Part shown: piece by piece, positions 1 to 64,000 of the stretch
Numbering within the stretch: the first letter of the stretch is position 1
Layout: the number at the start of each line of letters is the position of its first letter
NCBI GenBank assembly: GCA_016874055.1
Contig: VGVG01000001.1
Location: 1-64,000 of the forward strand
Direction of reading: 5' to 3'
DNA: 64,000 nt
Origin: Gammaproteobacteria bacterium
GTDB lineage: Bacteria; Pseudomonadota; Gammaproteobacteria; Steroidobacterales; Steroidobacteraceae
The notes under the pieces: generated by a model
What the model saw: the letters and a program-made list of their open reading frames with translations, nothing else
Databases searched by the model: none
Told to the model about the DNA's origin: nothing
Made by a program: the position numbers and the translations under genes

Positions 1-1
1 T

Positions 2-92
2 TGGCGGAGAGAGAGGGATTCGAACCCTCGAAGGGCTTTTGGCCCTTACGCTCTTAGCAGGGGCGCGCCTTCGACCACTCGGCCATCTCTCC
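2..92 (-). tRNA. tRNA-Ser (anticodon GCU)
   Basis: Read on the minus strand, the sequence begins GGAGAGATGGCCGAGTGG and ends CTCTCTCCGCCA. The 7-bp acceptor stem (GGAGAGA/TCTCTCC) pairs perfectly, the discriminator is G and the CCA end is encoded. The anticodon loop is CTGCTAA, giving GCU. A long class II variable arm (AAGGGC/GCCCTT stem) and a T arm with GGTTCGAATC are present. About 91 nt, normal for tRNA-Ser. Its place next to csrA matches the alaS-csrA-tRNA-Ser order of many Gammaproteobacteria. Oddity: the anticodon stem CGCCC/GAGCG contains one C-A mismatch at about positions 30-40. Confidence 0.95.
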
Positions 93-109
93 GTTTACGC
101 GGAGGCAGG

Positions 110-138
110 ATGGTACTTACTGCCCTCCAGCAGGTCAA
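110..138 (-). promoter_or_regulatory. Sigma70-type promoter for tRNA-Ser
   Basis: On the minus strand TTGACC (-35, 5 of 6 matches) is followed by a 17-nt spacer and TACCAT (-10, 4 of 6). The predicted start lies about 10 nt before the mature tRNA end. A C/G-rich stretch (CCTGCC) follows the -10, as in discriminators of stringently controlled stable RNA promoters. This is inferred from the sequence only. Confidence 0.6.
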
Positions 139-161
139 AACGAACAACTCAGACCCTCGAG

Positions 162-371
162 TCAGGCCCGCATGCTGCCCTGTGCACACGGCGGGTTATT
201 CGAGGGACCCTCGGATTTGATTCGTTCGAAAATCTCCTCGCGGTGCACGGCGACGTTCTTAGGCGCATTGATACCCACGCGCACTTGACTGCCCTTAACG
301 CCGAGGATAGTGATCGACATTTCTTCGCCAATCATGACGGTTTCGCCAACACGTCGAGTGAGTATGAGCAT
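162..371 (-). CDS. csrA: Carbon storage regulator CsrA
   Basis: Small RNA-binding global regulator that dimerises and binds GGA motifs in mRNA leaders, controlling translation and stability in central carbon metabolism, motility and biofilm pathways. The 69-residue protein starts [10 protein letters not shown] and contains the family core [16 protein letters not shown]; length is usual for proteobacterial CsrA. The ORF track begins 18 codons upstream, but the ATG at 371 follows GGGAGG at 5-nt spacing and matches the family N-terminus. It lies downstream of alaS on the same strand and upstream of tRNA-Ser. The GGAGG next to its own start resembles a CsrA site, so autoregulation is possible but not shown. 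Confidence 0.97.
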
Positions 372-436
372 GTGACCTCCCAATGAGGCGCTCTTGACCG
401 TCGAACCCGAGACACCACACCCCACAGGAGTCCCGC

Positions 437-462
437 CGCCGGCCTGTGGTCTATGGCCGGCG
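437..462 (-). other. GC-rich inverted repeat between alaS and csrA
   Basis: CGCCGGCC and GGCCGGCG form a perfect 8-bp stem around a 10-nt loop, about 45 nt after the alaS stop. No T tract follows on the minus strand, so it does not look like a standard intrinsic terminator. It could protect or process the transcript between alaS and csrA, or act as a weak attenuator. Confidence 0.5.
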
Positions 463-506
463 CCTCCCTATCCGAAGATAGAAGAAAAAGACGGCAACGT
501 CTACCG

Positions 507-3182
507 CTATTCCAGCTTTTGACGGACGTAGGCGGCCACACTCGAGAGGGCGGCCGGCAACTTGGAGGCGTCGGAACCGCCTGCTTGGGCAAAGTCGGGT
601 CGACCGCCGCCACGACCGCCCACCTGGGCTGCAACGTGACCGACGATCTCACCCGCTTTGACGCGACTGATTTCGCCTGCTGTCACACCTGCGACCAAGA
701 GCACCTTGCCCGCAGCGTCAACCGAGGCGAGAACGATGACAGCTTTTTTGAGGCGATCTTTGAGTTGGTCGACCGCGTTTCGCAGCGCGCCGGCGTCAGC
801 GCCGTCAACCGTAGTGGACACGATCTTGAGGTCACCGACCGCAACAGCACCGGCCGCAAGATCGGTACCCTGCCCCGAGGCGAGCTTCTCGCGAAGCGTG
901 CGAGTTTCTTTTTCGAGTTGACGGAGGCGCTCGAACGCGTCGCGCACCTTGGTGCTGAGACCATCGCGACTGCCGCGTACGAGCGAGGTGAGCTCGCGGA
1001 TCACGGCATCGCCCGTCTCGACTTCAGCGAGCGCGCCCTCGCCGCTCACACCCTCGATGCGACGAACGCCAGCGGCTATGCCGCTTTCGGCGATAATTTT
1101 AAAGAGTCCTATATCACCGGCGCGACTGACGTGCGTGCCACCACAAAGTTCCATCGAAAAATCGCCGATGCGCAGCACCCGTACGTTGGACGTGTACTTT
1201 TCGCCAAATAGCGCCATGGCGCCCGACGCGACCGCATCATCGTAGGCCATTTCGCGCGTCTCAGCGACGGCATTAAGGCGAATTTGCTCGTTGACGCGAC
1301 GCTCGATACGTCGTAGCTCCTCGGCGCTCACCGCCTGAAAATGCGAGAAATCGAAACGTAGACGATCGGACGCGACAAGCGAGCCTTTTTGTTGAACATG
1401 AGTGCCCAATACTTCTCGTAGGGCCGCGTGCAACAGGTGCGTCGCCGAATGGTTCAGCGTCGTAGCACGACGGAGGTCAGCGTCGACCTCGGCGATAACC
1501 GTCATTCCCTCAACAATGGCACCGCCCTCTGCGGTAACGCGACCGATGTGCGAGTGGGCGCCGGCAGAGCCGCGCCTCTGCGTATCCTCCACGACGAAGT
1601 GGGCGTTACCGCCCAACTCTCGTAACTCACCGACATCGCCCTCCTGACCACCGGATTCAGCATAGAAAGGCGTGCGCTCAAGGATGACCTCACCGGTCTC
1701 ACCCGACTTTAATTCTTTGACGCGATCACCGCCGCGCAGTAGCGCGATCACGCGTGATTGGTCTCGCGTGCCACCGTACCCGCAAAAACTCGTGGCGATA
1801 TCGATCTGCGCCTCGACACGTAAATCGACGCCGAAGCGGCTCGCAGCTCGTGCCCGCTCGCGCTGTGCTTCCATGGCGACTTCGAAGCCTGCGCTATCAA
1901 TACCAAATCGGCGCTCGCGAGCAACGTCGGCGGTAAGATCAACAGGAAAGCCAAAGGTGTCGTAGAGCCGGAACACGGTCTCGCCGTCAAGCACGCGCAT
2001 GGCACCCGACTTTGCTGGCTGCTTTATGAGGCGATCGAGTGCCTCGTTAAGCAGTACCATGCCCGTGCTCAACGTTTCGGCAAAGCGCTCTTCCTCTTGT
2101 TTTAACACTCGACGCGTGTGTTCAGCGCCTGCACGCAGCTCCGGGTAAGCCTCGCCCATCTGGGCGTCGAGCGCCGAAACAAGCTTATAAAAGAACGCGT
2201 CATTTATGCCGATCTTGTGTCCGTGACGGATGGCGCGTCGGATAATGCGACGCAGCACATAGCCGCGACCTTCGTTCGACGGCAGTACGCCATCGACAAT
2301 GAGGAAGGTGCACGCGCGGATATGGTCCGCGATTACGCGCAGCGACGGGTTCGAGAGGTCTTTCGTGCCAGCCAGATCCGCCGCAGCTCGAATGATGTCG
2401 CGAAACAGGTCGATATCGTAGTTGTTGGTGACGCCCTGCATCACCGCCGACAAACGCTCGAGACCGGCGCCAGTATCAACCGAGGGCTTCGGCAGCGGCG
2501 TGAGCGCACCGTCTGCTGAACGCTCGTACTGCATGAACACGAGGTTCCAGATTTCGACGAAGCGATCGCCATCTTCGTCAGGCGAGCCTGGCGGGCCGCC
2601 CGGGATGTGCTCGCCGTGATCGTAAAAGATTTCGCTGCAGGAACCGCAGGGGCCGGTATCGCCCATGGCCCAAAAGTTGGAGTGTTCGCCAAGACGCGCC
2701 AGGCGATCCGCCGGGACGCCAATCTCTTTGATCCAGAGATCTGCGGCTTCGTCATCGTCTTTGTAGACGGTGACCCAGAGACGACTTGGATCGAGCTTCA
2801 GCGTGCCGGTGACAAAATCCCAAGCAAAGCGAATCGCGTCACGCTTGAAGTAGTCGCCAAACGAAAAGTTACCGAGCATCTCGAAGAAGGTGTGGTGGCG
2901 TGCGGTGTAACCCACGTTCTCTAGATCGTTGTGTTTGCCACCCGCGCGGACGCAGCGCTGCGAGGTCGCGGCGCGGACGTAGTCGCGGTGGTCCTTGCCG
3001 AGGAACACGTCCTTGAACTGGACCATGCCTGCGTTCGTGAACAGTAGCGTCGGATCGTTGCCCGGCACGAGTGAACTTGAGGCGATGACCGCATGGCCAC
3101 GAGCCTTAAAGAAGTCGAGGAATGCGCCGCGCACATCGGTGGCGCTCATGACGGGCGGTTTACCTGGCTTAGCTGTGCTCAT
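507..3182 (-). CDS. alaS: Alanyl-tRNA synthetase
   Basis: Cytoplasmic class II synthetase that charges tRNA-Ala and hydrolyses Ser- and Gly-tRNA-Ala. About 891 residues from the chosen start, close to E. coli AlaS (876). The N-terminal catalytic part shows [17 protein letters not shown]; the editing domain has the zinc site [11 protein letters not shown] and [13 protein letters not shown]; the C-Ala oligomerisation domain ends [12 protein letters not shown]. The ORF track runs to 3491, but that extension lies in recX sequence and has no family similarity. ATG 3182 (MSTAKPG) overlaps the recX stop, and ATG 3149 (MSATDVRG) is equally possible by length. It is co-directional with recA-recX upstream and csrA downstream. 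Confidence 0.95.
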
Positions 3183-3657
3183 CGGCGGGATTTTCGAGTG
3201 TCTCGGGGTCCTGACCCAGCGCCAGACGAATATGATCCGATGAAAAGCCCCGATACTGCAAAAATCTCGCCTGCTTACCCTTTTCGGCCCAGGTAGCCGG
3301 GGCTTTCTGACCGAACTTCCTCGCCCGAACCTCGCGGCACAGCGAAATGTAGTTTGGCCCTGACTCGATGGCGGCCTCGATAGCCTCGCCCCCGAACCCA
3401 AGCTGCTGCAATTTCTGGCGCATGCGGGCTGGACCCTGCCCGCGCGATGTATGAGCCCGCACGAAATTCTCAAGGAAGCGACTGTCATCAAGCAGTCGCT
3501 CGGCGCGCAAGGTCTTGAGGGCTGCGTCGATGGCCATCCGGGTGTAGCCCTTCACCGTAAGTTTAGCGGCGAGCTCAGAGGAGACGTAGTCGCGACGGCT
3601 GAGCAGCATGAGTGCTGCTCGGCGCGCGGACTCGGGTTGGTCGGGGTGGTCGGTCAA
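3169..3657 (-). CDS. recX: Regulatory protein RecX
   Basis: Modulator of RecA that caps or destabilises RecA filaments. The 162-residue protein is made of three-helix repeats typical of the family: [23 protein letters not shown], then [15 protein letters not shown], and a C-terminal repeat ending [11 protein letters not shown]. Its start overlaps the recA stop by 4 nt (ATGA), implying coupled translation, and its stop overlaps the chosen alaS start. The recA-recX-alaS order is widespread in Gammaproteobacteria. Confidence 0.93.
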
Positions 3658-4682
3658 TCCTTGGAGGACTCGGTGGCCGCACGCCCGGGCTTGACGACCA
3701 GCAGCTTCGCGCGGATCTGGTCTTCGATTTCGCGGGCGATTTTCGAGTTGTTCTTTAGGTACTCACGAACGTTTTCTTTACCTTGGCCGATGCGCTCGCC
3801 TTTGTACGAGTACCAAGCACCTGATTTGTCGATAATGTTTTGGGCAGCGCCGAGCTCGATGATTTCACCTTCGCGCGAAATGCCCTCGCTGTACATGATT
3901 TCGAATTCGGCTTCGCGGAACGGCGGTGCAACCTTATTCTTAACGACCTTGACGCGAGTTTGGTTACCCGTGACCTCTTCGCCGTTTTTGATGGCGCCGA
4001 TGCGGCGGATGTCAAGGCGGACGGAGGCGTAGAACTTGAGGGCGTTACCGCCCGTGGTGGTTTCGGGGTTACCGAACATTACCCCAATCTTGAGGCGGAT
4101 TTGGTTAATAAAAATCACGATGGTATTCGAGCGCTTAATGTTACCCGTGAGCTTGCGCAGCGCTTGGGACATAAGGCGCGCGTGCAGACCGACTTGCAGC
4201 TCACCCATTTCACCCTCAATTTCGGCCTTGGGAGTGAGCGCGGCGACCGAGTCGACGACGACGACATCGACGGCACCAGAGCGCACAAGCATATCGGTGA
4301 TTTCCAGGGCTTGTTCGCCGGTGTCGGGCTGGGAGACTAGGAGGTCGTTGACGTTGACGCCGAGTTTTTCAGCGTAGACGGGATCGAGGGCGTGCTCGGC
4401 GTCGACGAAGGCAGCGGTACCGCCGTTGCGCTGGATCTCAGCGACGACTTCAAGGGTGAGCGTGGTTTTACCCGAAGACTCGGGACCGTAGATTTCGACG
4501 ACTCGGCCGCGCGGCAGACCGCCAATGCCGAGTGCGATATCTAAACCCAGCGAGCCGGTCGAGACGGCTTCGACGTCGTAAGCGGCCGAAGCGTCGCCAA
4601 GGCGCATGACGGAGCCCTTACCAAATTGTTTTTCGATTTGGCCCAGCGTTGCGGACAGGGCTTTCTTACGGTTGTCGTCCAT
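3654..4682 (-). CDS. recA: Recombinase RecA
   Basis: ATP-dependent strand-exchange protein and SOS coprotease acting on single-stranded DNA. The 342-residue protein has the Walker A motif GPESSGKTT at about residues 66-74, Walker [11 protein letters not shown], and the L1/L2 region with [26 protein letters not shown]. All key motifs are present and the length is normal. The start ATG follows GAGGGATTC. The promoter region (4683-4817) has a GATAAT-like -10 but I could not see a full LexA box, only a CTGTATAT half-site far upstream. Confidence 0.98.
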
Positions 4683-4817
4683 GAATCCCTCACGAGGAAA
4701 AACTGACAGGTAGAAGCGCAGCAGATAAATTATCCCACATGAAAACCCTCGCGGAGCGCCGTAAAATTGAGTGAATGCGTTTATTTCGCGTGACGTTCAC
4801 CCGATATACAGGGGCGG

Positions 4818-5300
4818 TCAGGAAGCGCAACTGTATAAACCGCGCAGCGCGAACACGACGGCCTTCCGACGCACGCGGTTGCGATCGCCACGAAAGCGCT
4901 TGACGACCGCCGTGATCGACATTCGATGATTATGCTTGCGCGCAAACGCGAACCACACCGTGCCCACCGGTTTGCCTGGCACCGCGCCGCCCGGCCCTGC
5001 AATGCCGCTGATGGCGACGGCGAGATCGGCACCACTACGTCGAAGGGCCGCTCGCGCAAGCGCGCGTACGACGGGCTCGCTCACGGCGCCGTGACGGCGC
5101 AATGCCGACAGCGGCACACCAACGTGACGATTTTTGGATTCGTTGCGATAGCAGACCCAACCAGCGAGGAACCATTGGGAACTGCCGGGCAGATCCGTCA
5201 GGCACTTGGCGAGCCACCCTCCCGTGCAGGACTCGGCCGCCGCCACGGTGAGGCCGGTGGCGTGCAGTCGGCGCGCGAGTCGTCGAATGTCCTGTTCCAT
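4818..5300 (-). CDS. pncC: NMN amidohydrolase PncC (CinA C-terminal family)
   Basis: Deamidates nicotinamide mononucleotide to NaMN in the pyridine nucleotide salvage cycle. The 160-residue protein is a stand-alone CinA C-terminal domain, with AAESCTGGWLAKCLTD near the N-terminus, VCYRNESKNRHVGVP in the middle and ISGIAGPGGAVPGKPVGTVWFA near the C-terminus, as in the family. It lacks the competence-damage N-terminal domain. It sits upstream of recA, the usual pncC-recA order, and is divergent from the broken mutS. Confidence 0.9.
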   Translation of the reverse strand: MEQDIRRLARRLHATGLTVAAAESCTGGWLAKCLTDLPGSSQWFLAGWVCYRNESKNRHVGVPLSALRRHGAVSEPVVRALARAALRRSGADLAVAISGIAGPGGAVPGKPVGTVWFAFARKHNHRMSITAVVKRFRGDRNRVRRKAVVFALRGLYSCAS

Positions 5301-5411
5301 GATGGGGGGACGATAACAGATCGGCCCGAAGCCCCTCAGCCCATGACCTCACCGGCCGTATCGCCGCCGAACAAAAAGGTAAACTCGCCGGCCTGAATTT
5401 CCCGAGTGTCG

Positions 5412-8050
5412 ATGATGACAGGGTCCGCCGATCACACCCCGGTCATACAGCAATACCTTCGATTGAAGGGACAGCATCCAGATGCCCTCCTTTTTTATCG
5501 GATGGGGGATTTTTACGAACTATTCTTTTGACGATGCGCGTCGTGCGGCACAACTACTCGATATTACTTTGACGGCCCGCGGCCAGTCGGCGGGCGTACC
5601 GATCCCGATGGCTGGCGTACCAGCGCACGCGGTCGATAATTATCTCGCACGTCTAGTGCGTAAAGGTGAGTCGATCGCAATCTGCGAGCAAATCGGTGAT
5701 CCGGCTAGATCGAAGGGTCCGGTCGAACGTGCCGTCGTGCGCATCGTGACGCCCGGCACCGTGACCGATGCAGCGCTACTCGATGAACGGCGTGAGACGC
5801 TGCTCGCTGCACTGATGCCGCTTGCTGCATCGAACGACGAGGCGCTCGATGGACCCTTTGGTCTCGCGTGGCTCGATCTCAGCGCAGGACGATTCTCAGT
5901 CCTCGAGGCAACTGACGCGCAGGCGCTCGCCGCAGAACTTGAGCGTTTGCGTCCGGCTGAACTTTTGATGCCCGAGACGCTTGCCGTGACGCTCGATTAC
6001 AGGTTGCCGGAATCGCTGACGACAGTGCTATCCCCGTGGATGCGACGCGCTCGACCGCCCTGGCATTTCGAGGAAGAGACCGCGACCCGCACGCTCACCG
6101 AGCAACTTGGCACGCTGGGTCTGCACGGGTTTGGCGTGGAGTCGATGCCGCTGGCAGTTGGAGCGGCAGGCGCATTACTGCAATACACCGAAAGAGACGC
6201 AGCGTACGGCGCTCCCCCACCTGCGTACGCTGCGCGTGGAGCGGCGCGAGTCGACGCTGCAGATTGACGCGGTAACGAGGCGGAACCTCGAAATCGACAG
6301 CAGCATAAGCGGGCGCGAGGACGCGACGCTGATCGCGCTCTTAGATAGCACGGTCACGGCGATGGGTGCGCGCGCTCTGCGGCGCCAGCTCAACCGTCCG
6401 GTGAACGATCACGAAGAACTGCGCGCGCGGCTCGCGATACTGGTCGAGCTGGTCGAGTGCGGACGTTACGCCTTGCTGCGCGATGCGCTGCGACCGATCG
6501 GCGACGTCGAACGTATTTTGGCTCGAGTCGCGCTGCGCTCGGCACGACCACGGGATTTGACAGGTCTACGCCTCGCCCTTGCCGCCTTACCGACGCTTCG
6601 AGCGTTTCTCGCAACGCTGTCCTCGCCTCGTTCGACGGCGATCGCGGCGGCTGTGTCGGGCCATGACGCCGAAGTTGCCCTGCTGCAGCGCGCGATCGCT
6701 GAGGAGCCCTCAGCCATGATCCGCGACGGTGACGTCATCGCCGTTGGCTACGATACCGAGCTCGATGAGCTACGTCGGATTTCGACGCACACCGACGCGT
6801 TTCTGCTCGAACTTTAGATCCGCGAGCGCGAACGCACCGGCCTTTCGCAGCTCAAGCTCGGCTATAACCTGGTGCAGGGTTTTTTCATTGAGATCCCGCG
6901 CAGCCAGGCAGATAACGTCCCGAACGATTACCTTCGCCGTCAGACCGTTAAGAATGCGGAGCGCTTCATTACGCCTGAGCTCAAAGTCTTCGAAGATAAG
7001 GTGTTGAGCGCGCGCGAAAAATCACTCGCCCACGAGAAATTTCTTTACGAGGCAGTACTCGATGAGCTCTGCGCGCAGCTAGCTGCGCTACAAGACTCCG
7101 CAGGCGCCATCGCGGAACTCGATGCGATTGGGCCACTCGCCGAACGAGCGGTCAGTTTACGTTGGTCGGCACCGACGCTGACTTCGCAGGCGGCACTGCG
7201 GATCACGGGTGGTCGACATCCCGTAGTCGAACGCTTTCTCGCCGAGCCTTTCGTACCAAACGACATCGCTCTCGATGCCAGCACCCGGATGCTCGTCATT
7301 ACCGGCCCAAATATGGGCGGTAAGAGCACGTACATGCGGCAGGTTGCACTCATCACTCTGCTTGCACACATCGGCAGCTATGTCCCTGCACACTCTGCGA
7401 CGATTGGTCCGATCGACCGCATTTTCACGCGGATTGGTGCAGGAGATGATCTTGCAGGAGGTCGCTCGACGTTCATGGTCGAGATGACTGAAGCGGCGAA
7501 TATCTTACACAACGCCTCGATGCGCAGTCTGGTACTCATGGATGAAATCGGTCGTGGCACAAGCACTTTCGACGGCCTATCGCTCGCCTGGGCCATCGCC
7601 CGTCATCTTGCATCAAAGATTGGTGCGTTTACTTTGTTTGCCACACATTACTTTGAACTGACCGCACTCGCCGCTGAACTTCCTAGCGTACTGAACATAC
7701 ACCTGGATGCCACCGAGCATCGACAGGGTATCGTGTTCATGCACGCGGTGAAACCAGGACCGGCGAGTAAGAGCTACGGTCTCGCTGTAGCCAAACTTGC
7801 CGGAATACCACGTGAGGTGCTTACCGAAGCGCGGCGCTACCTGAATACTTTGGAGGACCAAGCGCGAAAATCGTTGGGGTCCCAAGGGATGCTTGAGCTC
7901 GATTCGGCCTCGGGCACGGCGAGGGAGGTCGAGCCGAGCGACGAACTTGCTTCGGTCCGCGCGGCGCTGAACGCGCTGGAGGCGCTGGATCCCGACTCAC
8001 TGAGTCCGGGTAACGCGCTGCAAAAACTCTACGAACTCAAAAACTGCTGA
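5412..8050 (+). pseudogene. mutS: Broken mutS (DNA mismatch-recognition protein)
   Basis: MutS recognises mismatches and starts repair with MutL. The gene is readable only as pieces. Frame from ATG 5412 gives [32 protein letters not shown] and then hits TGA at 5529. Removing one T from the run 5526-5529 restores [21 protein letters not shown] second extra base, best placed at G6190, breaks LLQYT-(K)[13 protein letters not shown]. The frame then runs to an in-frame TAG at 6815-6817 ([12 protein letters not shown]), where relatives usually have Glu. After it the ATPase is intact to 8050: Walker [10 protein letters not shown], Walker [17 protein letters not shown] and the C-terminal helices. Total length matches a full MutS. 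The first lesion falls right at the mismatch-binding FYE motif. No full-length MutS can be made without correction. Confidence 0.92.
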
Positions 8051-8085
8051 ACTAAACGCAGACAGTTCTATCAGCTTGCGGGCGT

Positions 8086-9849
8086 CTACGGCTGGCGGGC
8101 ACGAATGTGCAATTCGCGTAGCTGCTTATCGGAAACTTCGGTCGGCGCATCGGTCAGGGGACACGCGGCGGTCTGGGTCTTCGGGAATGCGATGACGTCG
8201 CGAATGCTGTCGGCGCCGGAGATGAGCATGGCGAGTCGGTCGAGACCGAACGCGATACCCCCATGCGGCGGTGCGCCAAACTTAAGAGCGTCGAGCAGGA
8301 AGCCGAACTTACGCCGTGATTCCTCGGCGTCTATCCCAAGCAGATCGAATACGGTGGACTGCAAATCCTGACGATGAATACGCACTGAGCCGCCACCGAT
8401 TTCGGAGCCGTTGAGCACCATGTCGTAGGCCTTAGCGAGCGCCTTACCGGGGTCGGTACGCAGGGTCTCGGGATCGAGATTCTTCGGCGAAGTGAACGGA
8501 TGGTGCCTCGCACCCCAACGCTGTTCATCCGAATCGAACTCGAACATGGGGAAGTCGATGACCCACAACGGTGCCCACACGCCCTGCACGAGCCCAAGGT
8601 CGTGACCGACCTTAAGGCGCAGCGCTCCGAGCGCATCGTTGACTACCTTCGCGGAATCGGCACCAAAGAAAATAAGGTCGTTGTCGGCTGCAGCCGTGCG
8701 CTCAAGAATGCCAACCACCGCTGCATCGTCGAGAAACTTGATGATGGGCGACTGCAGACCATCCCGCCCCTTGGCGCGCGCGTTGACCTTAATGTACGCT
8801 AGGCCCTTGGCGCCGTAACGGGCAACGTACGCAGCATAGTCGTCGATTTCTTTACGGGTGAACTTACCGCCGCCTGGTACGCGTAGCGCCGCTACTCGAC
8901 CATTCAGGTCTTTAGCGGACACGGCGAACACTTTGAAGTCGCAGGATGCGACGAGATCAGCAATATCGACGAGCTCGAGCGGATTGCGCAGATCCGGCTT
9001 ATCGCTCGCGTAGCGACGGATCGCTTCGTCGTAGCTCATACGCGGAAAAGGCTTCGGTAATTCGACCTTCGCCACGGTCGTGAAAATGTGGCGAATCAAC
9101 CCTTCCATGATCGACATGATCTCGTCCTGACCGAGGAAGGACGTCTCGATATCAAGCTGCGTGAAGTCAGGTTGCCGGTCAGCGCGCAAGTCTTCGTCTC
9201 GGAAGCAACGTACGATCTGGTAGTAGCGGTCGAAACCGGAGATCATCAGCAACTGCTTGAAGATCTGCGGCGACTGCGGTAACGCAAAGAATTTGCCGGG
9301 GTGCGTACGCGAGGGGACGAGGTAGTCGCGTGCGCCTTCGGGCGTCGCCTTGGTAAGCATCGGCGTCTCGATATCGCAGAAGCCGGCGTCGTCAAGATAC
9401 TGGCGCATTGCGCGCGTGATCTGATGCCGCTGACGCAAGCGCTGACTCATCTCGTCGCGACGCAGATCAAGAAAGCGGTATTTGAGGCGTACTTCCTCGG
9501 AAACGTTTTCGTCGAGCTGAAACGGCAGCGGCTCGGAACGATTGAGCAACTCGATGCTTCGAGCGAGTACTTCGATCTTGCCTGAGACGAGATTCGCATT
9601 GGTCGTACCCTCGGGACGTGCACGCACGAGACCTGTGATACTGACGACGGATTCGTTACGCAGTTTTTCGGCTTCGGCGAACACCTCAGCAGCGTCGGGA
9701 TCACAGACGATCTGTAAGAGACCTTCACGATCGCGCAGATCGACAAAGATCACGCCACCGTGATCGCGACGGCGGTGGACCCAGCCTGCGACGGTGACCG
9801 TGCTGCCAATGAGCGTTTCGCTGACGTGACCGCAGTAATGTGTGCGCAT
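8086..9849 (-). CDS. aspS: Aspartyl-tRNA synthetase
   Basis: Class IIb synthetase charging tRNA-Asp (or also tRNA-Asn if non-discriminating; not decided here). The 587 residues match the bacterial form: N-terminal OB-fold anticodon-binding domain ([30 protein letters not shown]), class II motif 2 [20 protein letters not shown], a GAD insertion domain, and motif 3 [25 protein letters not shown]. It is the last gene of a same-strand group, with a 40-nt gap after the GS-like gene, and converges on mutS. Confidence 0.97.
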
Positions 9850-9889
9850 AAAGGGCGGGGATGTTACAAACTCGGTCGGCCTGCCGCCA

Positions 9890-11227
9890 CTACGATCTGA
9901 GGTACCACGCGCGGTCGAGTTCGGTGACCTGCGCCGAGAATCGATCGCACTCCTGCCGCTTGATCGCGAGGAACACCTTCAAAAACCCCTCTCCCAATGT
10001 GCCCCGTAAAAACTCCGATGCGGCAGCCCGGTCGATGGCCTCGTGCCAGGTCTGGGGCAGCTCGCGCGGACCCGAGTTCTGGCGATAGCCATTACCGGTG
10101 ACCGGCGGGCCCGGGTCGAGCTTTCGATCGATACCTCGTTCGAGGCCGGCCAATACGGTGGCAGCGACCAAGTAGGGGTTGGCGTCGGCGCCGGCGATGC
10201 GATGCTCAATATGACGCGAGTCCGGCGGACCGACGGGGACGCGCAGCGATACCGATCGATTGTTGACGCCCCAGCTCGCCGCAGTCGGCGCATAACTTTG
10301 ACTGCGGAACCGTCGATAGGAACTCCCGTTGGGCGCGAAGACGAGCAGGCTCTCGGCGATGGTGGCCTTGAGTCCACCGATGGCGTGTCGCAGTAGCGGC
10401 GTGCCCGATGGATCGTCAGAGGCGAAAAGATTTTGGCCGTTACCACCGGCGAGGCTCACGTGTACATGCATGCCGCTACCAGCAAGATCGGCGTAGGGCT
10501 TAGCCATGAACGTTACGAGCAGATCGTGACGCGCCGCGACGCCGCGCAGTAATCGCTTGAGCATGACGGCCTCATCGACGGCCCGCATCGCATCGTCGCG
10601 ATGAGCGAGCGTGATTTCGAATTGCCCTGGCGCGTACTCGGACATCAAGGTTTCAGCGGGTATACCCTGCGCACGCGCCGCGACATAGACCTCATCGAAC
10701 ACGGGTGCGAGTTCCTCGAGTCGAGCGAGGCTGTAGGCTTCGATGTGGCCTGGGTCGCGCGCGATAGCACCTGCAGGTGAGGCATCGGTCTCTTGTAGCA
10801 CGTAGAACTCGAGCTCCACCGCGAGCACGGGACGTAAGCCCCGACCTTGTAGCCGAGAAATCGTACGCGCCAGCACATGACGCGGATCGGCGGGCGCTGG
10901 TTCGCTATTGAGTGTGTACATGGACAGCATGACTTGCGCCGTCGGTCGCGAAAGCCATGGCGCACGTGCGAGAGTCCCCGCTACGGGTCGGCAGATGAGA
11001 TCGGCATCACCCGTATCCCAGACGAGTCCGGTTTCATCGACGTCCGTCCCCGTGATGTCGAGTCCAAGAATGGAGCCCGCAACGGGACGGCCATGCAGAT
11101 AAAGCCGCTCAAGCTCGCCGACGCTCGCCGTCTTGCCCCGCGCGACACCGGAGGAATCAGTGATATAGAGCTGCACGGCCTCGATGTCAGGTTGCTGCGC
11201 GAGAAATTCTTTAAGTTCGTTACTCAT
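9890..11227 (-). CDS. Glutamine synthetase family protein (gamma-glutamylamine synthetase-like)
   Basis: The 445-residue protein has the GS fold: N-terminal beta-grasp ([14 protein letters not shown]), metal-ligand segment [12 protein letters not shown]/glutamate segment [18 protein letters not shown], and NRSVSLRVP followed by [22 protein letters not shown]. These resemble the PuuA/GlnA-type III subgroup, which ligates glutamate to amines such as putrescine, more than ammonia-assimilating GlnA; I see no adenylylation-loop signature. It overlaps the upstream aminotransferase by 4 nt (ATGA), so the two are probably translated together. Amine, polyamine or amino-alcohol metabolism is inferred; the substrate is unknown. 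Confidence 0.85.
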
Positions 11228-12576
11228 TGAGGTTGTTCGCTAACGATTACGGCATCGAGAAAACTTTCGATACTTGTACACAGCGCCTCAACCTGCGACG
11301 CCTGAAGCATCGGAGCGGTTAGCATCATGTTATGAAACGGGGTCACCAGCAAGCCACGATTGAGTAACCAAAGATGCAATGTGTGCTCGAACTCAGGCCG
11401 CATCGCAGCCTCAGCTTCGCTGCCATTACGGGGCGCCGGCCCGAAACCAAATTCGATTCTGGCGCCGACGCACGAGACATGCCAATCGAGATTATGCACG
11501 GCGAATACTTTCAGAAGCCCCTGCTCGAGGCGCGTCGCCGCCGCCTGCATCGCCGCATGTGTCGTCTCGGTGTGTAAGTGCGCGAGGGAGGCCTCGAGGG
11601 CTGCAAAAACTAACGGGTTCGCCGCGAGCGTAGTACCCATCCCTGAGTGGCCGCCCGCGCGCGAGGCGAGTACGCACTGCATGCGCGCCTCGACCTCGGC
11701 GGTAAAACCGAGCACGGCGCATGGTAATCCGCCGGCGATTGCCTTACCGCAGACCCAAAAGTCGCCGCTCAACTGGTGCGTACCGGCATAGCCGCCGGGA
11801 CCCGAGGACAACGTATGGGTTTCATCGATGATGAGTAACGTACCGTGACGCTGGCACAGCGACTGCAGGGTTTCGAGATAACCTAGGGCCGGGAGCACCA
11901 TGCCGATGTTGGTCATCACGGGTTCAGCGATAACGGCGGCGATGTCGCCCGCGCGAAGCGCCTGCTCAAGTGCGGCGACATCATTAAACTCGATGGCAAC
12001 GCTCGCCTGCGAATAATCGAGCGCGGAGCCGATAGCCCCCTCGCGCATTACGGTGCGCCCCGCTCGGCGGCGAACCATCGTCTCCTCGACAATACCGTGG
12101 TAACAACCCTGATAAACCATAATCTTTGATCGCTGGGTAAGGGCACGCGCCCAACGTAACGCCGCGCGGTTGGCGTCGGTCGCCGTCTGCATGACCTGCC
12201 AGAAGGGCCATCCAAATCTTCGAGCGAGTTGCTCACCAACGGTTGCAACGCGCTCATCAGGCAACATACAGGTGAGACCGCGCGCCGACTGCAAGCCAAT
12301 GGCTTCGGACACGGCGGGCGGCGAGTGACCGAACATCGAGCCTGTATCACCGAGACAAAAGTCGGTGTAGCGCAGACCGTCGACATCGGTCAGCGTCACG
12401 CCTTCGACGTGCGCGACAAACATCGGATGTGGCGTGCCCCAGTCGGTCATCCAATGCATCGGCACACCGGAGAGCCAATGCGCTCGCGAACGCTCGGCTA
12501 ACGCACGCGATCGCGGTCGCCTCGCAACGAAGGCTGCCCGCTCACTCTCGAGGAGTCGGGACAGCGCGGTAGTCAT
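11224..12576 (-). CDS. Class III PLP aminotransferase
   Basis: The 450-residue fold-type I aminotransferase shows a PLP-contact Asp segment (LLIIDETHTLSSGPGGY), the Schiff-base Lys segment (DFWVCGKAIAGGLPCAVLG) and the class III N-terminal segment LTDVDGLRYTDFCLGDTGSMFGHSPPAV, which resembles glutamate-1-semialdehyde aminomutase and omega-aminotransferases. It is not clearly HemL. Its ATG shares one base with the fmdB stop (TAATG) and its stop overlaps the GS-like gene, so it is embedded in a tight operon. Probably acts with the GS-like enzyme on an amine or amino acid. The exact substrate is not visible. Confidence 0.85.
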   Translation of the reverse strand: MTTALSRLLESERAAFVARRPRSRALAERSRAHWLSGVPMHWMTDWGTPHPMFVAHVEGVTLTDVDGLRYTDFCLGDTGSMFGHSPPAVSEAIGLQSARGLTCMLPDERVATVGEQLARRFGWPFWQVMQTATDANRAALRWARALTQRSKIMVYQGCYHGIVEETMVRRRAGRTVMREGAIGSALDYSQASVAIEFNDVAALEQALRAGDIAAVIAEPVMTNIGMVLPALGYLETLQSLCQRHGTLLIIDETHTLSSGPGGYAGTHQLSGDFWVCGKAIAGGLPCAVLGFTAEVEARMQCVLASRAGGHSGMGTTLAANPLVFAALEASLAHLHTETTHAAMQAAATRLEQGLLKVFAVHNLDWHVSCVGARIEFGFGPAPRNGSEAEAAMRPEFEHTLHLWLLNRGLLVTPFHNMMLTAPMLQASQVEALCTSIESFLDAVIVSEQPQ

Positions 12577-13016
12577 TACTTAGCCTTGCGAGGCTTAGCG
12601 CGTGAGGGTTTAGCGGCGGCTTTACTATGCGTCGACTTGGTGGACGCTGCTTGGTCAACAGCCGGCTTTAAACTCTCGCTCTTCGGCGCGTCGGACTTCG
12701 CAACTTCGGCTTTTGCAGCGTCGGTCTTCGCGGCGTCCACCGGCGCGGCGTCGGACTTCGAGCCCTCGGTATCCTGAGACTGAGCTTTCTGCGTCTCATC
12801 GCTCTCGCCAACGAGATTGCGTTTCCGGTCCTGCTCTGACTTAAAGTCAGTCTCGTACCATCCGCCGCCCTTCAGACGGAAGATCGGCGCGGAGACGAGT
12901 TTGACTAACGAGCTCTTACCGCACTTCCCACATTTACGCAGCGGCTTATCGGAGATTTTTTGCAGGACTTCGGTCTGCGCCCCGCAGGCCCGGCACTCAT
13001 ATTCATAAAACGGCAT
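12576..13016 (-). CDS. FmdB-family zinc-ribbon protein with long charged tail
   Basis: The 146-residue protein begins MPFYEYECRACG and has the two CxxC pairs of the FmdB/CxxC_CxxC_SSSS putative regulatory domain (CRACG and CGKCG) in the first 40 residues. The usual motif VSAPIFRLKGGGWYETDFK follows at about 45-60. The remaining ~80 residues are low-complexity, rich in Lys, Ala, Ser and Asp, with repeats of the type DAAKTDAAKAEVAKSDAPKSE, ending in a basic SRAKPRKAK tail. Such proteins often sit next to aspS; here two metabolic genes lie between. Function is not established; a nucleic-acid or protein-binding tail is a guess. Confidence 0.88.
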   Translation of the reverse strand: MPFYEYECRACGAQTEVLQKISDKPLRKCGKCGKSSLVKLVSAPIFRLKGGGWYETDFKSEQDRKRNLVGESDETQKAQSQDTEGSKSDAAPVDAAKTDAAKAEVAKSDAPKSESLKPAVDQAASTKSTHSKAAAKPSRAKPRKAK

Positions 13017-13054
13017 GGCGCTCTATTATAGCGGCTTAGTCACTCGTCGCTCGA

Positions 13055-15637
13055 TCATGCGTTTTTCCCGAAAGCCAGGCGGCCGTCCTCGCTGAGGCTC
13101 ACGTGGATGTGGTCACCCGGCGCATAACGTCCCTGCAGCAGCTGCTGTGCAAGTGGATTTTCGATCTGTTGCTGAATCGCGCGCTTGAGCGGGCGCGCCC
13201 CGTACACCGGATCGAACCCTGCCTCGCCGAGTAGGTCGCGTGCCCTCTCGTTGAGTGCAAGATCAAGTCCGCGCTCTGCGAGCCGCTTGCGCAACTGCCC
13301 AAGCTGGATATCCACGATGGAGCGAATCTGCTCAGTTCCGAGCGGATGGAAGACGACGATGTCATCGATGCGATTGACGAATTCGGGCCTAAAATTTTGC
13401 TGGACGATTTCAAGTACCGCCGTCTTCATCCGAACGTAGTTCTTCTCACCGGCGTATTCCTGGATGACCTGCGAGCCGAGATTCGAGGTCATGATCACAA
13501 CCGTGTTACGGAAGTCAACGGTACGACCCTGCCCATCGGTAAGGCGTCCATCGTCGAGCACCTGCAGCAAGACATTGAATACGTCGGGATGCGCCTTCTC
13601 GACTTCATCAAGCAGGATCACCGCATAAGGACGACGACGCACGGCCTCAGTGAGGTAACCGCCCTCCTCATACCCGACGTAACCCGGGGGCGCACCGATG
13701 AGTCGCGCGACAGAGTGCTTCTCCATGAACTCCGACATGTCGATGCGCACCATCGACTCCTCGGTGTCGAAGAGGAACTCGGCGAGGGATTTGCAGAGCT
13801 CGGTCTTGCCAACACCGGTGGGCCCGAGGAACAGGAACGAGCCGTTCGGTCGGCGCGGATCCGACAGACCTGCACGAGAGCGTCTAATGGCATTCGAGAC
13901 GATCCGTACACCCTCGTCTTGCCCGATGACGCGACGCGATAGCGCTTCCTCCATGCGCAGAAGTTTTTCCTTCTCGCCTTCAAGCATCTTAAATACCGGG
14001 ATGCCGGTCCACTTCGAGACAACCTCGGCGATTTCCTCATCGGTAACCTTGTTACGTACGAGCTGCGTGGTCTTCCCCTCGGCTGCTTGCGCGGCGGCAA
14101 GTTTCTTTTCAAGTTCGGGAATACGCCCGTATTGCAGCTCCGCCATGCGCGTAAGATCGCTCCGACGTCGCGCTGCATCGAGGTCGGTACGTACTTTCTC
14201 GAGTTCTTCTTTAATACCTGAGGCGCCCTGCAGCGTCGCCTTCTCGGCCTTCCATATATTTTCAAGGTCGGCGTACTCGCGCTCAAGCTGCACGAGATTG
14301 TCCTCGAGCGCAGCGAGCCGCTTACGCGTAGCCTCGTCCTTTTCCTTTTGGAGCGCGACCTGCTCGATCTTCAGCTGGATGATGCGCCGCTCGAGTTTGT
14401 CAAGCGCCTCAGGCTTGGAGTCGATCTCCATGCGAATGCGCGCCGCGGCCTCATCGATAAGATCGATCGCTTTATCGGGTAGTTGCCGATCAGCGATATA
14501 CCGATGCGAGAGTGTTGCCGCGGCGACGATGGCCGGATCCGTGATGTCAACGCCGTGGTGTACTTCGTAGCGCTCTTGCAGACCGCGCAGAATAGCGATG
14601 GTGTCTTCGACCGAGGGCTCGTCGATCAGAATCTTCTGGAAACGCCGCTCGAGTGCTGTGTCCTTCTCAATGTATTTACGATATTCGTCGAGCGTCGTGG
14701 CGCCAACGCAGTGTAGCTCGCCGCGCGCAAGCGCAGGCTTCAGCATGTTGCCGGCGTCCATGGCACCCTCGGCCTTGCCGGCGCCCACCATGGTGTGCAG
14801 CTCGTCAATAAAAAGAATGATCTGTCCTTCCTGTTTGGCCAGATCATTGACCACGCCTTTGAGACGCTCTTCGAATTCGCCCCGGAATTTAGCGCCCGCG
14901 ATGAGCGCACCCATGTCGAGTGCCAGAATGCGCTTGTTACGCAGGCTCTCAGGCACCTCACCGTTGATAATACGCTGAGCGAGACCTTCGACGATTGCAG
15001 TCTTACCGACGCCCGGCCCACCGATAAGCACAGGGTTATTTTTAGTGCGACGCTGTAGCACCTGGATGGTGCGACGAATTTCGTCGTCGCGACCAATCAC
15101 CGGATCGAGCTTGCCGTCGCTCCCGCGCTTCGTGAGGTCGATAGTGTACTTCTCAAGGGCCTGTCGGCCCTCTTCGGCATTGGGGTCCTGCACCTTCTCG
15201 CCGCCACGAATTTCATCGATCGCTCTCTCGAGTGCCGACTTCGAAAAACCAGCGTCTTTCAGGAGTCGGGCAAGCAATACGCGATCCTCGAAGGCTGCAA
15301 GCACAAAAAGTTCACTCGAGATGAACTGGTCGCCTCTGCCCTGCGCCAACTTGTCAGTGACATTGAGCAGTCGTTGTAAATCGTTAGAGATATGAATCTC
15401 GCCCGGCGTGCCCTCAACTTTGGGCAAGCGATCGACAGCGGCAAGTAAATCGCTCCGCAGACGCTGCGAGTTGCCGCCCGCCTTGGCGAGCAAGGGTCGT
15501 ACAGTACCGCCCTGTTGATCGAGCAGCCCAAGCAGCACGTGGGCAGGCTCAACGATTTGATGATCGCGTCCGAGTGCGAGCGATTGGGCCTCACCGAGGC
15601 CTTGTCGGAATTTTTCGGTCAGCCTCTCTTGGCGCAT
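13055..15637 (-). CDS. clpB: Disaggregase chaperone ClpB
   Basis: Hexameric AAA+ chaperone that, with DnaK, extracts polypeptides from aggregates. The 860 residues comprise the Clp N-domain (residues 1-145), NBD1 with [16 protein letters not shown] and the arginine-finger region, a coiled-coil middle domain (about 400-520, [24 protein letters not shown]), and NBD2 with [16 protein letters not shown] and [14 protein letters not shown]. The M-domain distinguishes it from ClpA and ClpC. Start [14 protein letters not shown] matches the family. It stands alone with short flanks. I did not recognise a sigma32 promoter in the 93-bp gap upstream. Confidence 0.97.
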
Positions 15638-15730
15638 GTGCGCTACCCTCGCGTAAGCCGTTGCGGCCCCCTGTATCGTTAGGGCATCGGCAAGGCTTTC
15701 AAGGGTGCGGCGGGCCTAGATCCCCCGCAA

Positions 15731-16510
15731 TCAATGCAGTTGCGACTCGGCGAGGATAATCAGTCCGATGCCCGCCCCGATCCACAAGACCTGGAAGGCG
15801 CTCGCACGAAGATCGGTCCGCTTGTGCAGGCCGGGGATCAGGTCGGCCACCGCTACGTAGAGCAGAGTCGCCGCTGCGATCGAGAGCGCATAGGGTAATA
15901 GGGTCATGGCATCGCGCAGTGCGTACCAGCCTACAAGTCCGCCGAGCACCGCCGTGAGGCTCGAGAGTACGTTCCAAGTGAACGCGCGCAAGCGGCTGAA
16001 CCCACCATATAGCAGCAAGGCGAAGTTGCCGACTTCTTGCGGGATTTCGTGCGCCAAGATGGCGAAGGTCGTCACCATGCCGAGGTGAAAGTCGGTCAAA
16101 AATGCGGCGGCGATCAGCACGCCGTCAATGAAATTGTGCAGGCTGTCGCCCACCATGATGAGCCAACCTGAGACCTCGCGACGATGATGCTCGTGCGTGT
16201 GGGCCGTCTCCACCGCCTCGGTGTGACAGTGTCGCCACAACAAGAATTTTTCGAGCACAAAAAAAAGTGCAATGCCGCAGAGCAGCGCCACGCCGACGCC
16301 GTACACATTGAGTGGGCCGGCTTCGGTCAAGGCATGGGGGATGAGCGCGAGCAGCGCTGTGGCGAGCAGCGTACCGGTCGCGAAGCTCACGCTGTGGGGC
16401 AGGATCCGATCCCGACGCTCTGCCGAGAGCAACAGGAGCGCGCCGGCAATGAGCGCAGAGAGCACCCCACTGAGCGCGGTGAACAGGAGGATCGCCGTGA
16501 GGGTGTCCAT
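15731..16510 (-). CDS. ZIP-family divalent metal transporter
   Basis: The 259-residue inner membrane protein has about eight hydrophobic segments and the ZIP metal-site motifs HNFIDG (TM4) and HEIPQEVGNF (TM5). A histidine-rich cytoplasmic loop between TM3 and TM4 (HCHTEAVETAHTHEHH) is typical of metal sensing or delivery in ZIPs. Likely imports Zn(II) or another divalent cation; the exact metal cannot be read. It is co-directional with pgeF and rluD upstream, with a 23-nt gap. Confidence 0.9.
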   Translation of the reverse strand: MDTLTAILLFTALSGVLSALIAGALLLLSAERRDRILPHSVSFATGTLLATALLALIPHALTEAGPLNVYGVGVALLCGIALFFVLEKFLLWRHCHTEAVETAHTHEHHRREVSGWLIMVGDSLHNFIDGVLIAAAFLTDFHLGMVTTFAILAHEIPQEVGNFALLLYGGFSRLRAFTWNVLSSLTAVLGGLVGWYALRDAMTLLPYALSIAAATLLYVAVADLIPGLHKRTDLRASAFQVLWIGAGIGLIILAESQLH

Positions 16511-16533
16511 GGATGTTATATCCTAACACCGTA

Positions 16534-17307
16534 TCAGGGGCGCCAGATCAGGGCTGCCATCCGACCCGTCAACTGATCTCGCCGGTGTGAGAAGAACCGG
16601 ACCGGATCGGCAGCCGTGCACCATTCCCCGCCGTCGACCTGCCCGATACCGAGCGCCGCCAACCGCTGCCGCGCAAGCGCGGGCAAATCGCATTGCCAGC
16701 GACCTTTCGCGTTGCGCTGGAAAGCCTCTTCCGTCGCCCGGCGCATCCCCGCATGGCTTTGCGGAGCTGTCCGCAAGGCCTCGTTACGGACGTCGTCGGC
16801 CACTTCGAAGTGCGCCGGCCCGATGGATGGGCCGAGCCAGGCGACCAGATCGGCGGCTGGAATCGCTGTGGCGGCTACCGTGGCCTCGAGCACTCCAGCG
16901 GTAAGGCCGCGCCAGCCTGCATGGGCGGCGCCAAGCACGCGACCGTCCCGACTCGAGAAGAGCACGGGCAGACAGTCAGCCACCTGAATGGCAAGCACAA
17001 CGCCCCGGGAGCGCGTCACGAGGGCATCAGCGCGTGGCCTTGAATCTGAGGCTAGGCGCGAGTGCTCGTTAACCTCGAGGACCTCTCGGCCGTGAACCTG
17101 ATTGAGCCACACCGGTTCGGAGGGCAGATGGAGGACGTTAACGAGTCGACGTCGGTTCTCGATTACAGCCGCCGGATCGTCGCCGACGTGAGCGCCGAGG
17201 TTCAGCGTTTCCCAAGGCGCTTCGCTCATCCCACCGCTACGCAAAGAAAACGCGGCGCGTACATTCGCAGGCGCGGCCCAGCGCGGTTCGAGCATGGGCA
17301 CCGTCAT
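16534..17307 (-). CDS. pgeF: Purine nucleoside phosphorylase/peptidoglycan editing factor PgeF (YfiH)
   Basis: Multicopper-polyphenol oxidoreductase fold (DUF152). E. coli YfiH limits incorporation of wrong amino acids into the peptidoglycan stem, and family members act on purine nucleosides. The 257 residues contain the conserved metal ligands in LNQVHGREV, VADCLPVLFSSRDGRVLGAAHAGWRGL and the C-terminal WCTAADPVRFFSHRRD. Its start overlaps the rluD stop by 4 nt (ATGA), giving the common rluD-pgeF pair; clpB lies a short way downstream, as in many Gammaproteobacteria. Confidence 0.92.
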   Translation of the reverse strand: MTVPMLEPRWAAPANVRAAFSLRSGGMSEAPWETLNLGAHVGDDPAAVIENRRRLVNVLHLPSEPVWLNQVHGREVLEVNEHSRLASDSRPRADALVTRSRGVVLAIQVADCLPVLFSSRDGRVLGAAHAGWRGLTAGVLEATVAATAIPAADLVAWLGPSIGPAHFEVADDVRNEALRTAPQSHAGMRRATEEAFQRNAKGRWQCDLPALARQRLAALGIGQVDGGEWCTAADPVRFFSHRRDQLTGRMAALIWRP

Positions 17308-18278
17308 GCGCCGCCCTCGGTCGTCGCCCCGCCCTCGCTTAATATTTTGAGCAGCTTGGTCAAATCTTTAGGAAGCGGCGATTCGAAACTGACTTCGCGC
17401 CCCGTCGTCGGATGCCTAAGCCCCAGACGCGCAGCGTGCAGCGCTTGTCGGGTAAAAGCGGTCACCGCCCCGCGCACCGCAGGCGTGACGCTCGCTGGAA
17501 TACCGCGCCTTCCACCATAGATCGGGTCACCCACGACCGGATGACCGATATGCGCAAGATGCACGCGGATCTGGTGCGTGCGACCCGTCTCAAGCTGTAC
17601 GCGTACGAGCGTGTGTGCGCCGAAACGACGCTCGATGCGGTAATGCGTGATGGCCTCACGTCCATCGCTACGCACAGCCATGCGTATGCGCTGCGTACGA
17701 TGTCGACCGATCGGGTCGTTGATGGTACCACCGCCCGTCATCACGCCCTGGCAGAGCGCGAGATACTCACGACCGATGTTGCGCTCCGCGAGCACGCGCA
17801 CGAGCGTCGCCTGCGCCGCTGGCGTACGCGCAACGACGAGTAGCCCCGAGGTGTCTTTGTCGAGCCGGTGAACGATGCCAGCGCGCGGGACTCGATTGAG
17901 CTTCGGGTCAAGCTCGAGCAAAGCATTTTGCAACGTGCCACCCTTAACGCCGGCGCCAGGATGCACCACGAGACCCGCAGGTTTGTCGATAACGAAAATC
18001 GCTGCGTCTCGGTACACGATACGAAACGGTACTGCCGGCGCGCCCGCACTCACTCGATCATCGGCAACGAACTCGGTCTCAATCCGCACTTTGACGCCAC
18101 TGCGAACAGGCGCCCGCCGCGTAGGGACAACCCCCCGGATACGGACGCGACCTTCATCGATCCACCGTTGCAATCTCACCCGCGAGTATTGTGGTAGCAA
18201 GTGTGCTAGGGCGACATCGAGTCGCTCACCCGCAAGGGAATCGGGGAGCGTAAGTTCGTGAATCTCCGGGGAAGGCAT
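17304..18278 (-). CDS. rluD: 23S rRNA pseudouridine synthase RluD
   Basis: Makes pseudouridines 1911/1915/1917 in helix 69 of 23S rRNA. The 324-residue protein has an N-terminal S4 RNA-binding domain (GERLDVALAHLLPQYSRVRLQRWIDEGRVRI) and the catalytic motif HRLDKDTSGLLVVA with its Asp, followed by GRTHQIRVHLAHIGHPVVGDPIYG. The ORF track begins 76 codons upstream, inside the divergent bamD gene, and the extension is not family-like. ATG 18278 (MPSPEIHELTLPDS) gives the E. coli length. rluD and bamD are divergent, the standard order. Confidence 0.93.
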   Translation of the reverse strand: MPSPEIHELTLPDSLAGERLDVALAHLLPQYSRVRLQRWIDEGRVRIRGVVPTRRAPVRSGVKVRIETEFVADDRVSAGAPAVPFRIVYRDAAIFVIDKPAGLVVHPGAGVKGGTLQNALLELDPKLNRVPRAGIVHRLDKDTSGLLVVARTPAAQATLVRVLAERNIGREYLALCQGVMTGGGTINDPIGRHRTQRIRMAVRSDGREAITHYRIERRFGAHTLVRVQLETGRTHQIRVHLAHIGHPVVGDPIYGGRRGIPASVTPAVRGAVTAFTRQALHAARLGLRHPTTGREVSFESPLPKDLTKLLKILSEGGATTEGGA

Positions 18279-18287
18279 GTGCCAGGA

Positions 18288-18293
18288 TATAAT
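18288..18293 (+). promoter_or_regulatory. Candidate -10 box between rluD and bamD
   Basis: A perfect TATAAT lies in the 79-bp divergent region, 65 nt before the chosen bamD start. No good -35 is visible at 16-18 nt, so the call is tentative; the opposite strand carries ATTATA at the same place and may serve rluD. Confidence 0.3.
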
Positions 18294-18357
18294 GCCTGCC
18301 TTTAAGACTCGGAATCCAATAATCCCGATGCGCGAGCCGAACGGCGAGTCCTCTGTA

Positions 18358-19173
18358 ATGCGGTCCTGGCAGCGTGTGCTGCGTACGAGTCTCGTTCTCG
18401 GCCTGCTGCTCGCGATCGGTGCCTGCGCCGCAGGCCGCGAAGAGCTCGATCCCGCCCGCGGAGGGGCCGGTGTAGTGTATGAGCGGGCCAGAAAGGCGCT
18501 TGACAACCAGGACTATGACAACGCCATTCGTCTTTATGAGGCGCTCATTGCGCGTTATCCGTTTGGCGCCGAAGCGCGTCAGGTCCGTCTTGATCTCATT
18601 TACGCCTATTATAAGGGTCGCGAGACCGAGTCCGCGCTCGATCAGGCCGACACCTTCATGCGCGAGAACCCGACCCACCCGCGCCTCGACTACGCCTATT
18701 ACATCAAAGGTCTCGTCGACTTCGAACGCTCCGTCAATTTTATTGAGCGCTGGTTCAACGTAGACCTTGACGAGCGTCCGCCGCAGACTGCTCTGCGAGC
18801 CTTCAACTCGTTCCGCAAGGTGGTTGAAGACTATCCGCGCAGCGAATATGCACACGATGCGCGTCGTCGCATGATCTTTCTGCGTAATCGACTGGCTGAC
18901 TACGAAATGTATGTCGCGCGTCATTACATGGAACGCGGCGCTTGGGTCGGTGCAGCACGACGCGCCAAAGAAACCGTCGATCAATACGACGGTGCGCCTG
19001 CGGTACGTGACGCGCTTGAAGTCATGATCGAGTGCTACGATCGCCTCGGCATGCGAGAGCTGGCGGATCAAACTCGCGAGCTCTATGCCGTAAACTACGG
19101 TAGCGTCGCCGAGGGTAGCGTCGCCGAGAAAGTGGTGCCGATCAAAAGACCTTGGTGGAAGCTCTGGCGTTGA
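18358..19173 (+). CDS. bamD: Outer membrane assembly lipoprotein BamD (ComL)
   Basis: Essential lipoprotein of the BamABCDE complex that inserts beta-barrel proteins into the outer membrane. From ATG 18358 the 271-residue protein has a signal peptide (MRSWQRVLRTSLVLGLLLAIG) and lipobox IGAC with the lipidated Cys at about residue 23. TPR repeats follow (YERARKALDNQDYDNAIRLYEALIARYPFG onward). The ORF track starts 27 codons earlier; ATG 18328 is also possible. The C-terminus contains a duplicated GSVAE from an exact 15-bp tandem repeat and ends PWWKLWR. Confidence 0.95.
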   Translation: MRSWQRVLRTSLVLGLLLAIGACAAGREELDPARGGAGVVYERARKALDNQDYDNAIRLYEALIARYPFGAEARQVRLDLIYAYYKGRETESALDQADTFMRENPTHPRLDYAYYIKGLVDFERSVNFIERWFNVDLDERPPQTALRAFNSFRKVVEDYPRSEYAHDARRRMIFLRNRLADYEMYVARHYMERGAWVGAARRAKETVDQYDGAPAVRDALEVMIECYDRLGMRELADQTRELYAVNYGSVAEGSVAEKVVPIKRPWWKLWR

Positions 19174-19201
19174 TGGGCGGACGCGGATCTGAAGGCTAAG
19201 C

Positions 19202-20851
19202 TTAGCGGCGATAGCCGCTCGTGATCGGATAGCGCCAGTCGCGTCCGAACCCTCGACGACTCACCCGAACGCCAGGCGGCGCTTGTCGGCGCTTATATTC
19301 GTTACGTTTGACGAGATCGAGCACGCGACCCACCGTCGTGCGATCGAACCCGCGCGCGATGATCTCATCGACCGACAGGTCGTGCTCAATGAAGGCCTCG
19401 AGGATTGGATCGAGTACCTCGTAGGGTGGCAAGGAGTCGGTATCTCTTTGATCGTGCCGCAGCTCTGCCGAGGGCGGACGCTCGATCACCTTGACCGGAA
19501 TCATCGGCGCCTCGCCCGCTGCGCGCGCCACGGCATTGCGATACGCCGCGAGCCGATAGACAACTAACTTACTGCAATCTTTTATGGGCGCAAAGCCTCC
19601 GGCCATATCTCCATAGAGCGTGGCGTACCCCACGGCCATCTCGCTTTTGTTACCCGTCGTGAGCAGCATGCGTCCCGTCTTGTTGGAAATACCCATGAGT
19701 AACTGCATACGACAGCGCGACTGGATATTCTCTTCAGTGGTGTCAGGCTCGCGACCCGCGAAGTCTTCGCGCAAGGCACCAATCGTCGCGTCAAACATGT
19801 CTTTAATGGGGATCACGGAATATTTGACACCGAGACGAACGGCCTGCATCGCTGCTTCATCGAGGCTGAGTTGCGAGGTGTAACGCGACGGCATCATCAC
19901 CGCCTGCACGCACTCGGCGCCGAGCGCATCGACGGCTATGGCGAGCGTGAGCGCGGAGTCGATGCCACCTGAGAGCCCGAGAACTACGCCCGGAAACCGA
20001 TGCTTACCGACATAATCGCGTACGCCGAGGACGAGTGCCTGATAGATCTCGGCGGTATCGTCCTGCGGCTCAGCGATCTTGCCGAGGCGTGCGGGCACGA
20101 TCGTGCCTGAAGCTACGCGCACGAAATCGATGTAGTCCAAACATTCAACGAACGCGGATGAGCGATGCGCGACCTCGCCGGTCGCATCAATGACGACGCT
20201 CTGCCCATCGAAAACGAGTTCATCCTGACCGCCCACGAGATTGACGTACACCACCGGCAGTACATTCTCGACGGCACGCGCCCTGAGGACAGACTCGCGC
20301 GAGGCTTGTTTGCCTTGCTCGTAGGGTGAAGCGTTGGTTACGATCAGAAGCTCTGCGCCAGCGGTACGAGCGGCCTTTGCGAGCGCCTCTTGCCAAATGT
20401 CTTCGCAGATCAGCACGCCGATCTTAATGCCACGGTGTTCGAGCACGCAGGGCGTACCACCGCGCACGAAATAACGTTGTTCGTCAAAGACGCCGTAGTT
20501 AGGCAGACAAGCCTTCCGATAGCGTGCGCGCTCGGCGCCGCCCTCGATCCAGGCGACGGTGTTGTAGATACCGTAGTCAGTGTATTCGGGGAAGCCCACC
20601 AGCAGCGCGGCAGAATTTTTCAACTTGGCACAGCGCTTTAGGGCTCTATCGACTTGTCGATGAAATCCGCGGTGAAAGAGCAGATCTTCAGGCGGGTAGC
20701 CAGCGAGCGTGAGCTCGGGAAAGACGACAAGATCGGCACCTAACGCGCTCGCGTCGGCAGAGGAGTGAATTACGCGAGCCGCGTTTCCGCCTACATCGCC
20801 CACGAGGAGATTCACCTGCGCGAGGGCAATTCGCAGCGACTCGCTTTTCAA
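19202..20851 (-). CDS. nadE: Glutamine-dependent NAD+ synthetase
   Basis: Last step of NAD synthesis: amidates nicotinic acid adenine dinucleotide using glutamine nitrogen and ATP. The 549 residues join an N-terminal nitrilase-type glutaminase (catalytic Glu in [14 protein letters not shown], Lys in [17 protein letters not shown], Cys in [10 protein letters not shown]) to a C-terminal synthetase with PP-loop [11 protein letters not shown] and [26 protein letters not shown]. It overlaps the sucD stop by 4 nt, so it is probably cotranscribed with sucCD. Converges on bamD; a 12-bp palindrome GCTAAGCTTAGC spans its stop codon. Confidence 0.96.
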
Positions 20852-21732
20852 GCCTTCCGGCGCTTACGCAACTGCTCTTCTATCGCCGAGCCGATTCCGG
20901 CTGGTGATCGAACCGTGCGTACGTCGGCCGCCTCAAGAGCACGGAATTTATCGGTCGCCGTGCCCTTACCACCCGCAATGACCGCACCCGCGTGACCCAT
21001 ACGCTTGCCCGGTGGAGCCGTGACACCGGCGATGTAAGCGACAACGGGCTTCGTGACGTACCGACGGATGAATTCCGCGCCGGCTTCCTCGTCGCTACCG
21101 CCGATTTCGCCGACCATTACGATGCCTTCGGTTTTCGGGTCGTTCTGAAAGAGCGCAAGTACGTCAGTGAAACTCATGCCGCGGATCGGATCGCCGCCGA
21201 TGCCGACGCAGGTGCTCTGACCGAGCCCGTTGTTGGTCGTCTGGAACACGGTCTCGTACGTGAGCGTGCCCGACCGCGAGACGATACCGACACAGCCTGG
21301 CTCGTGGATAAAGCCTGGCATGATGCCGATCTTACATTCGCCCGGCGTGATGATGCCCGGACAGTTCGGACCGATGAGTCGCGACTTTGAGCCCGCGAGC
21401 GCGGTTTTCGCGCGCACCATGTCGTTCACCGGAATGCCCTCGGTGATGCACACGATGAGCTCGATGCCCGCATCAGCCGCTTCGAGTATGGCATCGGCTG
21501 CATAAGCAGCCGGTATGTAAATCATTGAGGCGTTGGCGCCCGTGGCCGTGACAGCTTCGTGAACGGTGTCGAACACCGGACGATCGAGGTGCTTTTCACC
21601 ACCTCGTCCCGGCGTGACGCCACCGACGACCTGTGTGCCGTAGGCGATACATTGTTTGGAGTGGAAAGTGCCTTGCTTGCCGGTGAAGCCCTGGCAGATC
21701 ACCTTGGTGTTCCTGTCGACGAGAATGCCCAT
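20848..21732 (-). CDS. sucD: Succinyl-CoA ligase subunit alpha
   Basis: TCA-cycle enzyme subunit that carries the phosphohistidine and binds CoA; it interconverts succinyl-CoA and succinate with nucleotide phosphorylation. The 294 residues start [27 protein letters not shown], with CoA-binding [21 protein letters not shown] and active-site His in [16 protein letters not shown]. It lies 48 nt after sucC and overlaps nadE by 4 nt. Confidence 0.97.
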
Positions 21733-21780
21733 GACTAGAATCCTGTCAGCTTACGGTGCGTGCGCAAACCACGATGTGCG

Positions 21781-22941
21781 TCAGCGCGCGGCGACGACGA
21801 CTTTTTGCGCCGCGTCGGTGAGGTCTTTGGCGACGATGACCTGCAGCCCGCTTGCAGCCAACATCTCACGCGACTTCTCGGCGTTTGTACCATCCAAGCG
21901 AACGACCACCGGCACTTTAACGCCCACGTTCTTGACAGCCGTGATGACACCCTCCGCGATGAGGTCGCAACGCACGATACCTCCAAAGATATTGACGAGA
22001 ATCGCCTTCACCTTGGGATTCGAGAGAATGAGCTTAAACGCCACGGTAACGCGTTCGGCAGTCGCGCCGCCACCAACGTCCAAGAAGTTCGCCGGCGATC
22101 CGTCGTGCAACCTGATGAGATCCATCGTCGCCATGGCAAGGCCCGCGCCGTTGACCATGCAAGCGATATCACCGTCAAGTGAGACGTAATTGAGGTCGTA
22201 CTGGCTCGCCTGTAACTCCATCGGGTCTTCTTGTGCGGTATCACGCATCGCCGCGAGTGCCTTCTGGCGGTATATGGCATTCGGGTCAATGTTTATCTTG
22301 GCGTCGAGGGCGACCAAATCACCGGTCTTGGTGACGATGAGTGGGTTAACTTCGAGCAGACTCGCGTCCTTGTCGAGATAAAGCTGGTAGAGCGCCATAC
22401 CAATTTTTTGGAATTGAATGATTTGCGCGTTTTTTAAGCCAAGCGCGAACGCCATACGTCGGCACTGGTGAGGCTGCAGGCCCGCTGCCGGGTGGATATT
22501 CACCGTAGTGATTTTTTCGGGCGAGTGTTCGGCAACTTCTTCGATATTCATGCCACCAGCCACAGAACCCACCATCGCGATGAAGCCCTTCTCTCGATTG
22601 AGCGTAAGCGAGAGATAGATTTCGCGATCGATGGCTGAACCAATCTCGACGTAGACGCGATCGACAGGTAAACCTCTGGGTCCTGTTTGCTTAGTCGCAA
22701 GACGCGTGCCGAGCATGGCTTTTGCAACCTCGCGAACGGCGTTAGTGTCGCGTGCGAGCTTGACACCGCCCGCCTTGCCGCGACCGCCGGCGTGAACCTG
22801 CGCCTTCACAATCCACACCTGACCGCCGAGCGCTTGCGCTGCATCGACCGCCTCCTCGGGCGTGGCCGCTACCCGGCCGGTCGGAACCGGTATTCCATAC
22901 GTTGAGAAGACTTCTTTCGCCTGATACTCGTGAAGATTCAT
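21781..22941 (-). CDS. sucC: Succinyl-CoA ligase subunit beta
   Basis: Nucleotide-binding ATP-grasp subunit of succinyl-CoA synthetase. The 386 residues start MNLHEYQAKEVFSTYGIPVP, with the ATP-grasp motif VHAGGRGKAGGVKLA, LEVNPLIVT, and the CoA/phosphate loop NIFGGIVRCDLIAEGV near the C-terminus. Start follows GGGGGATCTCG. First gene of sucCD-nadE, divergent from pilD. Confidence 0.97.
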   Translation of the reverse strand: MNLHEYQAKEVFSTYGIPVPTGRVAATPEEAVDAAQALGGQVWIVKAQVHAGGRGKAGGVKLARDTNAVREVAKAMLGTRLATKQTGPRGLPVDRVYVEIGSAIDREIYLSLTLNREKGFIAMVGSVAGGMNIEEVAEHSPEKITTVNIHPAAGLQPHQCRRMAFALGLKNAQIIQFQKIGMALYQLYLDKDASLLEVNPLIVTKTGDLVALDAKINIDPNAIYRQKALAAMRDTAQEDPMELQASQYDLNYVSLDGDIACMVNGAGLAMATMDLIRLHDGSPANFLDVGGGATAERVTVAFKLILSNPKVKAILVNIFGGIVRCDLIAEGVITAVKNVGVKVPVVVRLDGTNAEKSREMLAASGLQVIVAKDLTDAAQKVVVAAR

Positions 22942-22974
22942 CGAGATCCCCCGGTCTGCTGGACTAAACTGATA

Positions 22975-22987
22975 GTTTCGTCGAAAC
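22975..22987. promoter_or_regulatory. Perfect 13-bp palindrome in the sucC-pilD divergent region
   Basis: GTTTCGTCGAAAC is perfectly self-complementary around a central T, in the 67-bp gap between two divergent genes. This could be an operator or merely chance; no matching regulator is identified. Confidence 0.35.
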
Positions 22988-23008
22988 CCTAGGTTAAGGG
23001 AACCGCTA

Positions 23009-23890
23009 ATGTCGGACGTGCTCTCCTCGATGACTCAGAGCCTCAATGCGTTGGCCGCTTCGGAGGTGTTTCCTGTGATGGCGGCTCTGCTCGGCCTCAT
23101 CGTGGGCAGCCTCCTCAACACCGTTATTTATCGCTTGCCGCGCATGCTCGAGCGAGAGTGGCGCGAGCAGTGCGCCGAACTCGAGGGTCGCCAGATCACC
23201 TCTGCACGCTACGACCTCATTGCGCCGCGATCACACTGCCCCACCTGTAAAACGAGTATTCGCATGCGGTATCTCGTGCCCGTGATTGGCTGGATGGTAC
23301 TGCGCGGGCGCTGTGCAGAATGCGGGACTAGCATCTCATGGCGCTATCTAGTCATAGAGATCGGAACCGCGGTCGCCTTCGCTCTCGTTGCACTGAAGTT
23401 TGGCGCGAGCATCGAGGCCTGGGCAGCGCTGCTCGTGACCGCGTTTCTCATCCCACTCGCAGCCATCGACTACGACACGCATTACCTACCCGACCAACTC
23501 ACGCTGCCACTGCTGTGGATCGGACTCGCGGCGAGCCTCACGAGTGATGTGCGTACCGCAGTGATCGGCGCCATCGCCGGGTACCTGTCGCTGTGGTTAA
23601 TCTATCGCCTGTTCAAAATAATTACCGGCAAGGAGGGTATAGGTCAGGGTGACCTCAAACTATTTGCGGCACTCGGTGCCTGGCTCGGCCCCATGGCGCT
23701 GATACCCATCATCCTGATGGCGTCCATTACCGGCGCGGTAGTAGGGCTCGCGCTCGTCTTTTTCTTCTCACGATCTCGCGAACAACCCCTCGCCTTCGGT
23801 CCGTTTCTCGCAATCGCGGGTTGGCTTGTGATGCTGCTCGGCGAAGGCGTCGCCGGCCGTGTGATCATAAAAGATTGGGCCGGGTACTGA
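23009..23890 (+). CDS. pilD: Prepilin peptidase/N-methyltransferase PilD
   Basis: Inner membrane bifunctional aspartic protease that cleaves and N-methylates type IV prepilins and type II secretion pseudopilins. The 293 residues have an N-terminal TM (VMAALLGLIVGSLLNTVIYRLPRML), the cytoplasmic zinc-cysteine domain (CPTC and CAEC), and six further TMs with the two catalytic Asp motifs AAIDYDTHYLPD and GQGDLKLFAALGAWLG. Full length with all key residues. First gene of pilD-coaE-zapD; the pil operon itself is not in this window. Confidence 0.95.
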   Translation: MSDVLSSMTQSLNALAASEVFPVMAALLGLIVGSLLNTVIYRLPRMLEREWREQCAELEGRQITSARYDLIAPRSHCPTCKTSIRMRYLVPVIGWMVLRGRCAECGTSISWRYLVIEIGTAVAFALVALKFGASIEAWAALLVTAFLIPLAAIDYDTHYLPDQLTLPLLWIGLAASLTSDVRTAVIGAIAGYLSLWLIYRLFKIITGKEGIGQGDLKLFAALGAWLGPMALIPIILMASITGAVVGLALVFFFSRSREQPLAFGPFLAIAGWLVMLLGEGVAGRVIIKDWAGY

Positions 23891-23893
23891 GTG

Positions 23894-24523
23894 ATGTTTC
23901 GAGTAGGGCTCACAGGAGGTATCGCCAGCGGCAAGTCACAAGTCACCGAACTCTTTGCTGCACTCGGCGTGCCCGTGATCGACAGTGACATAATCGCCCG
24001 GGAGGTGGTTGCGCCGAGCAGTGAGGGTTTTGCCGAGGTCGTCGCCCGCTTCGGTCCAGCGGTGCTAGATGCCAAGCGTCAACTCGACCGACGAGCGCTG
24101 CGGGCGATCGTGTTTGCCGATCCGTCAGCGCGGGGCGACCTCGAGGCGATTACCCACCCGAAAATTCGGGCGCGGATGCAAGCGCTCAATCAAAAGGCCC
24201 GGGGTCCCTACATCATTAATGCGATCCCGTTGCTTGCCGAGACCGGCAGGCAACGCGATCTCGATCGCGTGCTTGTAGTCGATTGCCCATCATCCATCCA
24301 ATTGGCTCGGGTCATGGCGCGGGATCAGGTGGATGAGATGGCAGCCCGCGCGCTGCTCGCCGCGCAATCGAGTCGGGCCGCCCGACTCGCGATCGCAGAT
24401 GACGTTATCGTGAACGACCGGGATCTTGCAGCTCTAGAGGCTGCCGTCCGAGTACTGCACGAGCGTTATCTCGCACTCTCGTCGCCCGCTCACCGAGCGT
24501 CCACGACGGAACGCTCTGGGTAG
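23894..24523 (+). CDS. coaE: Dephospho-CoA kinase
   Basis: Final CoA biosynthesis step, phosphorylating the ribose 3'-OH of dephospho-CoA. The 209 residues have the P-loop LTGGIASGKSQV at the N-terminus, DSDIIAREVV, and ITHPKIRARM with the CoA-binding lid, as in the family. The ORF track starts at GTG 23891, directly after the pilD stop; the ATG at 23894 is preferred. Confidence 0.95.
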   Translation: MFRVGLTGGIASGKSQVTELFAALGVPVIDSDIIAREVVAPSSEGFAEVVARFGPAVLDAKRQLDRRALRAIVFADPSARGDLEAITHPKIRARMQALNQKARGPYIINAIPLLAETGRQRDLDRVLVVDCPSSIQLARVMARDQVDEMAARALLAAQSSRAARLAIADDVIVNDRDLAALEAAVRVLHERYLALSSPAHRASTTERSG

Positions 24524-24559
24524 CGATCGGGGGCGTACTGGTGGAGAATGTCTGCCTAG

Positions 24560-25372
24560 ATGTCCGAGGCAGCTGCAGAGAGGGTAGCCGTGTCGCCAGC
24601 CGGCAGCGGCGAGCCCTTGGTGTTCGAGCAACCGCTCAACGAGCGGATGCGAGCCTACTTGCGTCTCGATTTTCTGTTCACGCAGGCTCTCTTCCACGCT
24701 CACTCGCACTCGCAGTGGGCGAGTCGAGCGTCGATCGCAACTCTGATCGACATCATCGCCATCATCACTCGCAGCGATGTTCGCGCCGACGTGCTCAAAG
24801 AACTCGAACGCAAGATAGTAGTGTACACGGAGTTTCAAAGGCGTCCCAACATCGATGTCGATCGACTGCAAGCACTCGTCGCCAACCTCTCGCGTCTACG
24901 CACCGAGCTCCTCGACGCAAACTCCGCGTGGTTGCAACCGCTGCGAGACTCGCCTTTCCTCGCAGCGATCCGACACCGGAGCTCCGTCCCCGGAGGCACC
25001 TGCAATTTTGATCTACCGGATTTGTCGTTCTGGCTCGCGCAATCCTGCGCTGCACGTGAATATGCGCTTAGTGAGTGGCTTGCGCTACTGCGTCCTCTTT
25101 GCGACTCGATCGCAGAGTTGCTCTGGCTAACTCGACAAAGTGGTCGAATACGCGCCGTCGTGGCTGCTAACGGCACCTTCCATATCGCCTTCGATCGTGG
25201 TCCGCCGGTACTGTTGCTACGCGTATCGGTTCCCTCAGAACTCGGCGTTTTCCCTGAAATTAGTGGCAGTCACTATCGCGCGAGCGTTCGTTTCGTTAGC
25301 TGGCAAGGTGTAAGCGAGCGAGCGCGGCAGGTTGAGAGAGACGTGCCGTTCGACCTCATTTGCTGTCATTAA
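24560..25372 (+). CDS. zapD: Cell division protein ZapD
   Basis: Cytoplasmic protein that cross-links FtsZ protofilaments by binding the FtsZ C-terminal peptide. The 270 residues include the family signature FEQPLNERMRAYLRLDFLFTQ at about residues 22-42, DVLKELERK, and the beta-rich C-terminal domain (GGTCNFDLPDLSFWLAQ). Slightly longer at the N-terminus than E. coli ZapD. Follows coaE as usual. The zinc-ribbon gene yacG, the common next gene, is absent: the zapD TAA directly abuts the ATG of a GST gene. Confidence 0.92.
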   Translation: MSEAAAERVAVSPAGSGEPLVFEQPLNERMRAYLRLDFLFTQALFHAHSHSQWASRASIATLIDIIAIITRSDVRADVLKELERKIVVYTEFQRRPNIDVDRLQALVANLSRLRTELLDANSAWLQPLRDSPFLAAIRHRSSVPGGTCNFDLPDLSFWLAQSCAAREYALSEWLALLRPLCDSIAELLWLTRQSGRIRAVVAANGTFHIAFDRGPPVLLLRVSVPSELGVFPEISGSHYRASVRFVSWQGVSERARQVERDVPFDLICCH

Positions 25373-25996
25373 ATGAAGCTCTACGACAACGTCGTTGCTC
25401 CAAGTCCTCGCCGTGTGCGCATGTTCATCGCCGAAAAAGGTCTCGAGGCGCATGGCGTGGTCATCACTCGCGTACCCGTCGACATCGCCGCCAATGAAAC
25501 CGGTAGTGCAGCCTTTCGTGAGGTAAATCCTCTTGGCGAAGTCCCCGTGCTTGAACTCGACGATGGCACTCGTCTGCGTGAGTCGCTTGCGATCTGTCGA
25601 TATCTCGAGGCGCTGTATCCGGAGCCTGCGCTGTTTGGAACCACGCCACTTAAACGGGCTCGTATCGAAGCGGTGACGCTCGAACTGATGTTCCGAATTT
25701 ACCTGCCGACCACTCATGCATTTCGTCATGGGCACAAATTTTGGCAGGGTCGCGCGACGCAGGTTGCGGAGTACGGCGCGCTCGCGCGCGAGCAGGTTCT
25801 CGCCGAATGGCGGCGTCTCGATACTCTGCTCGCGGATCAGGAGTTCGTCGCGGGTGATGCGTTCAGTTTTGCCGATATCGTCGCCTTCACGACCTTGGAG
25901 TTCGGCAAGCCTTCAGGCATTCGGGTGCAGCCAAACCAACTAAGTCTCGGGCGCTGGAATGCGGCGGTCGCCGCGCGACCCAGCGCCAAGGCCTAA
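25373..25996 (+). CDS. Glutathione S-transferase family protein
   Basis: The 207-residue protein has a thioredoxin-like N-domain (MKLYDNVVAPSPRRVRMFIAEKGLEAHGV, with the Ser-Pro start of helix 1), NPLGEVPVLELDDGTRLRESLAICRYLE as the cis-Pro and Ser/Glu glutathione-binding segment, and an all-helical C-domain (DAFSFADIVAFTTLEFG). It is closer to general bacterial GSTs than to SspA, whose N-terminus differs. Its ATG abuts the zapD stop, so it is probably cotranscribed with pilD-coaE-zapD. Substrate unknown. Confidence 0.88.
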   Translation: MKLYDNVVAPSPRRVRMFIAEKGLEAHGVVITRVPVDIAANETGSAAFREVNPLGEVPVLELDDGTRLRESLAICRYLEALYPEPALFGTTPLKRARIEAVTLELMFRIYLPTTHAFRHGHKFWQGRATQVAEYGALAREQVLAEWRRLDTLLADQEFVAGDAFSFADIVAFTTLEFGKPSGIRVQPNQLSLGRWNAAVAARPSAKA

Positions 25997-26002
25997 CCCT
26001 CC

Positions 26003-28156
26003 TCAGGGCGTCTTGACGCCGAGCATCTCAGCTACGAACGCCCACTGATCCGCAAAATCTTCGATCTGCATCCACATGGGTTTGCCTGCACCGTGACCCG
26101 CACGCGTTTCGACGCGCAATAGGATGGGTGAGACACAGCCCTGTCCGTGCTGCAATGCTGCAGCGAACTTGTAGCTGTGCCAGGGCACCACGCGATCGTC
26201 ACGATCCGCCGTAGTGATAAGCGTTGGCGGATAGCACGTGCCCGACGTTACATTGTGCACGGGCGAGTAAGCCAGCAGCGCCTCGAATTCTTTGGGATCT
26301 TCCGACAGGCCGTAATCCGACGACCACTGACGCGCATTCGCGCTCGCCGTGTGGTAGCGAAGCATGTCAAGCACGCCAACGCCAGGCAGAGTGGCTGCGA
26401 AGAGATCTGGTCGCTGTAGCAAGGTCGCACCCACCAGCAAGCCGCCGTTGCTGCGCCCGGAGATCGCAAGCCGACGCGGATTGGTATAACCCTCACGAAT
26501 GAGGTATTCGGCGGCAGCAATAAAATCGTCGAACACGTTTTGCTTGCGCGTCTTGGTACCCGCCTCGTGCCAGGGCTCACCATACTCGCCGCCGCCGCGC
26601 AGGTTAGCTTCAACGTAGATGCCGCCCATCTCGAGCCAAGTGATGACTGTGGGACGGAAGGTCGGGGTTAACGATACGTTGAAACCGCCATAGCCATATA
26701 GCAACGTCGGCGTCTGACCATTCTTTACGAGATCGCGTTGATGCGTGACGAACATGGGCACGCGCGTGCCGTCCTTGCTGGTATAAAACACCTGTCGTGT
26801 GACGTAGCGTGAGGTGTCAGCACCGAAGGCGGGCTTCGACCAGACACTCGTCGTGAGATTACTGAGATCGAGGCGCAGGACCTGCGCCGGGCGAAGATAA
26901 TCGGAATAAGTGAAGAACGTCTCGGTGTCAGTAGCGTTACCGACGAAACCTGCGAGAGTGCCAAGGCCCGGCAGCGGAACGTCGCTGAGTACTCGCCCGT
27001 CGCGATCGAAAACTCGCGCCACACCGATCGCATCGCGTACGTAGCGCACGATGATACAACCGCCGACGAAACTCGCCTCATCGAGTGCGAACGTGTCTTG
27101 CGGCACGAGCTCTCGCCACTGTTGAGGCGAAGGATCACGCGCGTCGACGGCGATTATGCGACTCTGCGGCGCGTTGTTGGTGGTGACGACGTAGAGCGTA
27201 TCGCCTTCGCTGCCGATGATGGAGTAGCGCGCATCATACGCACCGAAAATCGTGACTGGCGGGGCTCTCGGATCGCGTAGGTCGATGAGATCGATGCCAT
27301 TGGTGCGATAGCCATCAAACATCGAGACGAAAAGCCAGCGACCATCGTCCGATACGCTGGCCGTTGGCGTGCGATGCGAATGGTTTTGTACGCGATAGAT
27401 TTCGGTATCGCGGTCCTGTGCCTCGCCGAGACGATGAAAGTAGACCACCGGCTGACCTTGATCATCGCCACGCGAGGTATCATCAGCGCGGCGTGGATAG
27501 CGGCTGTAGTAAACGCCGGAACCACCGGGCTCCCAGGAAAGTTCCCAGAACTTGGTGAAGCGCAGTTCGTCGGGCAAGTCGACGCTATCAGATGTTCTGC
27601 GGAATCTCCAGATCTCCCAGTCGGTGCCACCGTCCGAAAGGGAGTACGCGATAAGACTGCCATCAGGTGACGGCTCGTAGCGTGCGAGTGCGACCGTAGC
27701 GTCGCGGCTAACAACATTGGGATCGAAGAGCACGCGCGGCGTGCCGTACAGCGAGTCGGCGGCGTAGAGTACGCTTTGATTCTGTCGGCCATCATTACGA
27801 ACAAAGAAATATTTACCACCCTTTTTGCGCGGTAACCCGATCCGCTCAAAGTTCCAGAGTTCAGTCAAACGATTTTGTATCCAGTTACGCTGCGGCAAGG
27901 ACTCGAGCCAAGGCTTGGCGAGTGCATTCTGCGCCGTGACGAACCCACGGGTGGGGGGCAGTTCAGGCTGTTCAAGCCAACGGTAAGGATCTGCGACCGA
28001 CTTGCCGTGATAAACATCGACGACAGATCCCCGCGCGACCGCAGGGTAGGACAGCGAAGCAGAGGCGCCTTTGTTTGCAGTCATAGCAACCTGGCCGCTG
28101 ATCGTAGCAATCAGAGCGGTGGCGAACGCAAGGCGTAGCGAGTAGCGATGGGGCAT
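26003..28156 (-). CDS. Secreted prolyl oligopeptidase (S9A family)
   Basis: Serine peptidase cleaving short peptides after proline. From ATG 28156 the 717-residue protein has a signal-like N-terminus (MPHRYSLRLAFATALIATISGQVAMTA), the N-terminal motif DPYRWLEQ, a seven-blade beta-propeller, and a C-terminal alpha/beta hydrolase with catalytic Ser in ISGRSNGGLLVG, Asp in ADRDDRVVPWHSYKF and His in ETRAGHGAGKP. AGAGGA precedes this start; ATG 28180 is the alternative. It is divergent from a DPP4-like S9 peptidase across 55 bp, suggesting shared control and peptide scavenging in the periplasm. Confidence 0.93.
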   Translation of the reverse strand: MPHRYSLRLAFATALIATISGQVAMTANKGASASLSYPAVARGSVVDVYHGKSVADPYRWLEQPELPPTRGFVTAQNALAKPWLESLPQRNWIQNRLTELWNFERIGLPRKKGGKYFFVRNDGRQNQSVLYAADSLYGTPRVLFDPNVVSRDATVALARYEPSPDGSLIAYSLSDGGTDWEIWRFRRTSDSVDLPDELRFTKFWELSWEPGGSGVYYSRYPRRADDTSRGDDQGQPVVYFHRLGEAQDRDTEIYRVQNHSHRTPTASVSDDGRWLFVSMFDGYRTNGIDLIDLRDPRAPPVTIFGAYDARYSIIGSEGDTLYVVTTNNAPQSRIIAVDARDPSPQQWRELVPQDTFALDEASFVGGCIIVRYVRDAIGVARVFDRDGRVLSDVPLPGLGTLAGFVGNATDTETFFTYSDYLRPAQVLRLDLSNLTTSVWSKPAFGADTSRYVTRQVFYTSKDGTRVPMFVTHQRDLVKNGQTPTLLYGYGGFNVSLTPTFRPTVITWLEMGGIYVEANLRGGGEYGEPWHEAGTKTRKQNVFDDFIAAAEYLIREGYTNPRRLAISGRSNGGLLVGATLLQRPDLFAATLPGVGVLDMLRYHTASANARQWSSDYGLSEDPKEFEALLAYSPVHNVTSGTCYPPTLITTADRDDRVVPWHSYKFAAALQHGQGCVSPILLRVETRAGHGAGKPMWMQIEDFADQWAFVAEMLGVKTP

Positions 28157-28211
28157 ATTCCTCTTTACACTGGGTTTCATCGGGATGCATGTTACTGGAC
28201 ACCGGAGCATG

Positions 28212-30545
28212 ATGCGCAACACCTTCAACACCCTCACTTACGGGGCACTTGCCCTCTTTACCCTGTCGGTGACGGCCTCGGCCGCAACGCCGCAGCGACT
28301 CACGATCGACCGTCTGTTCGCGGCGCCTGACCTCTCCGGACCCTCGCTGCGCGGAGCCCGATTCTCGCCGGATGGTACGCTCGTCGCTTTTTTGCAGGGT
28401 AAGCCCAACGCTAAGGACCAGCTCGACGTCTGGGTCTACGATACCTCCTCGCGTCGCACTCGGCTGCTCGTCGATTCTGCCTTGCTCGTAGTCGATGAGG
28501 GCAAGCTGTCGCCCGAGGAGGAAGCCCGACGCGAACGCGCGCGCACGTCTTCTCTCGCCGGGATCGTCGATTACGAGTTCTCGCCGAATTCGCGTTATCT
28601 GCTCATTCCCTTAGCGGGAGACCTGTACCTTTACGATCTGCGTGCAACCGCAGCCTCCAAAGCCATACGCCGACTCACCGCAACGCCCGGCGCCGAGACC
28701 GACGCACGGTTCTCGCCGCGTAGTCGCTACGTGAGCTACATTCGCGATAAAAATATTTTCATACTCGAGCTTGCCAGCGGGCGTGAACGGGCGATCACAC
28801 GACAAGGCGGCGGCCTCATCTCCTTCGGTGTCGCAGAATTTATTGCCCAAGAGGAAATGGATCGTAGCACGGGCTATTGGTGGTCGCCAGATGAGCGCCG
28901 CATCGCCTATACGCGCGTCGATGAGTCGACCATCGACGAACTCGAGCGCTTCGAAATCTACGCCGAATCGGTGAAAGTCGTTCGTCAGCGCTACCCTGCA
29001 GCCGGTCGCCCAAACGCGCGTGTCGACGTATTCGTTCACGAGCTCGCGCAGTCGACCGATCGCGAATTGACGGCTGCTTCGGCGAGCGATGGTTATCTCG
29101 CACGTATCAACTGGTTCCCGGATTCCTCCGCCATCGCCGTCCAACGTCAGCCCCGCAATCAAAAATTGCTGCAGCTGTGGCGGGTCGATGCAAACTCAGG
29201 TGCGGCACGCTTGCTCATTGAAGAGCGCAGCGACACCTGGGTAGACCTGCACGACGAACTCACCTTCCTCAAGCATCGTCAAGCCTTCATTTGGTCGTCC
29301 GCGCGCAGCGGTAACGATCATCTCTATTTGTTCAACCACGACGGACGATTGCTGAGGCCGATTACGGCAGGACCTTGGATGGTTGTCGGCAATGGTCGGG
29401 AGCGCGCCATCGAGACAATCGACGAGAGGCGAGGTCTTGTCTATTTCACAGCCAATCGCGATACGCCGCTCGAGCGCCATCTTTACGTGGCACCGTTAGA
29501 GGGTCCGTCGGACGTCGCAGGTATCGAGCGCAGCATAAAGCGCGTAAGCGAAGAATCGGGTTGGCACGTCAATAGCGTGTCTGACGATGGAAAATATTGG
29601 CTAGATACGTTCTCAACCCCCGACTCGCCGCCCTCGCTCAGCTTGCGCCGAGCCGATGGTAGTCTCGTCGACGTACTCGTTGCGAACAGACTCGACGACT
29701 CGCATCCGTACATGCCCTACCTGCCGTTGCATCGACCGACAGAGTTCGGCACGCTCACGGCAAGCGATGGTCAGGCGCTGCATTACCAGCTCTCCAAACC
29801 CGTAGGGATGCAGGCTGGGCGACGCTATCCCGTGATCGTCGAAGTGTATGGCGGTCCGGGCGTGCAAAACGTACGTCGCGCCTGGGGCGGTTTGTTCCGT
29901 CAATATCTTGCACAGCAAGGCTACGTGGTGTTCACCGTCGACAATCGAGGCTCGGCATTCCGCGGACGGGCGTTCGAGAGTGCGCTGTATCGGCGTATGG
30001 GTACGGTTGAAGTCGAGGACCAGGTGCGGGGAGTCGAATTTCTTCGTACCCTGCCCTTCGTAGACGGTACGCGCATCGGCGTCTTTGGCTGGAGCTACGG
30101 TGGCTACATGGCGCTGATGAGTATGGCAAAAGCGCCGGGGCATTTCGCTGCGGGCGTATCGGGTGCGCCGGTCACCGACTGGCGCCTCTACGACACGCAC
30201 TACACCGAGCGCTACATGGGCACGCCCGAAGATAATCCCGAAGGGTATCGCGACGGGAACGTCATGACCCACGCCGCCAATCTCGCTGGACCGCTGCTTA
30301 TACTGCACGGCATGGCCGATGACAACGTACTCTTCACACACAGCACGGCGCTTTTTAAGCGACTACAAGATCTGCGTAAATCCTTCGAGGTCATGCCCTA
30401 CCCCGGAAGTAAGCATGCGCTGCTTCGGTTCAGCACGACGGGTCCGCATGCCTACGAGTTGGTCGTGCAATTCTTTTCGCGCACATTGCGCCCGGATCGA
30501 CCGAAGATAGAAGGACCGACGGGCGAGCCGATCGCCGCAGAATGA
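28212..30545 (+). CDS. Secreted dipeptidyl peptidase IV-like S9B peptidase
   Basis: The 777-residue protein has a cleavable-looking signal peptide ([24 protein letters not shown]), a DPP4-type beta-propeller with the EE motif in [21 protein letters not shown] (the dipeptide N-terminus site), and a C-terminal hydrolase with Ser in [14 protein letters not shown], Asp in [10 protein letters not shown] and His in GSKHALLR. Catalytic triad complete. It releases dipeptides, classically X-Pro. The upstream ATGs at 28185 and 28209 are weaker: CGGAG precedes the chosen start by 4 nt. Confidence 0.93.
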
Positions 30546-30573
30546 ATTCGTTCCGCAAAGAGTACCAATCCTT

Positions 30574-31212
30574 ATGCCTAGCCTGAAGCCGCTCTTTGAT
30601 CGTAATCGCAAATGGTCTGCAGACATCAAAGCGCGTGACCCGAAATTCTTTGAAAGGCTGGCGGGACTGCAATCGCCCGACTATCTATGGATCGGTTGCG
30701 CCGACAGCCGCGTGCCGGCTAATGAAATAGTCGGCTTGCTACCAGGTGAGCTCTTCGTGCATCGCAATGTGGCAAATATCGTCGTACATACCGATCTGAA
30801 TTGTCTCTCGGTGCTGCAGTACGCCGTCGACGTCCTCGATGTAAAGCATGTGATTGTCTGCGGACACTACGGCTGCGGTGGCGTACACGCAGCGATGAGA
30901 AACGATCGACTCGGACTCATCGACAACTGGTTGCGACACATACAGGACGTGATGAAAAAGCACCATGAACGCCTCGCTGAGCTACCCGATGAGTCGGCCC
31001 GCTTCCGCCGACTCTGCGAACTTAACGTGGTCGAACAGGTGCTTAACGTTGGGCAGACGACCATCGTGCAAGGGGCCTGGGACCGCGGCAAGGCCCTTGA
31101 GATCCATGGCGTAATCTACGATTTGCACGATGGGCTACTCAGGGACCTCTCGGTCTGCGTCAAGTCGTATGCCGAGTTCACCGAAGTCTATCGGCAGACC
31201 GCCGAGCGCTAG
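30574..31212 (+). CDS. Beta-class carbonic anhydrase
   Basis: Zinc enzyme interconverting CO2 and bicarbonate. The 212 residues include the zinc ligands in [15 protein letters not shown] (Cys; Asp-Arg dyad) and [13 protein letters not shown] (His and Cys), plus [12 protein letters not shown]. Length and the E. coli Can-like C-terminus ([19 protein letters not shown]) are normal. No signal peptide, so cytoplasmic. It follows the DPP4 gene by 28 nt; its TAG overlaps the TAG of the convergent small gene (shared CTAG). Confidence 0.95.
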
Positions 31213-31598
31213 GGCATCTTGATCTTACCGCTGAGCGTCTGTCCGAGCGCTGCGCCCGACTCGGGCACCACGATGCGCGAGGCGGCTTCACGACGTAACT
31301 GCTGCGCCTCCTCGATGGCATCCCCGACAGCCTTCTTTACTGCATCCGGAAATTTTTGAACGGCTTCGCCGAGATCTTTGGCATCGATCTCAAAACCAAG
31401 CGGCAGCACCCCGCTCGGCGTCATGAGCTGTGTTTGTCCAAGCCACAGGACGGGCCGCGACGTATCGGGGGAACCGTCCGGCAGCACGGGGATCATACGC
31501 CGCAACGTTCCAGCGCGCCGATCGGTAAATACGTCTTCACGATAGAGATTCGCATTATCAATTTTAATTTCAGGTAAACCAAGGTCCTGATCGCTCAT
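31209..31598 (-). CDS. Conserved small cytoplasmic protein of unknown function
   Basis: The 129-residue protein from ATG 31598 ([38 protein letters not shown]) has no signal peptide or TM. A beta-rich N-half ([20 protein letters not shown]) is followed by a helical C-half ([35 protein letters not shown]). I recall similar uncharacterised gammaproteobacterial proteins but cannot name a family. The ORF track begins 57 codons upstream, inside the aldehyde dehydrogenase; the chosen ATG overlaps its stop by 4 nt (ATGA), implying coupling. Confidence 0.75.
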
Positions 31599-33070
31599 GG
31601 GGACTTTCCTTTGCTGAGATTCGATTCGGCGGCGCTCGCGAGCGTCGCCGGCTGGCTGTGCTGACGGATCAGCACCTTGCGGCGGAAGAAACGCAGATAC
31701 CCGGCAGGACCCATGCGCGATCCGCCGAGCCCAGACAACTTGAACGAGTGTTTTTCCATTTCGTGGCAAACCGCTGTGAGCGCGCCGTCGTTGAGACTGA
31801 TACCGCCCGCATCGATGCGACGACCAATCGCCTCCGCCTCTTCGAGTGTACCGGCGATTACACCGGCTGACAGTCCGTAGACTCCATCGTTTGCGAGCGC
31901 CACAGCATCATCGACCGAATCGAAGGGCATGACGGGGATGACGGGTCCGAATGTTTCCTCAGTCATGAGCGCCATGCGGTGATCGACGTCGACGATGACC
32001 GTCGGTCGCAGCCACTTGCCGCCATGATCTTCGACCTGACCACCACAGAGTACGCGAGCGCCCTTAGCGACGGCATCAGCGATTTGCGCGGTGACCACGT
32101 CGGCCTGCTTACCGAAAATAAATGGTCCGATGGTACCTTGATGGATGTCGGGCCAGTTAGGCTCAATGACCTTCGCTTTCTCGACGAGTCGAGCCACGAA
32201 GGGTTCAAAGATTTTACGGTCTACGTAGACCCGCTCAATGCTTTGGCAAGCCTGCCCGGTGGCAAGACATGTCGAGCGCAAGGCTACGTCCGTGGCACGC
32301 TCGAGATCGGCACTCGCTGTTACAATCAGTGGATCGTTACCACCCAGCTCGAGAAACGCGGGGATGAAGTGACTTGCAGCATTAGCAGCCACGAGCCGAC
32401 CCGTCGCCACGCTGCCCGTGAAGCACACCACATCGACACTTTCGACGAGTTGCTCGCCGGTCTGTCGACCGCCAGGCTGTAGATACAACACTTCGGCAAG
32501 TTCGGGGACGGCCGCGATAGAGGCCATCGCAGGGGCAATAAAACGCGGCGTCACCTCGCTCGGCTTGATGAACACCGCGCAGCCAGCGAGCAGTGCAGGA
32601 ATGGCATCGATGAAACACAGCATTGCCGGAAGATTCCAAGGACTGATAATGCCAACAAGCTCGTAAGGCACGAACTGTGAGCGGTAGGAAAACTGCGGCA
32701 TAGTCGCCGAGCGCGCCTCCTCCTCGAGCGCGAGCGACGGGGAGAGTGCCGCCCAACGATCGACTATGCCCGTCACTGCCGTGACTTCGCTCGTGGCGAT
32801 CAGAAACCGACCGGTGTCCTCGGACAAGGCGCGGATAATCTCGCCTTGGCGGATCATCCATTCGTGCTGCCAGCGACGAAGTATCTCGATGCGCTCATCG
32901 ATCGAACGCGCACGCCAACGCGCCTGAGCGGCCCGAAGCCCCGTCAGGCGCGCTGCAAGTTCTGAAGAGCTCGGTGCATGGAATGCGAATTCGATCCGCC
33001 CACTGCGGGGATTATGTACCTCGATGCGCTCGCCGATTACAGAGTTTTGCAGAGTCTTGAGGACGGTCAT
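31595..33070 (-). CDS. NAD(P)-dependent aldehyde dehydrogenase
   Basis: The 491-residue protein (from MTVLKTLQNSVIG) has the ALDH catalytic features: Asn in SPWNLP, PSEVTPRF, FTGSVATGR as the NAD(P) site, general-base Glu in LELGGNDPL and nucleophile Cys in ATGQACQSIERVYV, then EETFGPV and a C-terminus MEKHSFKLSGLGGSRMGPAG. Substrate not visible. ATG 33070 lies 4 nt after the mutT stop. Together with mutT and the small protein it forms a compact same-strand group. Confidence 0.9.
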   Translation of the reverse strand: MTVLKTLQNSVIGERIEVHNPRSGRIEFAFHAPSSSELAARLTGLRAAQARWRARSIDERIEILRRWQHEWMIRQGEIIRALSEDTGRFLIATSEVTAVTGIVDRWAALSPSLALEEEARSATMPQFSYRSQFVPYELVGIISPWNLPAMLCFIDAIPALLAGCAVFIKPSEVTPRFIAPAMASIAAVPELAEVLYLQPGGRQTGEQLVESVDVVCFTGSVATGRLVAANAASHFIPAFLELGGNDPLIVTASADLERATDVALRSTCLATGQACQSIERVYVDRKIFEPFVARLVEKAKVIEPNWPDIHQGTIGPFIFGKQADVVTAQIADAVAKGARVLCGGQVEDHGGKWLRPTVIVDVDHRMALMTEETFGPVIPVMPFDSVDDAVALANDGVYGLSAGVIAGTLEEAEAIGRRIDAGGISLNDGALTAVCHEMEKHSFKLSGLGGSRMGPAGYLRFFRRKVLIRQHSQPATLASAAESNLSKGKSP

Positions 33071-33074
33071 GACA

Positions 33075-33488
33075 CTATCTTGCGCTGCCAAGATGCTGCT
33101 GCAAAGCACGGATGAACGGTAGGTTCGCTTCGAGGATATCCTCGTGTTCGAGCACCCCAATGGCCACCCAGCGCAGCGCCTGACCATCGAGAGCTCGCGG
33201 GGTGCCGCGCCAGACCTCTACCACATGGAACAGCAACTCGACTTCCCGATCCGGATAAGTATGGACGAGAGACATTTCGTGTCGACAGTGCTCAATGTCG
33301 ATGCCGAGCTCCTCCTTAAGTTCGCGACGCAGGGCCGCTCCCGGTGATTCACCGTTTGTGACCTTACCACCCGGAAACTCCCAGCGACCCGCCATGTGTT
33401 TGCCGGGCGGACGTTCGGTGATGAGCACGCGATGCTGTGCGTCGATCAGCGCTGCCGCAACGACGACGACGTGCGGTTTGTCCAACAC
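33075..33488 (-). CDS. mutT: Nudix hydrolase, MutT-type 8-oxo-dGTP diphosphatase
   Basis: Removes oxidised dGTP from the nucleotide pool. The 137-residue Nudix domain has the full box GGKVTNGESPGAALRRELKEELGI and upstream MAGRWEFPGGKV, as in MutT. The start is probably GTG 33488, just after the secA stop (33494); the ORF-track ATG at 33551 lies inside secA. The C-terminus ends before a thiamine phosphate synthase-like domain would begin, so it is a single-domain MutT. secA-mutT is a usual order. Confidence 0.88.
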   Translation of the reverse strand: MLDKPHVVVVAAALIDAQHRVLITERPPGKHMAGRWEFPGGKVTNGESPGAALRRELKEELGIDIEHCRHEMSLVHTYPDREVELLFHVVEVWRGTPRALDGQALRWVAIGVLEHEDILEANLPFIRALQQHLGSAR

Positions 33489-33493
33489 ACCAC

Positions 33494-36268
33494 TCAGGAC
33501 TCGAGCGCGCCGTGGCACTGCTTGTACTTTCGGCCCGATCCACATGGACACGGCTCGTTCCGCCCAACCTTGCGCTCGCGTCGTACTGTCGTTCCCGGAG
33601 CAACGCGCACGGCAGAAGCGGCCTCGCGCTCCTCCGGCGGTACGATACCGAATGCCGATTGCGCCTGGGTGTGTCGAGTCTGCAGTGCGGTGAGGAGTTT
33701 TCTTTGACGCTCTTCCTCTTCCCGCTGTAGATCGACTTCGCTGCGAATCTCAACGCGAGCGAGCAATGAGGCCGTATCGAACTTGACGCGATCGAGCATG
33801 TTACTGAAGAGTTCATACGCTTCGCGACGATATTCGTAGCGATAATCCTTCTGCGCGTAGCTGCGCAGGTGGATGCCCTGACGCAGATAATCCATGGCGG
33901 CTAGATGCTCGCGCCAGTGCTGATCGAGGGTACGCAGCATAATATCCTTTTCAAGCTGCTGCATAAGCTCGACGCCATACTGCAACGACTTCTCATCGTA
34001 ACGCTTAGCGACGGCCTCAATCACCCGCGAACGAAGCGCTGACTCGTCGAGCTCCGGCTCGGCCTCGAGGAAACCCGGAGGGTCAATCTCAGTGTGGAAA
34101 TCCTTAAGCAAGTCGTTGCGCAGACCGCCGAGGTCCCAGTCCTCGTGCGGCACGTTGCGAGGCAGATAATCATCGAGTAACCGACCGACGACGTCGGCCT
34201 GAAGACCGCGGATCGCGGTCGCGAACTCAGTAGCGCCCATGATCTCGGTACGCTGCTGGTAGATGACTTTTCTTTGGTCATTGGCTACATCGTCGAACAG
34301 GAGTAATTGCTTACGGATATCGAAGTTGTGCGACTCGACTTTGCGCTGCGCTACTTCGATACGTCGGCTCAGCATACGACTTTCGATGACCTCGCCCTTC
34401 TTCATACCGGCGGCCGAAAGCAACCGCTTGGTAAAGTCAGGATCACCGAAGATGCGCATCAGATTGTCCTCCATCGACAGATAAAAGCGCGAGGAACCTG
34501 GATCACCCTGACGACCAGAACGACCGCGCAACTGGTTGTCGATGCGGCGTGACTCGTGACGCTCGGTGCCGATTATGTGTAGTCCACCGGCTGCGAGCAC
34601 TTGATCGTGGCGTTGCTGCCAGGCCGAACGGACGGCGGCACGCTGTTCGCCGGTGGTCTCCGCCGGTAAGCCGTTCAGTTCGGCTTCGAGACTGCCGCCA
34701 AGAACGATGTCGGTACCTCGACCGGCCATGTTAGTGGCGATGGTAACTGCGCCCGGACGTCCGGCCTGTGCGACGATCGGCGCCTCTCGCTCGTGCTGCT
34801 TGGCGTTCAGCACTTCGTGGGCGATGCCTTCTGTCTTGAGGACGCCCGAGATGAGCTCGGACGCCTCTATCGAGGTGGTACCGACGAGCACAGGCTGCTG
34901 CTTTGCCACGCAATTACGGATGTCCTCGACGATGGCCTTAAACTTGTCCTCCTGCGTGAGATGCACGAGATCCGCCATATCCTCACGGATCATCGGGCGG
35001 TGCGTCGGAACGACGTTGACCTCGAGGTTGTAGATCTGTAAGAACTCCGGCGCCTCGGTATCAGCCGTGCCAGTCATGCCGGAGAGCTTGCGGTATAGGC
35101 GGAAGTAATTTTGGAACGTAATGGACGCGATGGTCTGGTTCTCTTCCCGAATCCGCACACCCTCTTTCGCCTCTACTGCCTGATGCAGTCCGTCGGACCA
35201 GCGACGGCCGGGCATCGTGCGACCGGTGAATTCGTCGACGATTACGACCTCGCCGCCGCGAACGATATATTCCACGTCACGTTTATAGAGTGCGTGAGCA
35301 CGTAGCGCTGCATTAAGGTGGTGCATGAGACGAATGTTTGAAGGATCGTAGAGGCTCTCGCCTCCGCGGAGCATCCCCGAGTCAATCATCAGCGCTTCGA
35401 CTTTTTCGTGACCCGCCTCGGTGAGGTGAACCTGTCGCTGCTTCTCATCGACCATGTAGTCGCCAGCCGGTTCAGGTTCCGACTCGCCCGCGAGTATGTT
35501 ACCCGTGCGCGGCGGTGGACCCTCGGCGCGATCGAGTCGCGGCACAAGTTTGTTGATTGAGAGATACGTGTCCGTGCTCTCCTCGGCCGGGCCCGAAATG
35601 ATGAGCGGCGTACGCGCCTCGTCGATGAGGATGGAGTCGACTTCGTCCACAATAGCGTACGCGAGTGCGCGTTGCACGCGGTCCTCTAGCCGGAAGGCGA
35701 GGTTGTCACGCAAATAATCGAAACCGAATTCGTTGTTGGTGCCGTAAGTGATATCGCAGGCGTAGGCCTCACGCTTCTCAGCGGACGGCTGCTGGCCGCG
35801 AATGACGCCGACCGTTAGCCCCAAGAATCGATAGATCGGACCCATCCAGTCGGCATCACGCTGCGCGAGGTACTCGTTGACGGTGACAACATGGACGCCC
35901 TCGCCCGTGATCGCATTGAGATAGGCCGGCAGCGTAGCGACCAAAGTCTTGCCTTCGCCCGTGCGCATTTCGGCGATGCGTCCGCGATGCAGCGCGATGC
36001 CGCCGAGCAACTGCACGTCGAAGTGACGCAGACCGATCGTACGTCGAGCCGCCTCGCGTACTACGGCAAAGGCTTCAGGCAGCAGCGCGTCGAGGGTTTC
36101 ACCAACCTTGAACCGGGCGCGGAAATCGTCGGTCTTAGCGCGGAGCTGTTCGTCCGGGAGAGCTTGAATGCCAAGCTCGCACGCGTTGGCGACGCGGACG
36201 TCGCGGCCCATGGCCTTGACCATCCGCTCGTTGCGGCTGCCGAAAATACGCTGAAGAAAATTAAGCAC
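33494..36268 (-). CDS. secA: Preprotein translocase ATPase SecA
   Basis: Motor ATPase that drives preproteins through SecYEG. The 924-residue protein starts at GTG 36268 ([17 protein letters not shown]), preceded by CAGGGAT. It has Walker [17 protein letters not shown] near residue 105, the DEAD-like [19 protein letters not shown], helicase motif NMAGRGTDI, and the C-terminal zinc SEC-C motif [19 protein letters not shown] that binds SecB. All domains intact. Lies between the M23 peptidase and mutT. Confidence 0.98.
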
Positions 36269-36341
36269 CCGGGGGATCCCTGGACAACAGCCGATTTACA
36301 GGCCGGCATCTTACGTCGTTTTAAGGTCCGGACGGTCGAAT

Positions 36342-37247
36342 TCAACCCCCGAGATAGGAGAGCGGGTTCACTGGAGCGCCGTTACGCAGCACCTCGAAAT
36401 GCACATGCGGACCGGTGGAGCGGCCGGTCGAGCCCATGATCGCCAGGCGCTGCCCACGGGACACGGTCTCGCCCTGGCGCACGAGCACCTCTGAGTTGTG
36501 AGCGTAGCGCGTAACGTAACCGTTGCCATGCGTCACATCGACGACATAACCGTAGTCGGGTCGATAGCCAGCAAACGTAACGACACCCGCGCCGACGGCG
36601 ATGACGTGATCGCCGGTGTTACCCGCGAAGTCGACACCACGATGAAAACTGAACTCGCCGGATACCGGATCTTGTCGATTGCCGAAGCCGGAGGACATGA
36701 AACCACGCTCTACGGGTCGACCGTCGGGGAGAATCTGCTCGCGCAATTCACGCTGCAGAATGATTTGCTCAAGCATGTTGAGCTGCGCATCGCGCTGTAC
36801 GAGTCGCATTTCAAAATCATCGATCAACGCCGCAAGCTCGGGCGCTTGAACGGGCATGGTAGAACTCGACTCGGGACCACCCGCCGAAGGTGCCATCGAA
36901 AAATCGAACTCGTGCGAATCGACGTTGGCCATTTCGGCAAGGCGCATGCCAAGTGCATCAAGACGAATGATGTGAGCGTTCAACTGGCCGACGCGAGCCG
37001 ACATGGCGTCAATGCGCTCTTGCAGTCGCGCACGGAGCTCATCGATCTCGCTTTGATCGGTTGCGGTCAGCTGTGCGAACAGAGAGGTTGTTTCACCCGA
37101 TGAGCGTTCGGAGACGCTGAAGCCCGCAAGGAAGGAGAGACTGAGCAACACGACCAACACGGTCGCGCAGATACCGAGAACCCAATGACCAGGTAGATCG
37201 AAGCTGCGAATCTGCGCGGCACGTCGCCGTAGCACGACGAATTTCAT
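36342..37247 (-). CDS. Membrane-anchored M23 (LytM) metallopeptidase
   Basis: The 301-residue protein starts at ATG 37247 (MKFVVLRRRAAQIRSF) after a strong AAGGAGG. It has a short cytoplasmic N-terminus, one TM (WVLGICATVLVVLLSLSFLAGF), a periplasmic coiled coil (ATDQSEIDELRARLQERIDAMS onward) and a C-terminal M23 domain with zinc ligands FHRGVDFAG and GPHVHFEV, so catalytically competent. A peptidoglycan endopeptidase of the type often found between lpxC and secA; probably acts in envelope growth or division. Divergent from dciA. Confidence 0.9.
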   Translation of the reverse strand: MKFVVLRRRAAQIRSFDLPGHWVLGICATVLVVLLSLSFLAGFSVSERSSGETTSLFAQLTATDQSEIDELRARLQERIDAMSARVGQLNAHIIRLDALGMRLAEMANVDSHEFDFSMAPSAGGPESSSTMPVQAPELAALIDDFEMRLVQRDAQLNMLEQIILQRELREQILPDGRPVERGFMSSGFGNRQDPVSGEFSFHRGVDFAGNTGDHVIAVGAGVVTFAGYRPDYGYVVDVTHGNGYVTRYAHNSEVLVRQGETVSRGQRLAIMGSTGRSTGPHVHFEVLRNGAPVNPLSYLGG

Positions 37248-37340
37248 CGCTACCCTCCTTAGAAAAATCCCCATACCGCTCAAGGTTGAGGATGTTACCT
37301 CTCATCCGCAATGGAGTACCATAACGAACTAATTGAAACT

Positions 37341-37721
37341 ATGCCTAAACTCACCTCCCAACTCAACCCAAAAACGCTTGAGGCAGGACAATCGCCTGCG
37401 CGGTCAGGGCGCCCTGAAGAAATCAGGGGCTTGCTGACCCGATCAGGGCTCGCTCAGGCCGCTCAAAAATTTGCCGGTCAACAACGGGATTGGAATGATT
37501 TTTTTTCCGAGAAGCTCGCGGCAGATTTGCTCGCAGCCATCGTGAACTTCGTGGAGCGCGACGGCACTCTCACGATACACGTCAGTTCAGCCTCATGGGC
37601 GGCGCGATTGCGCCTCGCCCTCCCCGATCTTGCCGATGAGGTTAGGACCTTTCGTGATGCGGTAAAAAAAGTGGTGGTGAAGGTTCAGCCGGTGGCGGCG
37701 AGCACAGGTGCGCGTACATAA
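37341..37721 (+). CDS. dciA: DciA-type DUF721 protein (DnaB-helicase loader candidate)
   Basis: The 126-residue DUF721 protein ([16 protein letters not shown]) has a KH-like domain with [19 protein letters not shown] near the C-terminus. DciA family members load the replicative helicase in bacteria lacking DnaC. ATG 37311 is an alternative start. It runs opposite to lpxC and overlaps the lpxC 3' end by 37 nt. Position between secA/M23 and lpxC is as in many Gammaproteobacteria. Confidence 0.8.
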
Positions 37722-38608
37722 GAAATCGGCGCGTCCTCGGGGCGCTCGAACACAATGGCTTCCCACGATGACTCGTCCGCGAGTAGTGCACGCAGCAAAC
37801 GGTTGTTGAGTCCGTGACCCGATTTAAAGGCCGAGAACTCGCCGATGAGGCTGTGACCAAGCAGATACAGATCGCCGATCGCATCAAGGATCTTATGCTT
37901 CACGAATTCGTCCTCGTAACGGAGACCCCCCTCGTTGAGTACCTTTGAGTCGTCGAGCACGATCGCATTATCGAGATTGCCGCCAAGAGCAAGGTTACGG
38001 GCGCGCATGGACTCAAGATCACACATGAAGCCGAAAGTACGTGCACGACTGATTTCCTTAAGAAATGACGTCGTGGAAAAATCCATGGTGGCGCGCTGGC
38101 CGTGACGTTTGAAGATCGGGTGGTTGAATTCGATTTCGAAGTTGACCTTGAAGCCATCGAAGGGATCGAAGCGTGCCCATTTGTCGTCGTCTACAACCTT
38201 CACAGGTTTGCGAATACGCACGAAACGCTTTGGCGTACGCTGCTGCTCAAGACCGGCCGATTGCAGCAGGAACACGAAGGGGCCAGCGCTGCCGTCCATG
38301 ATGGGCACTTCTGGTCCAGCGAGTTCGACGAGCGCGTTGTCGATGCCGAGACCCGCAAACGCCGACAACAGGTGCTCGACAGTCGAAACGCGTACTTCAC
38401 CTTTGACGAGCGACGTACCAAGTATGGTCTCTCCGACGTTGCCGGCGCGAGCTGGGATATCGACGGGAACTGAGAGGTCGGTGCGCCGAAAGACGATGCC
38501 AGTATCCGGAGCCGCCGGACGGACGGTCATGAGAGTACGCTTGCCGGTGTGCAAACCCACCCCGCTAGCGCGAATGACGTTCTTTATCGTGCGTTGACCG
38601 ACCATCAT
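37685..38608 (-). CDS. lpxC: UDP-3-O-acyl-N-acetylglucosamine deacetylase LpxC
   Basis: Committed zinc-dependent step of lipid A synthesis. The 307 residues contain the zinc/catalytic motifs [25 protein letters not shown] and the catalytic His in [17 protein letters not shown] 38605 is an alternative start (MM at the N-terminus). Last gene of the dcw cluster, 87 nt after ftsZ; its 3' end overlaps dciA on the opposite strand. The C-terminal degradation tail seen in E. coli is not obvious. Confidence 0.97.
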
Positions 38609-38695
38609 TACCCCCGAAACCCCCGAGGTATGCCGCTCTTTAGCAACATGTCCGAGAAGTCATCGAAGAGGTTCAAGTGTACTCCAAGCCGCCGA

Positions 38696-39904
38696 TTAGT
38701 CCGCCTGTCGTCGCAGGAAAGCCGGGATGTCGAGGATGTCGTCGGCACCGACGATCGGTTCGTTGTGGCGCAGGCCATCACCCGCAGCGACTTTGAGGCG
38801 CTCGTAAGCCGGAACGTCGAGCTTGCTGTAGTCGGAAGATACGACCACCGGACGACGCCCGACGCGGGGCGCGTCGAAGGTTGAACGAGCCGACGTAGCG
38901 CGCACCCCGCTCGGGGACGACGCGCCCCGCGCAGCCATCTGGGCCTGCGTGCGTGCAAGACCCGTTGCCACCACCGTGACGCGCAGTTCGTCGGTAAGCG
39001 AAGGATCGATGACCGTGCCCACAACGACTGTGGCGTCCTCCGAGGCAAATTCCTTGACGAGGTTACCAACTTGCTCGAACTCGCCGATGCCGAGGTCGAG
39101 ACCTGCTGTAACGTTGACGAGAATGCCGCGGGCGCCGAAGAGATTGACGTCCTCGAGGAGCGGCGAGGAGACTGCCATTTCGGCAGCGATGCGAGCGCGA
39201 TCTTCGCCCGTTGCATGACCCGAACCCATCATCGCCATGCCGGTCTCGCGCATGACTGTTCTCACGTCGGCGAAGTCGACATTAATGAGACCTGGTCGCG
39301 TGATAAGTTCCGCAATGCCCTGTACCGCACCCTGCAGCACGCTATTCGCTCTTTTGAAGGCATCGAGGAGCGTCGTTTTCGGACCGAGCACCGTAAGTAA
39401 TTTCTGGTTTGGGATGGTGATGAGCGAATCAACGTGCTTCGCGAGCTCGGTCATCCCCTGGTCTGCGACGATCGAGCGCTTACTGCCCTCCATGATGAAC
39501 GGTCGCGTGACGACAGCGACGGTGAGAATACCGAGTTCCTTGGCAATCTGCGCAACGACCGGCGCGGCACCCGTGCCTGTGCCACCGCCCAGGCCGGCAG
39601 TGATGAATAGCATGTCACACCCTTCGATAATCTCGATAATGCGATCACGATCTTCCATTGCGGCCTGACGACCGACATCGGGATTTGCGCCCGCACCGAG
39701 TCCCTTAGTGATATTGATGCCGATTTGTAGCGAACTCTTCACATTGGAATTCTTCAAAGCCTGCGCATCAGTGTTGATACATACAAAATCCACACCCTCA
39801 ATACCGGTCTGTACCATGTGCGATACAGCGTTTCCGCCGCCGCCACCCACGCCTAGCACCTTGATCACCGCGTTTTGGCTGTAAGAGTCCATGAGTTCAA
39901 ACAT
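38696..39904 (-). CDS. ftsZ: Cell division tubulin FtsZ
   Basis: GTPase that forms the Z-ring. The 402 residues have the GTP-binding motif GLGGGTGTGAAPV, the T7 loop NVDFADVRTVM, a Ser/Arg-rich linker (about 320-380), and the C-terminal conserved peptide DDILDIPAFLRRQAD that binds FtsA, ZipA and ZapD. Start ATG follows GGAG at 8 nt. Lies 46 nt after ftsA. Confidence 0.98.
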   Translation of the reverse strand: MFELMDSYSQNAVIKVLGVGGGGGNAVSHMVQTGIEGVDFVCINTDAQALKNSNVKSSLQIGINITKGLGAGANPDVGRQAAMEDRDRIIEIIEGCDMLFITAGLGGGTGTGAAPVVAQIAKELGILTVAVVTRPFIMEGSKRSIVADQGMTELAKHVDSLITIPNQKLLTVLGPKTTLLDAFKRANSVLQGAVQGIAELITRPGLINVDFADVRTVMRETGMAMMGSGHATGEDRARIAAEMAVSSPLLEDVNLFGARGILVNVTAGLDLGIGEFEQVGNLVKEFASEDATVVVGTVIDPSLTDELRVTVVATGLARTQAQMAARGASSPSGVRATSARSTFDAPRVGRRPVVVSSDYSKLDVPAYERLKVAAGDGLRHNEPIVGADDILDIPAFLRRQAD

Positions 39905-39950
39905 TGTTCGTCGCTCCTATGGTCGAAGTTAACAAAATTAAAAATCGAAA

Positions 39951-41174
39951 TTAGAAATTGCCCTGAAACCAGTCCCGCATTCGCTGCACCATGCTTCGTG
40001 CATTACCGGCGATCGCGCGCGGCACGAGATGATCGCGGCCGTAGAGCAGCAACCCCACTCCCGTCGAATGAATTGGATTGCTCGTGACGTCGACGAGGCC
40101 GCGCACGCCGACCGGAATGCCGAGTCTTACCGGCACGTGAAACACCTCCTCGGCGAGCTCGATAGCACCTTCCATCTTTGCGCTGCCGCCGGTCAGTACG
40201 ATGCCCGCTGCGATCGCTTCTTCGAATCCGCTGCGTCGTAGCTCCTCGTGAATTAGACTAAAGAGTTCTGCGTAACGCGGCTCGACAATCTCAGCGAGAG
40301 TCTGCCGAGCGAGTCGACGCGCTGGGCGGTCGCCAACACTTGGAACCTCAATGGTTTCGTCAGGATTTGCAAGCTGCGAGAGCGCACAGGCGTAGCGCAG
40401 CTTTATCTCCTCAGCATTCTGAGTCGGCGTACGCATCGATACGGCGATATCGTTTGTGACTTGATCCCCCGCGATAGGAATTACCGCCGTATGGCGGATT
40501 GCACCGTACGAGAAAACAGCAATGTCAGTCGTGCCACCGCCGATGTCGACGAGGCACACACCTAGGTCTTTTTCGTCGTCAGTCAGTACGGCATAGCTAG
40601 AGGCTAACTGCTCGAGCACGATGTCATCGACGTCGAGACCGCAGCGCTGGATGCACTTCTCAATGTTCTGCGCGGCGCTGTCGGCGCCCGTAACGATATG
40701 CACCTTAGCTTCGAGCCGAACGCCCGACATGCCGACGGGGTCGCGAATGCCTTCCTGACCGTCGATGATAAATTCCTGTGGAAGCACGTGCAGAATTTTT
40801 TGATCAGCCGGAATCGCGACAGCCTTTGCGGCATCGATCACGTGGTCGATGTCGGCGAGCTGTACCTCCTTGTCGCGAATCGCCACTACACCATGCGAGT
40901 TGAGACTGCGGACATGGCTGCCCGCGATGCCGGCAAACACGGAGTGGATCTCGCAGCCCGCCATGAGCTCGGCCTCCTCTACAGCACGCTGTATCGACTG
41001 CACGGTCGATTCGATATTCACCACTACACCGCGCTTGAGTCCGCGCGAAGGCTGCGAGCCTAAACCGATGATCTCGATGCTATTGTCTGGTGCGGTCTCG
41101 CCGACCAGTGCCATCACCTTGGAGGTGCCGATATCGAGCCCGACGATCAGTTGTCTCTCTAGTTTTTTCGCCAT
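39951..41174 (-). CDS. ftsA: Cell division actin FtsA
   Basis: Actin-like ATPase tethering FtsZ to the membrane. The 407 residues from ATG 41174 (MAKKLERQLIVGLDIGTSKVMALVGE) have the actin phosphate loops LDIGTSK and VDIGGGTTDIAVF, and end in the amphipathic membrane helix MVQRMRDWFQGNF. ATG follows CGAGGAAT. Lies 16 nt after ftsQ. Confidence 0.97.
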   Translation of the reverse strand: MAKKLERQLIVGLDIGTSKVMALVGETAPDNSIEIIGLGSQPSRGLKRGVVVNIESTVQSIQRAVEEAELMAGCEIHSVFAGIAGSHVRSLNSHGVVAIRDKEVQLADIDHVIDAAKAVAIPADQKILHVLPQEFIIDGQEGIRDPVGMSGVRLEAKVHIVTGADSAAQNIEKCIQRCGLDVDDIVLEQLASSYAVLTDDEKDLGVCLVDIGGGTTDIAVFSYGAIRHTAVIPIAGDQVTNDIAVSMRTPTQNAEEIKLRYACALSQLANPDETIEVPSVGDRPARRLARQTLAEIVEPRYAELFSLIHEELRRSGFEEAIAAGIVLTGGSAKMEGAIELAEEVFHVPVRLGIPVGVRGLVDVTSNPIHSTGVGLLLYGRDHLVPRAIAGNARSMVQRMRDWFQGNF

Positions 41175-41190
41175 ATTCCTCGTCCGTCCA

Positions 41191-41991
41191 TCAACCCTCC
41201 GGGGTGTCGCCCAACTCGTCGACCGATGCAACCTTAGTGCTGCCCCGCCAGCCCACCGAAAATCCGTTCGTGTAGCGCATATCTACGTAATTGATCTCGG
41301 CGGACCGCTGCACCACGATGCGCAGAGCCGAAGCGACGAAGCGCTCGAAGCGCTCATCGACCTGCCGACGTCCGAGACGGATGCGTACACCGTTATCAAG
41401 ATCGATCTCCCACGCGCCGCGGGCATCGAGACGCAGCGCCGCAATGCGTACTCCGCCCTCGACGAGCCGACCTTGGATCGCAAAGTAACGCTCCGCGACT
41501 AGGGTCTCGGTGTCCTTGGGGCCAGAGAGCCGCGGTAACTCGGGCGGAATGAATCGCGCCTCAGAAAGGAAAAGTTTGCCGCGATTGTTTAGCAGACCGT
41601 TCGTACCCCAACGCGCGGCTGCGACTTGCTCGACTACGCGAACCTGCAGACCGCGCGGCCAGGCGCGACCCACGCTCGCCGCATCGACCCAGGGTAATTT
41701 TTCGATCGCACGCTGTACGGTAGTTAGATCAACGGTCACGAGGCCGGCACCGTGGATAAGATCACGTACGGCCTGCTCGACATCCATCGGTGAGACACGC
41801 TGGAAACGTCCCTGCAGTACGACGCGATCGATCGACTGATCGAGCGCGGCGACGATCAACCAAAGAAATGCAGTGACGGCAGCGAAACCCGACATACCGT
41901 ACATGAGTCGACGCCAGTGGATCTCGGGTACCTGCCAAGACTTCTCCTTACGACGGCGGTTGCGGGCTTTTCGATTTGCAAACAGACTCAT
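41191..41991 (-). CDS. ftsQ: Cell division protein FtsQ
   Basis: Bitopic divisome protein linking FtsL/FtsB to FtsA. The 266-residue protein has a basic cytoplasmic tail (FANRKARNRRRKEKSW), one TM (MYGMSGFAAVTAFLWLIVAALDQ), a POTRA domain (VVLQGRFQRVSPMDVEQAVRDL) and a beta domain. All expected parts are seen. Same strand as ddl (16-nt gap) and ftsA. Confidence 0.93.
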   Translation of the reverse strand: MSLFANRKARNRRRKEKSWQVPEIHWRRLMYGMSGFAAVTAFLWLIVAALDQSIDRVVLQGRFQRVSPMDVEQAVRDLIHGAGLVTVDLTTVQRAIEKLPWVDAASVGRAWPRGLQVRVVEQVAAARWGTNGLLNNRGKLFLSEARFIPPELPRLSGPKDTETLVAERYFAIQGRLVEGGVRIAALRLDARGAWEIDLDNGVRIRLGRRQVDERFERFVASALRIVVQRSAEINYVDMRYTNGFSVGWRGSTKVASVDELGDTPEG

Positions 41992-42007
41992 GCTGACTCT
42001 CCTGCCC

Positions 42008-42976
42008 TCAATCCCTGCGCCGACGGATGAAGCTCGTCTCGAGTACGCGCCACACGAGGGTGTCGAAGTCGATGTTGCTCGCCTTGGCCGCCATCGGCAC
42101 GAGACTGTGATCGGTCATTCCGGGAACCGTATTGATCTCAAGAAGCAGCGGTCGACCGGTTGCATCCATCATGAAGTCGACTCGTCCCCAGCCTTCCCCG
42201 CCGACCGCGGTGAAAGCGCCGATCGCCAGCGCTCCGAGGTGTTTCTCCTTCTCAGCGGAGAGACCCGACGGACAATCGTAGACGGTATCTAAGCGCAGAT
42301 ACTTCGCCTCGTAGTCGTAGAACGTCCTCGGCGTTGCAATCCGAATCGATGGCAGCGCCTTACCGTGCAACACGCTGACGGTGTATTCAAAACCTGGGAT
42401 AAACGCCTCGGCGAGCACCACCTCGTCGGTGGCGGCCGCCGCGGCGTGGGCGGCGGGAAGATCCTCCGCTCGCTCGACCTTGGAGATTCCGACCGATGAG
42501 CCCTGCGTAGCCGGCTTCACGAACATGGGTAAACCAAGTCGCGCGAGCGCCTGTTCAAAGTCCGACGGGTTGCGAAGCACCATGAAATCCGCCGTCGAGA
42601 TACCAACGGCCGCAGCGAGACGCTTGGTGCGGACCTTATCCATGCAGACGGCAGAGCCGAGCACGCTGCTGCCCGTATAAGGTAACCCCAAGCACTCGAG
42701 CGCTCCTTGCAAGGTTCCGTCCTCGCCGCCTGGACCGTGCAAAGCAATCCATACGCGGTCGAACCTTTGCTCGACGAGCGCAGACAGCGGTACCTCGTGC
42801 GGATCGATGGCATGCGCATCGACGCCTTTGCGAACGAGAGCTGCGAGCACGGCGTTGCCGGTGAGCAAAGAAATTTCGCGTTCGCTCGACTGCCCGCCAA
42901 GCATGACGGCGACCTTGCCGAATTCACAGGCGTCGCTTACCAGATGAACGGCCGACGGATCGTGGGTGAGACGCAT
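42008..42976 (-). CDS. ddl: D-alanine-D-alanine ligase
   Basis: ATP-grasp enzyme joining two D-Ala for the pentapeptide. The 322 residues have [21 protein letters not shown] at the N-terminus, [15 protein letters not shown] for ATP binding and [16 protein letters not shown] at the metal site. Starts on a TAATG overlap with murB. About 18 residues precede the family-conserved start, so a shorter start is possible, but the overlap supports 42976. Confidence 0.95.
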
Positions 42977-43899
42977 TAGGCGACGTCCCCCACGATACGC
43001 ACCTCGGTATTGAGGTGGATACCGAATCGCAGCGCCACGGTGTCGCGGATGCAGTAGATTAATTTTTCGAGATTGGCGGCCGTGGCCTTACCCTCGTTGA
43101 CGATGAAGTTGGCATGCTTCGGCGACACTAGAGCGCCACCGATACGCATGCCCTTGAGGCCCGCAGCCTCGATGAGTCGCGCAGCGTGATCACCCGGAGG
43201 ATTGGTGAACACCGAGCCACAGCTCCACTCACCGATCGGTTGTTTCTGCTTGCGTTCCACGAGCAAATCGCGAATCGCCTCGTTGCTCACACCCTCTCGC
43301 TGCTCGAAATGCAGCGTCGTGCCCAAGAAAGCTTCTGTAGCGACGGGCGCTTGGACATGCCGATACGACACGCGGTACTCGGACGCATCACGCATGCGGA
43401 TCATGCCGTTGCGATCGATGACTTCGACGTTGCGCACGTGACGCCACGTCTCGCCGCTGAAGGCGCCGGCGTTCATTGCCAGCGCTCCACCAAGCGTACC
43501 GGGAATCCCGGCAAAGAATTCGGCAGGACCCAGACCCCACTTGACGCATTGACGCGCGATCCGCGCACAGGGCACGCCCGCCTCGCACCAAACCTCGGTC
43601 TCACTACGCCGCTCGAGATCGCTCAATGCACCATGCAAAGAAATGACGGCGCCGCGCAAACCGCCGTCACGAACTAATAAATTGCTGCCGAGACCCACCC
43701 ACCAGAGCGGCGCATCTGCGGGTAAAATACGGAGGAATGCAGCGAGATCCGCGCGATCACGCGGCTCGAAAAACAGTTCCGCAGGGCCGCCGACGTGCCA
43801 GGACGTGTGTCGTGACATTGGCTCTTCGAGCGCGAGTCGTCCTGCGAACTGCGCCTGCAGAGACGTGCACACCGAAGGATCGAGCCGCTGCGGGCTCAT
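42976..43899 (-). CDS. murB: UDP-N-acetylenolpyruvoylglucosamine reductase MurB
   Basis: FAD- and NADPH-dependent step making UDP-MurNAc. The 307 residues from ATG 43899 include [53 protein letters not shown] (FAD binding) and catalytic Ser in [18 protein letters not shown], type I MurB. The ORF track's longer start lies within murC; ATG 43899 overlaps the murC stop by 4 nt. Confidence 0.96.
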
Positions 43900-45308
43900 C
43901 GGCCACCCTCCCCGAGTTGCTTCGCCAGTCCGTGGGCGACAGCGCTGATACTGCCGGCGCCCATCGCAAGTACCACGTCGCCCGCACGCAGCAAATCCCG
44001 AAGACTCGCGGCGAGCTCTTCGACGTGCGATACGAAGACCGGCTCGATCTGTCCGCGCGAGCGCACGGCGCGACAAATGGCGCGACCGTCGGCGCCCGCG
44101 ATCGGCGCCTCGCCTGCTGCGTATACTTCGGTGACGAGCAGCACATCGGTTGTCGAGAGCGCGCTGGCGAAGTCATCGAGCAGATCACGGGTACGCGTGT
44201 AGCGATGCGGCTGGAAGGCGAGCACGATGCGTCGATCAAGATGAGCCTGTCGTACGGCATCGAGCGTCGCGAGGATCTCGGTCGGGTGATGGCCGTAGTC
44301 GTCGACGATGACTGCGGTGCCCGTACCCATGCGCACCTCACCCACTTGCTGCAGGCGACGATGGACACCCTGAAACTTGGCGAGACCAAGCTGTATCGCG
44401 GCATCGTCGACACCGAGCTCACTCGCGACGGTAATAGCCGCGAGCGCATTTTGGACATTGTGTCGGCCGGGAAGATTAAGCCTCACCTCAAGCGAATCTG
44501 CCCGACCCGGTCGAATCACGTCGAACGTCGTCTGCGGTCCTCTTCGCACCACGTTGACGGCGCGAACATCGGCACCCTTTTCGATGCCGTACGTCCAAAT
44601 CGGACGACCGACACGGGGCAGGATGCCGCGCACCTCGGCGTCGTCAGCGCAAAGCACCGCTAGACCGTAGAACGGCAGGTTGTGCAGGAACTCGACGAAG
44701 CTCTGACGCAGTCGATTGAAGTCGCCATCGTGTGTGCCGAGATGATCGTTGTCGATATTGGTCACCACGGCGATGAGCGGCTGCAAATGCAGGAACGAGG
44801 CATCGCTCTCGTCAGCCTCAGCGACGAGATAACGACCCGTGCCGAGTCGGGCGCTATTGTCGGTACTTTTCAGACGACCGCCGATGATGAAGGTCGGATC
44901 CTCGCCACCTTCGGCGAGCACCGAGGCGACGATACTCGTCGTCGTCGTCTTGCCATGCGTTCCGGCGACAGCGATCGCGGAGCGGAATCGCATGAGTTCA
45001 CCGAGCATTTCCGCACGCGGCACAACTGGCACACGATGCACGAGCGCTTCGGTGATTTCAGGGTTTTCTTTGGAGATGGCAGTCGAGACGACTACGACAT
45101 CGGCACCTTTGACGTTCTCGGTGGCGTGACCGAACGTAATCTTGGCGCCAAGATCCGACAGTCGCTCGGTCACGGCATTCGGCTTGAGATCGCTGCCCTG
45201 CACGCGATAACCAAGGTTAAGCAATACCTCGGCGATACCGCCCATGCCGCTGCCGCCGATACCGACGAAGTGGATAGTGTTGATGCGACGCATGCGTTCC
45301 ATATTCAT
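43896..45308 (-). CDS. murC: UDP-N-acetylmuramate-L-alanine ligase MurC
   Basis: First amino-acid addition to UDP-MurNAc. The 470 residues from ATG 45308 show the N-terminal UDP-binding [22 protein letters not shown], the ATP loop [14 protein letters not shown], and [12 protein letters not shown] in the C-terminal domain. The start overlaps murG by 4 nt. The longer track ORF is inside murG and not family-like. Confidence 0.97.
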
Positions 45309-46393
45309 GCCGTAAGACCTCCAGCCACGAGACAAGCTCGAGCGAGGTCGTCGGTCGCGTTCGGACGGGCAAGACTGCGCGCACGCTCGGCCATGCGGTA
45401 GAGCATCTTTCGATCGGCTGCAAATCGCTTGAGCTCCGATGCGAGTCGCTGCGATGTGAGTTCGCACTCGGGCAGCAATACCGCAGCCTCGCGCTCGACC
45501 AAGAAGCGTGCGTTACGCGTCTGATGATCGTCGACGGCTGCGGGGAACGGTACGAGAATCGCGGCGACGCCTGCAGCAGCGAGTTCGGACACCGTCAGAG
45601 CACCGGCGCGGCAAATGACGACGTCTGCGTCAGCGTAAGCCGCTGCAATGTCGTCGATGAAGGGGCTCAAGTCGGCCGTGATACCGCGCGCGATATAAGC
45701 CTCTCGTGTCGCCTCCAGCGTGCGGGTGCCGGTCTGATGACGAATACGCAGATCTACTTTTCCAGAAAGTGCCGCCACGGCTTCGGGGACGACCGAATTG
45801 AGACGCTGCGCACCCTGACTGCCGCCGACTACGAGCACATGTAGCGGACCCTGACGCGAGGCGTAGCGCGCGGTCGGGTCAGGCAGAGCAAAGAATTCGG
45901 TGCGTACCGGGTTACCGACCGTCGTCGCTTTCACGCCGGAACCGAAACTTCCGGAGAACGCCTCGAGGACCTGCGTAGCAAGTCGTGCAAGAATACGATT
46001 GGTGAAACCCGCGACGGCGTTTTGTTCGTGGATCACGAGCGGACAGCGTGCGAGGAAGGCCGCGAGCCCACCCGGGCCTGTGACGTAACCGCCGAGCCCC
46101 ACGACCACACGCGGTCGATGACGTCTTACGGTAGCGAGCGCCTGCCATAAGGCGCGCGCGAGTCGGATCGGTGCATCGAAAAGCGTAGTGAGATCCTTAC
46201 CGCGCAAGCCACCGATGTCAATCCATTCGACATCAATACCTGCAGCCGGCACAAGCCGCGCTTCGATGCCTGCGCGCGTGCCGAGCCATACGACCTCGAT
46301 GTCGCGCGCGCGCAGCAGACCTGCGAGCGAGAGCGCCGGGAACACGTGTCCGCCGGTTCCGCCTGCCATGATCATGACGCAGGGCTTGCTCAC
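45305..46393 (-). CDS. murG: Lipid II synthase MurG
   Basis: Peripheral membrane GT-B glycosyltransferase transferring GlcNAc to lipid I. The 362 residues start [24 protein letters not shown] (G loop 1), with [15 protein letters not shown] (G loop 2), [12 protein letters not shown] (G loop 3) and [36 protein letters not shown] at the donor site. Overlaps ftsW by 4 nt and murC by 4 nt. Confidence 0.97.
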
Positions 46394-47616
46394 GCGTCGA
46401 TCGCCTCCCCTGCTCCTCCGCGTACGCGCACGGCGCTACCGCCACGGAGACTTGCCGCCGTCGTGCCTCGCGAAGCCTGAACCGCCTCGTGATAGACGCG
46501 TAGCAGCACGCCAACCCACGCGAGCGTGACGATCAAACTCGATCGCCCGTAGCTCATGAGCGGCAGGGTCAGACCTTTGGTCGGCAGCACACCCATGTTC
46601 ACGCCCATATTAATGAACGCTTGGATCGCCACCCAGATTCCGAAACCCGCCGCGAGGTAGCTCTGGAACTTGAGTCCCGCTTCGTTAGCGAGTCGCGCGA
46701 CGTACAGCGCACGCCAAGCGAGCGCGACGAATAAACCGATGGTAAATAGAATACCGAATAGACCCAGCTCCTCCGAGAGCACGGCGAAAAGGAAGTCGGT
46801 GTGCGCCTCAGGCAGGTAGAACAGCTTCTGAACGCTCTCACCGAGTCCAACGCCGGTCCAGCCGCCGCGACCGATGGCGATCAAGCTCTGCGTGAGCTGG
46901 AAACCGCTGTCGAACGGATCTTCCCAAGGATTACGGAACGAGGTGAGACGACGCAGTCGGTATGGCGAGGACACCGCCACCGCAGCGAGAAGGCCCGCAC
47001 CGATTACCGCCAAACCGATAATATCGCGCCAACGCGCACCGGCGACGAAGAGCACGCCGAGGACCGTGGCCGTGAGCACGACGGCCGCGCCGAAGTCAGG
47101 CTCCATTAATAAAAGACAAAAGAATACGCTGACCACGAGTAAGGGCTTGACGAGCCCCACCAAAGAACTGCGTAGCTCTGCTTCGCGACGAACCGCGTAG
47201 CTTGCAATGAAGATAAGCACCATCAAGCGAGCAGCTTCAGAGGCCTGGAAGTTGAAACCCGCGAGTCGGATCCAACGACGACTGCCGTTCACCGAATATC
47301 CGACGCCGGGTATTAGCACGGCGATAAGCAGCACGCCCGCGATTGCGAGCAGTAGTAACGCAGATTTTTCCAGCCACTCCGTACGGATCGCAAACGCGAA
47401 TGAGGCTGCAATAGCGCCGGCTACCACGAGTACGAACTGACGCTCGAGGTAAAGGAACGGATCGCCGGCTTCCTTGCTGGCAATCGACATCGAGGCGGAA
47501 GTGACGATGATGAGACCAAGCAGTACAATCGAAAAGACGATCCCGAGTGTGACGAGATCGAGGTGCACGGACGTCGGCCGAGTTCCGCCGGGGGCCGGAA
47601 GCGTAAATGTACTCAT
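46390..47616 (-). CDS. ftsW: Septal peptidoglycan polymerase FtsW
   Basis: SEDS glycosyltransferase paired with FtsI at the septum. The 408-residue protein has about ten TMs, the SEDS signature with IGRGGWTGVGLGESVQKLFYLPEAHTDFLFAVLSEELGLFG, and GLTLPLMSYGRSSLIV near the C-terminus. Overlaps murD and murG by 4 nt each. Confidence 0.96.
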   Translation of the reverse strand: MSTFTLPAPGGTRPTSVHLDLVTLGIVFSIVLLGLIIVTSASMSIASKEAGDPFLYLERQFVLVVAGAIAASFAFAIRTEWLEKSALLLLAIAGVLLIAVLIPGVGYSVNGSRRWIRLAGFNFQASEAARLMVLIFIASYAVRREAELRSSLVGLVKPLLVVSVFFCLLLMEPDFGAAVVLTATVLGVLFVAGARWRDIIGLAVIGAGLLAAVAVSSPYRLRRLTSFRNPWEDPFDSGFQLTQSLIAIGRGGWTGVGLGESVQKLFYLPEAHTDFLFAVLSEELGLFGILFTIGLFVALAWRALYVARLANEAGLKFQSYLAAGFGIWVAIQAFINMGVNMGVLPTKGLTLPLMSYGRSSLIVTLAWVGVLLRVYHEAVQASRGTTAASLRGGSAVRVRGGAGEAIDA

Positions 47617-48956
47617 GATGGCAACCTCCCAACGGCTGTAACGAAACGGTCGCCGCGCTCGGTGTAATCACGAAACATGTCGAGACTTGCGCAGGCCGGC
47701 GAGAGCAACACGATCTCCCCAGCCTTGGCGCGACTTGCAGCCGTATCGACCGCCTCTTCGATCGAAGCGCAGCCTACGATTTCGCAAATACCTTCTAGAA
47801 CTTTGGCGAGCTGCGGTGCATCGCGACCGATGAGTAATACGACCCGCGCTCGTCCCGCAAGCGCGGTGGCGAGGGGAGCAAAATCTTGCCCCTTTCCCTC
47901 ACCTCCGGCGATAAGCAGTAAGGTGCCACACATCCCAGATATCGTTGAGACCGTGGCACCGACGTTCGTGCCCTTAGAATCATTGATGTAGCGCACGCCG
48001 CGCTTCTCACCCACCCACTGCGAGCGGTGCGGAAGTCCTGCGAACTCGCACAGCTCATCGAGCATGGGTGGCAAGGGCAGACCGCAGGCCTCACCGAGCG
48101 CGAGGGCTGCAAGCGCGTTAGCCGCATTGTGGAGTCCCGTAAGACGCATCGCCGACAGTGCGAGTACCGGCCGGCCACGAACCGCGAGCCAACGCTCCCC
48201 GCCCTGCTCCATCAATGAATACTCGGCACCTATCGTGCCCCCGATGGAGAAGTCGACGACTTTCTGCGCGGCTCCGCATGACATGCCTTTCACGTAAGCA
48301 TCGTCACGATTGATAACCGCTGTATCGCAGTGACGAAAGATGCGAGCTTTTGCGGCGGCGTAGGCGTCCATCGTACTGTGCCGATCGAGATGATCCTCGG
48401 AAAGGTTAAGTACCGTCGCGGCTAGCAGACGTAACGAACATGTTGTTTCGAGTTGGAAGCTTGATAACTCCAGCACGTACAACTGTGGTACCAGCGCCTC
48501 GAGCAGGTAGAGCACCGGCGTACCAAGATTGCCGCCGACCGACACCGCGCGTCCGGCGCGTGTTGCCATACGACCGACCAGCGTCGTCACAGTGCTCTTG
48601 CCGTTCGTCCCCGTGATACCCACGACTGGGGCCTTCGCCTCGCGCGCAAACAATTCGACATCACTCACGACGTCGATTCCTTTGGATAGTGCTTCCGAGA
48701 TCACCGGCTCGCTCAGTGCAATGCCGGGCGATGCAACCACGATCTGCGAATCTTTAAGCAGCGACGCATCGAGTCGACCAAAACTGCACTTGGTCGTCGG
48801 CGCAAGCGTGGAGAGCTCCTCGCGACCTGGCGGCTCTGTACGACTGTCAGTCACCGCAACCTGCCAACCCCGCGCGACAAGATGGCGCACCGCCGAGATC
48901 CCGGTCTTACCGAGGCCAACGATCAGCGCCTTGCGATGTTCTTGGGTGTAGCTCAT
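47613..48956 (-). CDS. murD: UDP-N-acetylmuramoylalanine-D-glutamate ligase MurD
   Basis: Adds D-Glu to UDP-MurNAc-L-Ala. The 447 residues from ATG 48956 ([30 protein letters not shown]) have the Rossmann start, ATP loop [27 protein letters not shown], and the C-terminal domain with [13 protein letters not shown]. The track's longer start is inside mraY; ATG 48956 overlaps its stop by 4 nt. Confidence 0.97.
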
Positions 48957-50038
48957 CGGAGTTTCAGTGTGGCGAGGCCCACGAGAACGAGGAAAAAGGT
49001 GACGATCCAAAAGCGCACGATCACCTTGGGCTCAGCCCAACCCTTCAGTTCGAAGTGGTGATGAATCGGCGCCATCCGAAAGATTCGCTTACCAGTGAGC
49101 TTGAAAGACACCACCTGCAATATGACCGACGCGGTTTCGATTACGAAGATGCCGCCCATGATGAGCAGCACGACCTCCTGCTTCACGATCACGGCAATTG
49201 TTCCTAGTGCAGCACCGATCGATAGCGCACCGATATCTCCCATGAAAACTTGTGCCGGGTAGGTGTTGAACCAAAGAAACCCGAGACCTGCGCCGACGAG
49301 CGCCGCACAGAAAATAAGTAGCTCGCCCGAATCCCGGACCGCTGGAATCGCTAGGTATTCGGCAAATACGGCGTTACCTGCCACATAGGCGAACACGCCA
49401 AGCGCAGCAGCCACCATAACCGCTGGCATGATGGCAAGACCGTCAAGCCCATCCGTGAGATTAACGGCGTTACTCATACCGACGATCATCAAATAGGTCA
49501 TTAGAATGAAACTGAACGCGCCGAGTGGCAGAGTGAAATTCTTTAGAAGTGGTAGGTAGAGCGTGGTATCGACGGACGCCGTCGCAGTCCCCCAGAGCGC
49601 GATGGCCGTAACGAGCCCGCCGACGGACTGCCAACAAAACTTATAGCGTGCGATCAACCCCTTGGGATTTTTCTTGATGAGCTTGAGGTAGTCGTCCCAA
49701 AACCCGACGAGGCCAAAGAAGAACGTAACGGCAAGCACGATCCAGATGAAGCGATTGTTGAGGTCCGCCCAAAGAAGTGTCGAGCTTATGATGGTAACGA
49801 CAATCAGCAGACCACCCATCGTTGGCGTACCGACTTTCTTTTGGTGGGCTGCGGGGATGTAGTCACGAATAACCTGTCCAATCTGATCTCTGGTCAACTT
49901 CGTGATCATCCACGGACCTAGCGCGAGCGAGATCATGAGCGCCGTGACTGCTGCTAAAATCGCACGGAAAGTGAGGTACGAGAAAACGTTGAAGAATGAG
50001 ATCGACTCGGATAATAGCTGTGAGAGCTGAAGCAGCAT
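48953..50038 (-). CDS. mraY: Phospho-MurNAc-pentapeptide transferase MraY
   Basis: Integral membrane enzyme making lipid I. The 361-residue ten-TM protein has the family motifs [38 protein letters not shown] (catalytic Asp), [15 protein letters not shown] and the HHHFE loop [12 protein letters not shown]. Its ATG abuts the murF stop (TAAATG). Confidence 0.98.
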
Positions 50039-51406
50039 TTAGTGCATACCCCCTGCCGAGGGTTCGGACTCGAGGGCAGCAACTACATGCTCGAGACCGT
50101 TGCTGCGAGAACCTTTGATGAGTACACGTACATCCGTGGCGAGCTCACGACCGACCGCCTCCGTTACCGCTGCGGTATCGGCATGCCAAGCGGCGCCCTC
50201 GCCGAAGCTGTCAACGGAATACTTTGCCGCCTCGCCGACGGCGAACAAACGCTCGACGCCATGGGCGCGCGCATAGCGACCCGCCTCCAAATGCGCCTCG
50301 CGCGTAAAATCACCGAGCTCGCCCATCTCGCCGAGGACAACAATTCGCCGGCCTTCGATCGCTTCAAGTACATCGATCGCGGCTCGCAAAGAACTTGGGT
50401 TCGCATTGTATGAGTCATCAATAATCCAGGCGCCCCTACGGGCGCTACGTAACTGCAGGCGACCTTTGACCGAACGCATGCGTGCAAGTCCCGTCGCAAT
50501 GTCCCCAAGCGTGGCGCCCGCCGCACTCGCTGCGGCCGCTGCACCGAGTGCGTTGAGTACGTTGTGTTTACCGGCGAGGTGCAGCGAGATGGGTCTCTCG
50601 CCTTCGGGCGAGACCAGCGTGAATTGCGTGATAAATCCCCGCTCACCCACCTCCGTGTGGATGTCTCGGGCGCTGAAATCTGCTTTGGAGCCGAGACCGA
50701 AGGTCAGGATGCGTGCCGCCGTCATGTCACGCCACAGTCCGGCGAAGCTGTCCTCGGTATTTAGGATCGCGATGCCGTCCTGACCGAGCGCTGCGAATAA
50801 CTCGCCCTCGGCACGCGCAGCGCCTTCGACGCTTCCGAAACCCTCGAGATGCTCAGCGCCTGCGTTGGTCACGATACCAATCACAGGCGCTGCAAAATCC
50901 GCAAGCTGCGCAAGCTCACCCCGATGGTTCGCGCCCATCTCGATGACAACATGGCGATGCGAGGCCTCCATACGCAATAGCGTCAGAGGCACCCCGATAT
51001 GGTTATTAAGATTACCCGCCGTGGCAAGCGTAGCGCCGCGGCTAGAGAGAATCGCAGTGATCAATTCCTTACTCGTCGTCTTTCCGTTGCTGCCAGCGAC
51101 ACCAATGAGCGGTATCGCGAAGCGCGAGCGCCAGTTTTTGGCTGCCCGCTGCAAGGCAACGAGCGTATTGTTTACGAGTACCACAGGAAAATCGGTAGGA
51201 CCTTGCTCCTCGGCGATCGCACCCGCTGCGCCTTTCGCTGCAGCTTCTGCAAGATATGTATTTCCATCGAATCGCGGTCCACGCAGCGCGACGAACAATT
51301 CGCCGACAGCGAGCGTACGGGTATCGGTGTTGACCGACGAGTACGTGCGATCCGCGCCGACCAAGCGTCCGCCGCAATCTTTAGCGATATCAGCGAGCTG
51401 ACGCAT
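50039..51406 (-). CDS. murF: UDP-MurNAc-tripeptide D-alanyl-D-alanine ligase MurF
   Basis: Adds the D-Ala-D-Ala dipeptide. From ATG 51406 (MRQLADIAKDCGGRLVGADRTYSSVNTDTRTL) 455 residues, with LFVALRGPRFDGNTYL, ATP loop IGVAGSNGKTTSKELI, and DDSYNANPSSLRAAID in the C-terminal part. ATG 51418 (MGSPMRQL) is the alternative; either start overlaps the 3' end of murE. GGGA precedes the chosen start. Confidence 0.96.
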   Translation of the reverse strand: MRQLADIAKDCGGRLVGADRTYSSVNTDTRTLAVGELFVALRGPRFDGNTYLAEAAAKGAAGAIAEEQGPTDFPVVLVNNTLVALQRAAKNWRSRFAIPLIGVAGSNGKTTSKELITAILSSRGATLATAGNLNNHIGVPLTLLRMEASHRHVVIEMGANHRGELAQLADFAAPVIGIVTNAGAEHLEGFGSVEGAARAEGELFAALGQDGIAILNTEDSFAGLWRDMTAARILTFGLGSKADFSARDIHTEVGERGFITQFTLVSPEGERPISLHLAGKHNVLNALGAAAAASAAGATLGDIATGLARMRSVKGRLQLRSARRGAWIIDDSYNANPSSLRAAIDVLEAIEGRRIVVLGEMGELGDFTREAHLEAGRYARAHGVERLFAVGEAAKYSVDSFGEGAAWHADTAAVTEAVGRELATDVRVLIKGSRSNGLEHVVAALESEPSAGGMH

Positions 51407-52955
51407 CGGGGATCCCATCGGTCGACTGCCTGTAAGCCGACTGAATGATCTGGCGATCGCTGAAGGGACGACGCTCGGCGCCGACGATCTGATACCTCTC
51501 GTGGCCTTTACCGGCGACGAGTACCACGTCGCCTTCGCGCGCACCTACGAGTGCGTGACGGATAGCCTCGGCCCGGTCATGGATGACCGTCGCGCGAATT
51601 CCTTTCGGAAAGCCCGCAACGATGTCGGCAGCAATAAGCACAGGCGATTCGCTTCGCGGATTATCGTCGGTGATGACGATGCCATCAGCCATCGCTGCTG
51701 CAACACCCGCCATCATCGGTCGCTTACCCGGGTCGCGGTCTCCACCGCAACCGAAGACCAGATGCAGTTTACCGCGGCAATGAGCACGCGCCGCACGCAA
51801 AGATCTAGTAAGTGCATCAGGCGTGTGCGCATAGTCGACGATCGCGAGTGCCTTACCAGGCGCAGTGAGCGCTTCCATGCGTCCCGGCGGCGCACTGCAT
51901 TTACCGAGGGCGAGCAGTGCGGTGTTGAACGCGACGCCAAGCGCACGCAATAGCCCGAGCGTAACGAGCACATTTTCGACATTGAACTCGCCAATGAGCT
52001 GAAAGATCACCGACCTCATCGCCGGCTCGGCACCCACCTCACGATACTCGATGATAAATGACAGCCCGTTCTGCAGCGCCTTGATATTAGATGCGACGAG
52101 CGACCGAGTTCTGGGAACACGCGAACGGATGTCATCGATCACCGCCGCACCAGCCGCACTGCATGCAATCAACGTGAGTGACAGTCGCGTCGCATGACGA
52201 CGGGCAAGCTCGGCGCCGAATGCATCATCAACATTTATCACGCCGGCCTCGAGTCGAGGCATATCGAATAGGTGAGCCTTCGCAGCACCGTAGGCCTCCA
52301 TCGTACCGTGATAGTCGAGATGATCGCGGGTCAAATTCGTGAAGGCTACGACGCGAAAACGAACACCAGCCACGCGATGCTGATCGAGAGCATGCGAGGA
52401 CACCTCCATCGCGACGTACTGCACGCCCGCTTCGCGCACGACCGACAGCTGACGCTGCACGCTGACAGCATCGGCCGTCGTATACTCACTCGGGATGACC
52501 GCATCTGGGGCCATACCGACACCGAGTGTCCCGATGTACGCTGCGGGCGATGCGCAATGAGAGAGTGCCTGCGCGAGCAACCAGGTCGTTGTCGTCTTAC
52601 CATTGGTTCCGGTGACGCCGGCTACGCGTAAAATTTCGGAAGGCTGGTCAAAGAATTGATCAGCAATATAGCTCGCGACGCTCGATAGCTTCTCGATCGG
52701 CTGAGCATATGTGCCAGCAGGAATGCTCGGCGCGACAACGCCCTGCGCAGGCTCCCACAACACGGCATTCGCACCGCGCGAGAGCGCCTCCGATAACCCT
52801 GAGAGGCCGTGGGTACGTCGGCCCGCGCAGGCGAGAAACAAACCGCCCTCGACCACCGTACGACTGTCTAGACTGATATCAGTAACGCCGATCGAGCTCG
52901 GAATTTCGGCAACACTTCGGCAAAGATCGGCAAGATGGCGCGCTCCAGCGCGCAT
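51390..52955 (-). CDS. murE: UDP-MurNAc-dipeptide meso-DAP ligase MurE
   Basis: Adds the third amino acid. The 521 residues contain SLDSRTVVEGGLFLACAG, ATP loop VAGVTGTNGKTTTTWLLA, and the C-terminal DDNPRSESP; the DNPR motif is the meso-diaminopimelate signature, so a DAP-type wall is expected. The start shares a base with the ftsI stop (TGATG), and its 3' end overlaps murF. Slightly longer than E. coli MurE (495). Confidence 0.96.
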   Translation of the reverse strand: MRAGARHLADLCRSVAEIPSSIGVTDISLDSRTVVEGGLFLACAGRRTHGLSGLSEALSRGANAVLWEPAQGVVAPSIPAGTYAQPIEKLSSVASYIADQFFDQPSEILRVAGVTGTNGKTTTTWLLAQALSHCASPAAYIGTLGVGMAPDAVIPSEYTTADAVSVQRQLSVVREAGVQYVAMEVSSHALDQHRVAGVRFRVVAFTNLTRDHLDYHGTMEAYGAAKAHLFDMPRLEAGVINVDDAFGAELARRHATRLSLTLIACSAAGAAVIDDIRSRVPRTRSLVASNIKALQNGLSFIIEYREVGAEPAMRSVIFQLIGEFNVENVLVTLGLLRALGVAFNTALLALGKCSAPPGRMEALTAPGKALAIVDYAHTPDALTRSLRAARAHCRGKLHLVFGCGGDRDPGKRPMMAGVAAAMADGIVITDDNPRSESPVLIAADIVAGFPKGIRATVIHDRAEAIRHALVGAREGDVVLVAGKGHERYQIVGAERRPFSDRQIIQSAYRQSTDGIPDASAR

Positions 52956-54829
52956 CAGCGCAGACCTCCCGTGGTCAAGCGACGCGAGGCGTCGGCCGTG
53001 GCAATGTTCTGCGGCAGATCGGCCGGCATCGGTGCCGACTCAGGCATTTCGTCGACGGGCATGTCGATCGGTGCATCCGGCGCGATTGCGAGCAGGCGCA
53101 GCGCACCACCGACGACACGAGAGAATACGGGCGCCGCTACGTCGCCGCCGTAGTAGAGACCTGCACTTGGCTCGTCGATCACGACCACCGCGGCGAGGCG
53201 CGGATTGCTCGCTGGTGCCAGCCCTGCGAACACGGCAAGATAGCGATTGGTTGAATAGCCACCCGCACTCGCCTTCCAGGCGGTGCCCGTTTTCCCGGCG
53301 ACGGAGTAGCCGGGAATCGAGGCATGCTTGCCGGTACCCACATCGGTCACCACGCTCTGCAGCATTCGCACGACATCGCGGCTGACTTTTTCGGAGAGCA
53401 CGCGCTCACCTTCGACGGCGTGATCAACTCGCGTGAAGGACACCGGTCGTTGCAGTCCATAAGCACCGAGAGTGGCGTAGGCATGTGCAAGCTGCAGCGG
53501 CGTCGCCGACAGACCGTAGCCGTAGGAGACCGTCGCTGTAGTGATCGCGCGCCAATGCATGTGCTGGGTGAGCAATCCAGCCGACTCGCCCGGATATCCA
53601 CTCGTCGTCACGCGACCGAACCCGAATCGCGAGAGCGTGCCGTGCAGCGTCTCAGGCCCGAGCGTCAACGCAATACGCGTCATGGCGACGTTCGAGCTCT
53701 TAGCGAGGGCCGTGGCAAGATCGATGGCACCGAGGTTGTACTTGTCCTCGATCATCTTGATACCGACCTTAACCATGCCGGGGTTGGTATCGACGATGCT
53801 CGTCGGCGTAAACTTTCCCGAGGACAAGGCAGCCGCGACAACGAACGGCTTTATGGTTGAACCGGGCTCGACAAGATCTGTCACCGCACGGTTCTTGTAT
53901 GCAGCGGGTTGTTTTCGTTGCGCCCGATTGTGCGGATTGAAGGTCGGCTGATTAACCATGGCGAGTACTTCGCCCGTTGTCACATCGATTACGACGACCG
54001 AACCAGCACGTGCGCGATTTGCCTGAATCACGGCCTTCAGCTCTCGATATGCAAGATATTGAAGGCGCATATCGATCGATAAATACATATTTCGACCGGG
54101 CCGCATCGGACGGATACTCTCGACGGTCTGCACGGTACGCCCGAGATTATCCTGAATCACACGCTTGGCGCCGTTCTCGCCCGCGAGCCAGTGGTCGTAA
54201 GCGAGCTCGAGCCCTTCCTGGCCCGAATCGTCAACGTCGGTGAAACCGAGTACGTGGCCTGTCACCTCGCTCGCGGGGTAGTAGCGACCATATTCACGCG
54301 TGAGGTGTACGCCGGGGATATCGAGTACGCGGACTTTTACTGCATCGGCCGGCTGTAAGTGGCGCGCAACATAAACGAACTTACGGTCAAGCTTGGTAGT
54401 GACGAAGCGAGTCAACTCTGCCGGATCACGATTGATTGCTCGGGCGAGATTCGGGATCTGGTCGTTCGCGAGCGTAAGCTCGCGCGGATTCACCCACACC
54501 GAATCGACCGGTGTGCTAACGGCGAGCGGCTCACCCGCACGATCAGTGACGCTGCCGCGATGTGCGACGACGGACGCAACGCGCGTGAAACGCTCATCGC
54601 CTTGATCGCGCAGGAAGGCGCTTTCGACGAGCTGCAGCGTCGCAGCCTTCCAAATAAGCACGCTCGCACCGCAGCCGATTAGTACAACGATGACCATCGC
54701 GCGCGGCATAAATGAAGGATTTGGCGTCTCCGACTTTCGCGATAATCCGTTGCGCGAGCCACGAGCACCACCCCGCTGGCCTGCCGACGGTCGACGCGAT
54801 TCAGACTTTCCAAAGGGCCAGCGGATCAC
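52955..54829 (-). CDS. ftsI: Septal transpeptidase FtsI (PBP3)
   Basis: Class B penicillin-binding protein that cross-links septal peptidoglycan with FtsW. 624 residues: cytoplasmic N-tail, one TM (MPRAMVIVVLIGCGASVLIWKAATLQL), pedestal domain, and transpeptidase domain with SxxK in EPGSTIKPF, SxN in AKSSNVAM and KTG in AGKTGTAWK. The start codon is GTG, forming a GTGA overlap with ftsL. After the enzyme domain is a ~45-residue Pro/Met/Asp-rich tail (APDAPIDMPVDEMPESAPMPAD) longer than I would expect. Confidence 0.97.
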   Translation of the reverse strand: MIRWPFGKSESRRPSAGQRGGARGSRNGLSRKSETPNPSFMPRAMVIVVLIGCGASVLIWKAATLQLVESAFLRDQGDERFTRVASVVAHRGSVTDRAGEPLAVSTPVDSVWVNPRELTLANDQIPNLARAINRDPAELTRFVTTKLDRKFVYVARHLQPADAVKVRVLDIPGVHLTREYGRYYPASEVTGHVLGFTDVDDSGQEGLELAYDHWLAGENGAKRVIQDNLGRTVQTVESIRPMRPGRNMYLSIDMRLQYLAYRELKAVIQANRARAGSVVVIDVTTGEVLAMVNQPTFNPHNRAQRKQPAAYKNRAVTDLVEPGSTIKPFVVAAALSSGKFTPTSIVDTNPGMVKVGIKMIEDKYNLGAIDLATALAKSSNVAMTRIALTLGPETLHGTLSRFGFGRVTTSGYPGESAGLLTQHMHWRAITTATVSYGYGLSATPLQLAHAYATLGAYGLQRPVSFTRVDHAVEGERVLSEKVSRDVVRMLQSVVTDVGTGKHASIPGYSVAGKTGTAWKASAGGYSTNRYLAVFAGLAPASNPRLAAVVVIDEPSAGLYYGGDVAAPVFSRVVGGALRLLAIAPDAPIDMPVDEMPESAPMPADLPQNIATADASRRLTTGGLR

Positions 54830-55110
54830 GGTGCCACTACCTCGATTTGCCTCGGCGGCGGCGTGCGCATACCAAGATCATGTGCGGCTACGTTTTCGAC
54901 GAAGGCATGGGCTGACCAAGCACTCTGCTCAAGCTGTAACTGACCCCACTCGATTTCGAGTCGATCACGCTGGCGATTGACTTTCTCGAGCTCGACGAAC
55001 AGCTCGCGTGCTCGATGCTTGACGAAGATCGCACCGGCAGCCGAAGCAAGCACCACCAACCACAATAGCGGAATCAACATTGCGATCGAACGACGACTCG
55101 ACAAGCTCAT
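54826..55110 (-). CDS. ftsL: Cell division protein FtsL
   Basis: Small bitopic divisome protein that pairs with FtsB and FtsQ and activates FtsWI. The 94 residues have a short cytoplasmic N-terminus, one TM (IAMLIPLLWLVVLASAAGAIFV) and a periplasmic coiled coil (RELFVELEKVNRQRDRLEIEWGQLQLEQ). Overlaps rsmH and ftsI by 4 nt. Confidence 0.93.
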   Translation of the reverse strand: MSLSSRRSIAMLIPLLWLVVLASAAGAIFVKHRARELFVELEKVNRQRDRLEIEWGQLQLEQSAWSAHAFVENVAAHDLGMRTPPPRQIEVVAP

Positions 55111-56051
55111 GCCGCACCTCCCATTTTCTCGGCGCAGCGCAGCACCGCACTGCGCGCGCGCGGATTACGCGCAATTTCTGCATCGGCAGCACGTTGCTTC
55201 CGACCGATTTCGCGCATCACCGGACGAGCTGCATCGGGGATCACCGGAAGCCCTGCGAAAACAGGATCGACGGAGCTCTTCGTCCGAATAAATTGTTTGA
55301 CCATACGATCTTCAAGTGAGTGGAAACTAATTACGACGAGGCGTCCGCCCGGTGCGAGTACGGCGAAAGCGGCGTCGAGCGCCTTGCGCAGCCGCCCAAG
55401 CTCGTCGTTGATGAACATACGAATCGCTTGAAACGTGCGCGTCGCGGGATGCTTACCATCGCGCGTACGTATGGCATGCTGGACGATGGCGGCGAGTTGC
55501 GCAGTACGCTCGATCGGCGCTTTTGCGCGCGCCGCGACGATCGCCGCAGCGATACGGCGCGAGAAGCGTTCTTCGCTGAGCTCGTAAATCACCCTCGCTA
55601 ACTCCCGTTCATCCACTCGTGCAAGCCATGCAGCCGCCGACTCGCCATGCGCTGGATCCATTCGCATATCGAGCGGTCCGTCCTTCGCGAAACTGAAACC
55701 CCGCTGCGGCTGATCGAGCTGCGGCGAGGAGACGCCGAGATCGAGTAACACCCCAAAAACCTGCCGCCCTCCCGAGTGTTGATCGATAACACGCGCGAGT
55801 TCAGCGAAATCTGCCTGCACGAGTGTGAGTCGCGACTCATCGACGAAACGACGTCGGCCTGCATCAATCGCCGCAGGATCACGATCCAGCGCGAGAACGG
55901 CGCCTTCCGGACCGATGACCTCGAGCAATCGTGCCGTGTGGCCACCGCGCCCGAACGTGTTGTCGACGTAAAGTCCGCCAGTACGAGGGGCCAGTCCCTC
56001 CAGCACCTCTTCAACAAGTACCGGGACGTGTTCTTCCACGTGCTCATCCAC
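55107..56051 (-). CDS. rsmH: 16S rRNA m4C1402 methyltransferase RsmH (MraW)
   Basis: N4-methylates C1402 in the ribosomal P site. The 314 residues have HVPVLVEEVLEGLAPRTGGLYVDNTFGRGGHTARLLEVIG (SAM site), LLDLGVSSPQLD and the C-terminal FHSLEDRMVKQFI. The start codon is GTG 56051, 13 nt after mraZ. Three 12-bp near-repeats around the start encode successive DEHV/EEHV units, leaving the exact start uncertain. Confidence 0.95.
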   Translation of the reverse strand: MDEHVEEHVPVLVEEVLEGLAPRTGGLYVDNTFGRGGHTARLLEVIGPEGAVLALDRDPAAIDAGRRRFVDESRLTLVQADFAELARVIDQHSGGRQVFGVLLDLGVSSPQLDQPQRGFSFAKDGPLDMRMDPAHGESAAAWLARVDERELARVIYELSEERFSRRIAAAIVAARAKAPIERTAQLAAIVQHAIRTRDGKHPATRTFQAIRMFINDELGRLRKALDAAFAVLAPGGRLVVISFHSLEDRMVKQFIRTKSSVDPVFAGLPVIPDAARPVMREIGRKQRAADAEIARNPRARSAVLRCAEKMGGAA

Positions 56052-56064
56052 GTGCTCATCCGCC

Positions 56065-56517
56065 TCAAAGCGAAAGCGAATCGAGCTCTGTCGACAGATC
56101 GGTGGCGGTTTCCTCGCTCTTCACCCAGTAGTCACGTCGCTCGTTCCAGCGCGTTTCGTCCCAGAGCTCGAGTCGGTTCCCCTGACCGATCAACATCGCG
56201 TGCCGCGAAAGTCCCGCGTACTCGCGCAACTCCGTCGGCAGCAGCACACGCCCTTGGGCATCAAGATCGATTTCGGTCGCATGCCCTACCATCAGTCGCT
56301 GCAAACGGCGCGAGCGCTCTTGCAGCGTGGGCAGGCTCATTAACGTGCGTTCGATTTGCTCCCAGTCGGGCAGCGGATAAATCAGTAGGCAAGGGTCACG
56401 ATCGATCGTGACGACGAGTTGCCCCTCGCTGCGCTCGAGCGCACGTTGCCGCTGACGGGTCGGCAGAACCATCCGTCCTTTGTCGTCCAACGTGACTTTG
56501 CTTGCACCCCGGAACAT
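56065..56517 (-). CDS. mraZ: Transcriptional regulator MraZ
   Basis: Nucleoid-associated SpoVT-AbrB-type repressor of the dcw operon. The 150 residues from ATG 56517 (MFRGASKVTLDDKGRMVLPTRQRQ) contain two AbrB-like repeats, each with a DxxGR motif (DDKGRMVLPT and DAQGRVLLPTELREYAGL). First gene of the cluster, directly below four matching DNA boxes; autoregulation is well supported. Confidence 0.96.
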   Translation of the reverse strand: MFRGASKVTLDDKGRMVLPTRQRQRALERSEGQLVVTIDRDPCLLIYPLPDWEQIERTLMSLPTLQERSRRLQRLMVGHATEIDLDAQGRVLLPTELREYAGLSRHAMLIGQGNRLELWDETRWNERRDYWVKSEETATDLSTELDSLSL

Positions 56518-56539
56518 AACTCGACGGGCATCGGAACGC

Positions 56540-56574
56540 CCACTACCCCCCACTTTTTACCACTTGGCACCACT
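56540..56574 (-). promoter_or_regulatory. Four MraZ boxes, 10-bp period
   Basis: On the minus strand AGTGG occurs four times at exact 10-bp spacing (AGTGGTGCCA, AGTGGTAAAA, AGTGGGGGGT, AGTGGGCGTT), i.e. one per helical turn. E. coli MraZ binds repeated GTGGG units separated by 5 nt (same period). The most upstream box overlaps the promoter -10. Expected to be the dcw operator. Confidence 0.85.
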
Positions 56575-56601
56575 ATAGGAATCGGCGCGTAAGAGTGTCA
56601 A
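56572..56601 (-). promoter_or_regulatory. Strong sigma70 promoter of mraZ/dcw operon
   Basis: TTGACA (perfect -35) and TATAGT (-10) are separated by 18 nt on the minus strand, with an A/T-rich stretch (TTTAAAAAAATTA) just upstream that could act as an UP element. It lies about 55 nt before mraZ and overlaps the first MraZ box. Confidence 0.85.
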
Positions 56602-56739
56602 CGGGTTAGCGGTAATTTTTTTAAATACTGAAAACTAATGCCTCAAAGTCGACCGAGCTTTTTCGCAGCAGTCGAATTTGGAGAAATTTTGGCGTTCCTC
56701 GACGGTTGTCCGCGAATGCTTCTGCGGGCGCGTTAAGAG

Positions 56740-57122
56740 GGGGAGTCGGCCGATAAGCCGGGTTCTGTCGTGGACGATCATTCGTCTGGGGCATTCGTCA
56801 CCGAATGCCTCAAGCAGCCTACCCGGAAGTCACGCTCGGACACCGCGCTGCAGGTTTCCCTGCGACTTCCCTATTTGGCCTTGCTCCCGACGGGGTTTGC
56901 CATGCCACAGGTGTTACCACCCGCGCGGTGCGCTCTTACCGCACCATTTCACCCTTGCCTGCGATCCCTCCCCACGAGGGGAGTTCGTGCGTCGGCGGTA
57001 TTCTCTCTGTTGCACTTTCCGTAGGCTCACGCCCCCCAGGTGTTACCTGGCGCCGTATCCGAAGGAGCCCGGACTTTCCTCTGTACCTTCCAAGAAATAC
57101 AGCGATCGTCTGGCCGACTCCG
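56740..57122 (-). ncRNA. rnpB: RNase P RNA (M1 RNA)
   Basis: Catalytic RNA of RNase P, processing tRNA 5' ends. The minus strand carries the bacterial type A signature: GAGGAAAGTCCGGGCTCC, CAGGTAACACCTGGGGGG, GTGCAACAGAGAG, AAGGGTGAAATGGTGCGGTAAGAGCGCACCG, GGAGCAAGGCCAAATAGGG and ACAGAACCCGGCTTATCGG. Ends pair as GGAGTCGGCC with GGCCGACTCC, setting the bounds to within a few nt. About 383 nt. It lies between mraZ and rsmI, a common gammaproteobacterial position. Confidence 0.97.
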
Positions 57123-57128
57123 AGACCC

Positions 57129-57157
57129 AAGATACCGTCCAATGGCCTTAACCACAA
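57129..57157 (-). promoter_or_regulatory. Candidate rnpB promoter
   Basis: TTGTGG, a 17-nt spacer and TATCTT lie 7 nt before the inferred rnpB 5' end. The match is moderate (3 of 6 and 4 of 6) but the position fits well. Confidence 0.45.
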
Positions 57158-57203
57158 ACTCGCTGTCGAATCTCCATAAAGATTGCCCCTCGAGGGCGTA
57201 CGG

Positions 57204-58127
57204 TCAGCGACGCTCGGCTACAAGCGCGACGGCTCGTCCGTAGGCCTCATCCCGACTCACGCCGCTCACGGCAGCGGCGATGGAAGCAGCCTTAGAGGCT
57301 GGCAAATGCGCCAAGGCGGCGCGCAGCGAGCGCTCCATTAGCATACGCCGCTCGAGAGCTGCGGTTGGATCCTCTTCATCGACACTTTTTACCGATGCAC
57401 CGGCGATCACGAGTGTGATCTCTCCGAGCTTGAATTCCGCCTCCGACGCAGCGCGGCGGGCAAGCTCGGTGAGTGTGCCGCGATAAACGCTCTCGTGAAG
57501 CTTAGTGAGCTCGCGGGCGACAGCTGCCTCGCGCTCGCCTCCGAAAACGGCTGCACAATCAGCGAGTGCCTCCACGATGCGATGCGGCGCCTCAAAAAAA
57601 ACTAGGGTGCGCGGCTCGAGCGCCAGCGTTTGCATCCGCACTCGCCGCTCCCCGGCCTTGGCTGGCAGAAAACCCTCGAAGCAGAACCGATCCGTTTTTA
57701 TACCGGCCACAGAGAGTGCGGCTGCGATGGCCGTCGGACCGGGGATAGCGCGCACTTCCACCCCCGCCGCCGCCGCACGCCGTACAAGATTGAGGCCCGG
57801 ATCGGAAAGCAGCGGAGTGCCAGCATCACTCACGAGCGCAACCACCTCGCCCGCCAGTAGCCGACCAAGCAGGGCCTCGCTGCGCTCGCGCTCGTTGTGC
57901 GAGTGAAGCGAAATCAGGGGTTTTTGTAGACCGAGCGCGGACAACAGCCGACCACTGCGGCGCGTGTCCTCGGCAGCCACTACGTCGGCAGCCGCAAGCA
58001 CGTCGCGCGCCCTTAGCGAGACGTCGGCCAAGTTACCGATGGGCGTCGCCACCACATCGAGTCGCCCACCCGTCGATCCCCTCACAGGCACTATAATTTC
58101 CCCCCCTACTATACTGAGCGCTGGCAT
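57204..58127 (-). CDS. rsmI: 16S rRNA 2'-O-methyltransferase RsmI
   Basis: Methylates the 2'-OH of C1402, complementing RsmH on the same nucleotide. The 307-residue tetrapyrrole-methylase-fold protein has LDVVATPIGNLADVSLRARDVLAAADVVAAEDTRRSG, ALVSDAGTPLLSDPGLNLVR and IPGPTAIAAALSVAG. The start is uncertain: ATG 58127, the longer ATG 58154, or a GTG at 58085 that best fits the family. Divergent from lpoA, downstream neighbour rnpB. Confidence 0.92.
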   Translation of the reverse strand: MPALSIVGGEIIVPVRGSTGGRLDVVATPIGNLADVSLRARDVLAAADVVAAEDTRRSGRLLSALGLQKPLISLHSHNERERSEALLGRLLAGEVVALVSDAGTPLLSDPGLNLVRRAAAAGVEVRAIPGPTAIAAALSVAGIKTDRFCFEGFLPAKAGERRVRMQTLALEPRTLVFFEAPHRIVEALADCAAVFGGEREAAVARELTKLHESVYRGTLTELARRAASEAEFKLGEITLVIAGASVKSVDEEDPTAALERRMLMERSLRAALAHLPASKAASIAAAVSGVSRDEAYGRAVALVAERR

Positions 58128-58189
58128 CGTGCCCGGCTGTGCTCCGGTATTCAATCGGCGCTGAGCAGACTAGGCTGGAGCGCTTCTCA

Positions 58190-60151
58190 ATGATCACCTT
58201 CCGACATCTTCCCATCCTGCTGCAGCTGAGCTCTCTCTCGCTTCTGCTCATCGGCTGTAACTCCAACACCCGCCCGCCAGTAAGCCTCGAGCGCGCCGTA
58301 GCACTTTCGATGCGCGGAGATCACACTGCAGCAGCGCGTGAGTACGAAGCCCTCGCCCTAGCCACCCGCGCACCCAACAACCCTGCGCTTCTCGCAGCCG
58401 CCAAGGAATGGCTGCGTGCGAGCGACACGGCAGCGGCTGAAAGCGTACTCGCCCGCCTCATTGGGCCGCTGCAGGCGGACCAGACCGATTTACTAAATCT
58501 GATGCTCGCCGAAGCTCACCTCCTCCGCGGCGAAGCGGCACGTGGCTGGGAACTGCTCGGCCAGATGGACGTTCCAGTCGGAGCGGCGCGCGTCGATGAG
58601 TACAACGCCCTGCGTCAGCGGCTCGCCCTCGCCACCAGTCGTCCCGTACAAGCCATACGCAGCCAAGTTGATCGAGAGACGTCCGCCGCCGATGCCGCCA
58701 CGACACTACGCACGCGACAGGAGTTTCTGCGAGAACTCATGGCTGCCGTCGATCGCGGCATCCTGCTCGACCCGCGCGTCGCGGGTCGTGATGCCATGGC
58801 TCGCGGGTGGCTCGAAGCAGCGCCGCTCGCCGCACGCGCAGCGCGTGCACCGCAGGAGTCAAACGCCCGCATCACCGCAGCTTGGCGCAAGCGCTATCCC
58901 TCTCACCCAGCAGCTGAGGTCCTCGCAATGCTGGGTGAATCGACTGCGACAACTGTCTCTAGCGAAACCACCGCACGAGCAGCGCCGAAGACGCTGCTGC
59001 CCGACGGTGAGTCGGGTAGCACAGCGTTTCTGCCGCTCGAACAAGCGATAGCGCGCGCGGCACACGTGGCCGTGCTGCTGCCTCTCAGCGGGCACAGTGG
59101 TGCATCAGGATCGAAGATCCGCGAGGGACTGCTCAGCGGTTATTTTTCGGAGCCGCAGGCGATTCGTATGCCTCTGCGCTTTTACGATACGGCGCGGCAA
59201 TCGGTGGCGGATGCCTTGGTAGCCGCGACCCAAGGCGGCGCCGTATCGATCATCGGCCCCCTTACTTGCGAAGAGGTCATCGCCGCGGCCGCGAGTGTGG
59301 GCTCGTCAAGCGTACTGTCCGTCATCGCTCTCAACTCACTGCCCTCGAGTCAGTCGGCACCAGCGAACTTCCGTCAGTTCGCCCTATCGCCTGAGGACGA
59401 AGCTCGTGCCGTGGCGCGTCATGCGCTCGCGGAAGGTCTTCGCCGCGCCATCGCGCTCGTTCCTTCAGGGGATTGGGGCGCGCGAGTGCTGCAAGCGTTC
59501 CACGAAGAGCTCAAAGCCGGCGGCGGCGAGCTGCTCGGCAGCGATACACTCGCGGGACGGGAACTTGGAATGACCGCGCGGTCGTTGCTGCGCCTCGACT
59601 CGAGTATCACGCGTCATCGACGCCTCGAGGCTATGCTCAATGTACCGCTCGCGTTCCGGCCGCGGCGTCGAGCGGATATTGACTTCATCTTTATGCCGGG
59701 AACGGCTTCATCGCTACGCCAATGGCGGCCGCAGCTTCGCTTTCAGGGCGCGGGTGACATTCCGGCGTACGCCACATCGGACGCCTTCGACGGTGGTGGT
59801 GGCGACGAGCTGCAAGGCCTTATCTTTCCCGACATCGACTGGATGATCGCGCCACAAGCACCGGCTGTCGTCGCGCTGCGCGCCGCGGTAAACGATCCCA
59901 CGAACCGCAGTCGCCTGTTTGCGTTAGGCCATGATGCTTGGTTGCTCAATACCGCCTTGCGGATTGGGCGATCACCCTCGCCGGCTGCTCCGCTCACGGG
60001 TGTCGTCGGCACGCTCTCCATCGATGAGCAAGGGCGCGTGAAACGCAGTCTACGTTTTGCGCAGATAAATGACGGTCAGCCCAAACTTATCGACCCGTCC
60101 GGTGGTGGCGGCCGAGGACGGCCTCTCGCGATACCTCGCCCTCGGCTGTGA
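58190..60151 (+). CDS. lpoA: Penicillin-binding protein activator LpoA
   Basis: Outer membrane lipoprotein that reaches through the periplasm to stimulate PBP1A. From ATG 58190 (preceded by GGAG) the 653 residues have a lipoprotein signal with lipobox LLIGC, an N-terminal TPR-like domain, and the C-terminal LppC domain of periplasmic-binding fold (HVAVLLPLSGHSGASGSKIREGLLSGYF onward, ending in FALGHDAWLLNTAL). Same place as E. coli yraM; the usual next gene yraN is only a remnant. Confidence 0.92.
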   Translation: MITFRHLPILLQLSSLSLLLIGCNSNTRPPVSLERAVALSMRGDHTAAAREYEALALATRAPNNPALLAAAKEWLRASDTAAAESVLARLIGPLQADQTDLLNLMLAEAHLLRGEAARGWELLGQMDVPVGAARVDEYNALRQRLALATSRPVQAIRSQVDRETSAADAATTLRTRQEFLRELMAAVDRGILLDPRVAGRDAMARGWLEAAPLAARAARAPQESNARITAAWRKRYPSHPAAEVLAMLGESTATTVSSETTARAAPKTLLPDGESGSTAFLPLEQAIARAAHVAVLLPLSGHSGASGSKIREGLLSGYFSEPQAIRMPLRFYDTARQSVADALVAATQGGAVSIIGPLTCEEVIAAAASVGSSSVLSVIALNSLPSSQSAPANFRQFALSPEDEARAVARHALAEGLRRAIALVPSGDWGARVLQAFHEELKAGGGELLGSDTLAGRELGMTARSLLRLDSSITRHRRLEAMLNVPLAFRPRRRADIDFIFMPGTASSLRQWRPQLRFQGAGDIPAYATSDAFDGGGGDELQGLIFPDIDWMIAPQAPAVVALRAAVNDPTNRSRLFALGHDAWLLNTALRIGRSPSPAAPLTGVVGTLSIDEQGRVKRSLRFAQINDGQPKLIDPSGGGGRGRPLAIPRPRL

Positions 60152-60481
60152 TGCGGAGAGACTCGCCGTGCGGTCCCCATCGGCAGTGGGCGCGGAAACC
60201 GTCCTGCGAACTATCAACCCTAGCACGGCGAGGTCGGCATCGTAGCTTTGCATCCCGTTATTCCGCCTATCGTTGAGGCGCGACCACGCTCCTCCGACAC
60301 ACACGGTTACAGCGCAGCGAGCATCTATCGACACAAGCGGCAAGACATCATCGCTGCAGCAAAGTAAGTACTGCAACAAAGGCGCGAGGTTACGCGCTAT
60401 TCCGTACGATTAGACGTAATTCTTTATAGCGCGAACGCTCCGGTGCTGTGGAGTCTGAGGCCTAAAACTTCGGTTGGATGA
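60152..60481 (+). pseudogene. yraN: Remnant of yraN (UPF0102 endonuclease-like protein)
   Basis: This region fills most of a 380-nt gap with no intact gene. In the frame from 60227 it reads GEVGIVALHPVIPPIVEARPRSS then HGYSAASIYRHKRQDIIAAAK, a TAA at 60365, and in the same frame VLQQRREVTRYSVRLDVILYSANAP to a TGA at 60479. This follows the YraN pattern: GE-(I/V)-D-L-(I/V)-A, F-V-E-V-(K/R)-x-R, a basic helix with R-K-x-x-x-(I/L)-x-x-A-A and the R-F-D-V-(V/I) strand. The catalytic Asp and Glu-x-Lys are degraded (GIV, VEAR). An N-terminal piece (AETVLRTINPSTAR) lies in another frame just before, so there is also a frameshift. yraN normally follows lpoA. Identified by eye only. Confidence 0.65.
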
Positions 60482-60531
60482 AGCGTACTTTCCAATCGCG
60501 CGGCTGAGCGTGCGACTATCCGATCAATGAT

Positions 60532-60972
60532 TTATTTGACGATCTTAAGGGACGGACGCTTGCTGCCTGAAAGCGTCATAGGCGGCACGCCCCGATCCGG
60601 CACCGGACCGTTAGGTAGCGGATCAATCGGTGTGGTCGGCGGCGGGTTGTCCTCGCCCTCCGGAAACATAAGCCCCTCTCCGGTCTCGTGCGCGTAAATT
60701 CCCCGCACCGCTGCGGTGTGAAACCGAAGCAGACGCGGCACCCCAGAAAATCGCGCTTCGAAGCTTATCCATTCGTCACCGATATCGAGGTGACGCGTCG
60801 CGCCGTAACTCACGTTAAGCACAATTCGCCCTTCGCGTATATGTGCAACGGGCACCTCGACTCCAGACGCGGTCCCATCGACTATGAGATGCGGAGTGAG
60901 GCCGCTGTCGCTCATCCATTGATGCATTGCCCGAACCAGATACGGGCGACGAGGTTTACGAGATCCGGTCAA
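60532..60972 (-). CDS. sspB: ClpXP specificity-enhancing factor SspB
   Basis: Adaptor delivering ssrA-tagged proteins to ClpXP. The 146-residue protein has the SspB substrate domain (RRPYLVRAMHQWMSDSGLTPHLIVDG, VLNVSYGATRHLDIGDEWISFEARFSGVPR), a Pro-rich linker, and a C-terminal ClpX-binding tail (MTLSGSKRPSLKIVK). The best start is TTG 60972 after GCGAGGC; the track ATG at 61002 adds non-family residues. Follows petC by 46 nt; sspA, usually between them, is absent. Confidence 0.9.
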   Translation of the reverse strand: MTGSRKPRRPYLVRAMHQWMSDSGLTPHLIVDGTASGVEVPVAHIREGRIVLNVSYGATRHLDIGDEWISFEARFSGVPRLLRFHTAAVRGIYAHETGEGLMFPEGEDNPPPTTPIDPLPNGPVPDRGVPPMTLSGSKRPSLKIVK

Positions 60973-61018
60973 ATAATATGCCTCGCGAACCGCAGTCCGC
61001 AAAGACCCGATTCACACC

Positions 61019-61792
61019 TTACTTCACGTCCCTCCAAAATTCCTGCTTGAGCAGGTATGCAAGGCCCGTGAAGACGAGTAGAAACAGGATGACCCAAATG
61101 CCGAGCGCCTCGCGCTTGGCCTTCACGGGTTCGCCGACATACTCGAGGAAGTTGACTGTATCGCGAACGAACGCATCGTATTCCTCGGGCGAAAGCTGTC
61201 CAAGCGACGAGAGCTCGAACGAATCCCACTGCCGCTCGGTGAGGGTCTCTCCATCGACAGCCCTCTCGACCGTCCTGAACTTTGCTTCCTGCACGCCCTG
61301 CAAGGCCGACAACACGAACGGCATAGCGGTGTTGGGCAGCGCGAGATTATTGGTACCGTTCACCGATTTCGGATCGACGTAAAACGTCTTTAGAAACTGA
61401 TAGACGTGGTCGGGACCTTTTGAGCGGGTGATAAGAGAGAGATCGGGGGGGGCCTTCCCGAACCAAGCCTCACCGTCGGCCTTCGACATCGGCGCAGTGA
61501 TGTAGTCGCCCTTCTTCGTACCCGGAAGCAGCAGGAGTTTTTCCATCTGCTCTTCGGGGATGTTGATATCCCCGGCCACGCGAGAGTAACGCACGTACTT
61601 GAGCGAGTGGCACCCCGAGCAGTAGCCCATAAAATTAGCGGCGCCGCGCTGTAGCGATGCGATGTTACCGACGTCGTTGCCCGGTTTCCACTCCATCCAG
61701 GCAGCATTCGGACTTGTCGAGGCGGGAAAAACGGCCGGACTTGCGAACACGAGCTTGAGGCCGAGCGCGGCGGCGATCAAAGACTTACGCAT
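61019..61792 (-). CDS. petC: Cytochrome c1 subunit of the bc1 complex
   Basis: Membrane-anchored c-type cytochrome passing electrons from the Rieske protein to cytochrome c. The 257 residues from ATG 61792 have a signal peptide (MRKSLIAAALGLKLVFASPA), heme motif CSGCH, axial Met in NTAMPFVL and a C-terminal TM anchor (LGIWVILFLLVFTGLAYLL). The track's longer start is inside petB; the chosen ATG overlaps the petB 3' end by 8 nt. Confidence 0.96.
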   Translation of the reverse strand: MRKSLIAAALGLKLVFASPAVFPASTSPNAAWMEWKPGNDVGNIASLQRGAANFMGYCSGCHSLKYVRYSRVAGDINIPEEQMEKLLLLPGTKKGDYITAPMSKADGEAWFGKAPPDLSLITRSKGPDHVYQFLKTFYVDPKSVNGTNNLALPNTAMPFVLSALQGVQEAKFRTVERAVDGETLTERQWDSFELSSLGQLSPEEYDAFVRDTVNFLEYVGEPVKAKREALGIWVILFLLVFTGLAYLLKQEFWRDVK

Positions 61793-63029
61793 GGTACGTG
61801 ACTCTCTCGGGAGCCGGCTTGTACTGCTCGATACGCGTGTACCAAGGCATGAGAAGGAAGAACGCGAAGTAGACCGCTGTGAAGATACGCGCAAGGATCA
61901 CATAAAGATCGTTCACGGGCTGTAAGCCGAGATAGCTAAGGACCACGAAGGCGATGACGAACAATGTCAGGGCGATCTTGGAGAGGATGCCCTTGTAGCG
62001 GATCGACTTGACAGGCGAGCGGTCGAGCCACGGCAGGAAGAAAAGCACCACGATGGCGAGCAACGTGAGTAATGCGCCGAGCTGCTGATCAGGCACGGCG
62101 CGCAACATGGCGAAGAACGCCGTAAAGTACCACACGGGTGCGATGTGCTCCGGGGTGGATAGCGCATTTGCCGGTTCGAAGTTTGGCTTCTCAATGAAGA
62201 GACCGCCGACCGTCGGCGCGAAGAAAATGACACCGCAAAAGAACACCAGGAATACGCCGACACCAACGGTATCTTTGACGGTGTAGTACGGATGGAACGG
62301 GATGCCGTCGATCGGGTTACCGTTAGCTCCCAGCTTTTCCTTGATCTCGATGCCGTCCGGGTTGTTCGAACCCGTTTGGCGCAGCGCGACAAGGTGCATC
62401 AGTACCAAGAAGGCGATGGCAAACGGCAGCGCGATCACGTGTAGCGCGAAGAAGCGGTTGAGCGTGGAGTCAGCAATACCGTAGTCACCACGAATCCACT
62501 CGACGACGCCCGGCCCAATAACCGGGATGGTGCCGAAGAGATTCACGATGACCTGCGCACCCCAGTAAGACATATTGCCCCAGGGCAGTACGTAGCCTAG
62601 AAAGGCCTCAGCCATCAGCGCGAGGTAGAGCAGCATGCCGAGGATCCACAGCAACTCGCGCGGCGCACGGTACGAGCCGTAAATCATCGCGCGGAACATA
62701 TGCAAGTAAACGACAATGAAGAAGAACGAAGCGCCAGTCGAGTGCATGTAGCGAATGAGCCAACCAAACTCAACCTCGCGCATGATGTACTCCACCGAGT
62801 CAAACGCCTCTAATTCACTCGGCTTGTAGTGCATCGTCAGAAAGATGCCCGAGAAAATCTGAATGATAAAAACAAGCAGCGCGAGCGCCCCGAAGAAGTA
62901 CCAAATGTTTAAGTTCTTCGGCGCGAAATAACCGATAAGCTGAGAGTCGACGAACTCATCGACCGGCAGGCGCTTGTTCAGCCAGACGCGAAAACCGGTC
63001 TTAGCGGCAGTGTCAGATACTGCGCCCAT
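61785..63029 (-). CDS. petB: Cytochrome b subunit of the bc1 complex
   Basis: Eight-TM diheme subunit with quinol oxidation and reduction sites. The 414 residues have heme-ligand His pairs in GWLIRYMHSTGASFFFIVVYLHMFRAM and ALHVIALPFAIAFLVLMHLVALRQTGSNNP, and the quinol-site motif reads PVWY (HIAPVWYFTAFFAMLRAVP) instead of PEWY. This variant is known in beta- and gammaproteobacteria. The start shares one base with the petA stop (TGATG). Confidence 0.97.
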   Translation of the reverse strand: MGAVSDTAAKTGFRVWLNKRLPVDEFVDSQLIGYFAPKNLNIWYFFGALALLVFIIQIFSGIFLTMHYKPSELEAFDSVEYIMREVEFGWLIRYMHSTGASFFFIVVYLHMFRAMIYGSYRAPRELLWILGMLLYLALMAEAFLGYVLPWGNMSYWGAQVIVNLFGTIPVIGPGVVEWIRGDYGIADSTLNRFFALHVIALPFAIAFLVLMHLVALRQTGSNNPDGIEIKEKLGANGNPIDGIPFHPYYTVKDTVGVGVFLVFFCGVIFFAPTVGGLFIEKPNFEPANALSTPEHIAPVWYFTAFFAMLRAVPDQQLGALLTLLAIVVLFFLPWLDRSPVKSIRYKGILSKIALTLFVIAFVVLSYLGLQPVNDLYVILARIFTAVYFAFFLLMPWYTRIEQYKPAPERVTYHA

Positions 63030-63643
63030 CAGGCAGCTCCTTGTACGGCATCGACGCCGATGACAAGGAGAGAATCGGAGTCGAACTTGTGCGGTGGCAC
63101 GCGCAGGTTGGCCGAGGCTGGCGAGCCATTAAATACGCGACCGGCAAGGTCGAACCGCGAGCCGTGACACGGACAAAAAAAGCCGCCCGGCCAGTCAGCG
63201 CCCATCTCCGGATCAGCGACGGTAAAATATTGTTTCGGCAGACAGCCGAGGTGAGTACAGGCTGCGTAGAGAACGAGAATCTCGGGCTTGAGCGAGCGAA
63301 TCGCGTTCTTAACGTAGCTCGGCTGATCGGAGGCCTCAGAATTCGGATCCTTGAGGTTCGGCGTTACGCCGCCGAGCTTCGCGACCGATTCCGGGGTGCG
63401 ACGAACGACGTAGATCGGCTGTTTGCGCCAAATCTGGGTGATCATTTGGCCAGGCTCGAGCTTCGATACGTCGATCTCAAGCGGAGCGCCAAGGGCTCGA
63501 GCGCGTTCCGAGGGTTTCCAAGAGGCGAGGAACGGGACTAACGTGAACGCGACGCCTACCGCGCCCGTCGCCGCCGTCGCCACTGTCAGGATCTTGCGCC
63601 GATTGACGTCGATGTCGTCGGCATTCACCCTCTCGTCACTCAT
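63029..63643 (-). CDS. petA: Rieske iron-sulfur subunit of the bc1 complex
   Basis: 2Fe-2S protein oxidising quinol. The 204 residues carry a Tat-like N-terminus (VNRRKILTVATAATGAVGVAFTLVPFLASW) that also serves as the TM anchor, and the cluster-binding boxes CTHLGCLPKQY and CPCHGSRFD. Full length. First gene of petABC. Confidence 0.97.
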   Translation of the reverse strand: MSDERVNADDIDVNRRKILTVATAATGAVGVAFTLVPFLASWKPSERARALGAPLEIDVSKLEPGQMITQIWRKQPIYVVRRTPESVAKLGGVTPNLKDPNSEASDQPSYVKNAIRSLKPEILVLYAACTHLGCLPKQYFTVADPEMGADWPGGFFCPCHGSRFDLAGRVFNGSPASANLRVPPHKFDSDSLLVIGVDAVQGAA

Positions 63644-63705
63644 GCTAGGTCTCTCCTAACCTCACCGCTAAGCGGACCCCTATCCGTGCTACTGGGCATA
63701 CGGTC

Positions 63706-63711
63706 ATTATA
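63706..63711 (-). promoter_or_regulatory. Candidate -10 box upstream of petA
   Basis: A perfect TATAAT on the minus strand lies about 63 nt before the petA start. No clear -35 is visible, so the element is tentative. The gap is divergent with the protease gene on the plus strand. Confidence 0.35.
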
Positions 63712-63760
63712 CACGCGAGGGGTCGATCAGGGCGCCGCCGCCCGGGGTTGAACAGTCGCA

Positions 63761-64000
63761 ATGAGCGGTTGGCAAAAGGCAGCAATTTTCGTCAGCGGGT
63801 CAGTCATCGGCAGCCTTGCGCTTGCGTTTTTAGGCGTGATCGGTCTTTACGTCTTGCGTCCGGAACTCGTAGCGCAATGGACTACCGGCGGTCCAGACGC
63901 CCTGGCAGTACGCCCAGACATCGCCGATCCGGCGAAAACTTTAACGACCGGAACTGCATCCACGCCTGTCGTTGCTGCTCCGCCTGCAAGCCGGGAGGGC
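63761..64000 (+). CDS. Start of a membrane-anchored serine protease, probably DegS/AlgW type (partial)
   Basis: An open frame from ATG 63761 runs 80 codons to the window edge without a stop and is missing from the ORF track. It begins MSGWQKAAIFVSGSVIGSLALAFLGVIGLYVLRPELV, a single N-terminal TM, then a Pro/Thr/Ala linker ending PPASREG. The short cytoplasmic start, TM and linker ending in a REG-like motif resemble AlgW/DegS proteases that sense envelope stress, and such genes are often divergent from petA. No catalytic residue is in view, so identity is an inference. Confidence 0.5.
   Translation, partial: MSGWQKAAIFVSGSVIGSLALAFLGVIGLYVLRPELVAQWTTGGPDALAVRPDIADPAKTLTTGTASTPVVAAPPASREG

Follow-up and report, generated by a model that had tools for sequence, protein, structure and literature searches.

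A mutS gene that is probably a recent pseudogene and the start of mismatch-repair loss in a genome-reducing Steroidobacteraceae-like lineage

Introduction

Coxiella-like endosymbionts (e.g. CLEAA) have lost mutSL along with genome reduction, a loss that has been proposed to speed the reduction (PMC4494066), and in Blochmannia mutS is among the genes lost in parallel (PMC4389277). Mismatch-repair mutators that occur naturally and carry mutS null alleles have also been reviewed (PMC8875331). The loss of mutS described here is a known kind of event. We analysed a mutS gene in the window (the whole 64,000-nucleotide stretch of DNA under study), and conclude that it is probably a real, recently formed pseudogene, with which a genome-reducing, Steroidobacteraceae-like lineage has taken its first step towards losing mismatch repair.

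Results

The window holds one mutS on the forward strand (5412–8050), flanked by cinA/recA (3654–5300, reverse strand) and aspS (8086–9849, reverse strand). The cinA/pncC-type gene (4818–5300), recA (3654–4682) and aspS are intact and served as controls, aspS also in the relative-rate test. recX (162 aa; window 3134–3657, reverse strand) overlaps what looks like an upstream extension of the alaS reading frame, and alaS probably starts near 3134 rather than 3491.

As a reference for lesions we used the intact MutS of G014, the nearest well-assembled relative (880-residue open frame), in a frameshift-aware alignment. Read across its lesions, mutS shares 83.5% amino-acid identity overall with this protein and contains exactly three lesions and no others, all of them at sites that an earlier reading of the sequence alone (hereafter the sequence-only reading) had named. 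Domains I–V (Pfam MutS_I, II, III, IV and V) are recognisable across three reading frames or segments. Read from 5412, the gene runs for 39 codons, through the mismatch-recognition motif (GDFYELFF), and then meets an in-frame TGA at 5529–5531, because the run at 5526–5529 holds one surplus T (four in place of the three in relatives' codons; codon 39, window 5527). Domains I and II follow in the second frame, from 5482 to about 6190, where one extra base somewhere within ACCGAAAGAG (6187–6193; codon 260, window ~6191) changes the frame again; the frame entering this stretch ends at a stop at 6265–6267. The third frame carries domain III, then a TAG at 6815–6817 (codon 468) replacing the Glu codon (GAG/GAA) found in those relatives readable there, in the context ...LELExRERERTG, and then domains IV and V up to the stop at 8048. 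Amino-acid identity to G014 in the 30 residues to the left and right of each lesion is 97/97%, 80/87% and 90/90%, respectively. The longest open stretch left that has a start codon (6872–8050, forward strand, 392 aa) encodes the end of domain IV (MutS_IV positions 45–91 of 92) and the complete ATPase domain V (188 of 188 MutS_V positions matched); the sequence-only reading had likewise described the stretches between lesions as MutS-like and the ATPase part as complete.

Comparison with close relatives, which that reading had proposed, found the mutS frame open through the region in 20 of 20 examined. The lesions are spread over 1.3 kb, more than 600 bases apart, and lie 5.4–8 kb from the contig end. 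When 20 curated lesions were placed randomly over 573 genes, at least three fell in mutS in 0 of 20,000 shuffles; three lesions in this gene are strongly non-random and far beyond chance, and lesion clustering in genes is non-random.

The remainder of the mismatch-repair pathway was searched for in the same assembly. A second mutS copy, a possibility raised by the sequence-only reading, was rejected, as the assembly has a single MutS_V locus (1.39 Mb searched, 84% complete). The intact mutL that the same reading suggested looking for was found: it has 599 open codons, is 79% identical to that of G014 and bears no lesion. Its product carries a DAHAAHERVLYE stretch fitting the DxHAx2Ex4E metal motif characteristic of a nicking MutL. 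Since mutH was absent from 10 of 10 genomes tested, the pathway would be MutH-independent.

The assembly (G000) comprises 1,393,987 bases in 29 contigs at 84% completeness and 0.1% contamination, giving a completeness-corrected genome size of about 1.65 Mb, against 2.0–2.8 Mb for most of the genus. Its GC content is 58.4%, compared with 61.0% in the part of G014 examined, and in a MutS tree it groups with G014 and G019, in a genus adjoining a named Steroidobacteraceae MAG. One contig (G000:C29, 1784 bases), which reads only N, is probably rRNA, and the assembly shows no 16S.

To survey gene decay, proteins of 1.09 Mb of G014 were compared with the whole of our genome, and the reverse, using frameshift-aware alignment with flank filters. 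Lesions with well-conserved flanks were present in 18 genes of our genome and eight in the reverse direction (about 573 comparable genes); inspection by eye, which set aside most of the eight reverse matches and several of our 18 as upstream-extension artefacts, left ~14 credible broken genes of ~573 in our genome and at most a few in G014. The identifiable ones are hslO/Hsp33, an Rnm-type phosphatase, an omega-aminotransferase, a DASH cryptochrome (G000:C8:7511, +1 frameshift relative to the sister), a DMT transporter and an aldehyde dehydrogenase, together with truD, a SnoaL-like protein, an SDR, a beta-helix protein and a GST-like protein, all of dispensable types. The last of these, a GST/FzlA-like gene (G000:C5 about 63860–64780, locus L183), has lost one base at three places in T runs and gained a 7-bp tandem duplication, a set of changes that is hard to produce by sequencing error; its product otherwise matches that of the sister at 90–100% identity near the lesions. 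Several T-run indels occur in broken genes other than mutS, albeit in small number and in a form that sequencing error would mimic. The coding regions compared contain more than 70 A/T runs at least seven bases long, few of them broken. The frameshifts in the beta-helix, aldehyde dehydrogenase and truD genes (G000:C6:65228; C8:58950 and 59433; C15:35745) lie less than 1 kb from contig ends, and three such genes are more than expected (p about 0.007). These frameshifts are likely low-coverage assembly errors, and their concentration near contig ends suggests that some indels in the assembly are errors. That the genome is smaller than those of its sisters and is still undergoing gene decay supports a genome-reducing lineage.

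We then placed the gene in its order by searching 248 genomes (at least 90% complete, with our own added); MutS_V was present in 223. Among listed genomes of 2.0 Mb or less (at least 90% complete, our own excluded), five of seven, belonging to three genera, had no MutS (G029, G036, G208, G216 and G217), G014 and G165 being the two listed genomes of this size with MutS_V. None of the five has MutL either, and RecA is retained in every one: a repeated loss of mismatch repair within the order. Most larger genomes without a MutS match retain MutL (8 of 9 tested), the pattern that assembly gaps would give. MutS absence was associated with small size (Fisher p about 1e-4, with five unlisted no-match genomes counted as large). 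The genome-reducing lineage put forward by the sequence-only reading thus gains support from the 1.39 Mb assembly at 84% completeness, the ~14 broken genes and the parallel loss of MutS and MutL in small genomes of the order.

Relative rates were measured as own-specific versus G014-specific amino-acid changes, with G003 as outgroup. Eight neighbours of mutS (window 507–12576 and onward), a regional sample as all adjoin mutS, gave a pooled 164 own-specific against 69 G014-specific changes (~2.4×; binomial p about 4e-10). The count for mutS itself was 51 against 41, a ratio differing from that of its neighbours (Fisher p = 0.02) and the least accelerated of any gene tested; mutS is also near the genome median for identity and for the ratio of nonsynonymous-like to synonymous-like change. 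Random substitutions in mutS yield a stop in about 2.6% of cases and a missense change in 69%, so one nonsense mutation and two indels would need just a few tens of neutral substitutions, invisible at the present divergence. As mutS shows no surplus of amino-acid change, which would be expected only of older pseudogenes, whilst its neighbours are accelerated, the loss is probably young; at the protein level, the lineage's acceleration appears to predate the loss of mutS, which argues against an old loss driving reduction. The claim that mutS was inactivated recently is supported by its single copy, its three lesions and this lack of surplus change.

Discussion

The main rival to a real pseudogene is an intact mutS in which errors of assembly or consensus, arising from low coverage or strain mixture, account for the lesions. 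We regard this as unlikely, though it deserves serious weight: the assembly is an 84% complete draft with other frameshifts near contig ends, two of the three lesions are single-base indels, one of them in a short T run, and mutS evolves at an ordinary rate, its unremarkable change count being predicted both for a young pseudogene and for an intact gene with consensus errors. The sequence-only reading had taken the cleanly open neighbours as evidence against poor sequence. This stands in so far as mutS is 5.4–8 kb from the contig end, but not as a general rule, as some frameshifts elsewhere lie less than 1 kb from such ends. Against error, one of the three lesions, the TAG, is a substitution, all three are over 600 bases apart in one gene amid long conserved genes that stay open, and chance is very unlikely to have put three or more in mutS (the 0 of 20,000 shuffles above). 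The named lesions elsewhere fall in dispensable gene types, one with a 7-bp tandem duplication, and few of the more than 70 long A/T runs compared are broken.

Two further explanations accept the lesions as real. Full-length MutS might still be made by recoding, with +1 frameshifting at UUU UGA C (a prfB-like site), slippage and stop read-through; TTC TTT TGA C at lesion 1 does resemble a slippery +1 site. Slippage may rescue frameshifts in homopolymers of insect symbionts (PMC4389277, citing Tamas 2008 and Wernegreen 2010), which lends recoding some precedent. But the T run of lesion 1 is just four long, with no Shine-Dalgarno-like stimulator at prfB spacing, lesion 2 has neither a stop nor a run at the shift, the TAG needs a third, different event, and the relatives read are without these sites. 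We rejected prfB-like recoding as highly improbable, given the three different events needed. Alternatively, mutS could have been lost long ago, and this loss could be why proteins evolve fast and genes decay in the lineage, as the ~2.4-fold faster neighbours and the several frameshifts that are T-run slippages, as in mismatch-repair mutants, would suggest. A long-dead gene is expected to be the fastest, whereas mutS is the least accelerated (51:41), and coding-region A/T runs were searched for the homopolymer depletion expected of an old mutator and none was found; an old loss is accordingly very unlikely.

If mutS is indeed a recent pseudogene, whichever lesion came first would have abolished mismatch recognition, and with selection on mutS gone, two further lesions could have accumulated before the remaining sequence diverged. 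MutL would be intact but partnerless, so that mutation-correcting mismatch repair should be off. We infer that the cell is truly without MutS and mutates at a raised rate. The hypermutation raised as a possibility by the sequence-only reading would follow from the established function of MutS and is plausible here as a prediction, and the lineage's faster protein change appears to have set in before mutS was lost. More tentatively, and with slightly less than even confidence, we suggest that this genome may be a snapshot of mismatch-repair loss under way in a GC-rich gammaproteobacterial order. Small genomes from at least three of its genera are missing MutS and MutL together, whilst here MutS would be newly dead and MutL intact, the order of events possibly being faster evolution and decay, then mutS, then mutL. 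If the pseudogene is real, this genome shows mismatch repair just as it is being lost, with mutL intact, in an order whose small genomes have repeatedly lost both. It would then permit testing whether mutator status drives or follows genome reduction, present data favouring 'follows', and the intact mutL would make a genome with a dead mutS a useful intermediate.

The five small genomes are the nearest parallel, sharing the order, the small genome and the lack of a functional MutS, but in them both genes are gone outright, whereas the present genome is at an earlier stage. The Coxiella-like endosymbiont CLEAA and Blochmannia likewise lost mismatch-repair genes during genome reduction and show faster lineage evolution; here, in contrast, mutS is nearly full length with three lesions, mutL is intact, and the genome is larger (about 1.65 Mb), GC-rich (58%) and has no known host association. 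Mutators are typically strain-level polymorphisms. The natural mutS mutators (PMC8875331) resemble our genome in having inactivating mutS mutations with the remaining pathway present, whereas here three lesions have gathered in one mutS allele and the mutator phenotype is putative.
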